Source: Aquabacterium humicola
GTDB lineage: Bacteria > Pseudomonadota > Gammaproteobacteria > Burkholderiales > Burkholderiaceae_C
Length of the DNA: 64,000 nt
NCBI RefSeq assembly: GCF_030167915.1
Contig: NZ_JARGNB010000012.1
Coordinates: forward strand, 1-64,000
Direction of reading: 5' to 3'
The position numbers and the translations under genes are program-made. The stretch's first letter is position 1; the number at the start of each line of letters is the position of its first letter. This document shows positions 1 through 64,000 of the stretch, piece after piece. A model generated the notes under the pieces. That model was given only the letters and a program-made list of their open reading frames with translations. It was not told the DNA's origin and did no database searches.

Positions 1-228
1 CTCGCCGGCGCTGTGCGCAGTGAGCGAAGCGAACGAAGCTAAATGGACGGCGCGGCCCCGGGCTGAGGACCGCAACGGAGTCGGCCCCCCAGGGGCCGAC
101 CGCCGGACTCGGCCCGACGTGCCCGCACCCCGGGCCGCTCGGGCGCTCCACACCTTGCAGGTCCAGTGGCTCCCCGCCCAACGGCCGCAACGGGCCGGCA
201 GCGGTCACGCACCGCAGGGCGGTTCTGC
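1..228. other. Window edge, no supported gene
   Basis: I see no convincing gene here. One plus-strand frame has a stop codon ending at position 42, so a gene entering from the left could end there, but too little is visible to judge. The rest is GC-rich DNA downstream of the CorA-like gene on the minus strand, with no clear terminator. Confidence 0.3.
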
Positions 229-1875
229 TCAGTCCCGCGGCCCCGGCCGCCAGATCGCCGCGAAGATCTTCATGCGCGTCCAGAACGACATGCGTTCGTC
301 GCTCAATGCGTCGAGGAAATCCGACAGGCCCTTGGACTTGTTGATCGTGTAGGCGGTCAGCAGCATGGTCGCGACGAAGGTGACCGCAAAGATGGTCAGC
401 CGGCGCCCCAGCGGCGCATCGGCTTCGGCGAGCAGGTTCATGCCGAGGAAGCCGGTCGTCACGGTGCCGATCAGGCCGAAGATCGTCACCACCGTCAGGC
501 GCACGACGGTGTTGGCCTGTCGGCGCAGCGAGTCGGCGTCGAGGTAGTCGTTCATCTCGGCGATGCGCTGCTTGACCTCCTCGTACAGCGGATCGATCTC
601 GAGGTGGCGAACGCACATCTGGAAGAGGGCGCGCACCTGCGCCTGTTCGGAGATCTCGTGGAACCAGTAGCGGTGGGTGAAGCGCAGGAAGACCTCGAAG
701 CACGAGCGGATCGCGCGCTTGAACTGGCGGATGCTGTCCGGCCGCGTGATGTCCAGGCGGCGCAGGGCATCGGAGAGGCGGTCGGAGAACATCAGCAGCG
801 CCGCCTTCTGGAAGTGCGCGATCAGGAAGAGCATGAAATGCTGGTGGCGGAACTGCGCCAGCACGCCGCGGTCGCGGCAGCCGAAGAAGGTGGAATCGGC
901 GCGGCCGATGACCACCAGCGCGTGGCCGCAGCAGAGATAACGCGTATCGGGTGCGGCCCCGCCGCCGTGCCAGAAGCGGTCGTAGCAGAAGCGGGCCTCG
1001 AAGTCGGACAGGTGCTGCTCGCCGTAGGGCAGCGCCGCGTCGGCCTCTCCGGCGCCGGTGACCAGGCCCAGGCGCACCAGGTCCGCGCGGCTCAATCCGC
1101 GTGGCTCGTCGAGCGCCAGGTAGGCCATCATCGGCATGCGGTAGTACTCGATCTGGCGGAAGCGCAGCAGGCCGGGCTCGGCCGAATGGTGGGACACCAG
1201 GGGGCGCATCAGCCAGGCCCAGTGGGCCGAGATGCGCGGCGCCCGGTGTTCGCTGACGTGCAGCAGGAAGGCCTCGCGGTCGCGCGCGTCGGACGCGGCG
1301 AGCACTTGGCCGTCGCGCCCCAGCCATTCGACCAGCGCCAGGCTGTGCAGCGGCAGGCCGTTCGCATCCCAGCCGGCCGGATAACCTCGGCCGAAGCGGT
1401 ACAGCAGTTCCTGCGCGACGTTCAGCGGCAGGTCGGCGGCCGAGACCTCCAGGTTCAGCAGCACGACGTCGACATCGAGGAAGAAATAGAGGTCGACGTG
1501 CACGATGTCCAGCCGCAGCGGCTCGTCTCCGGGCCAAGCCGCGACGCGCACCGCCGCGACGTCGCCGCGCCGGAACACCCGCATCGGCGAACCGCCGCCG
1601 GCGGCGCGTTGCGCTCGCCCGTCGCCGTAGAGAAAGCGCTGCACGTAGGGCAGGAAGGTGACGAACTCGTTGTAGTGGCGTTCGTGGAAGGTGCCGGCGG
1701 CGCCGTCGAATTCGTCGATGACCTCGCGCCACGGCGACGGCTCAGTGCCGGGTTCCCGCAGCGCCCGCCAGGGTTCGCGGGCGAACGGGCCGTCGTGGGG
1801 GGCGATCAGCCGCAGCGGCCACAGCAGCACCTGGCGCAGGTGGCGGACGGTCGGGGCCGCAGCGGTCGTGGTCAT
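229..1875 (-). CDS. CorA-like membrane protein
   Basis: This 548-residue protein is mostly soluble and ends with two predicted membrane helices. The first helix runs directly into a Gly-Met-Asn tripeptide at residues 478-480, the ion-selectivity signature of CorA-type divalent cation channels. The second helix follows after a short loop. These features suggest an inner-membrane protein of the CorA superfamily. The protein is much longer than typical CorA (about 320 residues), and about 33 residues follow the second helix, where CorA proteins usually end within a few basic residues. The long N-terminal domain was not recognised. Substrate is unknown: magnesium, zinc or another ion is possible. 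The ATG start lies 88 bp from the divergent amidotransferase gene. Confidence 0.7.
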   Translation of the reverse strand: MTTTAAAPTVRHLRQVLLWPLRLIAPHDGPFAREPWRALREPGTEPSPWREVIDEFDGAAGTFHERHYNEFVTFLPYVQRFLYGDGRAQRAAGGGSPMRVFRRGDVAAVRVAAWPGDEPLRLDIVHVDLYFFLDVDVVLLNLEVSAADLPLNVAQELLYRFGRGYPAGWDANGLPLHSLALVEWLGRDGQVLAASDARDREAFLLHVSEHRAPRISAHWAWLMRPLVSHHSAEPGLLRFRQIEYYRMPMMAYLALDEPRGLSRADLVRLGLVTGAGEADAALPYGEQHLSDFEARFCYDRFWHGGGAAPDTRYLCCGHALVVIGRADSTFFGCRDRGVLAQFRHQHFMLFLIAHFQKAALLMFSDRLSDALRRLDITRPDSIRQFKRAIRSCFEVFLRFTHRYWFHEISEQAQVRALFQMCVRHLEIDPLYEEVKQRIAEMNDYLDADSLRRQANTVVRLTVVTIFGLIGTVTTGFLGMNLLAEADAPLGRRLTIFAVTFVATMLLTAYTINKSKGLSDFLDALSDERMSFWTRMKIFAAIWRPGPRD

Positions 1876-1963
1876 CGATGCACCCCTGAACCTCGGTTCT
1901 TACAGTGCGCTGCCTGGGTCACACTGGCGGCCATCATAGAGGGGGCTCGGACCGAGAGACAGC

Positions 1964-2695
1964 ATGAAACCGGTACTGGTGCTGCAGCATCTTCACGACG
2001 ACGGGCCGGCGTACTTCGGCGACTGGCTGGCACGCGAGGGCGTGCCGATGGACCTGCGCTGCACTGAAGCAGGACAGGACTTCCCGACGGACCTGTCGGC
2101 GCACGCGGGGCTGGCGATCCTCGGCGGCTCGATGAGCGCGAACGACGATCTGCCGTCGTTGCGGCGAGCCGAGTCGCTGATCCGCGAAGCCGTGGCGAAC
2201 GGCCAGCCGGTGATCGGGCACTGCCTGGGCGGTCAATTGATGGCCCGCGCCCTGGGTGGCCAGGTGCGTCGCTCGATCGCCCCGGAGATCGGCTGGCAGG
2301 CGATCTCGCCCGACGTCGACGCCGAGGCGATGGCGGCTGCGGCCAGCGATGACTGGTTCGGGCCGGCTCCCTGGCCCAAGGTGTTCCAGTGGCACTTCGA
2401 GGCCTTCAGCCTGCCGACCGGCGCCGTGTCGCTGGCCACCAGTCCCGCCTGCCGGCACCAGGCCTTCGCGCTGGGTCCGCACCTGGCGATGCAGTTCCAT
2501 GTCGAGCTCGACGCAGCCAAGCTGGCGGCGTGGTCGGCGGCGATCGGCCAGGCCTATGTCGAGGCGCACGCCCGGCATCCGGGCTGCGTGCAGAGCGTGG
2601 CTGCCATGCACGCGCAGGCGGCGACGGGCCTGCCGGATCAGCATCGCTTCGCCGAACGGATCTACCGGCGGTGGCTCGCCGGCTTCATGGTTTGA
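1964..2695 (+). CDS. Class I glutamine amidotransferase-like protein
   Basis: The 243-residue protein has the class I glutamine amidotransferase fold. The nucleophile elbow GHCLGGQ places the catalytic cysteine at residue 87, and a downstream FHVE segment supplies the usual His and Glu of the triad. No synthetase domain is attached, so this is a stand-alone glutaminase-like protein of the type often annotated as GMP-synthase-like. A partner enzyme or specific substrate cannot be read from the sequence. It is transcribed away from the CorA-like gene, and the AT-rich aceA leader follows it. Confidence 0.8.
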   Translation: MKPVLVLQHLHDDGPAYFGDWLAREGVPMDLRCTEAGQDFPTDLSAHAGLAILGGSMSANDDLPSLRRAESLIREAVANGQPVIGHCLGGQLMARALGGQVRRSIAPEIGWQAISPDVDAEAMAAAASDDWFGPAPWPKVFQWHFEAFSLPTGAVSLATSPACRHQAFALGPHLAMQFHVELDAAKLAAWSAAIGQAYVEAHARHPGCVQSVAAMHAQAATGLPDQHRFAERIYRRWLAGFMV

Positions 2696-2936
2696 TTTTC
2701 ATATCGAGAAATCTGCATTTCGTAATGTGGATTGCAGCGGTGCTGCATCGCAGCAAGATTTTTCATCGTGAAGGAAGCAATTTCTCATCATGGAATCTGA
2801 AACGTAAGTCGTTGAAATCAAAAGAGAAAGTTTTTAGTCTTCTATAAGACATAAGTCTCCACAGAAGCGGGCGGCGTCGGTAGGCTTGAGCCATCCCGGT
2901 TCGCAACCGATTCCCACCGCAACGCAAGGAGCTTCC
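2696..2936 (+). promoter_or_regulatory. AT-rich promoter and leader of aceA
   Basis: This 241-bp gap is far richer in A and T than its surroundings. It contains a perfect inverted repeat TGCTGC-ATC-GCAGCA at 2741-2755, a small palindrome GTCTT-CTAT-AAGAC at 2837-2850 that includes a TATAAG box at 2843-2848, and the ribosome binding site AAGGAG just before the aceA ATG. Isocitrate lyase genes are normally carbon-source controlled, so these palindromes are candidate operators. No known regulator site was matched. Confidence 0.5.
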
Positions 2937-4235
<1,299 letters not shown>

Positions 4236-4262
4236 TCCCGCTTCACACGCTGCGGTCCATCA

Positions 4263-4300
4263 GAAGGGGCGCGACCCGCGAGGGTCGCGCCCCTTCTTTT
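4263..4300 (+). terminator. Rho-independent terminator of aceA
   Basis: A perfect 15-bp stem (4263-4277 with 4282-4296) is closed by a GCGA tetraloop and followed by four T residues on the plus strand. It ends aceA transcription. On the minus strand no T-run follows, so it is unlikely to serve the converging LuxR-type gene. Confidence 0.93.
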
Positions 4301-4311
4301 CATGAGGGCCG

Positions 4312-4989
4312 TCAGTGCGTGTTCGGCTGGAGCATCAGTCCGGCCATCGGCGGCAACGCGGCGATCCGGCGCAGCAGCTCGCGCAGGCTGGACGCGCCGG
4401 TCTTCGCGCGCACGCTGGCTATGTGCGTGCGGATGGTCGACACGCGCAGCCCGAGGCTGCGCGCCATGTCGGCGGGCGAGGCGCCCTGGCACAGCAGTTC
4501 CAGCAGGCGCGCTTCGGCCAGCGTCAGCCCGTAGACGCTCGCGAAGCACTGGATCGCCAGCGGCGAGCACACCGACGAACGCTCCAACAGCAGCAGCGCG
4601 GCGCGCACGCCTTGCCACGGCACGGGCACCACGGCGACGACCGTGCTGCGGCCCGCGCGCTTCAAGGGCACGTAGCCATGGCCGGCGCGCTCGATCGCGG
4701 TCTCGATGGCGCCTGCGAGCCTGGCCCTGCCGTCGGCCACTTCAAGGCAGCCGTCGCGGACCGACAGCGGGTGGCCTTCGCTCATCGCCGCGCGCGCCGC
4801 GATGTTGGCGAACAGCACGTTGAACCGGCCGTCGACGAGCGCCAGCGCCTGGTCGATCCGGTCGAGCACGCGCGTCAGGTCGTCGCGCACCGGCACCCGC
4901 GTCGGAGCACCCTCTGCCGGCGGGCGGTCGAGCCACTCGGGCAGCGCGCGCCGCCGGGCGCCCGCCTCGGAAAAGCCATCGGTCGACAT
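4312..4989 (-). CDS. LuxR-family (GerE HTH) regulator
   Basis: This 225-residue protein ends with a LuxR/GerE-type helix-turn-helix at about residues 150-215, containing the usual LTLAEARLLELLCQG and STIRTHIASVRAKTG segments. The N-terminal part looks like a PAS-type sensory domain and has no receiver-domain aspartate pattern, so it is probably not a two-component response regulator. It is divergent from a second LuxR-type gene, with 140 bp between the starts. The two may share a control region. Ligand and targets are unknown. Confidence 0.8.
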   Translation of the reverse strand: MSTDGFSEAGARRRALPEWLDRPPAEGAPTRVPVRDDLTRVLDRIDQALALVDGRFNVLFANIAARAAMSEGHPLSVRDGCLEVADGRARLAGAIETAIERAGHGYVPLKRAGRSTVVAVVPVPWQGVRAALLLLERSSVCSPLAIQCFASVYGLTLAEARLLELLCQGASPADMARSLGLRVSTIRTHIASVRAKTGASSLRELLRRIAALPPMAGLMLQPNTH

Positions 4990-5129
4990 AAACGCACGCC
5001 GTGCCCCGCCGTCAGGGCCGACGCGTCCTCCTTGCCGTTGTCGTTGGCGCCACTCTAGGACGCCTCAAGGCCGGATTCGCCCTCCCGGGAGGGGGTGACC
5101 AGGCGTGTGGTCGATGTCAAGATGCGACG

Positions 5130-6218
5130 ATGAAGCGCGCTGCGGACCTGGCCAGGCTGCGCACCCTGGCGTCGATGGGCCTGACCGCCGAGGCCTTCAT
5201 CCCGGCCTTGCTCGAGGCCTTGCACGCCATCATCCCGTCGGACCGCAACCTGTTCGACTGGACCGACAGCACCGGCCGGCTCGTGCGCTACTACTTCGAA
5301 GGCACGGTCGACCACGAGATCAACCAGCACTACTTCGAAACCTTCCACAACACGCGCGAAGCTGAGGTGATGCCCTCGTTCCGCGATGCGGTGATGGGCC
5401 GAGCCGTCGTGCACAGTGCCGAGCAGCTCGACCGGCCCGAGTTCTTCCGCTCGGCGCTCTACAACGAGATCTGGCGCCCGCAGCGCCTGCACACCCGCAC
5501 CGAGGCCATCGTGCGCGGCGTGCGCGGCGAGCCGCTGGGTTCGCTGGTGCTGTACCGCGGCCCCGGCGAGCGCAAGTTCACGCGGGCCGAAGAAGCGCTG
5601 CTGGCGCAGATCGCGCCGTACGTCGCCCGCGGGCTGCAGGCGCCGACCGCCGAGCTGAACCATGCGGAGTTCGTGCCGCGCCGCGGCCGCCGGGCGTTCG
5701 CATGCATCGACGACGCGGGCGTGCTGGTCCACCTGTCGCCGGACGCCTTGAAGGTGCTGCTGCTGGCCCATGGCGGCGTGACGCCCGAGCGCGCGGCGCG
5801 CGTGCCGCAGCGCGACGACTTCCCGACGCTCACCGCGATCTGGCAGCACCACCAGCGCTCGGCCGGCCTGAGCCAGGAGAACCTGGTGCTGACCGTCGAC
5901 AACGCCTGGGGCCGGTTCTCGTTCGAGAGCTGCTCGCTGAAGGGGCTGGCACCGGGGCGGCCGATGCTGCACGTGACCATCCAGCACCATGAGCCGATGG
6001 AGGTGGCCCTGCGCCGGGCGCTCGACAACCTGGCGCTGACGCCGGCGCAGAAGGAGGTCTGCCTGCTGCTGCGCACCGGCCACTCGCAGGCCGAAATCGC
6101 CGGCCTGCTCGGCGTCTCGGCGTCGACGGTGGCCGACCACGTCCGCAAGATCTACGCGCGCCTGGACGTGCACTCGGTGCAGGAGCTCGGCAGCCTGATC
6201 CTGCGGCTGGCGGCCTGA
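5130..6218 (+). CDS. LuxR-family (GerE HTH) regulator
   Basis: A 362-residue regulator with a C-terminal LuxR-type helix-turn-helix at about residues 290-360, around LTPAQKEVCLLLRTG and ASTVADHVRKIYARL. The long N-terminal region resembles a GAF-like sensing domain. The ATG at 5130 is preferred over an upstream in-frame ATG at 5001, because the intervening codons are low-complexity and unlike a protein start. The ribosome binding site before 5130 is weak. It is paired head-to-head with another LuxR-type gene. Confidence 0.8.
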   Translation: MKRAADLARLRTLASMGLTAEAFIPALLEALHAIIPSDRNLFDWTDSTGRLVRYYFEGTVDHEINQHYFETFHNTREAEVMPSFRDAVMGRAVVHSAEQLDRPEFFRSALYNEIWRPQRLHTRTEAIVRGVRGEPLGSLVLYRGPGERKFTRAEEALLAQIAPYVARGLQAPTAELNHAEFVPRRGRRAFACIDDAGVLVHLSPDALKVLLLAHGGVTPERAARVPQRDDFPTLTAIWQHHQRSAGLSQENLVLTVDNAWGRFSFESCSLKGLAPGRPMLHVTIQHHEPMEVALRRALDNLALTPAQKEVCLLLRTGHSQAEIAGLLGVSASTVADHVRKIYARLDVHSVQELGSLILRLAA

Positions 6219-6245
6219 AGCCGCCGGATGGGCTTCGGAAGGTCT

Positions 6246-7172
6246 TCAGGCGCCGCGGGCGCGGCGCATCACCAGCAGCGCGAAACCGGCAGCGGCGACA
6301 GCGAGCGCGGCGACGAACGTCGGCGACGCCAGCTGCTGCAGCGCGTCGAGCAGGTCGCCGAAGCCCATGGCCGGCATGTTCTGCAACAGCGCGAGCGCAT
6401 CGTCCGGAGACTTCAGCTGGATGCGCACCGGTCCGTCGCGATCGACCCCGATCAGCGCGCCGCCGGCCTTCTTCACCAGCCCCTGCAACGTGGCGGTGAC
6501 GATCTTGCTGTCGAAGAGCTTCTCCATCACCACGCCGGCCAGCACCACCGCCGCGATCAGCGCCGGCACGCCCCAGCGCTTGAACCAGGCTGATGCCGCC
6601 ATCGCGATCAGGATCAGCGGCGACAGCCACAGCGTGGCCAGCACGACGCCGACGCCGACGCGCAGCGCGAACACCGCGGCGGCCGCGAACAGCGTGCGCC
6701 AGGGCAGCGACCACCAGGCGTCGAGCCCCCATTCCTTGAGCACCAGCACCAGCCCGACGACGAAGCCGCCGGCCAGGCCGACGCCCAGCGCCAGCAGCGG
6801 CACCAGCACCAGGTGGGCGAGCAAGGTCGTGGCCAGGCTCTGCGAATGGCCGATCGGCAGCGACAGCCAGAACTCGATCGAGCGGTCCTGGTGATCGCGG
6901 CGGGCGAGACCCGGCGCCAGGAACAGCGAGGTGATCCAGGTCAGCGCCAGCGAGCCCATGCCGATCGCGGCGATGCTGCCGGCGGCAATGAGGATCGGAT
7001 GCGGCACATGCTGGATCACCGTCTCCATCTCCTTGTCGGTGTCGACATCGAACATCACGGTGCCGAACGATGCCGCGGCGATGATCAGCGCCAGCGGGAT
7101 CAGCATCAGCGCGAGCCAGCCGCGGCGGTGCTGCATCCATTCGCGCAGCAGCAAGGTGTTGAAGCGGTCCAT
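6246..7172 (-). CDS. ABC-2 type transporter permease
   Basis: The 308-residue protein has about six hydrophobic segments: one near residues 18-40, one near 60-90, a cluster at 115-215, and a last one before the basic C-terminus. This fits the permease of a small ABC-2 export or sensing system. It is the last gene of a three-gene operon after a GntR regulator and an ATPase, with 13 bp between ATPase stop and permease start. GntR(YtrA)-ATPase-permease units are often induced by cell-envelope stress or antimicrobial peptides, but the substrate here is not known. Confidence 0.8.
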   Translation of the reverse strand: MDRFNTLLLREWMQHRRGWLALMLIPLALIIAAASFGTVMFDVDTDKEMETVIQHVPHPILIAAGSIAAIGMGSLALTWITSLFLAPGLARRDHQDRSIEFWLSLPIGHSQSLATTLLAHLVLVPLLALGVGLAGGFVVGLVLVLKEWGLDAWWSLPWRTLFAAAAVFALRVGVGVVLATLWLSPLILIAMAASAWFKRWGVPALIAAVVLAGVVMEKLFDSKIVTATLQGLVKKAGGALIGVDRDGPVRIQLKSPDDALALLQNMPAMGFGDLLDALQQLASPTFVAALAVAAAGFALLVMRRARGA

Positions 7173-7185
7173 CGAGGGTTCTCCT

Positions 7186-8061
7186 TCAGCCCTGGGTGCG
7201 GTTCATCTCGGGCGCGCGGGTCAGCGCGACGAACAGGTCGACCAGGCTCGGCCGCACGCGCTGGCCGAGCGCCGCGACGCCTTCCGGCGGCGGCCCGTCG
7301 AACAGTGCGGCCGAGCCGCCCTGCACGCGGTAGCGCAGCAGCGGGTGCGCGGCGGCGATCGCCTCGGCCTGCGCCGGGTCGTGGCTCAGCGCGACGAAGC
7401 GGCGGTCCATCTCCTCGAGGCTGATCGACAGCACCAGCTTGCCCTCGTTGAGCATCATCACGTCCGACAGCAGCGTCTCGATCTCCTCGACCTGGTGGGT
7501 CGAGATCAGCACGCTGCGCTCGCCGTCGCACCACTCGTCGATCAGCATCTCGTAAAAGGCCTTGCGCGACAGCACGTCCAGGCCCAGCGTCGGCTCGTCG
7601 AGGACCATCACCTGCGCGTCGATCGACGCGATCAGCGCCAGGTGAACCTGCACCACCATGCCCTTGGACAGCGACTTGACTCGGTCCTTCAGGCCGACGC
7701 TGGTGCGCCTGAGCAGCGCCCGCGCGCGGTCGGCCGAGAAGCGCGGATGCAGTCCGCTCATCAGGGTGATCAGCTCGTCCACCCGCGCCCAGCGCGGCAG
7801 GATCGCGACGTCGGGGATGTACGACAGGCGCTCGAGCAGCGCGACGCGCTGCTTCGCCGGGTCCATGCCCAGCACGCTGAGCCGCCCACCCTCGGCACCC
7901 TTCAGGCCGACCAGCGCCTTCATCAACGTGGTCTTGCCGGCGCCGTTGTGGCCGAGCAGCCCGACGACGCGGCCCTTGGGGACCGTGAAGCTGACCTCGT
8001 CGATCGCCACCTTCTTGCCGTAGCGCAGCGTCAGGCCTTCCGCCTGGATCAGGGCGTCCAT
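7186..8061 (-). CDS. ABC transporter ATP-binding protein
   Basis: A 291-residue ATPase with Walker A GHNGAGKTT, a signature-like LSKGM in place of LSGGQ, and Walker B VMVLDEPTLGLD. It pairs with the downstream permease. The start is set at 8061 because its ATG shares one base with the stop codon of the upstream GntR gene (TGATG), indicating translational coupling. Reading further upstream would run into GntR coding sequence. Confidence 0.9.
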   Translation of the reverse strand: MDALIQAEGLTLRYGKKVAIDEVSFTVPKGRVVGLLGHNGAGKTTLMKALVGLKGAEGGRLSVLGMDPAKQRVALLERLSYIPDVAILPRWARVDELITLMSGLHPRFSADRARALLRRTSVGLKDRVKSLSKGMVVQVHLALIASIDAQVMVLDEPTLGLDVLSRKAFYEMLIDEWCDGERSVLISTHQVEEIETLLSDVMMLNEGKLVLSISLEEMDRRFVALSHDPAQAEAIAAAHPLLRYRVQGGSAALFDGPPPEGVAALGQRVRPSLVDLFVALTRAPEMNRTQG

Positions 8062-8411
8062 CAGTTGTCCTCCCACTTCAGTTGTTCGGCCGTGATGCCC
8101 AGCCGGCGCAGGCGGGCGCGCAGCTGCGGCCATTCGTCGTTCAGGAAGCGGTCACGCTCGGCGCTGCGCAGGCGTTCGCGCGCGCCTGGCCGCACGTAGA
8201 TGCCGAGGCCGCGTCGCGTCTCGATCAGGCCTTCCTCGCCCAGCGCCTGCAGCGCGCGGGTGACGGTCAGCGGGTTGATCAGGTAGCGGTTGGCGAGCGT
8301 GCGCACCGACGGCAGCGGCTGGCCTTCGGCCGGTTCGCCGTCGAGCAGCTGCGCGGCCAGCTGGTCGGCGAGCTGCTGGTAGATCGGCAGCTTGTGGTCC
8401 CAGGTCTGCAT
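8061..8411 (-). CDS. GntR-family regulator, YtrA type
   Basis: This short (116-residue) regulator has the GntR winged helix at about residues 8-75, with the typical LPIYQQLADQLAAQLLDGE and LPSVRTLANRY segments. It lacks a large effector domain, as in the YtrA subfamily, which represses its own ABC operon. The ATG at 8411 is chosen because family members start just before the PIYQQL motif. A GTG upstream at 8444 would place the palindromic operator inside the gene. Confidence 0.85.
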   Translation of the reverse strand: MQTWDHKLPIYQQLADQLAAQLLDGEPAEGQPLPSVRTLANRYLINPLTVTRALQALGEEGLIETRRGLGIYVRPGARERLRSAERDRFLNDEWPQLRARLRRLGITAEQLKWEDN

Positions 8412-8421
8412 GGGCGGATCC

Positions 8422-8445
8422 GGTGTGTTGCTGATGTAGCACACC
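8422..8445 (-). promoter_or_regulatory. Palindromic operator upstream of GntR operon
   Basis: The 24-bp segment has perfect 6-bp arms, GGTGTG and CACACC, and further partial symmetry between them (16 of 24 positions match the reverse complement). It lies 10 bp upstream of the GntR start codon. YtrA-type regulators bind long inverted repeats at their own promoters, so this is a good autoregulatory operator candidate. Confidence 0.55.
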
Positions 8446-8550
8446 ATATCAAGCCCGGCCGGGGCGGTCGCGGCCGGTGCGACCAACTGCAGGAGCGGAC
8501 GACGAACTGCAGGCGACCCCGAGCTCGCTGCGCCCGCGTGCCGCCGCGTC

Positions 8551-9699
8551 CTACATCGACGCTTCCAGCATGCGCCGGTAGTCGCCGCGTGTCGCGATGC
8601 GCGGGTTGGTCTTGTGGCAATGGTCGGCCATCGCGCCGTCGATGATGCGTTCGAAGAGCTCGGGCGTGACCCCCATCTCGGCCAGGCCGGACGGCAGGCC
8701 GAGGCGCGCATTCATCGCCCGGATCGCGTCGACCACCTCGGTGCCCCGATCGTCGCAGCCGGGCAGGCCCATCGCGTGCGCGATGCGCTGCAGGCGGCGC
8801 TCGCGGCGGATCGATTCGGCCTCGGCATTGAAGGCGATCACCGCCGGCAGGAACACCGCGTTCAAGGTGCCGTGGTGAAGCTTCGGGTTCACCCCACCCA
8901 GGCTGTGGCTCAGGGAGTGCACGCAGCCCAGGCCCTTCTGGAAGGCCATCGCGCCCTGCATGCTGGCGCTCATCATCGCCCAGCGGGCGTCGCGGTCCTG
9001 GCCATCGCGGGTGGCGCGTTCGATGTGCGCCCAGCCGCGCTCCAGGCCGTCGAGCGCGATGCCATCGGCCGGCGGATTGATCGCCGGCGCCATGAAGGTT
9101 TCCAGGCAATGCGCGATCGCGTCCATGCCGGTCGCGGCGGTCAGCAGCGGCGGCAAGCCGGCCGTCAGCGCCGGGTCCAGGATGGCCGCCTTGGGCATCA
9201 GGTGCCAGCTGTGGAAACCGAGCTTGCGGCCGTCGTCGACGATGACGATCGCGCCGCGCGCGACCTCGCTGCCGGTGCCGGCGGTGGTCGGCACGGCGAT
9301 CAGCGGCGCCACGGCTTCGCTGATCTTCGGGCTGCCGCCTTCGATCGTCGCGTAGGTCCTCAGCGGGCCGGGATGGGTGGCGAGGATCGCGACGCCCTTG
9401 GCCAGGTCGATGCTCGAGCCGCCGCCGACGGCGATCAGCCCGTCGCAGTCGTTCGCGCGGTAGACCTCGACCGCCGCGCGCACCGCGGCTTCGGTCGGGT
9501 TGCTGGGCGTGCCGTCGAAGACCGCATGCGGCATGTCGGCCAGCGGCGCCAGCGCCTGCGCCAGCACGCCGGCCGCCCGCACGCCGGCGTCGGTCACCAC
9601 CAGCGGGCGGCGCATGCCGATGCGCTGGCATTCCTGCGGCAGCACGGCGATCGCGCCGTGGTCGATCTCGATCTGGGTCAGGTAGAGGATGCGGGCCAT
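8551..9699 (-). CDS. Iron-containing alcohol dehydrogenase
   Basis: The 382-residue protein is a type III alcohol dehydrogenase. It has the NAD-binding GGGSSIDLAKG segment near residue 93, PTTAGTGSE further on, and the metal-binding region with GMDAIAHCLETF and HSLSHSLGG. The family oxidises alcohols or reduces aldehydes using a divalent metal; the substrate cannot be set from sequence. The ATG at 9699 gives the usual MARILYLT-type start. It is transcribed away from an esterase gene across a 135-bp gap. Confidence 0.9.
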   Translation of the reverse strand: MARILYLTQIEIDHGAIAVLPQECQRIGMRRPLVVTDAGVRAAGVLAQALAPLADMPHAVFDGTPSNPTEAAVRAAVEVYRANDCDGLIAVGGGSSIDLAKGVAILATHPGPLRTYATIEGGSPKISEAVAPLIAVPTTAGTGSEVARGAIVIVDDGRKLGFHSWHLMPKAAILDPALTAGLPPLLTAATGMDAIAHCLETFMAPAINPPADGIALDGLERGWAHIERATRDGQDRDARWAMMSASMQGAMAFQKGLGCVHSLSHSLGGVNPKLHHGTLNAVFLPAVIAFNAEAESIRRERRLQRIAHAMGLPGCDDRGTEVVDAIRAMNARLGLPSGLAEMGVTPELFERIIDGAMADHCHKTNPRIATRGDYRRMLEASM

Positions 9700-9834
9700 G
9701 GCGGATGTCCGGAGTGGGCGCGAAGGAAGCCACAGTATCCTTGCCGACCCGCCTTTGCCAACAGCGCCTGCGCGACATCTCTTGAAGCCCCCCGATCCGT
9801 TCCCGTCGAGCCGCCGAAGGCCCAAGGGGGCGAC

Positions 9835-10791
9835 ATGACCTCTGGCCGACTGCTGACGCCCCAGATGGCCGGCCTGCTGCAGCGCATCCAGCGCGCGAAG
9901 CGCACCCCGTTCCATGCGATGACGCCGGCCGAGGCGCGCAAGCTCTATGAAGCCGGCGCCGAGGTGCTGGAGCCGCCGCGCGCGCCGCTCAAACGCGTCG
10001 AGAACCTGACGCTGCGCGGTGCCGACGGCCAGGCGCTGGCGGCGCGCCTGTATTGCGATGCGCCCGGCACGCCACCGGCGCTGCTGTACCTGCATGGGGG
10101 CGGCTTCACGATCGGCAGCCTGGAGACGCACGACAGCCTGTGCCGCCAGCTCGCCTTGCGTTCGGCCGGCGCGGTGATCGCGCTGGACTACCGTCTCGCG
10201 CCGGAACACCGCTTTCCGACCGCCGTCGACGATGCCTGGGCGGTGATGCGCTGGCTGGCCGGGCAGGGCGGGGCGGCGCTGGGTCTCGATGCGAGGCGCC
10301 TGGCGGTCGGCGGCGACAGCGCCGGCGGCACCCTGGCCGCGGTGTGCGCGCTGCATGCCCGCGACATCGGCCTGCCGCTTGCGCTGCAGCTGCTGATCAC
10401 GCCCGGCACGGTGGCGCACGCGGACACGCCGTCGCACAAGCTGTTCGCGAACGGCTTCCTGCTCGAGGCCGCGGACATCCAGTGGTTCTTCGACCACTAC
10501 ATCGATCATCACCACCGCCGCGACTGGCGCTTCGCGCCGATCGAGGCCGACGTCGACGACGTGGCGCCGGCCTGCGTCATCCTGGCCGAATGCGATCCGC
10601 TGGTCGACGAGGGCCTCGCCTACGCGGACAAGCTGCGCGCGGCCGGCGTCGCGGTCGAGCTGGAGCTCTACCGCGGCATGACGCACGACTTCATCAAGAT
10701 GGGACGCGCGCTGAAGGAGGCCGGCCATGCCCAGGCCGCCGCTGGCGCCGCCCTGAAGGCCGCCTGGGCGCGGATGCAGGACACACCATGA
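9835..10791 (+). CDS. Alpha/beta hydrolase, HSL-type esterase
   Basis: A 318-residue esterase of the hormone-sensitive-lipase group. The oxyanion HGGG motif is at residues 87-90 and the nucleophile serine 162 sits in GDSAGG. An Asp-containing ECDPL segment and a late His in the MTHDF segment complete the triad. Such enzymes hydrolyse short acyl or aryl esters in the cytoplasm. The start at 9835 follows a GGGGG ribosome binding site. Its stop overlaps the next start (ATGA), so it is coupled to the thioesterase-GNAT fusion. Confidence 0.9.
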   Translation: MTSGRLLTPQMAGLLQRIQRAKRTPFHAMTPAEARKLYEAGAEVLEPPRAPLKRVENLTLRGADGQALAARLYCDAPGTPPALLYLHGGGFTIGSLETHDSLCRQLALRSAGAVIALDYRLAPEHRFPTAVDDAWAVMRWLAGQGGAALGLDARRLAVGGDSAGGTLAAVCALHARDIGLPLALQLLITPGTVAHADTPSHKLFANGFLLEAADIQWFFDHYIDHHHRRDWRFAPIEADVDDVAPACVILAECDPLVDEGLAYADKLRAAGVAVELELYRGMTHDFIKMGRALKEAGHAQAAAGAALKAAWARMQDTP

Positions 10792-11648
10792 GCAAACGAG
10801 AAGACTTCCGCTTCGCCGAACGCCTGCGCGTGCGCTGGGCGGAAGTGGACATGCAGAAGATCGTCTTCAACGGCCACTACCTGATGTACTTCGACACCGC
10901 CGTCGGCGGCTACTGGCGCGCGATGGCGCTGCCCTACCAGGCGACGATGGCGTACCTGGGCGGCGACCTCTACGTGCGCAAGTCGACGCTCGAGTACCAC
11001 GCGTCCGCGCATTACGACGACCTCCTGGACATCGGCGTGCGCACCGCGCGCATCGGCAACTCGTCGATGGTGCTGGAGGCCTGCGCCTTCCGCGGCGACG
11101 AGCCGCTGGTCGGCGCCGAGCTGGTCTATGTCTACGCCGACCCGGCGACGCAGACCAGCCAGCCGGTGCCGCAGCAGCTGCGCGACGTGCTGCAGGCCTT
11201 CGAGGCCGGCAAGCCGATGGTCGAGGTGCGCGTCGGCGGTTGGGATCAACTCGGCAAGGAGGCCGGCGCGATCCGCACGCAGGTCTTCGTCGAGGAGCAG
11301 AAGATCCCCGCCGACATGGAATGGGACGCGGCCGACGCCGGCTGCGTGCATGCGGTGGCCTACAACCGCTTCGGCGCCCCGCTGGCCACCGGCCGGCTGC
11401 TGGAGCATGTGCCGGGTGTCGCGAAGATCGGCCGCATGGCGGTGCTGTCGTCGATGCGCGGCAGCCGCATCGGCCGCGCGGTGCTCGATGCGCTGATGCA
11501 GGCCGCGCGCGAGCGCGGCGACCGGGAAGCGCTGCTGCATGCGCAGATGTCGGCGGCGCCGTTCTATCTGCGCGCGGGCTTCCAGACACGCGGGCCGGTC
11601 TTCGAGGAGGCGGGCATCCCGCACGTCGAGATGGTGCGGGCGCTCTAG
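10788..11648 (+). CDS. Thioesterase-acetyltransferase fusion
   Basis: This 286-residue protein joins two enzymes. Residues about 8-140 form a hotdog-fold (YbgC/4HBT-like) acyl-CoA thioesterase with the RWAEVDMQ active-site segment and Asp21. Residues about 145-285 form a GNAT acetyltransferase of the ElaA type with VFVEEQKIPADMEWD and an acetyl-CoA-binding MRGSRIGRAVL loop. The two halves are usually separate proteins. The fusion could hydrolyse an acyl-CoA and acylate another substrate, but no substrate is known. It is translationally coupled to the preceding esterase. Confidence 0.85.
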   Translation: MSKREDFRFAERLRVRWAEVDMQKIVFNGHYLMYFDTAVGGYWRAMALPYQATMAYLGGDLYVRKSTLEYHASAHYDDLLDIGVRTARIGNSSMVLEACAFRGDEPLVGAELVYVYADPATQTSQPVPQQLRDVLQAFEAGKPMVEVRVGGWDQLGKEAGAIRTQVFVEEQKIPADMEWDAADAGCVHAVAYNRFGAPLATGRLLEHVPGVAKIGRMAVLSSMRGSRIGRAVLDALMQAARERGDREALLHAQMSAAPFYLRAGFQTRGPVFEEAGIPHVEMVRAL

Positions 11649-11656
11649 GCTCCGGA

Positions 11657-11953
11657 TCAGGCGAGCGGTTCGAAGCGCTCGACGTGGCGCGGACTGCGAA
11701 GGCAGCCTGCCAAGGCGGCGAACGCGGCGGCCGCGCTGCCTTCGATGCGCGCCTGCAGCGCCGCATCGATCCCGCCCGGCGCCGCGTACGTCTCCATCAG
11801 CGTGATCTCGCCGTCCTTCGCTTCCGGCCGCCGCAGCAGCGCGGCCTCCAGCGTCGGCTGTTCGCTGCGCAGCGCCGCCTGCATCGCCATCACCGCCTCG
11901 CGCACCGCGGCGAGCGCGCCCGCATCGATGCGGTAGTAGACGTACAGCCTCAC
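11657..11953 (-). CDS. DUF4936-like small protein
   Basis: A 98-residue protein beginning at GTG 11953. It opens with a VYYRIDAGAL-type strand and a helix, resembling the DUF4936 family common in Burkholderiales, which has a ferredoxin-like fold and no known activity. The GTG overlaps the stop codon of ygfZ (GTGA), so it is translated with it. The family assignment is from memory of the pattern and is moderately sure. Confidence 0.65.
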   Translation of the reverse strand: MRLYVYYRIDAGALAAVREAVMAMQAALRSEQPTLEAALLRRPEAKDGEITLMETYAAPGGIDAALQARIEGSAAAAFAALAGCLRSPRHVERFEPLA

Positions 11954-12891
11954 GCGTCCTGCGCCGGGATCGGGTAGGGCGGGGGCACCGGCCGCAGCGG
12001 CGGGCCATCGGCGCTGCCGGCATGCCAGCTGCCGCCCGCGCCGTCGGCCAGCGCCGCCAGCTTGACCTCGATCAGCGCGCTGCTCGCACCCTGCGGGCCG
12101 CGCGCCGCGTTGGCGACCTGGCCGGATGGCTGGCCCGGGTCGGCGCTGTGGAAGACCTCTTGCCCCGGCTGCAGCTCGGTCTCGCTGTCGAAGAGCCAGG
12201 CGCGTCGCTTCAAGGTGCCGCGGTACTGGCTGCGCGCGACGATCTCCTGGCCCGGGTAGCAGCCCTTCTGGAAGTTCACGCCGCCCACCAGTTCCAGGTT
12301 CACCATCTGCGGCACGAAGTGCTCGACGGTGCCGGCAACGATGCGCGGGATCGCGCTGCGCACCTCGAGCCAGGCCCAGTCCGAGGCATCGATCGCCGGC
12401 AGCGCAGGCGCTGCCGCCCCGGCCGGCTGCACCAGCAGATAACGTGCAATCGACTCGGCATCGGGCAGTCGGACGACCGTCGCCGCATCCTGCTGCGCCA
12501 GGCCCCACGCCGCGGCGGGCGAGGCCTGCCCCAGCCACGCGGACGCGGCATCGCCGGCCAGTCCGAAGACCGCCAGCTCGGCGCTGGCGTCGCTCAGCTT
12601 GCACTGCGCGCGCAGCACGAACATCGACAGCCGCTTCAGGGTCGGCGCCAGCAGGTCGGCGCTGCAGGCGAGCAGGATCTCGTCGGGCGCCGACCGCCAG
12701 ACCACGAAACTGGCCAGCAGCCGGCCTTTCGCGCTGCAGTAGCCCGCGAGCCTGGCCCGGCCGTCCGGCAGGCCTTCGATGTCCTGCGTGAGCTGGCCGT
12801 GCAGGAATTTCGCGGCATCGGCGCCGCGGGCACGGATCAGGCCCCAGTCGTTCAGGCGCACGGCGCCCGAGATCGTGCGAGTCATGGTCAT
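11950..12891 (-). CDS. ygfZ: Folate-binding Fe-S maintenance protein YgfZ
   Basis: The 313-residue protein is related to the glycine-cleavage T-protein and carries the YgfZ signature KGCYPGQE (about residue 222), whose cysteine is needed for function. YgfZ uses tetrahydrofolate to help assemble or repair iron-sulfur clusters in enzymes such as MiaB. ATG 12891 is preferred over a TTG two codons earlier. The gene is divergent from mltG, a neighbourhood widely conserved in proteobacteria. Confidence 0.92.
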   Translation of the reverse strand: MTMTRTISGAVRLNDWGLIRARGADAAKFLHGQLTQDIEGLPDGRARLAGYCSAKGRLLASFVVWRSAPDEILLACSADLLAPTLKRLSMFVLRAQCKLSDASAELAVFGLAGDAASAWLGQASPAAAWGLAQQDAATVVRLPDAESIARYLLVQPAGAAAPALPAIDASDWAWLEVRSAIPRIVAGTVEHFVPQMVNLELVGGVNFQKGCYPGQEIVARSQYRGTLKRRAWLFDSETELQPGQEVFHSADPGQPSGQVANAARGPQGASSALIEVKLAALADGAGGSWHAGSADGPPLRPVPPPYPIPAQDA

Positions 12892-12963
12892 GCCCAATTA
12901 TCATCACGCCCCCTATGACCGTTCGTGCCGGGCGGCCTTCCCGAAGCGACCGCGACCGATCGA

Positions 12964-13959
12964 ATGAGATTCCTGCGCCGACTGTTCCTGCTGCTTGTCG
13001 TGCTGGCCCTCGCGGCCGGTGCCGCGGTGGCCTGGTGGCTGAACCGGCCGCTGCCGCTGTCCGGGCCGTCGGTGGAACTGTCGATCGAGTCCGGCATGTC
13101 GCCGCGCGAGGTCGCGCAGGGCTGGGTCACGGCCGGCGTGCAGAGCGAGCCGCTGCTGCTGTACGAATGGTTCCGCTGGTCGGGCGATGCCCGCCGCATC
13201 CGCGCCGGCAGCTACCAGGTCGGCCCCGGCACGACGCCGCGCACGCTGCTGGCGAAGATGGTGCAGGGCGACGAGGCCTACGAACGCGTGCGCCTGATCG
13301 AGGGCTGGACCTTCCGCCAGTTCCGCACCGCGCTCGCGCAGGCGCCGCACCTGAAGCCCGCGACGGCGGCGATGGACGACGCGCAGCTGATGGCCGCGCT
13401 GGGCCGCCCGGGCATCGCGCCCGAAGGCCGCTTCTTCCCCGACACCTACACCTACAGCCGCGGCGTCAGCGACTTGACGGTGTTGAAGCGCGCGCTGGCC
13501 ACGATGCAGCAGCGGCTCGATGCGGTGTGGGCCGAACGTGCCCCGGGCCTGCCGCTGAAGACCGCGGACGAGGCCCTGGTGCTGGCCTCGATCGTCGAGA
13601 AGGAAACCGGCCGCGGCGAGGACCGCGCGCGCATCGCCGCGGTGTTCGTGAACCGCCTGCGCATCGGCATGCCGCTGCAGACCGATCCGACCGTGATCTA
13701 CGGCCTCGGCAGCGGTTTCGACGGCAACCTGCGCAAGCGCGATCTGCAGGCCGACGGTCCTTACAACACCTACTTGCGCGCCGGCCTGCCGCCGACGCCG
13801 ATCGCGATGCCCGGCCTCGCGTCGTTGCGCGCCGCCGTGCAGCCCGAAGCGAGCAAGGCGCTGTACTTCGTCGCACGCGGCGACGGCACCAGCGTCTTCA
13901 GCGACGACCTGGCCGCGCACAATCGCGCGGTGAACGAATACCAGCGCAAGACCCGGTGA
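12964..13959 (+). CDS. mltG: Endolytic murein transglycosylase MltG
   Basis: This inner-membrane enzyme cleaves nascent peptidoglycan strands and limits glycan length. The 331-residue protein has one N-terminal membrane helix (about residues 6-26) and a YceG-like domain. The catalytic glutamate lies in the [14 protein letters not shown] segment, and FFPDTYTY is also family-typical. The ATG at 12964 places the basic residues directly before the helix and is preferred over an upstream start at 12925. It begins an operon with tmk and holB. Confidence 0.95.
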
Positions 13960-13966
13960 GAACCTG

Positions 13967-14587
13967 ATGCGAAGAGGGCGCTTCATCACCATCGAGGGCA
14001 TCGACGGCGCGGGCAAGTCCTCGCACATCGCCGCCCTGGCGCACTGGGTGCGCCAGCAGCAGCGCGAGGTCGTGCTGACGCGCGAGCCTGGCGGCACGCG
14101 CCTGGCCGAGTCGGTGCGCGAGCTGTTCCTGCACCGCGACGACATGGACGCGCTGACCGAGGCGCTGCTGGTCTTCGCCGGCCGCCGCGACCACCTGCGC
14201 CAGGTGATCGAGCCGGCGCTGGCGCGCGGCGCGGTGGTGATCTGCGACCGCTTCACCGACGCCACGTTCGCCTACCAGGGCGCGGGCCGCGGCTTCGACC
14301 TGAGCGTGCTGGCGCAGCTCGAACAGTGGGTGCAGGAGGGCCGCCAGCCCGACCTGACGCTGTGGTTCGATTTGCCGGCCGATGTGGCCGCCGCGCGGCG
14401 CGGGGCCGCGCGCGATGCCGATCGCCTGGAGCGGGAGACGCTGGACTTCTTCGAGCGTGTGCGCAGTGGTTACGCCGCCCGGGCCGCGCAGTCGCCGCAG
14501 CGCTTCGTGCGCATCGATGCCGACCACGAGCGCGAGGCGGTGTGGCAGCAGGTCGAGGCCGCCCTGGCCGCTCATTCCTGGTGGTAG
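13967..14587 (+). CDS. tmk: Thymidylate kinase
   Basis: Thymidylate kinase phosphorylates dTMP to dTDP for DNA synthesis. The 206-residue protein has the P-loop GIDGAGKSS near residues 10-18, the REPGGT substrate loop and the [16 protein letters not shown] segment. It follows mltG by 7 bp and is followed 2 bp later by holB, an order common in proteobacteria. Confidence 0.97.
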
Positions 14588-14589
14588 GC

Positions 14590-15657
14590 ATGGCGACCAC
14601 GAACCCCCGCCGCAACGACCCGCTGCTGCTCGGCGCCGACGAGCAGGGCGCCTGGCCGCTGCCGTGGCTCGTCGAGCCGATGAAGCGCGCGAAGGCGCTG
14701 CAGAAGGCGCACGCGCTGCTGCTGGTTGGCCAGGCCGGTGTGGGACAGCTGGAGCTGGCGGGTCTGCTCGCGCAGGCGCACCTGTGCGAGGACCCGACGC
14801 CGCGGGGACCTTGCGGTCGCTGCGCGGCCTGCCACCTGGTGCGCCGCCGCGCGCATCCGGACCTGCTGGCCGTCGTGCCCGAGGCCTGGCGCGTGCGGCT
14901 GAACTGGCTGTCGGAGGACGAGGGCGGTTCGAAGTCCGACGCCAAGCCGAGCAAGGACATCCGCATCGAGCAGGTGCGGCAGGCGATCGACTGGTCGCAC
15001 CAGACCAGCGGCCGCGGCCGCGGCAAGGTGCTGCTGCTGCACCCGGCGGATGCGCTTAACGGGCCGTCGGCGAACGCGCTGCTGAAGACGCTGGAAGAGC
15101 CGGCGCCCGGGCTGAAGCTGCTGCTGACCAGCACCGATGCCGAGCGCCTGCTGCCGACGATCCGCAGCCGCTGCCAACGCGTGCAGCTGGCCGCGCCGCC
15201 GTCGGACCAGGCGGTCGCCTGGCTGCAGGCGCAGGGCGTGGCCGACGCACCGCTGCTGCTGGCGCTGGCCGGCGGCAGCCCGCTGGAAGCGCTGGACCTG
15301 GCGGCCGAAGGCTTCGAGTCGCGCCTGCTGGCGGAGCTGCCGATGCTGGTGGCCGCCGGTGAGGCCGCACCCTTCGTCGGCCGGCCGCTGCCGCGGGTGA
15401 TCGACCTGCTGCTCAAGCTCGCGCACGACCTCCAGGCACGCGCCGCGGGCGGCGCGCCGCGCTTCTTCGTCGCCAGCCGCTGGCCCGCCGCGCCGGACAT
15501 CGGGCGGCTCGTGGACTGGCAGAAGGCGCTGCTGCGCGCCGCGCGGCACGACGAACATCCGTGGAACGCCGCGCTGCTGATCGAGTCCTTGGTCACGCAG
15601 GCTGAGGCCTTGTGGGCTGAAACAGGCACGGCGCCTGCCCTACACTCGGCGCGATGA
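14590..15657 (+). CDS. holB: DNA polymerase III delta prime subunit
   Basis: The delta prime subunit is part of the clamp loader that puts the beta clamp on DNA. The 355-residue protein has an AAA+ fold with a degenerate P-loop (GQAGVGQLEL, lacking the key Lys), as expected because delta prime does not bind ATP. It carries a zinc-binding cysteine cluster (C, then CGRCAAC), the NALLKTLEEP box and an SRC arginine-finger motif. ATG 14590 follows the tmk stop directly. Confidence 0.93.
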   Translation: MATTNPRRNDPLLLGADEQGAWPLPWLVEPMKRAKALQKAHALLLVGQAGVGQLELAGLLAQAHLCEDPTPRGPCGRCAACHLVRRRAHPDLLAVVPEAWRVRLNWLSEDEGGSKSDAKPSKDIRIEQVRQAIDWSHQTSGRGRGKVLLLHPADALNGPSANALLKTLEEPAPGLKLLLTSTDAERLLPTIRSRCQRVQLAAPPSDQAVAWLQAQGVADAPLLLALAGGSPLEALDLAAEGFESRLLAELPMLVAAGEAAPFVGRPLPRVIDLLLKLAHDLQARAAGGAPRFFVASRWPAAPDIGRLVDWQKALLRAARHDEHPWNAALLIESLVTQAEALWAETGTAPALHSAR

Positions 15658-16049
15658 CGATCAATCCCGGCCGCCCTCCCGCCCCCGCAGCGCCCGCCGC
15701 CGCGGCGGCCGCGCGGCCGAGCGTCATCCAGCTGGTGTTCCGCGAGAAGGGCGCGCTCTACGCCGCCTACATCCCGCTGCTCAGCGACGGCGGTCTGTTC
15801 GTGCCGACGACACGCGAGTACCGCCTCGGTGAGGACATCTACCTGCTGCTGTCGCTGCCGGACGATCCGCAGCGTTATCCCGTCGCCGGCAAGGTCGCGT
15901 GGATCACGCCGGCCAATGCCTCCGGCGGCCGCACCCAGGGTGTCGGCGTGCGCTTTCCGGCCGACGAGAAGACGCGCCTGCTGAAGCTGAAGATCGAGGA
16001 GATCCTCGGCACGTCGATCCAGTCGTCGAAGCCGACGCAGACCGTCTGA
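15654..16049 (+). CDS. PilZ domain protein
   Basis: A 131-residue PilZ protein with an Ala/Pro-rich head (residues 5-22) followed by the beta-barrel domain containing GLFVPTTREYRLGEDIYLLL and QGVGVRF. In this operon position the protein corresponds to the type IV pilus PilZ of Pseudomonas and Neisseria, which supports pilus assembly and lacks the RxxxR c-di-GMP-binding motif. I see no such motif here. The start overlaps the holB stop (ATGA). Confidence 0.88.
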   Translation: MTINPGRPPAPAAPAAAAAARPSVIQLVFREKGALYAAYIPLLSDGGLFVPTTREYRLGEDIYLLLSLPDDPQRYPVAGKVAWITPANASGGRTQGVGVRFPADEKTRLLKLKIEEILGTSIQSSKPTQTV

Positions 16050-16101
16050 CGCCTGCTGCCGGCGGGCGCCTCGCCCGCCGCGACACCGTTGCCCGCCTTC
16101 C

Positions 16102-16908
16102 ATGTTCGTCGACTCCCATTGCCACCTGAGCTTCCCTGAGCTGCACGGGAACATCGACCACATTCGTGCCGAGATGGCCGCAGCGAAGGTCGACCGCGCG
16201 CTGGTCATCTGCACGACGCTGGAGGAATTCCCGGCGGTGCACGGCCTCGCCACGCGCTTCGACAACTTCTGGTGCTCCGCCGGCGTGCACCCGGACAACG
16301 AGGGCATCGAGGAGCCGACGCTCGACCGCCTGCTGCAGCTGGCACGCGAGCCGAGGGTGGTGGCGATCGGCGAGACCGGCCTCGACTACTACCGCCTGAA
16401 CGGCCGCAGCGTCGACGACATGGCCTGGCAGCGCGAGCGTTTCCGGGTGCACATCCGCGCCGCGCGCGAGAGCCGGCTGCCGCTGATCATCCACACCCGC
16501 AGCGCGTCGGCCGATACGCTGGCGATCCTGCGCGAGGAGCAGGGCGGGGCGACAGACGGCGGGCCCGGCGGCGTCTTCCACTGTTTCACGGAGACCGCCG
16601 AGGTCGCCCGCGCCGCGCTGGACCTGGGCTTCATGATCTCGTTCTCCGGCATCCTGACCTTCCGGAATGCCGAGGACCTGCGCGAGGTAGCGCGCTTCGT
16701 GCCGCTGGACCGCTGCCTGATCGAGACCGACAGCCCCTACCTCGCGCCGGTGCCGTACCGCGGCAAGACCAACTCGCCGGCCTACGTGCCGCACGTCGCG
16801 AAGCAGGTGGCGGCGGTGAAGGGCCTGGACCTGGAGGCCGTGGCCGCCGCGACCAGCCGCAACTTCGAGCGCCTGTTCGGGCTGCCGACACCGGAGACCC
16901 TGTCATGA
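16102..16908 (+). CDS. TatD-family metal-dependent hydrolase
   Basis: A 268-residue YcfH/TatD-like metal-dependent DNase or deoxyribonuclease-like hydrolase. It has the HxH metal pair at residues 6 and 8 (DSHCHLSF), the GETGLDYY glutamate, IIHTRSA, FHCFTE and a late ETDSPYLAP. It is the usual neighbour of holB and pilZ. Its stop overlaps the start of the ankyrin gene (ATGA). Confidence 0.93.
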   Translation: MFVDSHCHLSFPELHGNIDHIRAEMAAAKVDRALVICTTLEEFPAVHGLATRFDNFWCSAGVHPDNEGIEEPTLDRLLQLAREPRVVAIGETGLDYYRLNGRSVDDMAWQRERFRVHIRAARESRLPLIIHTRSASADTLAILREEQGGATDGGPGGVFHCFTETAEVARAALDLGFMISFSGILTFRNAEDLREVARFVPLDRCLIETDSPYLAPVPYRGKTNSPAYVPHVAKQVAAVKGLDLEAVAAATSRNFERLFGLPTPETLS

Positions 16909-17549
16909 ACCGTCGTCGCCGTTCGCTGCTCATCGCCACGCTGCCGGCAGGGCTGATGGCCACCCGCGCCGCCCGCGCCGGTTCCTACGAGGACTTCTTC
17001 AAGGCCGTGCAGCTCGACGACGCCGATGCCGTGCGGGCGCTGCTCCAGCGCGGCTTCGACCCGAATTCGCGCGCAGAGGACGGCAACGTCGCGCTGTACC
17101 TGAGCCTGCGCGACGGTGCGATGAAGGTCGCCGAGCTGCTGATGCAGGCGCCGCAGGTGCAGGTCGACGCCGCCAACGCTACCGGCGAGACGCCGCTGAT
17201 GATGGCCGCGATGCGCGGCCACCTGGACTGGCTGCCGAAGCTGGTCGAACGGGGCGCCCAGGTGAACCGCGACGGCTGGACGCCGCTGCACTACGCGGCC
17301 ACCGGCCCCGAGCCGAAGGCGGTGGAATGGCTGCTGGCGCGCGGGGCCCGCATCGACGCCCGCTCGCCCAACGGCACCACGCCGCTGATGATGGCCGCGC
17401 GCTACGGCAACGAGCAGTCTGCGCAACTGCTGCTGCAGCGCGGCGCCAATGCGACGCTGCGCAACCAGCTCGACCTGGCGGCCGCCGACTTCGCGAAACT
17501 GGGCGGACGCGACAAGCTCGCCGCGCAACTGGGGCAGGTGGCCCGCTGA
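16905..17549 (+). CDS. Exported ankyrin-repeat protein
   Basis: The 214-residue protein begins with a signal sequence rich in Arg (RRRR) followed by a hydrophobic stretch ending near an ARA cleavage site at about residue 25. This may be Tat-compatible. About five ankyrin repeats follow, with consensus pieces such as GETPLMMAAMRGH, GWTPLHYAA and GTTPLMMAARYGN. It probably acts as a periplasmic protein-binding scaffold. Partner unknown. It is the last gene of the mltG operon by spacing. Confidence 0.85.
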   Translation: MNRRRRSLLIATLPAGLMATRAARAGSYEDFFKAVQLDDADAVRALLQRGFDPNSRAEDGNVALYLSLRDGAMKVAELLMQAPQVQVDAANATGETPLMMAAMRGHLDWLPKLVERGAQVNRDGWTPLHYAATGPEPKAVEWLLARGARIDARSPNGTTPLMMAARYGNEQSAQLLLQRGANATLRNQLDLAAADFAKLGGRDKLAAQLGQVAR

Positions 17550-17709
17550 CGAAAGTCATTGCGGACCGCCGACGCGGCTGTCAGCGGAAATCCGACACGG
17601 TTCTCAGGCCGCGGCCGACTACAGCTTCTTCGCAACAACTCCTAAAGTTTCGGTACACCGTCGCCACCGGTCTTGCAGCCGACGCGACGCCCCGAGCCAA
17701 GGAGCCGCC
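17550..17709 (+). other. Intergenic upstream of small unknown gene
   Basis: A 160-bp gap with no gene seen. It probably holds the promoter of the small gene that follows and ends with an AAGGAG ribosome binding site. Confidence 0.4.
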
Positions 17710-17946
17710 ATGTCGACGCTGCAACCGATTGCCAACCCGTTTGCCCTGCTGCTGGACCCGGAACAGGTCCTCGCCAGCATCGAGCACTCGGATCGCCTCG
17801 AACGCCTGCAGCGCCGCATCTGCCGGCCGCTGGACAAGCCGATGATTCCCGCCGCCAAGCCGGTGCGCGGCCGCGAGCTGGCCGACTTCGACGACGCGAT
17901 CGATGCCGACATCGACGAGCCGGACGTCGGCGACGGCCTGAACTGA
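17710..17946 (+). CDS. Small acidic protein of unknown function
   Basis: A 78-residue protein starting at an ATG preceded by a good AAGGAG site. It has an N-terminal helix-like part, a proline/basic middle (RPLDKPMIPAAKPVRG) and a very acidic tail with many Asp residues. No signal peptide, membrane segment or known domain is visible. Clear codon bias and a good ribosome binding site support it as a real gene. Function unknown; the segmented basic-acidic layout would suit a small adaptor or regulator. Confidence 0.6.
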   Translation: MSTLQPIANPFALLLDPEQVLASIEHSDRLERLQRRICRPLDKPMIPAAKPVRGRELADFDDAIDADIDEPDVGDGLN

Positions 17947-17958
17947 TCCCCGATCTCG

Positions 17959-17983
17959 CGTCGCGGCCGCCTCGGCCGCGACG
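17959..17983 (+). terminator. GC hairpin after small gene
   Basis: A perfect 11-bp stem (17959-17969 with 17973-17983) and a 3-base loop start 12 bp after the stop codon. No T-run follows, so this is a possible weak terminator or mRNA-stabilising hairpin. Confidence 0.45.
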
Positions 17984-18127
17984 AGGGTGGTGTATCGCTT
18001 TCCACCCATGCGCACCGCCGCTTCTGGCGGATTTCCGCGCAAGCGCCGGTCGTCCGATCGCGCCGTTTCCTCTGAAGGCGCCTGCCGATCGTTGCCGAGT
18101 GCCGATTGGCATGGTCCCTGCACTTGA

Positions 18128-19225
<1,098 letters not shown>

Positions 19226-19311
19226 GGGGCGCAGGCGCAGGCCGTCTCGTTCGGGTGGCGTCGAGCAATCGGCGTCGTCCGTCGGCGGCCGGCCACGGCG
19301 GCCTGGCCATA

Positions 19312-20157
19312 TGTCAAGGCCAAGTCGAAATGTCGCCCCGCTGGCTAAGTTGAAGTGTCGCATCGGGGCTGAGCGCAGCGCTCGGTGCAGGACCTTGTCC
19401 ACCGGCGGCGTGGCGGTCCGCCACGCAAACGCCGACGGTGGGCAAGTCCGTGTTCAGTGCGCGGTGAGGGCAGGGCTCGGCTTTCGCGGTGCAAACGTCG
19501 GTTTCGGCTTCTTGCCCGAGCACACCTCTTCGACGACAGCGCGGATGTCCTGCGCGGTAAAGGCGCGTTGCGTCTTGGTGCCGGGGCGCCGCTCGGCGTG
19601 GTTCGCATTGGCCGGCTCGCCGCGGTGCGTTCGAGACACCACGCTGCGCCGCCAGTCGTCACGCTGCTCCTGAATGGCCTTGGCGACTTCGAGCGTCATG
19701 GCCAGGCGCTTGTTCTCGACCACAGCGCCGGAATCCAGGGTCGACAGCCGGTCGTAATTTCCGGACGGTCTCCTTGCTCAGCACCAAGCCGTGGCACTCG
19801 CGCAGCTTCTCGCACGCCAAGGTCGGCCCGAAGTCTTCGTAACGCTGCCGGATCAAGCTCAGAGCGCGCTGCGCGAGGCCAGGCTCGAGCTGGTTGTGGC
19901 TCGGCCGCCCACGGTTGCGTGAAACCACGCCCATGGGGCCTTCGGCCCGGTACCGCAACAACAGCCGCTCAAGCTGCCTGCGACTTAACCGAAGCCGCCG
20001 CGCCGCTTGGCCCACTCGAAGCATGCGGTCCTCGACCGCCTGGATCGTCTTGAGCCGATCCACTTCACGCATGCTCATCGTGATCGTCGCCACTGCCGTC
20101 ATCGCCGCTCCCGCCGAGCTCCCGATGCGACAGTTCTACTTGGCGAAAACACGACAT
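19312..20157. mobile_element. Decayed insertion sequence, ISNCY-like
   Basis: Both edges carry related inverted motifs. The left edge has GGCCAAGTCGAAATGTCGC and then GGCTAAGTTGAAGTGTCGC. The right edge, read on the minus strand, has CGCCAAGTAGAACTGTCGC preceded by TGTCGTG. Between them lie two pieces of a transposase gene in different frames. The core of the element is missing, so it cannot move on its own. Exact ends and a target duplication were not resolved. Confidence 0.75.
19454..20102 (-). pseudogene. Internally deleted ISNCY-type transposase
   Basis: The first piece (20102 down to about 19755) encodes an N-terminal helix-turn-helix domain: regions VGQAARRLRLSRRQLERLL and VVSRNRGRPSHNQL and the KETVRKL segment are typical of ISNCY-type transposases. 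The second piece (about 19755 to 19454) gives the C-terminal part (NKRLAMTLEVAKAIQEQ and a basic tail) in another frame. The join near 19745-19762 removes the whole DDE catalytic core, roughly a kilobase in intact relatives. The gene is therefore dead; a truncated DNA-binding peptide of up to 147 residues could still be made. Confidence 0.8.
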
Positions 20158-20175
20158 TACTAATCGGCGCCTACA

Positions 20176-20203
20176 ACATAACAATCGACAATGATTGTTA
20201 TGT
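20176..20203. promoter_or_regulatory. Perfect 11-bp inverted repeat before nucleoside hydrolase
   Basis: ACATAACAATC and GATTGTTATGT flank a 6-base spacer. The AT-rich palindrome lies 64 bp upstream of the nucleoside hydrolase start and about 20 bp beyond the IS edge. It could be an operator for the hydrolase gene or a leftover of the insertion event. Confidence 0.55.
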
Positions 20204-20267
20204 CAAATTAGATTGGTCGCCATCGGAACGGCCGTCGGAACGGCCATCCAGGCGTTAGCCTTGCCGG

Positions 20268-21197
20268 ATGACCGTTCCGACACCCATCCCCGTCCTGATC
20301 GACTGCGACCCCGGCATCGATGATGCGCTGGCCTTGCTGCTGGCGGCCGGGACGCCGGCGCTGCACATTCGCGCGGTGACCACGGTCGCCGGGAACCGCC
20401 CCGCGGCGCAGACCGCGGTGAACGCGCGCCGCGTGATGGACCTCGCCGGCGCCGATGACGTTCCGGTCTACGCCGGCTGCGCGAGATCCCTGGCACAAGC
20501 CGCCGACCGGAACAACCTCGTGCATGGCGACGACGGCCTCGGAGGCGCCGTGTTGCCGCTGCGCGGCGCGATCGCGCCCGGTCACGCGGTGGAGGTGCTG
20601 CTGCAGACGCTGGGCGCGGACGACTCGGCCGGCCTGCGGCTGATCGCCCTCGGCCCGCTGACGAACCTGGCCTGTGCCGAGCTGCAGGCGCCCGGCATCC
20701 TGCGTCGTGCGGCGCAGATCGACATCATGGGCGGCGCCGCCTTCTGTCCGGGCAACGTCACGCCGCAGGCGGAGTTCAACTTCTGGGCCGATCCGTTGGC
20801 CGCGCAGATCGTGCTCGCCAGCGGCGCTCGGCTGCGCATCTTCGGGCTCGACGTGACGAACCAGGCGCGCATGAGCGCCGAGTGGATTCACTCGCTCGCC
20901 GCGCTGCCCGGCGCCGCGGCCGCTGCCGCCCACACGATGCTGCGCGCCTACAGCGGCGTCGATCCGTTGCTGCACGATGTCTGTCCGGTGGCCGCGGTCT
21001 TCGCGCCGGAACTCTTCGGCGGCAGCCGGCACCGGGTGGGCGTCGAATGGCGCGACCGCACCGCCGAGGGACGGCTGCTCGTCGACGAGGCCGCCTCCGC
21101 GTCCGGCGAGAGCGGCGAAGCCGACGTCATCACCCGGGTCGATGCGCCGGCGCTGCTGGCGCGGGTCGCGGGCGCGCTGCGACGACTCGGGGAATGA
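20268..21197 (+). CDS. Inosine/uridine-preferring nucleoside hydrolase
   Basis: The 309-residue protein has the calcium-binding DCDPGIDDA signature at residues 12-20 and other IunH-family pieces such as LGPLTNLA and NFWADP. These enzymes hydrolyse ribonucleosides to base plus ribose in purine or pyrimidine salvage. Specificity (purine or pyrimidine) is not clear. No transporter sits beside it. An AT-rich palindrome upstream suggests regulation. Confidence 0.92.
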   Translation: MTVPTPIPVLIDCDPGIDDALALLLAAGTPALHIRAVTTVAGNRPAAQTAVNARRVMDLAGADDVPVYAGCARSLAQAADRNNLVHGDDGLGGAVLPLRGAIAPGHAVEVLLQTLGADDSAGLRLIALGPLTNLACAELQAPGILRRAAQIDIMGGAAFCPGNVTPQAEFNFWADPLAAQIVLASGARLRIFGLDVTNQARMSAEWIHSLAALPGAAAAAAHTMLRAYSGVDPLLHDVCPVAAVFAPELFGGSRHRVGVEWRDRTAEGRLLVDEAASASGESGEADVITRVDAPALLARVAGALRRLGE

Positions 21198-21203
21198 AAC
21201 ACG

Positions 21204-21222
21204 GCACGGCCGCCGGCCGTGC
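21204..21222 (+). terminator. Hairpin after nucleoside hydrolase
   Basis: An 8-bp perfect stem GCACGGCC/GGCCGTGC with a 3-base loop begins 6 bp after the stop codon. No T-run follows, so termination activity is uncertain. Confidence 0.4.
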
Positions 21223-21307
21223 AAGGCGTCGCGCGGACGACGGTCAAGCTGCCGCGTCGCGGGGTCGATAGGACGAAGAATCCCGCCATCCCCTTCCCGC
21301 GCGCAAC

Positions 21308-23854
21308 ATGCCTACCGTTTCCGAAGCCCTCAACGTCCAGACCTCCGGCGACTACCGCGCCGATGCCCTGTTCGGCACGTTCGCGAACTGGAACTACCTG
21401 ACGCCGGACATCACGCCGGCGGCTAACACGCTCTACTTCACCTTCACGATCGGCTCGCAGATCAACGCCGCGGCGCCGGATGGCTCGCCGATGGCCTTCA
21501 ACGCCGACCAGGCGGCCGCGGCGCGCGCGATCCTGAGCTACTGCGCCGGCATCACCGGCATCAACTTCGTCGAGACCAGCGATCCGACGAAGGCCGACTT
21601 CCATTTCGCCAATGCCAATCTGACTGGCGCGACGACGGTCGGCCTGTGCCAGACGAGCCGCAGCTACGGCCAGAGCGGCCAGAACCTGACCTCGTTCAGC
21701 GCCGAGGCGTACATCTACCTCGACGACGCCGAATGGGCGGCGACCAACGTCGATCCGGACGCAGGTGAAGAGGCCTACGAGTACCTGCTGCACGAGATCG
21801 GCCATGCGCTCGGCCTCGACCATCCCTTCTCGGGCAACAACAACCTGCCTGCGGCCGAGGACAACACCAACAACACGGTGATGTCCTATACCCACGCCGG
21901 CGCCAACAAAAGCACATTCCAGGCTTATGACCTGCTGGCGCTGGCCTGGATCTACGGGGGCGACGGGCTCGGCGGCACCTGGGGCTACAACAGCACGAAT
22001 GGCCTGACGCTGACACCCGCGCCGGCACCGGCGCCCAGTCCCAGCCCGAGCCCCAGCCCAAGCCCAAGCCCGAGTCCGAGCCCCAGTCCGAGTCCGAGTC
22101 CTTCGCCCGCTCCCAGCCCGAGCCCTGCCCCAGCGCCGGCACCGTCTGACACGACCGCGCCGCGCCTGGTCGCGGTCAGCCCCTCCGATGGCGCGACCGG
22201 CGTGTCGACGTCGTCGGCCATCACGTTGCGCTTCGACGAAAGCGTCTACGCGAACAGCGGCTCGATCGTGCTGAAGACAGCCAGTGGGGTCACGGTCGAG
22301 ACCTTCGCCGTGGCCAACTCGCCGCGCGTCAGCTTCGACGGCCTCCTGCTGACCATCACGCCCAGCGTGGCGCTGTCCTACGACACCGCCTACCGGCTCG
22401 AGCTGCCGGCGGGCGCGGTGCGAGACGCCGCCGGCAATGCCTATGGCGGCCTGGCCGACTACGACTTCGTCACCGCGCCGCCGCCCGACCTCGTCGCGCC
22501 GACGGCGATCAGCTTCTCGCCCAGCGCCAATGCGCTGGGTTTCGCGATCGCCGACAACCTGCAGATCGTCTTCAGCGAATCGGTGCGCGCGGGCAGCGGC
22601 CGCATCGAGCTCAAGAAGGCCGATGGCACGCTGGTGCAGGCCTTCGACGCCGCCAGCAGTTCCCGCCTGGTCTTTTCCGGCGCGACGTTGACGATCGATC
22701 CCAACAATGCGCTGGCCTACGGGACGACGTACCGGCTCGACCTGCCGGCAGGCAGCGTGCTCGACCAGGCCGGCAATGCCTACGCCGGCGTGGTGTCGCA
22801 CACTTTCACGACCGTTGCCGCGCCGGACAAGACGGCCCCGGTGCTGGTCGAGGCGTCGCCGGCCAACGGCAGCAGCGGTGCCGCCGTCGGCGCCGATCTG
22901 CAGCTGCGTTTCAGCGAGTCGGTGGTCGCCGGCAGCGGGACGATCTACCTGAAGGCGAACGACGGCCGCACCATCGAGCAGTTCGCCGTCGCTTCGAGCC
23001 CGCGCGTGCACTTCGATGGCGATAAGCTGGTCATCGACCCGACCGCGGATCTGCTGCTCGGGACGACCTACCGCCTCGAGCTCGGCGCCGGCACGCTGAA
23101 GGACCTCGCAGGCAACGGCACGTCGACGCTGGTAAAGGTGCAGTTCACGACGGTCGCGCCGCCGGCCGCGCTGGATCTGCGCGGGACCGCAGGCGCCGAC
23201 GACCTGCTGGGCGGCCAGGGCAACGATCGGCTGGACGGCGTCGGTGGCGCGGATCGTCTGCGCGGCGCCCAGGGTGACGACGACCTGCGCGGCGGCGATG
23301 GTGTCGACACGGCGGCCTACAGCCTCGATCGCGCGAAGTACCAGATCACGGCCGACGGTGCCGCATGGCGCATCAAGGCGCTGACGGGCGACGAGGGCAA
23401 CGACCTCACCACCGGCATCGAGCGCCTGGACTTCACCGACCAGGGGCTCGCGCTCGACCTGGGCGGTGCCGCCGGCACCGTCGCGAAGATCGTCGGCGCC
23501 GTGTTCGGCAAGGCGGCGCTCGCCGACAAGACCATCGTCGGCATCGGCCTGGCGTTCGCCGACAGCGGCATGGCGCCCGATGCGCTCGCGGGGCTCGCGG
23601 TGTCCACCGCCGAGTTCACCGCGCTGGCCGGCGGCAGCAGCCATGCGGCCCTGGTGACCGAGCTCTGGGGCAACGTCATCGGCGGCACGCCGGATGCCGC
23701 CTCGCTCGCTCATTTTGTCGGCCTGCTGGACCGCGGGGAGTTGTCGCCGGGCGCGCTGACCTGGCTCGCCGCGGAATCGGCGCAGAACGTCGCGCAGATC
23801 GATCTCGCCGGCCTCGCGCTCACCGGTCTGGCCTATCTCCCGTTCGAGGGCTGA
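21308..23854 (+). CDS. Secreted RTX metzincin protease
   Basis: An 848-residue protein with no N-terminal signal peptide, built for type I secretion. Residues 1-235 form a serralysin-like zinc protease with HEIGHALGLDH at about 163-173 and the Met-turn VMSYT. A Pro-Ser/Pro-Ala linker (about 237-280) leads to three Ig-like (SbsA/Big_5-type) repeats at roughly 281-395, 395-510 and 510-617. Glycine-aspartate RTX calcium-binding motifs lie near 625-660, and a C-terminal region to 848 probably carries the secretion signal. No inhibitor or ABC secretion genes are adjacent. The Ig repeats may bind surfaces or polymers. Confidence 0.88.
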   Translation: MPTVSEALNVQTSGDYRADALFGTFANWNYLTPDITPAANTLYFTFTIGSQINAAAPDGSPMAFNADQAAAARAILSYCAGITGINFVETSDPTKADFHFANANLTGATTVGLCQTSRSYGQSGQNLTSFSAEAYIYLDDAEWAATNVDPDAGEEAYEYLLHEIGHALGLDHPFSGNNNLPAAEDNTNNTVMSYTHAGANKSTFQAYDLLALAWIYGGDGLGGTWGYNSTNGLTLTPAPAPAPSPSPSPSPSPSPSPSPSPSPSPSPAPSPSPAPAPAPSDTTAPRLVAVSPSDGATGVSTSSAITLRFDESVYANSGSIVLKTASGVTVETFAVANSPRVSFDGLLLTITPSVALSYDTAYRLELPAGAVRDAAGNAYGGLADYDFVTAPPPDLVAPTAISFSPSANALGFAIADNLQIVFSESVRAGSGRIELKKADGTLVQAFDAASSSRLVFSGATLTIDPNNALAYGTTYRLDLPAGSVLDQAGNAYAGVVSHTFTTVAAPDKTAPVLVEASPANGSSGAAVGADLQLRFSESVVAGSGTIYLKANDGRTIEQFAVASSPRVHFDGDKLVIDPTADLLLGTTYRLELGAGTLKDLAGNGTSTLVKVQFTTVAPPAALDLRGTAGADDLLGGQGNDRLDGVGGADRLRGAQGDDDLRGGDGVDTAAYSLDRAKYQITADGAAWRIKALTGDEGNDLTTGIERLDFTDQGLALDLGGAAGTVAKIVGAVFGKAALADKTIVGIGLAFADSGMAPDALAGLAVSTAEFTALAGGSSHAALVTELWGNVIGGTPDAASLAHFVGLLDRGELSPGALTWLAAESAQNVAQIDLAGLALTGLAYLPFEG
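22016..22147 (+). repeat. Hexanucleotide Pro-Ser/Pro-Ala coding repeat
   Basis: A degenerate tandem run of CCxAGy-type hexamers encodes the interdomain linker of the metzincin protease (Ala-Pro, then Ser-Pro pairs, then mixed). It is in frame throughout. Repeat-number changes would alter linker length in steps of two residues without a frameshift. Confidence 0.85.
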
Positions 23855-23869
23855 ACCGATCCGGGACTC

Positions 23870-23901
23870 GTTATGTCAAATTTTTCGACAACTGGCATAA
23901 T
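23870..23901 (+). promoter_or_regulatory. Candidate promoter of zinc-ribbon-like gene
   Basis: An AT-rich island after the protease gene has ATGTCA at 23873-23878 and CATAAT at 23896-23901 with a 17-bp spacer, a plausible sigma-70 promoter. The arms TTATGTCA and TGGCATAA are also nearly symmetric. Confidence 0.45.
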
Positions 23902-23968
23902 GTGCACCGGTCGGTCTTTGCCTGCTTGAAGCGCCCTGCTTCGACGGACCGCGCCTCAGCACCCGCCC

Positions 23969-24202
23969 ATGTCCAAAGCCGACACCAAGACCTCCATCGA
24001 CGCCGACGGTCTGCGCTATCGCAGCAAGACGCCCGGTTCCCCGTTCACGGCGGCCGGCGCGTTCGGCGCGGCCACCATGTCCTGTTTCCTCTGCGGCAAG
24101 CATCGGCCGCGCAGCGCACTGAAATCGCGCCGCCTGCTGGGCAAGGCGCAGTTCGTCTGTTCGCCGAGCTGCAAGGAAGCGGACAACCCGGCCAAGGGTT
24201 GA
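23969..24202 (+). CDS. Small zinc-ribbon-like protein, unknown function
   Basis: This 77-residue protein has four cysteines in a CFLC...C..SC arrangement (C-x2-C then C-x3-C about 25 residues later), which looks like a zinc ribbon. The region between them is rich in Lys and Arg. No other domain is visible. A promoter-like AT island and its own reading frame support it as a gene. It converges with the GNAT gene. It might bind nucleic acid or protein. Confidence 0.6.
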   Translation: MSKADTKTSIDADGLRYRSKTPGSPFTAAGAFGAATMSCFLCGKHRPRSALKSRRLLGKAQFVCSPSCKEADNPAKG

Positions 24203-24223
24203 AGCCGGCCTCGGGCGGCGCGC

Positions 24224-24772
24224 TCAGTCGATCGCGCCCTCACCCACCGTCTTGAAGTACAGCGTCGTGCCGCAGCGCCCCCCGCGCGGCCACAAGGCGT
24301 AGCCGGGAATCTCGCCGACGCGCTGCCAGCCGAGCCGGCCATACAGACGCTCCGCGTCGCCGCCGGTGACCGTGTCGAGCACCAGCAGGTCCTTGCCGGC
24401 GAGGGCCGCGGCCTCTTCGGCCGCCGTCATCAAGGCCGCGCCCAGCCCCCGCTTGCGCGAACGCCGGTGCACCAGCATCTTGGCGATGTCTCCTCGGTGC
24501 GGCTGGTTGTCGGGCTGTGCCAGCACCACCTGCACCGTGCCGTCGATCAGCCCGTCGGCATCCCGCGACACCAGCACGATGCGTTCGCCCGCCGCGGCGC
24601 TTTGCAGCACACCGCGCCAGAAGGCCCGTGCATGGTCGCGCGGCAGCGGCCACATGAAGGACACCGACGCACCGCCGTCGACGCAATCGATCAGCACGTC
24701 GCTCAGCTGGTCGATCGCCGCGTCGTGGTCTGCCGAGGAGTCGAGGCGGCTGATGATCGGGGCGGCGGTCAT
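24224..24772 (-). CDS. GNAT-family N-acetyltransferase
   Basis: A 182-residue acetyltransferase with the acetyl-CoA loop RKRGLGAALM at about residue 120. Its start overlaps the stop of the upstream XRE-cupin regulator (ATGA), so the two are co-translated. This regulator-acetyltransferase pairing is recurrent in proteobacteria. The acceptor substrate (a small molecule, amino acid or antibiotic) is unknown. Confidence 0.85.
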   Translation of the reverse strand: MTAAPIISRLDSSADHDAAIDQLSDVLIDCVDGGASVSFMWPLPRDHARAFWRGVLQSAAAGERIVLVSRDADGLIDGTVQVVLAQPDNQPHRGDIAKMLVHRRSRKRGLGAALMTAAEEAAALAGKDLLVLDTVTGGDAERLYGRLGWQRVGEIPGYALWPRGGRCGTTLYFKTVGEGAID

Positions 24773-25374
24773 GCGGTTCTCCGAGAGACGTGGGTGTCGG
24801 TGGTGATCGCGACGAGGTAGCGCGCGGCCCGTCGGCCGGGATTCGAGAAGACGATCGGTCGGTCGAGCCGCATCGCGAGGCAGTCGCCCGCGGCCAGCTC
24901 GTGCGACGTGTCACCCAGCGTGATGTGCAGCGTGCCGGCGATGAGCCAGATCTGCTGGTGGATCGCGACATCCCGCGGGCCGCTTTCGTAGGCCACGCGG
25001 GCACCGGCCGGGAATTCCACCTCGACCAGCTGCAGCGGCGACGGATAGGCGGCCGGCGACAGATTGCGACGCAGGTAGCCGGATTGCGGATCGCGCCATT
25101 CGGCCTGGTCGCGCCGGCGCGCCAATGGCTGCGCATCGCGCGCGCCGGGTTCGGCAAACAGGTCGGCGAGCATCACGCCGAGGCCGGTCGCCAACTTCTC
25201 GAGCACGACGGCCGTCGGGCTGGCCTCGCCGCGCTCAATCAGCGAGATCATCGAGCGGCTGACGCCGCAATGCGTGGCCAGTGCGTCGAGCGACTGCCCG
25301 CGTTCGGCCCGCAGTTCTCGCACGCGGCGGGCGATGCGGCGGTGGACGTCGCGGGCGTCTGATCCATCCTTCAT
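24769..25374 (-). CDS. XRE-family regulator with cupin domain
   Basis: The 201-residue protein has an N-terminal XRE helix-turn-helix (about residues 13-68, with LDALATHCGVSRSMISLIERG) and a C-terminal cupin sensor domain (about 105-190). Such regulators bind a small ligand in the cupin and control an adjacent enzyme, here the coupled GNAT gene. A perfect inverted repeat overlaps its start codon, pointing to autorepression. Confidence 0.88.
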   Translation of the reverse strand: MKDGSDARDVHRRIARRVRELRAERGQSLDALATHCGVSRSMISLIERGEASPTAVVLEKLATGLGVMLADLFAEPGARDAQPLARRRDQAEWRDPQSGYLRRNLSPAAYPSPLQLVEVEFPAGARVAYESGPRDVAIHQQIWLIAGTLHITLGDTSHELAAGDCLAMRLDRPIVFSNPGRRAARYLVAITTDTHVSRRTA

Positions 25375-25397
25375 GATGGAAGAAAGTGTCCATCATG
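25372..25397 (-). promoter_or_regulatory. Operator overlapping XRE-cupin start codon
   Basis: CATGATGGA and TCCATCATG form a perfect 9-bp inverted repeat with an 8-base spacer. One arm contains the start codon of the regulator. Binding here would block initiation, so the gene is probably autoregulated. Confidence 0.6.
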
Positions 25398-25436
25398 CTG
25401 GAGGAGGCCGTCAACCCCCGGCGGGCAGAACGCGCG

Positions 25437-26395
25437 TCAACTGCGCCCGAGCTGCTCCTCCAGCCGGTGCAGCACCTGATAACACGGCAGCACCTGCGCG
25501 ACGCTGGCATTCGGCTCGCGGCCCTCGCGGATTGCCGCGAAGAATTCGCGGTCCTGCAACTCGATGCCGTTCATCGAGACATCGACCTGCGAGACGTCGA
25601 TCTTCTGGTCCTTGCCGTCGACCAGGTCGTCATAACGCGCGATGTACGTGCCGGTGTCGCCGATGTAGCGGAAGAAGGTGCCGAGCGGGCCCTCGTTGTT
25701 GAAGCTCAGCGACAGCGTGCAGATCGCGCCGCTGGCGCTCTTCAGCTGGATCGACATGTCCATCGCGATGCCGAGCACCGGGTGGATCGGGCCCTGGATG
25801 GCGTTGGCCTGCACGATGGGCGCGCCGGTCTGGTAGGCGAACAGGTCGACGGTGTGCGCCGCGTGGTGCCACAGAAGGTGGTCGGTCCAGCTTCGAGGCT
25901 GGCCCAGTGCGTTCATGTTCGTACGGCGGAAGAAGTAGGTCTGCACGTCCATCTGCTGGATGTTGAAGTCAGCCGACACCACCTTCCTGTGCACCCACTG
26001 GTGGCTGGGGTTGAAGCGCCGGGTGTGGCCGCACATGGCGACGAGGCCGCTCTGCTTCTGCAGCTCGACCACCGCCTGCGCGTCCTTCCAGCTGTCGGCC
26101 AACGGAATCTCCACCTGCACATGCTTGCCGGCCTTCAGGCAGGCAATGGCCTGCGAGGCGTGCATCTGCGTCGGCGTGCACAGGATCACCGCATCCACCT
26201 CGGCCAGCGCCAGGCTGTCGGCGAGCTCGGTCGTGCAGTGCCCGATGCCGTACTTGGCCGCGACCTCCCGGGTCTTGTCGAGCTCGCGGCTGACCAGCGA
26301 TACGACCTCGACCCCGTCGATCAGCTTGATCGCGTCGAGGTGCTTGATGCCGAACGCGCCGGCCCCGGCCAGCGCGACCTTGATCGTCTTGCTCA

Positions 26396-26396
<1 letters not shown>
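25437..26396 (-). CDS. ligC: 4-carboxy-2-hydroxymuconate-6-semialdehyde dehydrogenase
   Basis: A 319-residue Gfo/Idh/MocA-type NAD(P)-dependent dehydrogenase with the Rossmann GAGAFG motif at residues 11-16. It oxidises the ring-cleavage product of protocatechuate (as its hemiacetal) to 2-pyrone-4,6-dicarboxylate. The assignment rests on family plus its place after ligA-ligB. The ATG shares one base with the ligB stop (TGATG). Confidence 0.92.
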
Positions 26397-28573
<2,177 letters not shown>

Positions 28574-29488
28574 TCAATCCTTCTTGAGCTGAGCCAGGAT
28601 GCGGTCGGCCTCGGTGCGCCAGTCGGCGCTGCGGGCGAAGCCGGGCGTGCCGCGTTCGCCGAAGAGACCGGCGTCGGCCAGGTCCGCGATCCAGGCCTGG
28701 CGTTCGGCCGTACCGGCGGCCGACCACGGCTCCAGCCCGGCCTCGCGCACGGTGACGGCCACCTCGCGCACTTCCTCGCTGCGGCGCCGGCCGTGTTCGA
28801 TCACGCGCTGGAAGAAGTAGGCGCCCTGCTTCTCCCAGTCGATGCCGGGGAAGGTCTCGGCGAGCGACGCCAGCACCTGGTCCTCCACGCCATAGTGGCG
28901 CGCCGCGGTGAAGCTCTCGATGATCATCGCCTCGAGGCCCTTGATCATCACGCTGCGGCACATCTTGGTGGCCGACGCGATGCCGAGCCGCTCGCTGGCG
29001 ATCTTCGGTGCGAAGCCCAGCGCCTGCAGCGCCGGCGCGAGCTCCGAGGCATGGCCGCCGCCCAGCAGCAGCGGCACGCGGATGCGGTACGGCGGCACCG
29101 AGGTCATCACCGCACCCTCGACGTAACGTCCACCGGACGCGTCCACGAGTCCGGCGGCACGAATCTTCGCGCCCGGCGATGCGGAGTTGAAATCCAGGAA
29201 GAACGCGCCGCGCCGGATCGCCGGCGCGACAGCTTCGGCGACCGCCACCGCCTGGCTGGCGGTCACCGCGCTCAGCACGAGATCGGCATCGCGCGCGATC
29301 TCGGCATGCGAGCCGGCCAGCGCGACGCCGTGCTGCGCGGCGTGGGCCCGCATCGCCTGAGCGCCGTCGCCAGCGAGCTTCAGGTCGAACGCGCTGACCG
29401 CGACGCCGCGTGCGCGCAGGTCCTCGGCCAGGATGCGGCCGACCTCGCCGTAGCCGACGATGCCGACATGCCACTGCAGCGCGTCCAT
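28574..29488 (-). CDS. DUF1932-type NAD(P)-dependent oxidoreductase
   Basis: The 304-residue protein has an N-terminal Rossmann fold of the 6-phosphogluconate/3-hydroxyisobutyrate dehydrogenase type (GIVGYGEVGRIL near residue 9) and a C-terminal helical DUF1932 domain with a SATKMCRSVMIKG segment. It lies inside the lig operon between ligK and ligI. No step of the known 4,5-cleavage route obviously needs it. It might act on a pathway intermediate or on another substrate class. Function is inferred only from context. Confidence 0.82.
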   Translation of the reverse strand: MDALQWHVGIVGYGEVGRILAEDLRARGVAVSAFDLKLAGDGAQAMRAHAAQHGVALAGSHAEIARDADLVLSAVTASQAVAVAEAVAPAIRRGAFFLDFNSASPGAKIRAAGLVDASGGRYVEGAVMTSVPPYRIRVPLLLGGGHASELAPALQALGFAPKIASERLGIASATKMCRSVMIKGLEAMIIESFTAARHYGVEDQVLASLAETFPGIDWEKQGAYFFQRVIEHGRRRSEEVREVAVTVREAGLEPWSAAGTAERQAWIADLADAGLFGERGTPGFARSADWRTEADRILAQLKKD

Positions 29489-29583
29489 CGGATCGCTCCT
29501 TCGTCGATCAGTCCAGCGACGCCAGCGCGACGAGGGTCTTCAAAGACTTCATTCACGGGTCTCCAACGACATCTATCCCTCGG

Positions 29584-30267
29584 TCAATCGATGTAGCGCA
29601 GCCCGGCCTTCTCGAGCGGCTCGCGCATCTTGTACATGTCCAGCCCCAGCACGCCCGCAGCGAGCTTGGCGCGCTTGTCGGCCTCGTTGGCCTCGCGCTG
29701 GGCGGCGGCTTCGGCGGTGGCCACGGCCATCGCGGCGGGTACGCAGACCACGCCGTCGTCGTCGGCGACGATCACGTCGCCCGGGTTCACCCACGCACCG
29801 GCGCAGACCACCGGCACGTTCACCGAACCCAGCGTCGCCTTGATCGTGCCCTTGCTGCTGATCGCGCGGCTCCACACCGGGAAGCCCATCTCGGTCAGGT
29901 CGCGCACGTCGCGCACGCCGGCATCGATCACCAGGCCGCGCGCGCCGCGGGCCAGGAAGGACGTGGCCAGCAGGTCGCCGAAATAACCGTCGGTGCACTC
30001 GGCCGTGACCGCGGCGACGACGATGTCGCCGTCGCGGATCTGTTCGGCCGCGACGTGCATCATCCAGTTGTCGCCGGGATGCAGCAGCACCGTCACCGCG
30101 GTGCCCGAGATGCGCGCTCCGGCGTAGATCGGCCGCATGTACGGCTTCATCAGGCCGACGCGGCCCATCGCCTCGTGCACCGTGGCCGAGCCGAAGCGGG
30201 CCAGCGCATCGGCCGCCGTACGGTCCGCGCGAACGATGTTGCGCTTGACGACACCCAGTTCGTACAT
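29584..30267 (-). CDS. ligK: 4-carboxy-4-hydroxy-2-oxoadipate aldolase
   Basis: A 227-residue RraA-fold class II aldolase that splits 4-carboxy-4-hydroxy-2-oxoadipate into pyruvate and oxaloacetate, the last step of the pathway. The [13 protein letters not shown] segment holds the conserved Arg and Asp that bind substrate and metal. The ATG at 30267 lies 1 bp after the ligJ stop. A 95-bp gap separates it from the DUF1932 gene. Confidence 0.93.
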
Positions 30268-30268
30268 C

Positions 30269-31297
30269 TCATTGCCCCTTCGCCTTGAGCGCGGCATCCA
30301 GCCGCGGGAATACGCGTCGCGCATTGCCTTCGTAGACCTTGTGCTTGTCCTCCGCACTGAGGATCGTCGAGGCCTCGATGTAGCGCTTGGTGTCGTCGTA
30401 GTAGTGGCCGGTCTCGGGGTCGATGCCGCGCACCGCGCCGATCATTTCGCTGGCGAACAGGATGTTGTCGACCGGGATCACCTTGGTCAGCAGGTCGATG
30501 CCCGGCTGGTGGTAGACGCAGGTGTCGAAGAAGATGTTCTTCAGCAGGTGCTCCTGCAGCAGCGGCTTCTTCAGCTCCTGCGCCAGCCCGCGGAAACGGC
30601 CCCAGTGGTAGGGCACCGCGCCGCCGCCGTGCGGGATCAGGAACTTCAGCGTCGGGAAGTCCTTGAACAGGTCCGAGGTCAGGCACTGCATGAAGGCCGT
30701 GGTGTCGGCATTCAGGTAGTGCGCGCCGGTGGTGTGGAAGCAGGCGTTGCAGCTGGTGGAGACGTGGATCATCGCGGGGATGTCCAGCTCGACCATCTTC
30801 TCGTAGATGGGGTACCAGTGGCGGTCCGACAGCGGCGGCGAGGTCCAGTGCCCGCCCGACGGATCGGGGTTCAGGTTGATGCCGACGAAGCCGTACTGCT
30901 TCACGCACTTCTCGAGCTCGGGGATGCAGGTCTTCGGGTCCACGCCCGGCGATTGCGGCAGCATCGCGGCGCCGATGAAGTGGTCGGGGAACAGCTGGCT
31001 GACGCGGAAGCAGAGCTCGTTGCAGATCGCCGCCCAGGTCGACGAGACCTCGAAGTCGCCGATGTGGTGGGCCATGAAGCTGGCGCGCGGGCTGAAGACC
31101 GTCAGGTCGCTGCCGCGCTCGCGCATCTTCGCGAGCTGGTTGGCTTCGATCGACTCGCGCAGCTCGTCGTCGCTGATGCTCAGCTCCGCCACCGCGGGCT
31201 TCGACGCGGGATCGGCGATGCCGGCGATCTGGCGGTTGCGCCAGACCTCCAGCGCCTTCGGCGCGGTGGTGTAGTGGCCGTGCACGTCGATGATCAT
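30269..31297 (-). CDS. ligJ: 4-oxalomesaconate hydratase
   Basis: The 342-residue protein belongs to the amidohydrolase superfamily and hydrates 4-oxalomesaconate to 4-carboxy-4-hydroxy-2-oxoadipate. The N-terminal DVHGHY gives the HxH pair at residues 6 and 8, and [13 protein letters not shown] is typical of LigJ. The ATG at 31297 is the only in-frame start that keeps this motif at the N-terminus. Gene order ligJ-ligK matches known clusters. Confidence 0.93.
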
Positions 31298-31316
31298 CGA
31301 AAGGTCTCCAGGTTCG

Positions 31317-32006
31317 TCATGCCGGCTCCATGCCGTGGCGGCGCTTGGTCTCGTCGGCGGCCGGCGAGCGCATGAAGTCGAGCAGCCGGCGCACCGCATC
31401 CGCGCGGGGCGAGTTGATGCCGATGCCGGCCGAGAAGGTGGTCAGGATCTGGATCGCGGGCGGCAGCGGGCCCAGCACCTCGATCCCGTCCAGGTGCATC
31501 AGCTCGCTCAGTTGCTGGAAGCCGAGCGCCACGTCGCCGCGCGCGACCAGCGCGCCCACCGGTACGCCCGGGGGTGCCTGCACGATGCGGTCCTTGATGC
31601 GTTCGGCGATGCCCCAGGTCTCGAACAGTCGCGCAAGGTGCACACCGCTGGGTCCGGTGGAATAACTCAGATTCGGTGCGTCCAGCACCGCCTGCCGCAC
31701 GGCGGCTTCGGTCGACACGTCCGGCCGCGGCGCGCCGGCGCGCACGGCGATCGCGACGCCCGAGCGCACCAGGTCGACCCGGCTGCCGGCCGCCAGCGCG
31801 CCGCCGGCGATCAGCGCGTCGATCGAGTTCGACGCCAGGAAGACCACGTCGAAGGGCTCGCCGCCCTGCACGCGCTTCGCCGCGTCGACGCCGCCGACCG
31901 ATTCGATCGCCACCGGACCTCCGCCCTGGCGCTCGAAGGCAGCGGTCAACTCGGCCAGCACCTGGCGGGTGGCCATCGACGAGATGCCGCGGATGGAGGA
32001 TTGCAT
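31317..32006 (-). CDS. ModA-like solute-binding-fold protein
   Basis: A 229-residue protein resembling periplasmic molybdate-type substrate-binding proteins (FDVVFLASNSIDALI, SYSTGPSGVHLARL, PAIQILTTFSAGI). It has no signal peptide or lipobox at its start, so it would stay in the cytoplasm. No ABC permease or ATPase gene is near it. It sits 19 bp before ligJ and is probably co-transcribed with the lig genes. A role as effector-binding or enzyme-like protein is possible. Confidence 0.75.
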   Translation of the reverse strand: MQSSIRGISSMATRQVLAELTAAFERQGGGPVAIESVGGVDAAKRVQGGEPFDVVFLASNSIDALIAGGALAAGSRVDLVRSGVAIAVRAGAPRPDVSTEAAVRQAVLDAPNLSYSTGPSGVHLARLFETWGIAERIKDRIVQAPPGVPVGALVARGDVALGFQQLSELMHLDGIEVLGPLPPAIQILTTFSAGIGINSPRADAVRRLLDFMRSPAADETKRRHGMEPA

Positions 32007-32054
32007 GGGCGGCGATTCTGGCCACCCGAGCGATGCCGTCCTAGCAGATCCTTC

Positions 32055-32069
32055 CGATACCAGCTATCG
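32055..32069 (-). promoter_or_regulatory. LysR-type box before lig operon
   Basis: CGATA and TATCG form a perfect 5-bp inverted repeat with a 5-base spacer. With one mismatch the symmetry extends to TT...AA on the outside. It lies about 50 bp upstream of the first gene of the catabolic operon and directly downstream of the LysR gene. Its size suits a LysR-type activator binding site. Confidence 0.5.
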
Positions 32070-32107
32070 CAAGCCGGCATGACGCGCGGTCGATGCCGCG
32101 CCGGCGG

Positions 32108-33028
32108 TCAGCCCGGCTGCGACTGCGCCGCCGTGCCCTGCGGCAGGCTCTTCGCCAGCTCGACCAGCACCCTCGTCGTCTGCCGCATCAGCGGGCCGGG
32201 CCGCTTGTGTGCCGAGACCGCCAGGCACAGCACGCTGGTCAGCGGCGGATCGGTCAGCGGCCGCGCGACCAGCTCATCGGCCCGGCCGCTGGCGGCCACC
32301 GCGCTCGCGGTCAGCACCGCATGGCCGTAGCCGGCACAGACGAGGTCGATGATCGCGGCGACGCTCGACACCTCCCAGGCCACGTCCAGCTTCAGCCCGA
32401 TCAGCGCGGCCTGCGTCTCCAGCAGCCGCCGGATCACGTGCGCGCGCTCGGGCAGGATCAGCGGCAGGCCGGCCAGCTCGCGCATCGGCACCGGGCCGCG
32501 GGCGACATCGGGGCCCGCGTGGGCGACGAGGCACAGCGGCTCGTCGAGCACCGGCGTGATCTCCAGTGCCGGCTGCGCTTCGGGGTTGTAGAGCAGGCCG
32601 ACGTCGACGCGGCCCGTCATGATCCACTCGACGATGTGCGTGGACAGGCCCTCGACGATCGCCAGCCGCGCCCCCGGCAGCTTGCGCTTGAAGGCATCGA
32701 CCAGCGGCAAGGTCAGCTGTCGGCCGATCGTCGGTGGCACGCCGACGCTGACCTGCCCGACCGGCGCATCGCGCGACGCGCCCATGTCCTCGCGCGCCTG
32801 CGATACCGCCTGCAGGATCGAGATGCCGTGCTCGAAGAGGCGCCGGCCGGCCTCGGTGAGCACCACGCCGCGGCCGTTGCGCAGCAGCAGCGTCTCGCGC
32901 AGGTCGATCTCCAGCGCCCGCACCTGCCGACTCAGCGCCGGCTGCGCGATGTCCAGCACCAGCGCGGCCTTGCTGAAGCTGCCGAGCTCGGCGACGTGCA
33001 CGAAATATTCGAGCTGCTTGAGGTTCAC
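32108..33028 (-). CDS. LysR-family transcriptional regulator
   Basis: A 306-residue LysR-type regulator: N-terminal winged helix (about residues 1-60, LEYFVHVAELGSFSKAA and QPALSRQVRALE) and a C-terminal effector-binding domain. The reading frame has no ATG before the conserved N-terminus, so the GTG at 33028 is taken as start. It lies between the MFS gene and the lig operon and is the likely regulator of the latter, with a pathway intermediate as inducer. Confidence 0.9.
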   Translation of the reverse strand: MNLKQLEYFVHVAELGSFSKAALVLDIAQPALSRQVRALEIDLRETLLLRNGRGVVLTEAGRRLFEHGISILQAVSQAREDMGASRDAPVGQVSVGVPPTIGRQLTLPLVDAFKRKLPGARLAIVEGLSTHIVEWIMTGRVDVGLLYNPEAQPALEITPVLDEPLCLVAHAGPDVARGPVPMRELAGLPLILPERAHVIRRLLETQAALIGLKLDVAWEVSSVAAIIDLVCAGYGHAVLTASAVAASGRADELVARPLTDPPLTSVLCLAVSAHKRPGPLMRQTTRVLVELAKSLPQGTAAQSQPG

Positions 33029-33057
33029 GCGCGCATTGTGGTGCAGCGATTCACCGC

Positions 33058-34665
33058 TCAGACGCCGGGCGTGGCCGGCGGTGGGCGCTCCATCGACTCG
33101 CCGACGTAGCGCTTCAGCGCCGGCGGCTCCGGCCCGAGGTGGAACGCGAGCCGCTTCGCACGCAGTGCGGCATCGGACGCGCTGAAGCGCACCAGCCGCC
33201 GCTGGTGCTCGACCCAGTTCTCGTCGACGAAGTATTCGATGTAGCGGCCGACCGCTTCCGAATCGCGGAACAGGCCCCAGGACAGCGCGCCCTGGCGCAG
33301 CCGCGCCTGCCGCGTTTCCTGCATCACGGCGATGAACTCCACCGCGCGCGCCGGATCGATGTGGTACTCGAGCGTCACCATCACGGGGCCCTCCTGCGGG
33401 CCGATCGGCGCGGCCGGCTCCGGCAGCGTGCGCGTGGGCACCGGCGTGAAGTCCAGCTCCTCGCCGTGCTCGATGCGCAGGCGCTGTGTCAGCAGCAGCG
33501 CGACGATGCCGAAGACCGCCGCGGCGATCACGCTGGTGCGCACGCTGGTCCAGGCGGCGATCTGCCCCCAAAGCACCGCGCCGAAGGCCGAGCCGCCCAT
33601 CAGCGCGGTCTGGTAGATCGACATGCCGCGTGCGCGCACCCAGTCCGGCAGCGCCATCTGCGCCGACAGCGTCAGCGAGTTGGCCACCGAGATCCACGCC
33701 GCACCGACGATCACCATCGCCGGCAGCGCGACCCAGACCTCCGGCACCAGCACGATCAGCACGCTGAAGGCGGCATGGATCAGGGTGCCGTAGCGCACGA
33801 ACTGGTCGCGGCTGAAGCGCGCGCGCAGCGCCGGGAAATACAGCGCCGCGACGATCGCGCCGCCGCCGACGCAGGACAGCATCACCGTGAAGGTGGCCGG
33901 CCCGCCGCCGTGCAGCTGGCGCGCGACCAGCGGCAGCAGCGCGACGAGGCCGTAGGCCTGGATGAAGAACACGAAGATGCGCAGCAGCACGACCTTCAGC
34001 CGCGGCGACTGCATCGTGAACGCGAGCCCCGCGCGCATCGCCCCGACGAATCGTTCACCAGGCAGCGGGCTGGTTTCCTGCACCGTGCGCCAGCGCAGGA
34101 TCAGCACCATGGCGATCGCCGCGAGCACTGCGTTCAGCACGAACACGGCCGCCGGGTTCACCAGCGAGATCAGCGTGCCCGCGGCCACCGGCCCGATCAC
34201 CCGCGACAGGTTCATCGAGATGCCGTTGAGCGCCAGCGCCGCCGACAACTGCGGCCGCTCGACGATCTGCGGCACGATCGCCGCGAACACCGGCCAGCGC
34301 ATCGCGAGGCCGATGCCGTTGAGCGCCGTCAGCGCCAGCAGCAAAGGCGCGTTCAGGGCGCCGAGGATCGACAGCAGCGCCAGCAGCAGCGCGACGAACA
34401 GCACCCACAGCTGCGTGCCGGCGAAGTAGCGGCGGCGGTCGATGATGTCCGACAGCGCGCCGCTCGGAATGCCGAGCAGGAACACCGGCAGCGTCGAGGC
34501 GGTCTGCACCAGCGCCACCATCACCGGGTTGGTCGTCAGCGACGTCATCAGCCACGCGGCCGCGACGTCGTTCATCCACATCGTCAGGTTCGCGGCGAGC
34601 CAGGCGAACCAGAGGCCACGGAAGACCGGATTGGACAGGGGCGCGAGCGCGGCGGGCGTAGGCAT
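33058..34665 (-). CDS. MFS transporter, EntS-like with C-terminal domain
   Basis: A 535-residue transporter with about 12 membrane helices in residues 10-405 (MFS_3 type, related to EntS-like exporters). A soluble C-terminal domain (about 425-530) looks like an antibiotic-monooxygenase-type alpha/beta barrel, as in long MFS_3 proteins. The ATG at 34665 is preferred over an upstream ATG at 34725, which would add a basic segment before the first helix. It is 29 bp before LysR. It is not of the aromatic-acid/proton symporter type usually linked to lig genes. Confidence 0.82.
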   Translation of the reverse strand: MPTPAALAPLSNPVFRGLWFAWLAANLTMWMNDVAAAWLMTSLTTNPVMVALVQTASTLPVFLLGIPSGALSDIIDRRRYFAGTQLWVLFVALLLALLSILGALNAPLLLALTALNGIGLAMRWPVFAAIVPQIVERPQLSAALALNGISMNLSRVIGPVAAGTLISLVNPAAVFVLNAVLAAIAMVLILRWRTVQETSPLPGERFVGAMRAGLAFTMQSPRLKVVLLRIFVFFIQAYGLVALLPLVARQLHGGGPATFTVMLSCVGGGAIVAALYFPALRARFSRDQFVRYGTLIHAAFSVLIVLVPEVWVALPAMVIVGAAWISVANSLTLSAQMALPDWVRARGMSIYQTALMGGSAFGAVLWGQIAAWTSVRTSVIAAAVFGIVALLLTQRLRIEHGEELDFTPVPTRTLPEPAAPIGPQEGPVMVTLEYHIDPARAVEFIAVMQETRQARLRQGALSWGLFRDSEAVGRYIEYFVDENWVEHQRRLVRFSASDAALRAKRLAFHLGPEPPALKRYVGESMERPPPATPGV

Positions 34666-34694
34666 CGGCGGCTGGAAAGGGCCGCAACGCGGCC

Positions 34695-34732
34695 AAAGAA
34701 AAACGCCATGCAGCGCGAGCCGCATGGCGTTT
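34695..34732 (-). terminator. Terminator of tRNA-Ser
   Basis: On the minus strand an 11-bp perfect stem AAACGCCATGC/GCATGGCGTTT with a 10-base loop is followed by a T-rich tail. It starts 10 bp after the 3' end of the tRNA gene. Confidence 0.88.
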
Positions 34733-34742
34733 CAGGTTTGGT

Positions 34743-34835
34743 TGGCGGAGTCGGAGGGATTCGAACCCTCGATGCAGGTTTTGCCCACATACTCCCTTAG
34801 CAGGGGAGCACCTTCGGCCACTCGGTCACGACTCC
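34743..34835 (-). tRNA. tRNA-Ser (anticodon GCT)
   Basis: The 93-base minus-strand sequence folds as a class II tRNA with a long variable arm. The acceptor stem pairs GGAGTCG with CGACTCC, and the encoded 3' end is GCCA. The anticodon stem CTCCC/GGGAG encloses loop CTGCTAA, giving anticodon GCT, which reads AGC and AGU serine codons. The T-arm contains GGTTCGAATCC. Confidence 0.97.
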
Positions 34836-34900
34836 AGGCCAGCGCGCATTCTAGCAGCGGGATTTCGCTGTTTCGGTGCGCGGCAATCGAGTTGTTGCGG

Positions 34901-36178
34901 TCACTGGCCCGACGTGTCGACCGCGTCGAGCCCGAAGGACTTGTGCAGCGCGCGCACCGCGAGCTCCATGTACTTCTCGTCGATCACCACCGAGGTCTTG
35001 ATCTCGCTGGTGGTGATCATCTGGATGTTGATGCCCTCTTCGCTGAGCGTGCGGAACATCTTCGCGGCGACGCCGACGTGGCTCTTCATGCCGATGCCGA
35101 CGATCGACACCTTGCAGATCTTCGGGTCGCCGAGCACCTGGGTCGCGCCGGTCGACGGCGCCACGGTGCCCTTCAGGAGGTCCAGCGTGCGCTGGTAGTC
35201 GTTGCGGTGCACGGTGAACGAGAAGTCTGTGCGGCCGTCGTGCGACATGTTCTGCACGATCACGTCGACATCGATGTTCGCCTCGGCCACGGCGCCGAGG
35301 ATCTGGTACGCGATGCCGGGCTTGTCGGGCACGCCGACCACGGTGAACTTGGCTTCATCGCGGTTGAACGCGATGCCCGAGACGACGGCTTGTTCCATCT
35401 TTTCGTCTTCCTCAAAGGTGATCAGGGTGCCGGACTTCGCTTCTTCGTCGATCGCGATGTCCCAGGGCGTGAAGCTCGACAGCACGCGCAGCGGCACGCG
35501 GTACTTGCCCGCGAACTCGACCGAGCGGATCTGCAGCACCTTCGAGCCGAGGCTGGCCATCTCCAGCATTTCCTCGAAGCTGATCGTATGCAGGCGCTGG
35601 GCTTCCGGCACCACGCGCGGGTCGGTGGTGTAGACGCCATCGACGTCGGTGTAGATCAGGCACTCGTCGGCCTTCAGCGCTGCGGCCACCGCGACCGCCG
35701 AGGTGTCCGAGCCGCCGCGGCCGAGCGTGGTGATCGAGCCTTCTTCGTCGATGCCCTGGAAGCCGGTGATGATGACCACCTTGCCCTCGGCCAGGTCGGC
35801 CCGCACGCGCGCGTCGTCGATGCTCTCGATGCGCGCCTTGGTGTACGACGAATCGGTCTTCACCGGCACCTGCCAGCCGGTGTAGCTGACCGCGGGCATG
35901 CCCTCGGCCTGCAGCGCCAGCGCCAGCAGGCCCACCGAGACCTGCTCGCCGGTGGAGGCGATCATGTCGAGTTCGCGCATCGCAGCAGCGTCGATCGTCG
36001 CCGGCTGCACCTCTTTGGCCAGGCCCAGCAGGCGGTTGGTTTCGCCGCTCATCGCGGAGGGGACGACCACCATCTGGTGACCGGCGCGAGCCCATTTGGC
36101 CACGCGCTTGGCGACGCTCTTGATGCGCTCGGGCGAGCCCATCGACGTTCCGCCGTACTTGTGAACGATCAGTGCCAT
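34901..36178 (-). CDS. lysC: Aspartate kinase
   Basis: Aspartokinase phosphorylates aspartate to begin lysine, methionine and threonine synthesis. The 425-residue protein begins with the KYGGTSM signature (residues 7-13) and has the GRGGSDTSA loop and two C-terminal ACT domains, the usual site of lysine/threonine feedback. The ATG at 36178 fits the family start. It lies beside tRNA-Ser and tilS, an order typical of Burkholderiales. Confidence 0.97.
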
Positions 36179-36237
36179 GTGACGAGGGAGTGTCGGGACG
36201 CTGTGGACGCGGGCCCCGGAGCGCGGAGTCGGCGATT

Positions 36238-37539
36238 TTAGCTGCTGCGGTGCACCAACCACCGCAGGCTGCGCTGCGGCGTTCCGGGCGCAGCGACCGC
36301 GCGGGCGTCGATGCCGAGACCGGGCACGAAGAGCAGCCGGTCGCGGCACCACAGCAGCGGCGCCTGGCGCTGGTCCGGGGGGATGCCAGCCTGCTGGTAC
36401 TGCTTCTTCAGGCTGCGCGCGGGCGTGCGCGGTGCGCGCTGGAACGATTCGCCGCCGCCGCGCGGGCGCAGGACAACCTCATGCAGGTCGTCGATCGCCA
36501 GGCCGCCGCTCATCACGACGCGCACGTCGATCGCGCCACTCCAGCCCGGCACCTCGTGTTGGCCCGGTGCGGACAGGTCGAGGGTCAGCGCGTCCGCACC
36601 GGCGGCCGCCTCGCCGACGATGCGCAGCCGGCCGCGATAGCAGCGCAATTGCCGGTGCGCATCCAGCGGCCACGAGCCGTGCCGGGACTGCGGCAGTTCG
36701 ACGAGCAGGCGCTGCACGAGGCTGTCGGGCGGCGCGTTCAGCCAGTGGCGCAGGAGGTTCGCACGCCGCGGTGCCGACAGCGCCAGCCACGCGGCCACGT
36801 CCAGTTCGTGCGCATCGCCGACGTCGCGCAGATCGGCATGCGCCGTCTCGCGCAGCACGGCCGCCGCTTCGGCAGCACGCGCCGCGACGGCAGCGAATGC
36901 CACCTCGGCCTGCGGGAACTCGCGGGAGAGCTGCGGCCACAGGCTCGTGCGCAGGCGGCTGCGGGCGAAACGGGGATCGTTGTTCGATGGATCCTCGATC
37001 GCGCGCAGTCGGTGCTGTCGGACATAGGACTCGATGGCCGTGCGCGATCGATCGAGCCAGGGACGCGCCCAGATCATGTCGTCGCGTTCGATGGACCGCG
37101 GCATCGCCGCCAGCCCCCGCGGGCCGGCGCCGCGCAGCGCCTGCAGCAGCACGGTCTCGGCCTGGTCCTGCCGGTGCTGGGCCAGCAGCACCAGTGAAGC
37201 GCCCTCCTCGCGTGCCATGCGGCCCAGGGCAGCGTAACGCTCGCGCCGCGCCCAGGCCTCGACGCTGTCACCCGCGGCCGGTGAACCGTTCAATCGATGC
37301 CAGCGCAGGCGGAGCGGCCAGCCCCGCCGCTGCCAGCGCCCGCACAGGCGGATGGCCGAGCGCACCCAGTCGTCGGCGGCGGCCTGAAGCCCGTGGTGCA
37401 CGTGCAGCGCGACGACATTCAGGCCGAGCGCCCGGGCCGCCCGGACCGTCGCATGCAGCAGCGCGAGCGAATCCCGACCTCCGCTGAAGGCCACCGCCAC
37501 CGTGGTGGCGACGACCGGCGTGTCGGGAGAAGCGCTCAA
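36238..37539 (-). CDS. tilS: tRNA(Ile)-lysidine synthetase
   Basis: TilS converts C34 of the minor tRNA-Ile to lysidine so that AUA codons are read correctly. The 433-residue protein has the PP-loop SGGRDS near residue 20, an HVHHGLQ segment and a C-terminal substrate-binding domain. There is no ATG near the N-terminus. The best start is a TTG at 37539 that overlaps the accA stop (TTGA) and has AAGGAG just upstream. GTG codons a little further in are alternatives. Either way it is coupled to accA. Confidence 0.93.
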
Positions 37540-38507
37540 CGCTCCTTGGTATCGGCGTAGCGGCCGTAGGCCTGCAGGCGGTCGTAGCGCCGCTGCAGCA
37601 GGTCCTTCACCTTCAGGTCGGAGACCTGGCGCAGCGCATCGACGAGCGCGCGCTTCAACTGCGAGCACATGTGGCGCGGATCGCGGTGAGCGCCGCCGAC
37701 CGGCTCGCTGACGACCTTGTCGATCAGGCCCAGCGCCTTCAGCCGGTGCGCGGTGATGCCCAGCGCCTCGGCCGCGTCGCTCGCGCGTTCGGAGGTCTTC
37801 CACAGGATCGACGCGCAGCCTTCCGGCGAGATCACCGAATAGACCGAGAACTGCAGCATCAGCACCTGGTCGGCGACGCAGATCGCCAGCGCGCCGCCGG
37901 AGCCGCCTTCGCCGATGATGGTGGAGATGATCGGCACCTCCAGCTGGCACATCTCGAAGATATTGCGGCCGATGGCTTCGGACTGGCCGCGCTCCTCGGC
38001 GCCGATGCCGGGATAGGCGCCGGGTGTGTCGACGAAGGTGAACACCGGCAGGCCGAACTTCTCGGCCAGCTTCATCAGGCGCAGCGCCTTGCGATAGCCC
38101 TCGGGGCGCGACATGCCGAAGTTGCGCGATGCGCGCTCCTTCGTATCCCGGCCCTTCTGGTGGCCGATGACCATGCAGGGCTGGCCGTTGAAGCGCGCCA
38201 TGCCACCGGCGATCGACGCATCGTCGGCGAAGGCGCGGTCGCCGTGCAGTTCCTGGAAGTCGGTGAAGATCTCGCCGACATAGTCCAGCGTGTAGGGCCG
38301 CTGCGGATGGCGTGCGATCTGCGTCACCTGCCACGGGGTCAGGTTGGCGTAGATCTCCTTGGCGAGCTGCTGGCTCTTCTTGTCGAGCCGGTCGATCTCT
38401 TCGGAGATGTCGACGGCCGATTCGTTCTGCACGAAGCGCAGCTCGTCGATCTTGGTTTCGAGCTCGGCGATCGGCTGCTCGAACTCGAGGAAGTGTCGTT
38501 TGCTCAT
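37536..38507 (-). CDS. accA: Acetyl-CoA carboxylase carboxyltransferase alpha subunit
   Basis: AccA with AccD transfers the carboxyl group from biotin to acetyl-CoA to give malonyl-CoA for fatty-acid synthesis. The 323-residue length, [12 protein letters not shown] start and [11 protein letters not shown] segment are typical. The Zn-finger of the enzyme is in the partner AccD, which is not in the window. The ATG at 38507 matches the family start. Confidence 0.97.
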
Positions 38508-38583
38508 CCGCCTTGGCAGGTTGATTGCACGGGGGCCATGCCGGTTCGATTCCTGGCTCGAAGCGCGCGCGGGCTTCGCCGAA

Positions 38584-39240
38584 TCAATAGTCGACCGGGA
38601 GGGGGTCGAGACTGCGCCAAATGTACCATGTGGCCACCGAGCGATAAGGCGCCCAGGCCTCGCCCACCTCGCGCGCTTCGGCCCGCGACACCGGCTCGCC
38701 GCTGAAGTAGTTCAGGCTGATGCCCTTGATCAGGCCGAGGTCGTCGACCGGCAGCACGTTCGGCCGCATCAGGTGGAAGATCAGGAACATCTCGGCCGTC
38801 CAGCGGCCGATGCCACGGATCGCCACCAGTTCGTCGATGATGGCCTCGTCGTCCATCTGCTGCCACAGCTTGACGTGCACCGCGCCGGACTCGAAGTGCC
38901 GCGCCAGGTCGGCGAGGTACTCGGCCTTGCGCGCCGACAGCCCGCACTCGCGCAGCACTGGCGCATCGAGCTTCAGCACCGCGGCCGGCGACAGCCGCGT
39001 CGACACGCCGCCGACGGTCGATGCGAACCGGTCCCAGACCGATTGCGCGGCCTTCACCGAGATCTGCTGCCCGACGATGGATCGCGCGAGCGTGGTGAAC
39101 GCATCGCCGCGGCTCTGCAGCCGCGCCTCGCCGAACTGCGGAATCAGCTTCTTCATCACCCGGTCGCGCTTGCCCAGGTGCTTGCAGGCGTCGTCCCAGT
39201 AGTCGGGCGTGACGCCCGCGGCACTGCTCTTGGTCGGCAC
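38584..39240 (-). CDS. DNA-3-methyladenine glycosylase, AlkA/HhH-GPD type
   Basis: A 218-residue base-excision repair glycosylase. It has the helix-hairpin-helix [15 protein letters not shown] followed by the catalytic Asp in LPVDDLGL, and the [12 protein letters not shown] segment. It removes alkylated bases from DNA. The frame lacks an early ATG, so the GTG at 39240 is used. It lies 5 bp after the cysS stop and is probably co-transcribed with it. Confidence 0.9.
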
Positions 39241-39245
39241 GCTGG

Positions 39246-40628
39246 TCAGGCCCGGAACCAGGTGGTGCCCTGCGGCGAATCCTTCAGCTCGATGCCTTGC
39301 CCGGCCAGCTCGCGGCGGATGCGGTCCGCCTCGGCGAAGTTCTTCGCCTGCTTGGCCGCGGTCCGCGCGTCGATCAGCGACTGGATGGTCGCTTCGTCGA
39401 GCGCGCTGCCGGCCTGCAGGTAGGCGCGCGGCGCCTGCTGCAGCACGCCAAGCGTGCCGGCCAGCCGGCGCAGCAGCGCCGCCGTCTGGGGGCTGCGCGT
39501 GCGGTTCAGCTCGGTGGCCAGCTCGAACAGCACGGCCAGCGCGGCCGGCGTATTGAAGTCGTCGTCCATCGCCGCGCGGAAGTCGGCGGCCTGCGGCTGC
39601 GTCCAGTCCATCGGGGTGTCGTCGGCCGCCGGCAGGTCGATGCCGTCGAGCGCCGTGTAGAGCCGGCGCAGCGCGACGCGCGCGTCCTCGAGGTTGACGT
39701 CGCTGAAGTTGAACGGGCTGCGGTAGTGCGTGCGCAGCATGAAGAAACGCAGCGTCTCGCCGTCGAACTTCTGCAGCACGTCGCGGATGGTGAAGAAGTT
39801 GCCGAGGGACTTCGACATCTTCTCGTTGTCGACGTTCAGGAACCCGTTGTGCAGCCAGTAGTTGACGAAGGGCTTGCCCAACGCCCCCTCGCTCTGCGCG
39901 ATCTCGTTCTCGTGGTGCGGGAACTGCAGGTCCATTCCGCCGCCGTGGATGTCGAAGTGCTCGCCCAGCACCGCGCAGGACATCGCCGAGCACTCGATGT
40001 GCCAGCCCGGCCGGCCGTCGCCGTAGGGGCCGGGGTACTTCGCGTCGGCCGGCTCGTCGGCCTTGGCCGCCTTCCACAGCACGAAGTCGAGTGGATCGTC
40101 CTTGCCGTCGGCCACCGCAACGCGTTCACCCGCGCGCAGTTCGTCGATCGACTTGCCGGACAACTTGCCGTAGCCGGCGAACTTGCGCACGGCGTAGTTC
40201 ACGTCGCCGTTGTCGGCGCGATAGGCCAGGCCCTTCTGCTCGAGCGTGCCGATCAGCGACAGCATCTGCGGCACGTACTCGGTGGCGCGCGGCTCGTGCG
40301 TCGGCGGTGCGATGCCGATGGCGCCGATGTCCTCGCGCATCGCGGCGATCATCTCGTCCGTCAGCTGGCGGATCGTGATGCCGCGCTCGACCGCGCGCTT
40401 GATGATCTTGTCCTCGATGTCGGTGATGTTGCGCACGTAGGTGACGCGGTAGCCGCTCGCCAGCAGCCAGCGGTAGACGACGTCGAAGGCCATCATCATG
40501 CGCGCGTGGCCCATGTGGCACAGGTCGTAGATCGTCATGCCGCAGACGTACATGCGCACGTGGCCGGGCTCGATCGGAACGAACGGCTCGATGCGGCGGT
40601 TGAGCGTGTTGTACAGGCGGAGGCTCAT
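39246..40628 (-). CDS. cysS: Cysteinyl-tRNA synthetase
   Basis: A 460-residue class I aminoacyl-tRNA synthetase. The HMGHAR (HIGH-type) and KMSKS motifs are present, and the zinc ligands include the cysteine in YVCGMT and the GWHIECSAM segment. The ATG at 40628 starts the canonical SLRLYNTL sequence. It is transcribed away from a TPR gene across a 200-bp gap that contains the promoters. Confidence 0.97.
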
Positions 40629-40828
40629 CGGCGGGACTGAACAAAACGGCCGACAGGTGGCGTGCGGGACGCCGGGTCGGCCGGTTGGTGTGCTTCGGAG
40701 GCTTGCCGCGGCGCCCCTGCGGTGTTCGGGGCGATGCGCCGGCGGCCAGTCATACAATCGATTCAGTATAGCGGCGCACCGCTGCGAGAACGCTTCGCAG
40801 CGCGCCGCATCGGTCACACACGGACCCG
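40629..40828. promoter_or_regulatory. Divergent promoter region cysS / TPR gene
   Basis: This 200-bp intergenic stretch contains one AT-rich patch near 40750-40775 around ATCGATTCAGTATAG. Read on the minus strand this includes TATACT, a candidate -10 box for cysS. No clear operator was found. Confidence 0.4.
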
Positions 40829-41353
40829 ATGCCCCGACCCCATTTCCTCTTCCGTTCCCTCGCGGCGATCGCCGCGTTGTCGGCTGCCTGCGCGGTGCAC
40901 GCGGCCGAGGGGCCGGACGTCGCACGTGAGATCGAGCGCCTCTACCGCGGCGGCGACACCACGCTCGCCTTCCAGCGCCTCGATGTCGCGCTCGCGGCCC
41001 AGGCGAACAGCCCACGGCTGCGTTTCCTGCGCGGCGTCATGCTGTCCGAGACGCGCCGCGAGGCCGAGGCCATCACCGTCTTCGAGCGGCTGACGCAGGA
41101 CTACCCGGAGCTGCCCGAGCCCTACAACAACCTGGCCGTGCTGCATGCCGCGCGAGGCCAGCTGGACCGTGCGCGCGAGCTGCTGGAGCAGGCGCTGCGC
41201 TATGACCCGGCGTACTTCGCGGCGCTCGAGAACCTGGGCGACGTGTTCGTGCGGCTCGCCCAGCGGGCCTACGAGCAGGCCAGCGCGAACCCGCGCGCCG
41301 AGCCCGGCCTGCAGCGCAAGCTGAAGCTCGCGCGCGACGTCGGCGCACGCTGA
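40829..41353 (+). CDS. Exported tetratricopeptide-repeat protein
   Basis: The 174-residue protein has a signal peptide (about 25 residues ending AVHA) and about three TPR motifs, including [21 protein letters not shown] and [15 protein letters not shown]. It precedes two cyclophilin genes in the same direction, with 40 bp to the first. A role as a periplasmic scaffold or chaperone partner is possible. Confidence 0.85.
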
Positions 41354-41393
41354 ACGCCCTTTCCCTCCCACCCCTTTCAGGAGACCGTCCCGG

Positions 41394-41963
41394 ATGCGAT
41401 CCACCCTCACGCGCTGGACCTTCGCGCTGGCCCTCGGCGTCGGCCTTTGCGGCGCCGCGGCGGCGCAGAAAGTGCGCCTGACGACCAGCGCCGGCGACAT
41501 CGTCGTGCAGCTCGACGCCGAGAAGGCGCCGAAGTCGACCGCGAACTTCCTGCAATACGTGAAGGCCGGCCACTACAACGGCACGATCTTCCATCGCGTG
41601 ATCGACAACTTCATGATCCAGGGCGGCGGCATGACCGCGGACATGAACGAGAAGGCGACGCGCCCGCCGATCGCGAACGAAGCGCGCAACGGGCTGTCCA
41701 ACGAGCGCGGCACGATCGCGATGGCCCGCACCGCGGACCCGAACTCGGCGACCGCGCAGTTCTACATCAACGTGCGCGACAACCCCTTCCTCGACGCCGC
41801 GAATGCGCGCGACGGCCATGGCTACACCGTCTTCGGCCGCGTCGTCGAGGGCATGGACACCGTCGTCGAGAAGATCAAGACCGCACCGACCGGCATCAAG
41901 AACGGCCACGAGAACGTGCCGCTGAAGGCCATCGTGATCACCAAAGCCACCGTGGAGAAATGA
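41394..41963 (+). CDS. ppiA: Periplasmic peptidyl-prolyl isomerase, cyclophilin
   Basis: A 189-residue cyclophilin with an N-terminal signal peptide (about 22 residues, ending AAAAQ). The [14 protein letters not shown] and [10 protein letters not shown] segments are the catalytic core. It isomerises proline peptide bonds in exported proteins. It is 1 bp before the cytoplasmic paralogue. The two genes look like a tandem duplication split between compartments. Confidence 0.92.
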
Positions 41964-41964
41964 C

Positions 41965-42468
41965 ATGACCAAGACCGTCGAGATGACCACCAGCGCAGGC
42001 ACGCTGCGCATCGAGCTCGACGACGCGAAGGCTCCGGCCAGCGTCGAGAATTTCCTGGCCTACGTGCGCGCCGGCCACTACGACGGCACGGTGTTCCACC
42101 GCGTGATCAAGGGCTTCATGATCCAGGGCGGCGGCTTCGCGCCCGGCATGCAGCAGAAGCCCACGCGCGAAGCCATCGCCAACGAGGCGGGCAACGGGCT
42201 GAAGAACCAGAAGTACACGCTGGCGATGGCCCGCACCAGCGCGCCGCATTCGGCCACCGCGCAGTTCTTCATCAACACCGCCGACAACGAGTTCCTGAAC
42301 TTCAAGTCCGAGTCGCCCCAGGGCTGGGGCTACGCGGTGTTCGGCAAGGTGGTCTCGGGCACCGAGATCGTCGACCAGATCGAACGCGTGGCCACCGGCC
42401 GCAAGGGCTTCCACGACGACGTGCCGAACGAGGACGTCGTGATCCAGAAGGTCGTGGAAGTCGCCTGA
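41965..42468 (+). CDS. ppiB: Cytoplasmic peptidyl-prolyl isomerase, cyclophilin
   Basis: A 167-residue cyclophilin without a signal peptide, otherwise parallel to its upstream neighbour: [15 protein letters not shown] and [14 protein letters not shown]. It acts on proline bonds during folding in the cytoplasm. It lies in the run ppiA-ppiB-lpxH-mtfA. Confidence 0.94.
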
Positions 42469-42482
42469 GGTCGACCCCCGAC

Positions 42483-43250
42483 GTGATCGGCACGCTGCGC
42501 GCAGATCCGGCTTGGGCAGCGATCGACCTGCTGTCGGACGTGCATCTGCACGCGGCGATGCCGCGTACTTTCGAGGTCTGGCGCCGTCACCTGCTGACGA
42601 CGCCGGCCGACGCAGTGCTGATGCTCGGCGACCTGTTCGAGGTGTGGGTCGGCGACGATGCCCGCTTCGGCGGCTTCGAGCGCGATTGCGCCGACGTGCT
42701 GCGCGAAGCGTCGTCCCGGCGCGCCCTCGCCTTCCTGCCGGGCAACCGCGACTTCCTGGTCGGCGATGCCTTGCTCGCCGAGTGCGGCGTGCGGCGCCTG
42801 CAGGAGCCGACGTTGCTCGACGCCTTCGGCCAGCGCCTGCTGCTGACGCACGGCGATGCGCTGTGCCTGGCCGATACCGACTACCAGCAGTTCCGGCGCC
42901 TCGTGCGCAGCGATGCGTGGCAGCACCGGTTCCTCGCGCTGCCGCTGGCCGAGCGCCAGGCGCAGGCGCGCGCGATGCGCGACGCGAGCGCTGCACACCA
43001 GGCCGGCCTGGCGTCCGAACAATGGTCCGATGTCGACGACGCCGCGGCGGCGGCGTGGCTCGTCGACGCCGGGACTGACGTGATGGTGCACGGCCACACG
43101 CACCGGCCGGCCGTTCACCAGCTGGCCGATGGCCGCCGGCGCTACGTGTTAGGCGACTGGGACCTCGACGGATCGCACCCGCGCGCTCGCATGCTTCGGC
43201 TGACAGCCGCGGGACTCGCCGAGCTGGACCTCGCATCCGGGCGCGCATGA
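42483..43250 (+). CDS. lpxH: UDP-2,3-diacylglucosamine diphosphatase
   Basis: LpxH hydrolyses UDP-2,3-diacylglucosamine to lipid X in lipid A synthesis, on the inner face of the inner membrane. The 255-residue protein has the calcineurin-like metal motifs in order: SDVHL, GDLFEVWVGDD, GNRDFL, THGDALC and HGHTHRP. The start is a GTG at 42483; the next ATG lies too far in. Its stop overlaps mtfA (ATGA). Confidence 0.95.
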   Translation: MIGTLRADPAWAAIDLLSDVHLHAAMPRTFEVWRRHLLTTPADAVLMLGDLFEVWVGDDARFGGFERDCADVLREASSRRALAFLPGNRDFLVGDALLAECGVRRLQEPTLLDAFGQRLLLTHGDALCLADTDYQQFRRLVRSDAWQHRFLALPLAERQAQARAMRDASAAHQAGLASEQWSDVDDAAAAAWLVDAGTDVMVHGHTHRPAVHQLADGRRRYVLGDWDLDGSHPRARMLRLTAAGLAELDLASGRA

Positions 43251-44029
43251 AGGGGTTGCTTGCCCGCTGGCGCGCGCATCGCGAAGCGCGCGCGATCGAA
43301 CGCCGCGCGATCCCCGACGAGCTCTGGGCGCTGACGCTGGCGCGCCTGCCCTTCCTCGGGCGCCGCTCGGACGACGACCTGCAGCGGCTGCGCGAGCTCG
43401 CCAGCCTGTTCCTCGATCAGAAGGAGTTCAGCGGCGCCAACGGCCTGGTGATCGACGACGCGATGGCGGTGTTCATCGCCGCGCAGGCCTGTCTCCCGGT
43501 GCTGCGCCTCGGCCTCGCGCCCTACCGCGGCTTCGTCGGCATCGTCGTGCATCCGGACGAGGTCGTGGCGCGGCGCGAGGTCACCGACGACGATGGCGTC
43601 GTGCATGCCTACGACGAGGTGCTCTCCGGCGAGGCGATGGAAGGCGGCCCGGTGATGCTGTCCTGGCACGACGTGCACGAAGCCGGCACCAGCGCGGAGT
43701 GGAGCTACAACGTCGTCATCCACGAGTTCGCCCATGTGCTCGACATGGGCGACGGCGAGGCCGACGGCGTGCCGCCGCTGCCGAGCGCCGCCGACCGGGA
43801 CGCGTGGACCGCGCTGATCGATGCCGACTACGAGCGCTTCTGCGCCCGCGTCGACGCCGGCGAGGACACGGTGCTGGACCCGTACGGCGCCGAAGGCGTC
43901 GACGAGTACTTCGCCGTCGCCAGCGAAGCCTTCTTCGTCAACCCAAAGGCAATGCGCGCCGAGCACCCCGAGCTGTACGGGATGCTGGCGCGCTACTTCG
44001 ATCAGGACCCGGCGAGCCACGCCGGGTGA
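43247..44029 (+). CDS. mtfA: MtfA-like zinc peptidase
   Basis: A 260-residue M90-family zinc metallopeptidase with HEFAHVLD at about residues 156-163 and a downstream Glu-containing DEYFAVASEAFF segment. In Escherichia coli MtfA binds the glucose repressor Mlc (DgsA). Whether that applies here is unknown. It is coupled to lpxH and converges with clpA with only 6 bp between. Confidence 0.92.
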   Translation: MKGLLARWRAHREARAIERRAIPDELWALTLARLPFLGRRSDDDLQRLRELASLFLDQKEFSGANGLVIDDAMAVFIAAQACLPVLRLGLAPYRGFVGIVVHPDEVVARREVTDDDGVVHAYDEVLSGEAMEGGPVMLSWHDVHEAGTSAEWSYNVVIHEFAHVLDMGDGEADGVPPLPSAADRDAWTALIDADYERFCARVDAGEDTVLDPYGAEGVDEYFAVASEAFFVNPKAMRAEHPELYGMLARYFDQDPASHAG

Positions 44030-44035
44030 TCGTCC

Positions 44036-46332
<2,297 letters not shown>

Positions 46333-46336
<4 letters not shown>

Positions 46337-46686
46337 GCGGCCTCCATAATGCACTGCAGCGGATGCCCGGCTCGGCGGGCGGCGGCGAGAACCAGTTCGA
46401 CTTTCGTCGCGGCGACGTCCTTGGTGTAGACGCCGCAGACGCCGCGTCCCTCGTGGTGGATCTTCAGCATGATCTGCGTGGCCGTCTCCAGATCGCGCTT
46501 GAAGTATTGCTGCAAAACCATGACCACGAACTCCATCGGGGTGTAGTCATCGTTCAGCAGCACCACCTGGTACATCTGCGGCGGTTTCGTCTTGGCCGTC
46601 TTGCGCTCGGCCACCACCGCACCCGCATCGTCCCGCCGCGGCACGACGGGCGGCGCGGGCGGTGGCGGGGGGGTCGAATCGGGCAT
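46333..46686 (-). CDS. clpS: ClpA adaptor protein ClpS
   Basis: ClpS delivers N-degron substrates to ClpA. The 117-residue protein has a Pro/Ala-rich N-terminal tail (about residues 1-35) that is expected to enter the ClpA pore, then the conserved [20 protein letters not shown] segment and an HHEGRGVCG segment. Confidence 0.96.
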
Positions 46687-46937
46687 GGTTCATTCTATCG
46701 AGTTGGGTGTCTGGCGAGGTACAGCCTTCGATGTTGCGGCGGCCGCGCCAGAAGCAAGCCGTGAAAAGCGGCGCGGCAGCTCGCCAGATGCCGGCACCGC
46801 GGTTTCTGCGCCGGCCCCCCGGGGGCGGCTTGTAGGGAGACCACGACAGCCTTCGGTCCAGATCGCCGCCTTGACGTGCATCTTTCGTGCCGACCAGAAT
46901 TTTCCTGCGCAACACAAGATTGCTCAGGGAGTTCGAC
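46687..46937 (+). promoter_or_regulatory. Promoter and leader of cold-shock gene
   Basis: A 251-bp gap between the divergent clpS and cold-shock genes. It holds a GC-rich near-palindrome around 46810-46830 and a CAGGGAG ribosome binding site at 46925-46931. Cold-shock genes often have long structured leaders; no cold-box motif was identified. Confidence 0.4.
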
Positions 46938-47174
46938 GTGAAGCAGACCGGAACGGTTAAGTGGTTCAACGACGCCAAAGGATTCGGGTTCATCGAACCC
47001 GATACCGGCGGCCCCGATGTTTTCGCCCATTTCTCGGCGATCGAGATGGAGGGCTTCCGAACCTTGAAGCAAGGCGGCAAGGTCCAGTTCGAGATGGTCC
47101 AGGGTCCGAAGGGCCAGCTGGCCCAGGGAATCCAGCCGGTGGCAGCCGACAACCGGGTACCCAGCGAGGCTTGA
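46938..47174 (+). CDS. Cold-shock domain protein
   Basis: A 78-residue single-domain cold-shock protein starting at GTG 46938. RNP1 KGFGFI and RNP2 VFAHFSAI are present. It binds single-stranded RNA or DNA and probably acts as an RNA chaperone. The start is chosen because the CSD begins directly there ([10 protein letters not shown]). It is slightly longer than CspA at the C-terminus. Confidence 0.94.
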
Positions 47175-47224
47175 CGGCCGGGGCGCGGCAGCCTGACGCT
47201 GCGGCGGCTCCGGAGCTCGACTCG

Positions 47225-47252
47225 AAAAAAAAGGCCCGCTCGCGCGGGCCTT
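47225..47252 (-). terminator. Rho-independent terminator of icd
   Basis: On the minus strand a 9-bp stem AAGGCCCGC/GCGGGCCTT with a GCGA loop is followed by a run of eight T residues. It ends the isocitrate dehydrogenase transcript, 23 bp after its stop codon. Confidence 0.93.
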
Positions 47253-47274
47253 GTTCGTCGTGGTGCCGAGCGGC

Positions 47275-48528
47275 TTACATGTGCTCGATCATGACCTGGC
47301 CGAAGCCCGAGCACGACACCTGCGTCGCGCCGTCCATCAGGCGGGCGAAGTCGTAGGTCACCTTCTTGCTCAGGATCGCCTTCTCCATCGACGAGATGAT
47401 CAGGTCGGCCGCCTTGGTCCAGCCCATGTGGCGCAGCATCATCTCGGCCGAGAGGATCTCGGAACCCGGGTTGACGTAGTCCTTGCCGGCGTACTTCGGC
47501 GCCGTGCCGTGAGTGGCCTCGAAGCAGGCGACGGAGTCGGACATGTTCGCGCCCGGGGCGATGCCGATGCCGCCGACCTGCGCGGCCAGCGCGTCGCTGA
47601 CGTAGTCGCCGTTGAGGTTCAGCGTCGCGATTACCGAGTACTCGGCCGGGCGCAGCAGGATCTGCTGCAGGAAGGCGTCGGCGATCGAATCCTTGACGAC
47701 GATGTCCTTGCCGGTGCGCGGATTCTTGAACTTGCACCACGGGCCGCCGTCGATCGGCTCGGCGCCGAACTCGCGCTGCGCCAGCGCGTAGCCCCAGTCG
47801 CGGAAGCCGCCTTCGGTGAACTTCATGATGTTGCCCTTGTGCACCAGCGTCACGTTGGGCTTGTCGTTGTCGATCGCGTACTGGATCGCCTTGCGTACCA
47901 GGCGCTCGGTCCCCTCGCGCGAGACGGGCTTGATGCCGATGCCCGAGGTTTCCGGGAAGCGGATCTTCTTGACGCCCATCTCCTCCATCAGGAACTTGAT
48001 GAGCTTCTTGGCCTTGTCGCTCTGCGCCTCGTACTCGATGCCGGCGTAGATGTCTTCCGAGTTCTCGCGGAAGATCACCATGTTGGTCTTCTCCGGCTCC
48101 TTCAGCGGGCTGGGCACGCCCTTGAAGTACTGGATCGGGCGCAGGCAGACGTAGAGGTCCAGTTCCTGGCGCAGCGCGACGTTCAGCGAGCGGATGCCGC
48201 CGCCCACCGGCGTCGTCAGCGGGCCCTTGATCGACACCACGTACTCGCGCAGCGCGGCCAGCGTCTCCTCCGGCAGCCAGACGTCGGGGCCGTAGACCTT
48301 GGTCGACTTCTCGCCGGCGTAGATCTCCATCCAGTGGATGCGCTTCGAGCCGCCGTAGGCCTTCGCGACCGCCGCGTCCACCACCTTGATCATGACCGGC
48401 GTGATGTCGAAGCCGGTGCCGTCGCCCTCGATGTACGGAATGATCGGCTGGTCGGGCACGTTCAGGGAGAAGTCCGCATTGACAGTGATCTTCTGCCCGC
48501 CCTCGGGCACCTTGATGTGCTGGTACAT
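47275..48528 (-). CDS. icd: NADP-dependent isocitrate dehydrogenase
   Basis: The enzyme oxidises isocitrate to 2-oxoglutarate in the TCA cycle and competes with isocitrate lyase for the same substrate. The 417-residue protein has the GGGIRSLN substrate loop with the serine that is phosphorylated in Escherichia coli, and [10 protein letters not shown] for metal binding. The ATG at 48528 (MYQHIKVP) is preferred over codons further upstream because it matches the family start. Confidence 0.96.
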
Positions 48529-48678
48529 GTGGTTTGGCTCCGCGCGCTGCGCTTGACGTTGGGGTAAACCGGCAAATTTTATGTCACCGGTGCTGTCAAC
48601 CGACCCTTCCGGCGACACGTTTCGTGGGTGCCTTCCCAATGAAGGAAGGTGAATTCAACTTTCGAAAGGCATTCACAA

Positions 48679-48864
48679 ATGAACAAGCTCCTGGCCGCCC
48701 TGATCGCCGCCGCTTTCGCCACCACCGGCGCTTTCGCTGCCGACGCCAAGAAGGAAGAGAAGAAGGCCGAGGCCCCGGCCGCCGCCGCTTCGGGCGCGAA
48801 GAAGGAAGAGAAGAAGGCCGAGCCGGCCAAGAAGGAAGCCAAGAAGGAAGAAGCCAAGAAGTAA
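48679..48864 (+). CDS. Small secreted Lys/Glu/Ala-rich protein
   Basis: A 61-residue protein with a signal peptide (about 20 residues, ending AFA) and a mature part made of KKEEKKAE-type repeats. The low-complexity charged repeat, with a 24-base direct repeat in the DNA, suggests an unstructured periplasmic peptide. Similar small proteins are common in Burkholderiales and have no known function. It is followed by a strong hairpin. Confidence 0.7.
   Translation: MNKLLAALIAAAFATTGAFAADAKKEEKKAEAPAAAASGAKKEEKKAEPAKKEAKKEEAKK
48748..48822 (+). repeat. 24-bp direct repeat in small secreted gene
   Basis: The same 24 bases occur at 48748-48771 and 48799-48822, 51 bp apart and in frame. They encode the KKEEKKAE unit twice. 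Confidence 0.9.
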
Positions 48865-48909
48865 TTCTTGCTTCGACCCGGTCGCCCTCGCGGCGACCGG
48901 CTTCGACGA

Positions 48910-48932
48910 GACGCCCGGCCCCGCCGGGCGTC
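48910..48932 (+). terminator. Hairpin terminator after small secreted gene
   Basis: A 10-bp perfect GC stem with a 3-base loop starts 46 bp after the stop codon and is followed by CTTCGTTTC. It is a plausible terminator. Confidence 0.7.
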
Positions 48933-48992
48933 TTCGTTTCCGGCCCCGTTGTCGCCCCGAGATAATTGCGCCGACCGCCCTCTCCGCCTGCC

Positions 48993-49445
48993 ATGACGCC
49001 GATCCGCCCTCGCCTTGCTTCCTTCGTGCTGGCCGTTGCCGCGCTTGCCGGCCCCGCCCTGGCGCAGCAGCCGCAGCAACTGCCGACGGTGAAGCTCAAT
49101 GCCGGCATGCACAACATCCAGGCCCAGGTGGCCCAGACCTTCGACCAGCGCCAGGTCGGCCTGATGTACCGTCGCGAGATGCCAAGCAACGAGGGCATGC
49201 TCTTCGTGTTCGAGGAACCCTCGAAGCAGTGCTTCTGGATGCGCAACACGCTACTGCCGCTGACGATCGCCTTCGTCGCCGACGACGGCACCATCGTCAA
49301 CCTGGCCGACATGCAGCCGCTGTCCGAGGCCTCGCACTGCTCGGCCAAGCCGGTGCGCTACGCCCTCGAGATGAACCAGGGCTGGTTCGCCAAGCGTGGC
49401 ATCGCCCCCGGCGCGAAGCTCGGCGGCGCGCCGTTCTCGAAGTAG
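48993..49445 (+). CDS. Exported DUF192 protein
   Basis: A 150-residue protein with a signal peptide (about 24 residues, ending ALA) and a DUF192 domain carrying QRQVGLMYRREMP, FWMRNTLLPLTI and ADMQPLSE. DUF192 proteins are of unknown biochemical role, often small periplasmic or membrane-associated proteins. It converges with the histidine kinase gene. Confidence 0.88.
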   Translation: MTPIRPRLASFVLAVAALAGPALAQQPQQLPTVKLNAGMHNIQAQVAQTFDQRQVGLMYRREMPSNEGMLFVFEEPSKQCFWMRNTLLPLTIAFVADDGTIVNLADMQPLSEASHCSAKPVRYALEMNQGWFAKRGIAPGAKLGGAPFSK

Positions 49446-49469
49446 ACGTCGACCTTTCGGCCGGCCGCT

Positions 49470-50897
49470 TCAGGCCGCGAGCCGGATCGTGAAGCGCATG
49501 CCCGGCACCGCCGGGCGGGTGGCGGCATCGAGCCGGCCGCCCATGCGCTCGATGATCTCCCGCGCGATCGCCAGGCCCAGGCCGGTCCCGCCGTCGTTGC
49601 GCAGGTCGGCGCGCTCGCCGCGCCAGAACGGTTCGAACAGGCGCGGCAGCAGCTCGGGTGCGACGCCCAATCCGTCGTCCTCGACCTCGACGGTCGCCCC
49701 GTCGCCGCTGTCGGAGGGCTGCACGCGCAGCACGATGTGCGGGCCGCCGTACCGCAGCGCGTTGTCCAGCAGATTGACGACCACCTCGCCGAACCACAGC
49801 GGGTGCACGCGCGCGGCCACCGGCGCCGGTGGTGCGTCCAGCACCACGCTGCGGCCTTCGCGCAGGCCGCGCAGCACCAGCGGCTCGGTCGCTTCGCGCA
49901 GCAGTGGCACCAGCTCCTGCGGCGCATGGTCGGCATCGACGCCCAGCGCCGTCTCGGAGCGGGCCAGGCTCAGCAGCTGGCCGATGAGCCGGGCCATGCG
50001 ATCGCTCGACGCGAGCAGCTGCGCCAGCACCGGCTCCCAGCGCGGTTCGCTGCCGTCCGACGCCAGGGCGGCGAGCTCCAGCTGCAGGTCCTGCACCAGC
50101 ACGCGGATGCCGGCGACCGGCGTGCGCAACTGGTGCGCCGCGTCGGCGATGAAGCGGCGCTGCACGGACATCGTGTGCTGCACGTTGTCCAGCAGCGTAT
50201 TGATGCGCTCGATCAGGGGCACGGCTTCGGCGGGCACGTCCTGCAGCGGCAGCGGCCGCCAGTCCTGCGCATCGCGGGCCGCCACCTCGGCGGCGACATC
50301 ACGCAGCGGCTGCAGGCCGCGCCGGATGCCCCACGCCAGCAGCGAGAACGTCAGGGAGCCGAGCGCGACCGACGGCAGCACGATGCCGATCTGGATGTCG
50401 CGCGTGGCCTGCGCGCGCTTGCGCGTGCTCTCGACGACGACGATCGACACCGCGCGGTCGAGCATCGGCGACATCACCGAGAAGACGACCCCCCGCACCG
50501 GCTCGCCGCCGTAATGACCGTCGAACACCGTCGGCTGGCCGGTGCTGCGGCGGTGCCATTCCGGCACCGGCACCTGGCCGTCGCCGGCCAGCACGTTGCC
50601 GTCGGCATCGACCATCGCGAAGGCATTGCGGTCGGCGCGGTCCCAGGTGATCAGCTCCATCGCTTGGCGGCTCAGGTCGAGCAGCGGGCCGCGATCGGTC
50701 CACACCACCTTGGCCGCCAGCGCGCTCGCTTCATCCTGCAGGCCGCGGTCGAACGCGGCGTTGGCGGCGGCGCGCGCCAGCAGCAGCGCCCCGGCGACGG
50801 CCACGACCATACCGAGGGCCCAGACCCAGAACAAGGGCTGCAGCAACTGGCGTCGCAGGCTCGGGCCATGCCGGCGCCCGGCGGACGGGGAGCTCAT
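49470..50897 (-). CDS. Sensor histidine kinase
   Basis: A 475-residue membrane sensor kinase with two membrane helices (about residues 22-45 and 172-192), a periplasmic domain between them, a HAMP-like linker, the phospho-acceptor His255 in AAHQLRTPVAG and a C-terminal ATPase domain with N-box and GTGLGLAI. It follows its cognate response regulator by 28 bp. The architecture resembles TctE/QseC-type kinases. The signal is unknown. Confidence 0.9.
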   Translation of the reverse strand: MSSPSAGRRHGPSLRRQLLQPLFWVWALGMVVAVAGALLLARAAANAAFDRGLQDEASALAAKVVWTDRGPLLDLSRQAMELITWDRADRNAFAMVDADGNVLAGDGQVPVPEWHRRSTGQPTVFDGHYGGEPVRGVVFSVMSPMLDRAVSIVVVESTRKRAQATRDIQIGIVLPSVALGSLTFSLLAWGIRRGLQPLRDVAAEVAARDAQDWRPLPLQDVPAEAVPLIERINTLLDNVQHTMSVQRRFIADAAHQLRTPVAGIRVLVQDLQLELAALASDGSEPRWEPVLAQLLASSDRMARLIGQLLSLARSETALGVDADHAPQELVPLLREATEPLVLRGLREGRSVVLDAPPAPVAARVHPLWFGEVVVNLLDNALRYGGPHIVLRVQPSDSGDGATVEVEDDGLGVAPELLPRLFEPFWRGERADLRNDGGTGLGLAIAREIIERMGGRLDAATRPAVPGMRFTIRLAA

Positions 50898-50925
50898 TGG
50901 CTTGGTGTCGTCGGGAGACGCTCGT

Positions 50926-51612
50926 TCAGGCCGGGCTCTCGCCGGCCAGCGCCGGCTCCATCACGTAGCCGAAGCCACGCACCGTCTTGATCACGACGCC
51001 CAGCTCGGCGAAGCGCTTGCGCAGCCGGTGCACGTAGACCTCGACCGAGTTCTCGCTGAAGTCCGACTCCCAGCTCGACAGGGTCGAGACGATGCTCTCC
51101 TTCGGCACGACGCGGCCGGCACGCTGCATCAGCAGCTGCGTCAGCGCGATCTCGCGCGGGCTCATGCGCACGCGCTCGCCGCGATGGGTGAGCTCGCGGT
51201 TCGCGACGTCCAGCGTCAGCTCGCCGACCACCAGCACCTCGTCGATGCGGCCGTCGGCCCGCCGCTTCAGCGCGCGCACGCGTGCCACCAGCTCGGGCAG
51301 GTCGAAGGGCTTGACGAGGTAGTCGTCGGCGCCCGCATTGAGGCCCTGGACCCGGTCGTTCAGGTCGTCGCGGGCCGTCAGCAGCAGCACCGGCAGGCGC
51401 GCACCACGGCTGCGCCAGTGCCGAAGCACCTCCATGCCGTCGCGGCGCGGCAGCCCCAGGTCGAGCACCGCCAGGTCGTAGGCCACCGCCAGGCCCTCGG
51501 CCATCGCCTGCTGCCCATCCCCCAGCACGTCCACGCGCCAGCCTTCGCGTTCGAAGGCCCGGCCGATGCCCAGGCACAGCGCACTGTCGTCTTCCACCAG
51601 CAGGATTCGCAT
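50926..51612 (-). CDS. OmpR-family response regulator
   Basis: The 228-residue regulator has a receiver domain with the acidic pair at residues 8-9, phospho-acceptor Asp51 and Lys101 in LVKPFD, and a C-terminal winged helix. It pairs with the downstream kinase. TctD/QseB-type regulators respond to carboxylates or envelope cues, but the signal here is not known. Confidence 0.93.
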   Translation of the reverse strand: MRILLVEDDSALCLGIGRAFEREGWRVDVLGDGQQAMAEGLAVAYDLAVLDLGLPRRDGMEVLRHWRSRGARLPVLLLTARDDLNDRVQGLNAGADDYLVKPFDLPELVARVRALKRRADGRIDEVLVVGELTLDVANRELTHRGERVRMSPREIALTQLLMQRAGRVVPKESIVSTLSSWESDFSENSVEVYVHRLRKRFAELGVVIKTVRGFGYVMEPALAGESPA

Positions 51613-51696
51613 GGGCCAGCATGCTAGCGAGGCGCCGGCGCGACCGTGAGCGGGAAGGCCCGCACACCTCTTCGCACACTGGCGCTTCGGGCATGA

Positions 51697-51722
51697 AAAA
51701 AGCCGCCCGAGGGCGGCTTTTT
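51697..51722 (-). terminator. Terminator after small lipoprotein gene
   Basis: An 11-bp stem AAAAAGCCGCC/GGCGGCTTTTT with a 4-base loop lies 20 bp after the small lipoprotein stop. T-runs on both sides make it bidirectional in principle, and it also insulates the two-component operon. Confidence 0.9.
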
Positions 51723-51742
51723 CGTATCGGCTGAAGGCCTGA

Positions 51743-51940
51743 TTACTTGCTGGCGGCGGCCGAAGCGGCATCGGCGGCAGCCGGAGCCGAAGCGGCTTCC
51801 GAAGCGGCCGGAGCGGGCATCGGGGCCGGAGCCGGGGCAGCGACCGGAGCGGGCGCGGGAGCCGGCGCCTCTTCCTTCTTGCCGCAAGCGGCCAGCGCGA
51901 CGGCAGCAACCAGGGAAGCCAACAGGAGCGACTTGTTCAT
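51743..51940 (-). CDS. Small Ala/Pro-rich lipoprotein
   Basis: A 65-residue lipoprotein with lipobox LAAC at residues 16-19. After KKEE it is almost only alanine and proline with a few glutamate and serine residues. The mature part would be extended and flexible. Abundant small lipoproteins of this kind occur in Burkholderiales, with unknown function. A perfect -10 box lies 120 bp upstream. Confidence 0.8.
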   Translation of the reverse strand: MNKSLLLASLVAAVALAACGKKEEAPAPAPAPVAAPAPAPMPAPAASEAASAPAAADAASAAASK

Positions 51941-52067
51941 TTGTGTCCTTCAGTGAAAAGTGTCGACCAATTACCGGTAACGGTTCTGACTGATCCTGCG
52001 GACCAGCGTGTTCAGAGTCCGGGACTGAGAGAGCTCGAGCCTCTCTTGAGCCCAGCCCGCGATTATA
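51941..52067 (-). promoter_or_regulatory. Promoter and long leader of small lipoprotein
   Basis: The -10 hexamer TATAAT occupies 52062-52067 on the minus strand. No good -35 box is visible at the usual distance. The transcript would have a leader of roughly 115 bases containing an imperfect GAGAG...CTCTC hairpin around 52028-52046. Confidence 0.5.
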
Positions 52068-52089
52068 GCCATCATCCTAGGGACGAACC

Positions 52090-52578
52090 CTAGAGTCCCA
52101 ATACGGTTGCGGGCCAGGCCGGTTCGCAGCGTTGCGCCAGCGCGTCACAGGCTTCTTCCAGCTGCCGGAGTTCGGGCGGGGCCTGGAGCCGGCGTCCCCG
52201 CCAGTGTTCGCGGTCCAGCCACTCGATGGCCTGTCCGCCGGCCAGCAGCCAGCTCGGCAGCTCGGCCCGCTCGCTGTCGGCGGGCCGCCAGGCCTGGATG
52301 CAGTGCGACCAGTCGCGCCGCCACGCGGCCAGGCGCGGATGCCGCCGCATCAACTGGTCGTAGTCGAGGGCCATGAAGCGGATCTGCCGGCCGGGCGCCT
52401 GCGCCCAGCGGGTCAGCGCCTGCATCACGGCCGGCTCCTCGAACGGCCAGTCCACGAAGTCGGGGTCGATGCACCACACCAGGCGCGGCGCCGCCGAGGG
52501 CAACGCCAGCAGCTGTTCACGCAGCGCGCTGATGCAGGCATCGCGGCCCTCGAGGCGATCGTCACGGGCATCGGTCAT
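52090..52578 (-). CDS. Conserved protein of unknown function next to roxA
   Basis: A 162-residue soluble protein with no signal peptide or membrane helix. The sequence has LVWCIDPDFVDWPFEEP, QIRFMALDYDQLMRRHPRL and SWLLAGGQAIEWLDR segments that do not match a domain I recognise with confidence. The ATG at 52578 lies 31 bp after the roxA-like gene and probably forms an operon with it. Confidence 0.7.
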   Translation of the reverse strand: MTDARDDRLEGRDACISALREQLLALPSAAPRLVWCIDPDFVDWPFEEPAVMQALTRWAQAPGRQIRFMALDYDQLMRRHPRLAAWRRDWSHCIQAWRPADSERAELPSWLLAGGQAIEWLDREHWRGRRLQAPPELRQLEEACDALAQRCEPAWPATVLGL

Positions 52579-52609
52579 GTGTCGGCTCCGTCCTTGGCTG
52601 ACAGCGGAA

Positions 52610-53737
52610 TCACGCCGGCTCCGCGTGCAGCCAGCCGGCCTCGGCCCAATCATCCAGCAAGGCGCGGGCGTCGGCGCTGGCACGCGCCCATGCGCGCGCA
52701 TCGAGCCGGCGCTGGTCGGCGAGCTGGCGCATCAGGCGTGCGTCGCTGCCGGCGGCGCGGAAGGCCTCGCCGTTGATGAACACGTGGTGGGCGTCGTACA
52801 TCATGCGCGTGCGCCGATCGAGCGCCAGCGCGCCGCCGTTCGCCGGCAAGGGGCCGCCGCCATCGAACCAGACCTGCGGCTTCGGCTCCGTCAGCCGCAC
52901 GCCCAGCGCCCTGGCGAGCAGCTTGGGATCGGCCAGCGCGCGCCGCAATGCGCGGCCGGCGAAGTCGGCCAGCTGCGCGGGAATCGCCGCGGGCGTCGCG
53001 GTCGCCGCCTGGCCCGCGTCGCGGTACAGCGGATCGTCGTCATCCGGCTCGAGCTCGTCGGCCAGCTGCTGCAGCAGCTCGGCGGCCAGCACGTCGCGAG
53101 ACGGCACGCGGAAGCCGACCGAGCAGGTCATGCATTCGTCCTCGGCGATGCCGTCGTGGCCCCACAGCGGCGGCAGGTACAGCATGTCGCCGGGCTCGAG
53201 CACCCAGTCCTCGGTGGGCTCGAAGCGGCTGAGGATCTTCACCGGCAGGCCCTCGACCAGCGAGCGATCCGTCAACGGTCCGATGCGCCAACGCCGCCGG
53301 CCCTGCACCTGCAGCAGGAACACGTCGTAGGAATCGAAATGCGGCCCGACGCCGCCGCCCGCCGTGGCGAACGACACCATCAGGTCGTCGAGCCGGGCCT
53401 CGGGCACGAAGCGGAAGCGGTCGAGCATCGACCGCGCGCCATCGTCGTGCAGGTCCAGGCCCTGCACCAGCAGGGTCCAGTCGCGCCGCGACAGCGCCGG
53501 CAGTGCGCGGCGCGTGAACGGGCCGCGCTTCATGCGCCACCGCGATCCTTCGCGCACCACCAGCCGCGACTCGACGTCGTCGCGCCCCGCCAGGGCGAAC
53601 AGGTCGGCGCGCGCCAGCGGCGGCTGCACGTGGCCCCAAGCCTGGCGCACGAGCAAGGGCTTCTTCTGCCAGTGCCGGCGCATGAACTGCGCCGGAGACA
53701 GGCCGCCGAGCAAGGCGGTCGCAGCATTCACATCCAT
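52610..53737 (-). CDS. roxA: JmjC-type ribosomal oxygenase, RoxA-like
   Basis: A 375-residue cupin/JmjC 2-oxoglutarate-dependent oxygenase. The iron ligands are the HFD pair in VGPHFDSYDVF and a later His in YLPPLWGH. The best known family member, RoxA (YcfD) of Escherichia coli, hydroxylates Arg81 of ribosomal protein L16. The substrate here is inferred from family. It is divergent from the FKBP gene. Confidence 0.88.
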   Translation of the reverse strand: MDVNAATALLGGLSPAQFMRRHWQKKPLLVRQAWGHVQPPLARADLFALAGRDDVESRLVVREGSRWRMKRGPFTRRALPALSRRDWTLLVQGLDLHDDGARSMLDRFRFVPEARLDDLMVSFATAGGGVGPHFDSYDVFLLQVQGRRRWRIGPLTDRSLVEGLPVKILSRFEPTEDWVLEPGDMLYLPPLWGHDGIAEDECMTCSVGFRVPSRDVLAAELLQQLADELEPDDDDPLYRDAGQAATATPAAIPAQLADFAGRALRRALADPKLLARALGVRLTEPKPQVWFDGGGPLPANGGALALDRRTRMMYDAHHVFINGEAFRAAGSDARLMRQLADQRRLDARAWARASADARALLDDWAEAGWLHAEPA

Positions 53738-53802
53738 GCAGCGATTGTCGCCAAGCCCGCGTGCACGCCGCCTTGACCGGATCGGTGTGCGATCATGCTT
53801 CG

Positions 53803-54324
53803 ATGCTGATTTCCAAGCCCTGCGTCGTCAGCCTGACCTGGACCCTGGCCGACGGCCAGGGCGAGGCGATCGACGAACTGAACGAGCCGATGGAGTTCTT
53901 CTACGGCGGCGACGACCTGCTGCCCAAGCTCGAGGAAGTGCTCGACGGCCAGACTGCCGGCTTCGAGGCCTTCGTGCGCCTGGAACCCGACCAGGCCTTC
54001 GGCGACTATCGCGCCGAGCTGGTGTGCTTCGAGGACCGCGCGCTGTTCCCCGAGGGGCTGGAGGAAGGCATGCAGTTCGACGGCCTGCCCGAAGGCGCGC
54101 AGACGGTGGGCATGCAGCCCGACACGATCTACACCGTCACCGAGGTGTACCCGACCCACGTCGTGCTCGACGGCAACCATCCGCTCGCGGGCATGTCGCT
54201 GCAGCTGCACGTCAAGGTGATCGACGTGCGCGAGGCGAGCGACGAGGAGCGCGAGTCCGGCTCGGTCGCCGAGGGCCTGCTGAGCGTGCTGGCCGGCGGA
54301 TCGGGCTCCGACACGCTGCATTGA
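53803..54324 (+). CDS. FKBP-type peptidyl-prolyl isomerase, SlyD-like
   Basis: A 173-residue FKBP-type isomerase with the inserted flap domain typical of SlyD (LEPDQAFGDYRAE and the following segment). The C-terminal tail has no histidine/cysteine-rich metal-binding region, unlike SlyD of Escherichia coli. It may act as a folding helper without nickel handling. The ATG at 53803 is preferred over a GTG at 53761. Confidence 0.88.
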   Translation: MLISKPCVVSLTWTLADGQGEAIDELNEPMEFFYGGDDLLPKLEEVLDGQTAGFEAFVRLEPDQAFGDYRAELVCFEDRALFPEGLEEGMQFDGLPEGAQTVGMQPDTIYTVTEVYPTHVVLDGNHPLAGMSLQLHVKVIDVREASDEERESGSVAEGLLSVLAGGSGSDTLH

Positions 54325-54344
54325 GGCGTTAGGCGCCGGCGCGA

Positions 54345-54362
54345 CCGTCATCGCGCCGACAC
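54345..54362 (+). promoter_or_regulatory. Weak Pho-box-like element before phosphatase gene
   Basis: CCGTCAT, four bases, CCGACAC resembles two half-sites of a Pho box (12 of 18 consensus positions). It lies about 68 bp upstream of the PhoX-like gene, which in many bacteria is phosphate-starvation controlled. The match is weak in this GC-rich DNA. Confidence 0.3.
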
Positions 54363-54430
54363 ATCCTCGTCACGGGCGCTTCATCGCGCCTGCCTAGGCT
54401 CTTGCGTTCGATCCACTTTCGAACGATCCG

Positions 54431-56665
54431 ATGAGCTCCGCCAGCCAGCAGACACGCCCGCACGACGACGAGGACCACAACACTTCAGGCAACCCGAGCT
54501 TCCAGTCGGTGCTCGACGCCCGCCTGAGCCGCCGCGGCCTGTTGCGCGGCAGCGTCGGCACGGCCGCCACCGCGATGTTCGGCAGCCTGGCGTTCGCCGG
54601 CTGCTCGAGCGACGACGACGCCCCCGCGCCCGCCCCGGCGCCTGCACCGGCACCGGCCGAGAAGCTGCTCGGCTTCACGGCCGTCGCCAAGAGCCTGGCC
54701 GACAGCGTGGTCGTGCCCGCGGGCTACACCGCCAGCGTGCTGTACGCACTGGGCGATCCGCTGACCGCCGACACGCCGGCCTTCAGGAACGACGGCACCG
54801 ACGAGGCCTTCGACAAGCGCGCCGGCGACCACCATGACGGCATGGAGTGGTTCGGCCTGAGCGCCACCGGCACACCGTCGACCACCTCGGTCGCGCGCGG
54901 CCTGCTGGCGATGAACCACGAGGCGACGACCGACGAGACCTTCGCATCCTTCTTCGTGCATGCCAACGGCGGCACCTCGACGCTGCCGCGGCCGGCCGCC
55001 GAAGTCGACAAGGAGATGGCGCTGCACGGCCTCTCGGTCGTCGAGGTCGCGAAGACCGGAAGCCAGTGGGCGTACGTGCAGAACTCGGCCTTCAATGCCC
55101 GCCTGCACCAGCAGACCGAGATCGAGATCGCCGGCCCGGCGCGCGGCGATGCGCTGCTGGTCACGAAGTATTCGCACACCGGCACCGTCACGCGCGGCAC
55201 CTTGAACAACTGCGGCACCGGCAGGACGCCCTGGGGCACGCTGCTGACCGGCGAGGAGAACTGGTCCGGCTACTTCACGCGCCCGACCGGTGATGACGCC
55301 GCGCGCGGCAACGACAGGAGCGTGACGGCGCTGAAACGTTACGGCCGGGCTGAAGGCGCCGGCTCGCGCCACGCCTGGGAAACCGGCGGCAGCGAGGATC
55401 GGTTCACGCGCTGGATCAACGCGAAGACCGGCACCTCGACCGACGGCAGCGACGACTACCGCAACGAGATGAACGGCATGGGCTACATCGTCGAGCTCGA
55501 TCCGTACGACCGCACGAAGAAGGCGACGAAGCGCACCGCGCTCGGCCGCTTTGCGCACGAGGCCGCGGCGTTCGGCAAGCTGGTGGCCGGCCAGCCGCTG
55601 GCGGTGTACATGGGCGACGACTCGCGCGGCGAGTACTGCTACCGCTACACCTCGACCGCGTTGTGGGACGCGGCCGACGCCGGCGCAGCCAACCGCATGG
55701 CCACCGGCGACAAGTACCTCGACGCCGGCAAGCTCTACGTCGCGAAGTTCAATGCGGACGGCACGGGCCAGTGGATCGAGTTGTCGATCACCAACCCGGC
55801 GGTCGCCGGCTACACCACCTACCGATTCGCGAACCAGGCCGACGTGCTGGTCAACGCGCGCCTGGCCGCCGACGCGGTCGGCGCGACGAAGATGGACCGC
55901 CCCGAGTGGAGCGCCGTGCACCCGACGACCGGCGAGGTCTACTACACGTTGACCAACAACAGCAACCGCCGCGCCGAGCCGAGCGGCTCGTCGCAGTTCG
56001 CGCCTGACGCCGCGAATCCGCGCGCCTACACCGACCAGCGCGGCAGCAGCACCCAGCAAGGCAATGTCAACGGGCACATCGTGCGCCTGAAGGAAAGCGG
56101 CGGCCCCGCCGGCACGACGTTCACCTGGGACGTCTACCTGTTCGGCGCCGAGGCCGGCGCCGGATCGACGGTCAACCTCTCGGCCTTGAGCGCGGAGCAG
56201 GACTTCTCCAGCCCCGACGGCATCGCCTTCACGCCGTCGACCGGCCTGTGCTGGATCCAGACCGACGACGGCGCCTACACCGACGTCACCAACTGCATGA
56301 TGCTGGCGGCCGTGCCCGGCCAGGTGGGCGACGGTGGCAAGAAGACGATCCAGCATGCCCGCGCCAGCGGCGGCCCGCTGAACGTGGACACCTATGTCGG
56401 CAAGGCGCCGACCGCCGACACGCTCAAGCGCTTCCTCGTCGGGCCGGTCGGCTGCGAGATCACCGGCATCACCGAGACGCCGGACGGCAAGGCGCTGTTC
56501 GTCAACATCCAGCACCCGGGCGAGAGCACCGCGAAGGCCAACATCGCCGATCCGGCGAAGTACACCAGCCAGTGGCCGAGCAATGCCGGCTACGGTGCCG
56601 GCAAGCGGCCGCGCTCGGCGACGATCGTGATCACGAAGAACGACGGCGGACGCGTCGGCACCTGA
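54431..56665 (+). CDS. PhoX-like alkaline phosphatase, Tat-exported
   Basis: A 744-residue protein with a twin-arginine signal (SRRGLLRG around residue 35) and a possible lipobox ending AGC, followed by an Asp/Ala-Pro linker. The rest matches the DUF839/PhoX family, calcium/iron-dependent extracytoplasmic phosphatases (MNHEATTDETF, TGEENWSG and SPDGIAFTP segments). It would release phosphate from organic esters outside the cytoplasm. Substrate range is unknown. Confidence 0.85.
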   Translation: MSSASQQTRPHDDEDHNTSGNPSFQSVLDARLSRRGLLRGSVGTAATAMFGSLAFAGCSSDDDAPAPAPAPAPAPAEKLLGFTAVAKSLADSVVVPAGYTASVLYALGDPLTADTPAFRNDGTDEAFDKRAGDHHDGMEWFGLSATGTPSTTSVARGLLAMNHEATTDETFASFFVHANGGTSTLPRPAAEVDKEMALHGLSVVEVAKTGSQWAYVQNSAFNARLHQQTEIEIAGPARGDALLVTKYSHTGTVTRGTLNNCGTGRTPWGTLLTGEENWSGYFTRPTGDDAARGNDRSVTALKRYGRAEGAGSRHAWETGGSEDRFTRWINAKTGTSTDGSDDYRNEMNGMGYIVELDPYDRTKKATKRTALGRFAHEAAAFGKLVAGQPLAVYMGDDSRGEYCYRYTSTALWDAADAGAANRMATGDKYLDAGKLYVAKFNADGTGQWIELSITNPAVAGYTTYRFANQADVLVNARLAADAVGATKMDRPEWSAVHPTTGEVYYTLTNNSNRRAEPSGSSQFAPDAANPRAYTDQRGSSTQQGNVNGHIVRLKESGGPAGTTFTWDVYLFGAEAGAGSTVNLSALSAEQDFSSPDGIAFTPSTGLCWIQTDDGAYTDVTNCMMLAAVPGQVGDGGKKTIQHARASGGPLNVDTYVGKAPTADTLKRFLVGPVGCEITGITETPDGKALFVNIQHPGESTAKANIADPAKYTSQWPSNAGYGAGKRPRSATIVITKNDGGRVGT

Positions 56666-56682
56666 GCCCTCTTCTGGTGCGG

Positions 56683-57132
56683 TCAGTGCTTGCCGGTCGA
56701 GCCGAAACCGCCCTCGCCGCGCGACGAGGCCTCGAACTCGTCGACGCGGCGGAAGACGGCCTGCACCACCGGCACGATCACCATCTGCGCGATGCGCTCC
56801 ATCGGCTGCACGACGAAGCTCGTCGCGCCGCGGTTCCAGCAACTGACCATCAGCGGCCCCTGGTAGTCGCTGTCGATCAGGCCGACGAGGTTGCCGAGCA
56901 CGATGCCGTGCTTGTGGCCCAGGCCCGAGCGCGGCAGGATCATCGCGGCCAGGCCGGGATCGCCGATGTGGATGGACAGGCCGGTCGGGATCAGCACCGA
57001 CTGGCCGGGCTCCAGGGTCAGCGGCCCGTCGAGGCAGGCGCGCAGGTCCAAGCCGGCGCTGCCGGGGGTCGCGTAATGGGGCATCTGCTCGGCCATGCGG
57101 GCGTCGAGCACTTTCACGTCGATGGTGGTCAT
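56683..57132 (-). CDS. dut: dUTP diphosphatase
   Basis: Trimeric dUTPase splits dUTP to dUMP and pyrophosphate, keeping uracil out of DNA and supplying dUMP for thymidylate. The 149-residue protein has all five motifs: [35 protein letters not shown] and [10 protein letters not shown]. Its ATG overlaps the coaBC stop (ATGA). Confidence 0.97.
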
Positions 57133-58346
57133 GAGGTCTGAAGGCGTCTGGCGATCTCGCGCACCAGTTCGCGCGCGAGGCTGAGCTTGTCGGCGGTGGC
57201 GAGCTCGCGCTCGCCGTCGGCATCGACCAGCAGCAGCGTATTGAGGTCGCTGCCGAAGGTGGCCGGGCCGTGGTTGGCGACGATCAGCGGCACGTTCTTG
57301 CGCGCCAGCTTCTCGCGCGCATGGCGCGCGATGTCGTGGCTCTCGGCCGCGAAGCCGACGCAATAGGGCCGGTCGGGCAGCCGCGCGACGGCCGCCAGGA
57401 TGTCGGGGTTCTCGGTCAGCTCGAAGCTCGGCACGCGCTTGGTGCCGTCCTTCTTGATCTTCTGCTCGGCCAGCGTCGCGGGCCGCCAGTCGGCGACCGC
57501 CGCGGTCGCGACGAAGACGTCGTGCGCCGCGGCCCGCGGCAGCACCGCGTCGTGCATCTGCTGTGCGCTCTTGACGTCGATGCGCTGCACGTGGCGCGGT
57601 GTCGGCAGGTGCACCGGGCCGGCGACCAGCGTGACCTCGGCGCCGGCTTCCTGTGCCGCGCGCGCGATCGCGAAGCCCATCTTGCCGCTGGAGAGGTTGG
57701 TGATGCCGCGCACCGGGTCGATGGCCTCGAAGGTGGGGCCGGCGGTGATCAGCAGCTTCCTGCCGGCCAGCAGCTTGGGCTGGAAGAAGGCAATCAGCTC
57801 GTCGCAGAGCTCGGCCGCTTCGAGCATGCGGCCGTCGCCGATCTCGCCGCAGGCCTGGTCGCCGGCGGCTGGGCCGAGGATCGTCGCGCCGTCGGCCTGC
57901 GCCTGCGCGACGTTGCGCTGCGTCGCCGGATGGGCCCACATCTCGCGGTTCATCGCCGGCGCCAGCAGCAGCGGGCAGCGCTCGATCGGGCGCGCGACGC
58001 ACAGCAGCGAGAGCAGTTCGTCCGCCCTTCCCTGCGCGATCTTGGCGATGAAGTCGGCCGATGCGGGCGCGACCAGGATCGCATCCGCCTCCCGCGACAG
58101 GTTGATATGCGCCATGTTGTTCGGCTCGCGCGCATCCCACTGGCTCAACGCGACGGGGCGGTTCGACAGCGCCTGCATCGTCACCGGCGTGATGAACTGC
58201 GTCGCGGCGTCGGTCATCACCACCTGCACGCTGGCGCCGGCCTTGGTGAGCTCGCGCACCAGCTCGGCGGACTTGTAGCAGGCGATGCCGCCGGACAGGC
58301 CGAGCACGACATGACGGCCCGAGAGGGGCAAGGGGGCGGCGGACAT
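57129..58346 (-). CDS. coaBC: Phosphopantothenoylcysteine decarboxylase/synthetase
   Basis: This bifunctional 405-residue enzyme makes 4'-phosphopantetheine for coenzyme A. The N-terminal CoaC part has the flavin-binding [15 protein letters not shown] segment and PAMNREMW. The C-terminal CoaB part has [16 protein letters not shown] and SSGKMG. It is upstream of dut, a common order. Confidence 0.96.
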
Positions 58347-58409
58347 GGCTGCGCAATGTAGCGCAGCGGTCCCAATCCCCAGGCCGCTGCACGGTCAAGC
58401 TTCCGCAAC

Positions 58410-58427
58410 TTTCAGAATTTCCTGAAA
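58410..58427. promoter_or_regulatory. Palindrome in control region of GbsR-cydAB
   Basis: TTTCAG and CTGAAA form a perfect 6-bp inverted repeat with a 6-base spacer, and a further TTCAG half follows. It lies 53 bp upstream of the GbsR/MarR gene that heads the oxidase genes. It is a good candidate operator for that regulator. Confidence 0.5.
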
Positions 58428-58479
58428 TTCAGGCAAACTCTGATCCACGTCAAACCGGCGGCAGATCCAGGACCTCGCG

Positions 58480-59037
58480 ATGCTCGATGCCCCCACCCCG
58501 CTGATGCGCGCATTCATCGGCCACTTCGGCGAGATGGGCAGCCGCTGGGGCATCAACCGCACCGTCGGCCAGATCTACGCGCTGATCTTCGTCTGGCCGC
58601 AGCCGATCAATGCCGACGAGATCGCCCAGCACCTCGAGTTCAGCCGCTCCAACGTCAGCATGGGGCTGAAGGAACTGCAGGCCTGGCGGCTGGTGAACCT
58701 GCGTCACCTGCCGGGCGACCGACGCGAGTACTTCGACGCGCCGCGCGACGCCTGGGAGATCTTCCGCACGCTGGCCGAGGAGCGCCGCCGGCGCGAGATC
58801 GAGCCCACCTTGTCGATGCTGCGCAACGCGCTGCTCGAAGCGCCGACCAGCGAGGAAGACCGCATCGCGCAGGAACGCATGCGCGGCATGCACGACCTGA
58901 TCGAGATGCTGACGACCTGGTTCGACGACGTGCAGCGGCTCGATGCGCAGACGCTGTCGCAGCTGATGCGCATGGGCGCCAAGGTGCAGCGCCTGCTCGA
59001 GTTCACCGGACGCACCAGGTCGACGCGAAACACCTAA
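58480..59037 (+). CDS. GbsR/MarR-family regulator
   Basis: A 185-residue winged-helix regulator of the GbsR branch of MarR (GINRTVGQIYALIFVWPQP and FSRSNVSMGLKELQAW). It precedes the oxidase subunit genes by 12 bp and probably controls them. The signal may be oxygen, nitric oxide or an osmolyte-type ligand, and none can be read from sequence. Confidence 0.87.
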   Translation: MLDAPTPLMRAFIGHFGEMGSRWGINRTVGQIYALIFVWPQPINADEIAQHLEFSRSNVSMGLKELQAWRLVNLRHLPGDRREYFDAPRDAWEIFRTLAEERRRREIEPTLSMLRNALLEAPTSEEDRIAQERMRGMHDLIEMLTTWFDDVQRLDAQTLSQLMRMGAKVQRLLEFTGRTRSTRNT

Positions 59038-59049
59038 CGGACAAAAACC

Positions 59050-60402
59050 ATGGACGCCCTGCTGCTCGCCCGCATCCAGTTCGCTGCCAACATCAGCTTC
59101 CACATCCTGTTCCCGACGATCAGCATCGCGCTGGGCTGGGTGCTGCTGTTCTTCCGCTGGCGCTGGTTGTCCACGCATCAGACCGGCTGGCTGCTGGCCT
59201 ATCGCTTCTGGACCAAGGTGTTCGCGCTGACCTTCGCGCTCGGCGTCGTCAGCGGCATCGTGATGAGCTTCCAGTTCGGCACCAACTGGCCGGGCTTCAT
59301 GCAGAAGGCCGGCAACATCGCCGGGCCGTTGCTGGGCTACGAGGTGCTGACGGCCTTCTTCCTCGAGGCCACCTTCCTGGGCGTGATGCTGTTCGGCCAC
59401 GAACGGGTCGGCGAACGCATGCACCTGCTGGCGACCTTCCTGGTCGCCTTCGGCACCACGCTGTCCGCTTTCTGGATCCTGAGCCTGAATTCCTGGATGC
59501 AGACGCCGGCCGGCCATCAGATCATCGACGGCGAGTTCCACGTGCGCTCGTGGCTCGAGGTGATCTTCAACCCGTCGTTTCCGTACCGCCTGACGCACAT
59601 GCTGCTGGCCTCGGCGCTGACGGTGGCCTTCCTGGTCGCCGGCCTGTCGGCGTGGCAGGTGCTGCGCGGCACCACGAACCGCTCGACGCCGAAGGCGCTG
59701 CGCACCGGCCTGACGATGGCCGCGCTGCTGGTGCCGCTGCAGATCCTCGTCGGCGACCTGCACGGGCTGAACACGCTGGAGCACCAGCCGCAGAAGATCG
59801 CCGCGATGGAAGGCGTGTGGAAGACCGAAGCCGGCGCGCCGCTCCTGCTGTTCGCCTGGCCGAACGAGGCCGAGCGCCGCAACGACTACGCGCTGGGCAT
59901 CCCGCGCGGCGCGAGCCTGATCCTGAAGCACGACGCCAATGCGGTGATCCGCGGCCTCGACGAATTCCCGAACGCCCATCCGCCAGTGAAGCCGCTGTTC
60001 TTCGGCTTCCGCATCATGGTCGGCATCGGCGTGCTCATGCTGCTGGCGGGCTGGACCGGCCTGGTGCTGCTGTGGCGCCGCGCGTGGCTGCCCGACCGCC
60101 TGCCGCGACCGCTGCTGTGGACGCTGGCGGCGATGAGCTTCTCGGGCTGGCTGGCGACGCTGGCCGGCTGGTACGTCACCGAAATCGGCCGCCAGCCGTG
60201 GATCGTGCAGGGGCTGCTGCGCACCGCCGACGTCGCGTCGACCCAACCCGCGCCGACCATCGCGCTGTCGCTGGCGCTGTACCTGATCGTCTATGCCTTC
60301 CTGCTGCTGGCCTACATCGGCGTGCTGCGCTACATGGCCGAAAAGCCCGAGGCCGTGCTGCTCGCGCCGCAAGCCCCGGTCAAGAGCCGCGCCTTCGCCT
60401 GA
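59050..60402 (+). CDS. cydA: Cytochrome bd-type ubiquinol oxidase subunit I
   Basis: A 450-residue inner-membrane subunit with about nine helices that binds hemes b and d/b. His18, the RLTHML histidine and the FRIMVG methionine are the likely heme ligands, and GYEVLTAFFLEATFLG holds the conserved glutamates. The quinol loop is short (HGLNTLEHQPQKIAAMEG onwards), as in CioA-type cyanide-insensitive oxidases. No small CydX-like gene follows. Confidence 0.95.
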   Translation: MDALLLARIQFAANISFHILFPTISIALGWVLLFFRWRWLSTHQTGWLLAYRFWTKVFALTFALGVVSGIVMSFQFGTNWPGFMQKAGNIAGPLLGYEVLTAFFLEATFLGVMLFGHERVGERMHLLATFLVAFGTTLSAFWILSLNSWMQTPAGHQIIDGEFHVRSWLEVIFNPSFPYRLTHMLLASALTVAFLVAGLSAWQVLRGTTNRSTPKALRTGLTMAALLVPLQILVGDLHGLNTLEHQPQKIAAMEGVWKTEAGAPLLLFAWPNEAERRNDYALGIPRGASLILKHDANAVIRGLDEFPNAHPPVKPLFFGFRIMVGIGVLMLLAGWTGLVLLWRRAWLPDRLPRPLLWTLAAMSFSGWLATLAGWYVTEIGRQPWIVQGLLRTADVASTQPAPTIALSLALYLIVYAFLLLAYIGVLRYMAEKPEAVLLAPQAPVKSRAFA

Positions 60403-60418
60403 TCAACGGAAGTCCACC

Positions 60419-61414
60419 ATGAACGACGCCACCTGGATGCCCGTCGCCTTTCTCGGCCTGATGGGGCTCGCGATGCTGCTGTACGTCGTGCTCGACGGCT
60501 TCGACCTCGGCGTCGGCATGCTGCTGCGCCATGCCGACGATGCGCAGCGCGACCTGATGATCGGCAGCCTGGGCCCGTTCTGGGACGCCAACGAGACCTG
60601 GCTGGTGCTGGGCATCGGCATCCTGCTGATCGCCTTTCCGAAGGCGCATGGCGTCGTGATGGGCGCGCTGTACCTGCCGGTGGCCTTCATGCTGATCGGG
60701 CTGATCCTGCGCGGCGTGGCCTTCGACTTCCGCGTCAAGGCGCCCAGCGGGCACAAACAGCTGTGGACCCGCGCCTTCTTCGCCGGCAGCGTGATCGCCG
60801 CGGTCGCGCAGGGCTGGATGCTGGGGCGCTACATCACCGGCTTCGCGGACGGCTGGACGGCGGACCTGTTCGCGGCGGCCATTGCCGTGACGCTGCCGGC
60901 GGCTTATGTGCTACTGGGCGCGTGCTGGCTGATCCTGAAGACCGAAGGGGAACTGCAGAAGCGCGCCGTGGCCTGGGCCAAGCGCGCCTGGCCGGCGATG
61001 GTGCTGGGCATCGCGCTCGTCTCGATCGCCACGCCGGTCGTCAGCGCCACGGTGCGCGACCGTTGGTTTACTCTGCCCGGCTTCATCGGCCTGCTGCCGA
61101 TCCCGCTGTCGACCGCCGCCGCGCTGCTCGGCGTGCGTGCGCTGCTGAACTCGCAGCGCATCCTCGGCAAGCTGTGCTGGCTGCCGTTCACGCTGGTGAT
61201 CGGCGTGTTCGTGATGGGCGCGCTGGGGCTGGCGTACAGCCTGTACCCGTACGTCGTGATGGACCGGATGACGGTGTGGCAGGCGGCCAGCGCGCCGGCC
61301 TCGCTGGCGGTGATCCTGGCCGGCTGCGCGGTCACGGTGCCGGCGATCCTCGGCTACACGGTCTATTCGTACCGCGTGTTCCGCGGCAAGGCGACGGTGC
61401 CCAGCTACGCCTGA
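60419..61414 (+). CDS. cydB: Cytochrome bd-type ubiquinol oxidase subunit II
   Basis: A 331-residue subunit with about nine membrane helices that partners subunit I. The DGFDLGVGMLLRH segment near residue 27 and GPFWDANETWLVLG are family signatures. It follows cydA by 16 bp with a clear ribosome binding site. The pair supports respiration at low oxygen or in the presence of cyanide-like inhibitors. Confidence 0.95.
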   Translation: MNDATWMPVAFLGLMGLAMLLYVVLDGFDLGVGMLLRHADDAQRDLMIGSLGPFWDANETWLVLGIGILLIAFPKAHGVVMGALYLPVAFMLIGLILRGVAFDFRVKAPSGHKQLWTRAFFAGSVIAAVAQGWMLGRYITGFADGWTADLFAAAIAVTLPAAYVLLGACWLILKTEGELQKRAVAWAKRAWPAMVLGIALVSIATPVVSATVRDRWFTLPGFIGLLPIPLSTAAALLGVRALLNSQRILGKLCWLPFTLVIGVFVMGALGLAYSLYPYVVMDRMTVWQAASAPASLAVILAGCAVTVPAILGYTVYSYRVFRGKATVPSYA

Positions 61415-61554
61415 GCCTGCGCCCTCATGCAGCGCTCCAAACGGAGCGCCGCGTCCTGCGCCTGTTCTTGCGCCTGCTCAAAGCTGGAGCGGCGGCCGAT
61501 CGATCCTTGCGGGCAAACCCGCGCGTTGCCCGCCTTTGCCGCGTCCTGCGATGC

Positions 61555-61569
61555 TGGCACCGCTCTTGC
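61555..61569 (+). promoter_or_regulatory. Sigma-54-type promoter of PQQ dehydrogenase
   Basis: TGGCAC (61555-61560), a 5-base spacer and TTGC (61566-61569) match the -24/-12 consensus with the correct spacing. The expected transcription start is about 61581, giving a leader of about 23 bases that contains GAGGAG before the ATG at 61604. Activation would need an enhancer-binding protein, which is not in the window. Confidence 0.7.
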
Positions 61570-61603
61570 GCCATCGAACCTCGTCCACCCGAGGAGACAC
61601 CCG

Positions 61604-63346
61604 ATGCGCCTTCAGCTCACTTCCGCCTTGATCGCCCTCGCCTTCAGCGCCCCCGCGCTGGCGGGCCCCGTCACCGACGCGATGATCCGCGACGACGCCC
61701 GCACCGGCGGCGACGTGCTGTCCTGGGGCCTCGGCACCCAGGGCCAGCGCTACTCGCCGTTGAAGCAGGTGACCACCGCCAACGTGCAGCGCCTCGTGCC
61801 GGCATGGGCCTTCTCGTTCGGCGGCGAGAAGCAGCGCGGCCAGGAATCGCAGCCGGTGATCCACGACGGCCGCATGTTCGTCACCGCGTCGTACTCGCGC
61901 CTGTTCGCGCTCGATGCGAAGACCGGCGCCAAGCTCTGGAAGTACGAGCACCGCCTGCCCGATGGCGTGATGCCCTGCTGCGACGTGATCAACCGCGGCG
62001 CCGCGCTCTACGACAAGCTGGTGATCTTCTCGACGCTCGACGCGCAGCTGGTCGCGCTCGACCAGGCCACCGGCGACGTCGTGTGGAAGGAGAAGATCGA
62101 TGACTACGCCGCGGGCTACTCGAACACCGCCGCGCCGATCATCGCCAACGGCCTGGTGCTGACCGGCGTCTCGGGCGGCGAGTTCGGCGTCGTCGGGCGT
62201 GTCGAGGCGCGCGACGCGAAGACCGGTGCGCTGGTCTGGTCGCGGCCGACGGTCGAGGGCCACATGGGCCACACCTACGACGCCGACGGCACCGCGAAGG
62301 ACAACGGCATCACCGGCACCACCAACGCCTCGTGGCCGGGCGACCTGTGGAAGACCGGCGGCGCGGCCACCTGGCTCGGCGGCACCTACGACGCGAGCAC
62401 CGGCCTCGCCTACTTCGGCACCGGCAACCCGGCGCCGTGGAACAGCCACCTGCGCAAGGGCGACAACCTGTACTCCTGCTCGACGGTGGCCATCGACGTC
62501 AAGACCGGCAAGATCGTCTGGCACTACCAGAACACGCCGAACGACGGCTGGGACTTCGACGGCGTCAACGAGTTCGTCACCTTCGACATGGACGGCAAGC
62601 GTGTCGGCGGCAAGGCTGACCGCAACGGCTTCTTCTACGTCAACGATGCGAAGACCGGCGCGCTGCTGAACGCCTTCCCGTTCGTGCGCAAGATCACCTG
62701 GGCCAGCAGCATCGACCTGAAGACCGGCAAGCCGAACTTCGTCGCCGCCAACCGCCCCGGCGACCCGACCGCCGGCGACGGCAAGAAGGGCCAGAGCGTG
62801 GTCGCGGCGCCGTCCTTCCTCGGCGGCAAGAACCAGATGCCGATGGCCTACTCACCCGATACGAAGCTGTTCTACGTGCCGGCCAACGAATGGGCGATGG
62901 AGATCTGGAACGAGCCGATCGCCTACAAGAAGGGCGCGGCCTACCTGGGCGCCGGCTTCACGATCAAGACGGTCGCCGACGACCACATCGGCGCGTTGCG
63001 CGCCGTCGATCCGAAGAGCGGCAAGATCGTCTGGGAGGTGAAAAACGGCGCGCCGCTGTGGGGCGGCGTGCTGACCACCGCCGGCAACCTGGTGTTCTGG
63101 GGCACGCCCGAAGGCTTCCTGAAGGCCGCCGACGCGAAGACCGGCCAGGTGGTCTGGCAGTTCCAGACCGGCTCGGGCGTCGTCGCGCCGCCGGTCACCT
63201 GGCAGCAGGACGGCGAGCAGTACATCAGCGTCGTGTCCGGCTGGGGCGGCGCGGTGCCGCTGTGGGGCGGCGAGGTGGCCAAGAAGGTCAACTACCTCGA
63301 GCAGGGCGGCATGGTGTGGGTCTTCAAGCTGCCGAAGGCCTCGTGA
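61604..63346 (+). CDS. PQQ-dependent alcohol dehydrogenase, lanthanide-type signature
   Basis: A 580-residue periplasmic quinoprotein with a signal peptide of about 20 residues and an eight-bladed propeller of repeated tryptophan-docking motifs. The vicinal cysteine pair C125-C126 contacts PQQ. The catalytic Asp317 lies in [12 protein letters not shown], and Asp319 follows two residues later, the extra ligand seen in lanthanide-using XoxF, ExaF and PedH enzymes. No cytochrome c domain is fused. Substrates may be methanol or longer alcohols and aldehydes. An XoxF-type versus PedH/ExaF-type assignment needs a tree. Confidence 0.88.
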
Positions 63347-64000
63347 TGGGCTCAGCGCGCCGGCTCGGCGGCTTGGCCGTCGTGCTCGCCGCACTGGCCG
63401 CATCGGGGGGCGCGTCGGCCGGCGACCGGCCCTTCCTGCTCGGCGGCACCGCGCTGCAGGAGGACGACGACGAACGCGTCTTCGAAGTCGGCAGCGGCGC
63501 CGCGCGCGCCGGCCGGGCCCGGGCCTACACGGGTGAGCTGCAGTACAGCTTCGCGCCGTGGTGGTCGGTCGAGCTCGGCTGGTCGCGCCGGCTCGCGCGC
63601 AACGATCAGCGCGAGACCGAGCGCGAGTGGTCGGTCGAGGCCCGCTACGGCTGGCTCGACCCGGCCCGCCACCCGGTCGGCGTCGCCCTGCAGGCCGAGC
63701 TCGAGCGCGCACGCGAATCCGATGTCGAGGGCCGCGGCCGCTGGCAGCTCGAACGCACGGCACTCACGCTGCCGCTGACCGTGCAATGGGCGACGCACCG
63801 GGGCCAGGCAGCGCTGCACCTGACGCCCGGTGTCGAGCACCGCCATGGCGAGGGCCGCCGGCCGCTGCTGGCGCTTGCCGGCCAATGGCCGCTGCTGCGC
63901 TCGGTCGAGCTCTTCGGCGAGTGGGGCGCGGTGCGCGAGCGGCAGCGCTTCGCCCAGGCCGGCGCGCGCTGGTGGATCAAGCGCGAGCGTTTCGCGCTGG
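63346..64000 (+). CDS. Exported protein, probable outer-membrane beta-barrel (partial)
   Basis: A gene starting at ATG 63346, overlapping the dehydrogenase stop by one base (TGATG), and open to the window end (at least 218 residues). It has a signal peptide (about 25 residues, ending ASA). The mature part shows alternating amphipathic strands with many aromatic and arginine residues (LQYSFAPWWSVELGWSRRL, ARYGWLDP), like a transmembrane beta-barrel. It might be an outer-membrane channel linked to alcohol or aromatic uptake. The coupling suggests work with the dehydrogenase. Confidence 0.6.
   Translation, partial: MGSARRLGGLAVVLAALAASGGASAGDRPFLLGGTALQEDDDERVFEVGSGAARAGRARAYTGELQYSFAPWWSVELGWSRRLARNDQRETEREWSVEARYGWLDPARHPVGVALQAELERARESDVEGRGRWQLERTALTLPLTVQWATHRGQAALHLTPGVEHRHGEGRRPLLALAGQWPLLRSVELFGEWGAVRERQRFAQAGARWWIKRERFAL

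Follow-up and report, generated by a model that had tools for sequence, protein, structure and literature searches.

The window, by which we mean the whole 64,000-nucleotide stretch of Aquabacterium humicola DNA that was analyzed, carries near its end an intact open reading frame with an ATG at 61604, a stop codon at 63344 to 63346, and 580 encoded amino acids. The protein matched TIGR03075 with 749 bits against a cut-off of 480. The following features were assigned to this gene.

61604 to 63346, plus strand: PQQ alcohol dehydrogenase, PedH/ExaF type, 580-aa precursor (TIGR03075; best solved relative, 6zcw)
61604 to 61663, plus strand: probable signal peptide, first 20 residues (read by eye)
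61976 to 61981, plus strand: Cys125-Cys126 vicinal pair (alignment); a disulfide between vicinal cysteines is described for this PQQ dehydrogenase family in an excerpt of PMC12997753
62180 to 62182, plus strand: Glu193, metal ligand, equivalent to PedH Glu199 (alignment; ligand list in an excerpt of PMC11845868)
62426 to 62428, plus strand: Asn275, metal ligand, equivalent to PedH Asn281 (alignment; same ligand list)
62552 to 62554, plus strand: Asp317, catalytic Asp, equivalent to PedH Asp323 (alignment; PMC11845868, excerpt)
62558 to 62560, plus strand: Asp319, lanthanide-ligand Asp, equivalent to PedH Asp325 and to a Ser of ExaA (alignment and tree; PMC11845868, excerpt)

W-D-F-D comprises residues 316 to 319 (codons 62549 to 62560), and the precursor numbering of Asp317 and Asp319 in an earlier note on this DNA was thus exact. 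The note's assignment of a lanthanide-site Asp was also borne out, since PedH (6zcw) and XoxF have their lanthanide-ligand Asp at the position aligned with Asp319, where the calcium enzyme ExaA has Ser. The aligned metal-ligand set is E/N/D/D in the window protein, PedH, and XoxF alike and E/N/D/S in ExaA. Like the PedH/ExaF type, the protein has both the Glu and Asn ligands and an extra Asp two residues past the catalytic one, and it lacks the Ser or Thr that the calcium-type ExaA, PedE, and Mdh2 enzymes have at the Asp319 column. Gly192, adjoining the ligand Glu193, is the PedH-group residue.

The window ends 654 bases past the gene. The sequence beyond it was read from locus L009 on contig C4, from which the C4 positions below were converted. 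The first genes past the window comprise one whose product matches an outer-membrane barrel weakly and below cut-off and genes for a GST, a glyoxalase-family protein, and a TctC-type protein. Homologues of PedA1A2BC and pqqABCDE begin 2.3 kb beyond the window end, and further candidate partners were found on contig C40.

C4 66270 to 67082, minus strand: PedC, TIGR03861 (320 bits; cut-off, 241)
C4 67079 to 68251, minus strand: TIGR03863 match (364 bits, below the cut-off of 414; E value, 7e-109)
C4 68244 to 69176, minus strand: TIGR03866 match (288.7 bits, narrowly above the cut-off of 287.3)
C4 69239 to 69973, minus strand: TIGR03864 match (303.3 bits, narrowly above the cut-off of 302.25)
C4 69967 to 71136, minus strand: pqqE (PqqE above cut-off)
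C4 71138 to 71416, minus strand: pqqD (PqqD above cut-off)
C4 71413 to 72192, minus strand: pqqC (PqqC above cut-off)
C4 72189 to 73124, minus strand: pqqB (PqqB above cut-off)
near C4 73181 to 73279, minus strand: PqqA-like peptide (E-x3-Y motif)
C40: PedF cytochrome, TIGR04494 (198 bits; cut-off, 122)
C40: PedG-like binding protein, its gene overlapping the PedF gene (weak SBP_bac_3 match; PedG by position)
C40: ExaC, NF050026 (969 bits; cut-off, 900)
C40: sigma-54 activator, together with the PedF, PedG-like, and ExaC genes

The PedA1A2BC-type transporter was recognized with three of its four models above cut-off, two of them barely, and TIGR03863 below. According to an excerpt of PMC6839425, PedA1A2BC aids lanthanide-dependent growth in Pseudomonas putida. 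Both PQQ biosynthesis genes and a PedF-type cytochrome are thus present in the genome. The remark that the region has no visible xoxG/xoxJ partners was correct within the 64-kb window but not for the genome, where likely partners are encoded shortly after the window end and on a further contig; it reflected the position of the window edge, because the PedA1A2BC and pqqABCDE homologues start only beyond it. The view of a gene without partners was dropped, since sequence past the window (pedABC and pqq homologues) and the genome search (PedF) supplied candidates.

Directly upstream, on the same strand, the window carries a cytochrome bd-type oxidase pair (59050 to 61414) whose subunit I is short (450 aa). 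This pair and a MarR-type regulator were considered as partners and rejected; neither had a match in any of 94 relative loci (short flanks), so we claim no tie of either to the gene. Lanmodulin EF hands carry Pro. An EF-hand scan, in which no lanmodulin was recognized, yielded a 97-aa protein whose two EF hands lack this Pro and a longer EF-hand protein.

The association between transporter and enzyme was examined across this genome and 59 relatives, 60 in total. PedC was above cut-off in 18 genomes, every one of which had at least one Asp-type homologue; of the remaining 42, 9 had one (Fisher p = 5e-9, with kinship between genomes ignored). Genome G035, one of the 42, was counted as lacking an Asp-type homologue, its match being 143 residues at a gene end that do not cover the metal site. 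A PedH-type gene was present in 15 of the 60 genomes, this one included, and 11 of these 15 had PedC above cut-off; in 6 of the 11 (G000, G003, G007, G014, G015, and G017), both genes were on one contig, at most 14 kb apart. The four without PedC above cut-off were G019, G032, G036, and G038, with sub-cut-off matches in G036 (151 bits) and, directly beside the alcohol dehydrogenase gene, in G038 (131 bits). In the three genomes whose homologues were all of the Ser or Thr type (G018, G024, and G029), PedC was never above cut-off. A tight operon is disfavored, since just 12 of the 94 relative loci (short flanks) had a match to this PedC at ≥60% identity, two more matching at 30 to 32%.

Eight loci from the genus and family of the window genome (L027 to L034) encode a separate Asp-bearing PQQ dehydrogenase family, about 42 to 43% identical to the window protein and mostly with the motif NDPYDYDATEV. 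PedC was above cut-off in 7 of their 8 genomes (not G011), and this family is possibly another lanthanide enzyme.

We then asked about a calcium-type twin. All 14 candidates in this genome were scored, and at E ≤1e-50 no PedE/ExaA-type homologue was found. The only other homologue at that threshold was a type II quinohaemoprotein on contig C12 with WDFTSTQ and one CXXCH; a gene that by eye resembles a TonB-dependent receptor lies directly after it on the opposite strand (L197, 8379 to 10502). Four further PQQ-propeller matches were scanned for a missed dehydrogenase, and none reached the TIGR03075 cut-off: one was BamB, two were propeller-repeat proteins, and one, left unclassified, was a distant propeller protein of 554 aa (L004; 90 bits versus 480), whose best dehydrogenase-like solved match scored 54 bits.

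Ser- or Thr-type homologues were present in 5 of the 15 PedH-bearing genomes (G000, G012, G014, G015, and G019). Piscinibacter sakaiensis (L042) and Methylibium sp. Root1272 (L056) each combine a Ser-type gene with an Asp-type gene at a single locus, resembling the pedE/pedH pair. One haem-motif protein (L206; G017, C183, 6500 to 8900; one CXXCH) reads WDFDAVQ, with Asp in the lanthanide column, whereas the other haem-bearing rows have Thr there. A modest new point suggested by residue identity is that 9 of the 13 PedH-bearing genomes that are at least 90% complete, this genome not among the nine, had only Asp-type homologues (E ≤1e-50), a count that includes several Asp-type enzymes from other families and to which calcium quinoproteins outside the family are invisible.

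Conservation of the Asp319 column was evaluated in 179 distinct homologue rows binned by identity to the window protein. Asp was present in 140 of 140 rows with at least 60% identity; between 50 and 60% there were 17 Ser, 3 Asp, and 1 Gly (n = 21), between 40 and 50% there were 8 Asp and 2 Ser (n = 10), and below 40% there were 4 Asp and 4 Thr (n = 8). Among the best 80 of 237 named GTDB loci, from genera including Variovorax, Ramlibacter, Rhizobacter, and Cupriavidus, all 80 had Asp, 79 by the motif WD[FY]D and L051 by alignment. Given the invariance in these two sets, Asp319 is not a chance residue. A PedH-group relative with 57% identity and an otherwise full-length frame (L183; G610, C2, 150000 to 152700) has all four metal ligands altered (Glu to Asp, Asn to His, and both Asp to Gly) and Ala in place of the Arg of DRNGFF; it may be an "empty" quinoprotein that serves a different function.

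Among solved structures, the window protein matched 6zcw with 803 bits, 6zcv with 801, ExaA (1flg) with 671, and the XoxF structures 6dam and 4mae with 363 and 361. MxaF has Ala at the second position and an MxaI partner; the 1w6s chain, which we take to be Methylorubrum extorquens MxaF, scored 287 bits versus 803 for 6zcw. The latter is PedH (PMC11845868, excerpt), and from its near-identical alignment we take 6zcv to be a PedH variant. Local alignment gave identities of 65% to PedH, 60% to ExaA, 44% to XoxF2 (4mae), and 41% to XoxF5 (6dam).

The earlier note had suggested placing the protein by alignment and tree; with PedH, ExaA, XoxF2, and XoxF5 as references, it grouped with PedH and not with ExaA. 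The 110-row tree was built by a quick method with SH-aLRT support only, a midpoint root, and several long branches flagged, and ExaA stood in for PedE in a reference set without ExaF, PedE, or MxaF. The window gene fell inside a 72-row PedH group (SH-aLRT 97; 71 Asp and 1 Gly) and, within it, a 12-row all-Asp subset (support 96) with Variovorax, Curvibacter, Pelomonas, and Rhizobacter rows. The Ser rows formed one separate 20-row group with ExaA (support 100). PedH, ExaA, and the window gene together fell within a group of 92 rows (support 100) that included neither XoxF reference. Besides column 319, 24 diagnostic columns separated the groups, each at least 85% conserved within 51 Asp rows and within 20 Ser rows; the window's closest kin are absent from this set, because the Asp rows used are 55 to 74% identical to the window protein. 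The window protein agreed with the PedH group at all 24 of these columns and with the Ser group at none. As judged from these comparisons, the enzyme is of the PedH/ExaF type and not XoxF, because it is 65% identical to PedH versus 44% to XoxF2.

An enzyme that takes calcium or a lanthanide according to supply, with merely better kinetics on the lanthanide, would fit a genome in which no PedE-type twin was found, and PedH appears able to coordinate calcium without rare earths in an excerpt of PMC11845868. However, PedH is reported to require a lanthanide in PMC12997753 (excerpt), and the PedH-group residues at all 24 columns also speak against such bifunctionality, which we consider improbable. 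Far less probable still is a calcium-dependent ethanol or methanol dehydrogenase of the ExaA, PedE, or Mdh2 type carrying the Asp by coincidence. In its favor, ExaA retains 60% identity to the window protein, and metal tolerance may stray from the residue rule: in an excerpt of PMC10409515, a Ser-type enzyme retains 60 to 80% activity in 10 mM lanthanides, so a single residue is not an absolute metal rule. Nevertheless, the tree sets the window gene outside the all-Ser group, no diagnostic column carries the Ser-group residue, and the window protein matches the Asp-type gene of Methylibium sp. Root1272 at 82% versus 53% for its Ser-type gene. That strain is described as mdh2 possessing (PMC7065363, excerpt), its Ser-type gene is presumably mdh2, and the tree, the identities, and this comparison led us to reject an Mdh2 identity. 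A XoxF-type methanol dehydrogenase, which would have the same four ligands, was rejected as scarcely credible on the basis of the identities (44% and 41% versus 65%) and of the position of both XoxF references in the tree.

We strongly predict that the window enzyme uses a lanthanide. The rare-earth-dependent alcohol oxidation anticipated by the earlier note gains support from the alignment, the tree, the 24 columns, and the adjacent putative PedA1A2BC-type transporter. We propose that the gene product would act in the periplasm as a PedH/ExaF-type PQQ alcohol dehydrogenase, in which Glu193, Asn275, Asp317, and Asp319, together with PQQ, would hold a trivalent light lanthanide. The lanthanide would polarize PQQ, and short and aromatic primary alcohols would be oxidized to aldehydes. 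Electrons would pass to the PedF-type cytochrome c550 encoded on C40, and the aldehyde would then be oxidized by ExaC. The nearby pqqABCDE genes would supply PQQ, and the adjacent ABC system would import the lanthanide. From the observed ligand residues, phylogenetic group, and neighboring genes, we infer the metal, the substrate, the electron route, and the transport role, and we hold this PedH/ExaF lanthanide reading as a whole, from enzyme to import, to be very probably correct. The co-occurrence of PedC with Asp-type homologues also speaks for it. Counting against it are the reported calcium coordination by PedH and lanthanide tolerance of a Ser-type enzyme, the sub-cut-off TIGR03863 score, the weak PedG-like match, the four PedH-bearing genomes lacking PedC above cut-off, the scarcity of PedC-like matches in the short flanks of relative loci, and the failure of the EF-hand scan to reveal a lanmodulin.

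This kind of enzyme is already known, and the window gene is an ordinary member. Excerpts from the literature tally 12 ExaF/PedH enzymes in a set of 30 genomes, with the majority found in Methyloversatilis (PMC6028718), and point to a wide distribution of these genes through a survey cited in PMC11845868 (further cited literature, PMC11996626 and PMC5487730). None of the papers listed by literature searches, mostly judged by title, was recognized as characterizing this Burkholderiales enzyme. Sphaerotilus hippei DSM 566 (L055) has a PedH-type gene whose product shares 82% identity with the window protein; the excerpted text of PMC13300288 discusses XoxF and Mdh2 for this strain and leaves ExaF unmentioned. 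Rare-earth alcohol oxidation of the PedH type, for which P. putida is the best-studied host, would thereby extend to a large Burkholderiales group, and the window genome has the predicted transporter and cofactor genes in place for it. It is possible, though we lean against it, that soluble PQQ alcohol oxidation is strictly rare-earth dependent in many relatives lacking a calcium-type twin, with a quinohaemoprotein fallback in a few. If so, rare-earth supply would limit alcohol use where the calcium backup is truly absent, and this genome and a few kin would fall back on a type II quinohaemoprotein in place of PedE, which would make theirs a different form of the rare-earth switch.

Compared with known systems, XoxF2 (4mae) and XoxF5 (6dam) share the metal ligands of the window protein but are distant in the tree, at 41 to 44% identity. 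The calcium enzyme ExaA of Pseudomonas aeruginosa (1flg) shares the vicinal cysteines and 60% identity but has Ser at the Asp319 column and belongs to a separate tree group, none of whose 24 diagnostic residues occur in the window protein. ExaF of M. extorquens AM1 falls in the same ExaF/PedH group by published naming only (PMC6028718, excerpt); PedG- and PedF-like genes flank ExaF (PMC12997753, excerpt) but not the window gene. In contrast to P. putida KT2440, the window genome yielded no PedE-type calcium twin and has its pedF, pedG-like gene, and exaC on another contig. PedH of that strain (6zcw) is nevertheless the closest counterpart, with 65% identity, identical ligands, and a shared tree group, and both genomes encode a PedF cytochrome and carry pqq genes and a PedA1A2BC-type transporter close to the dehydrogenase gene.
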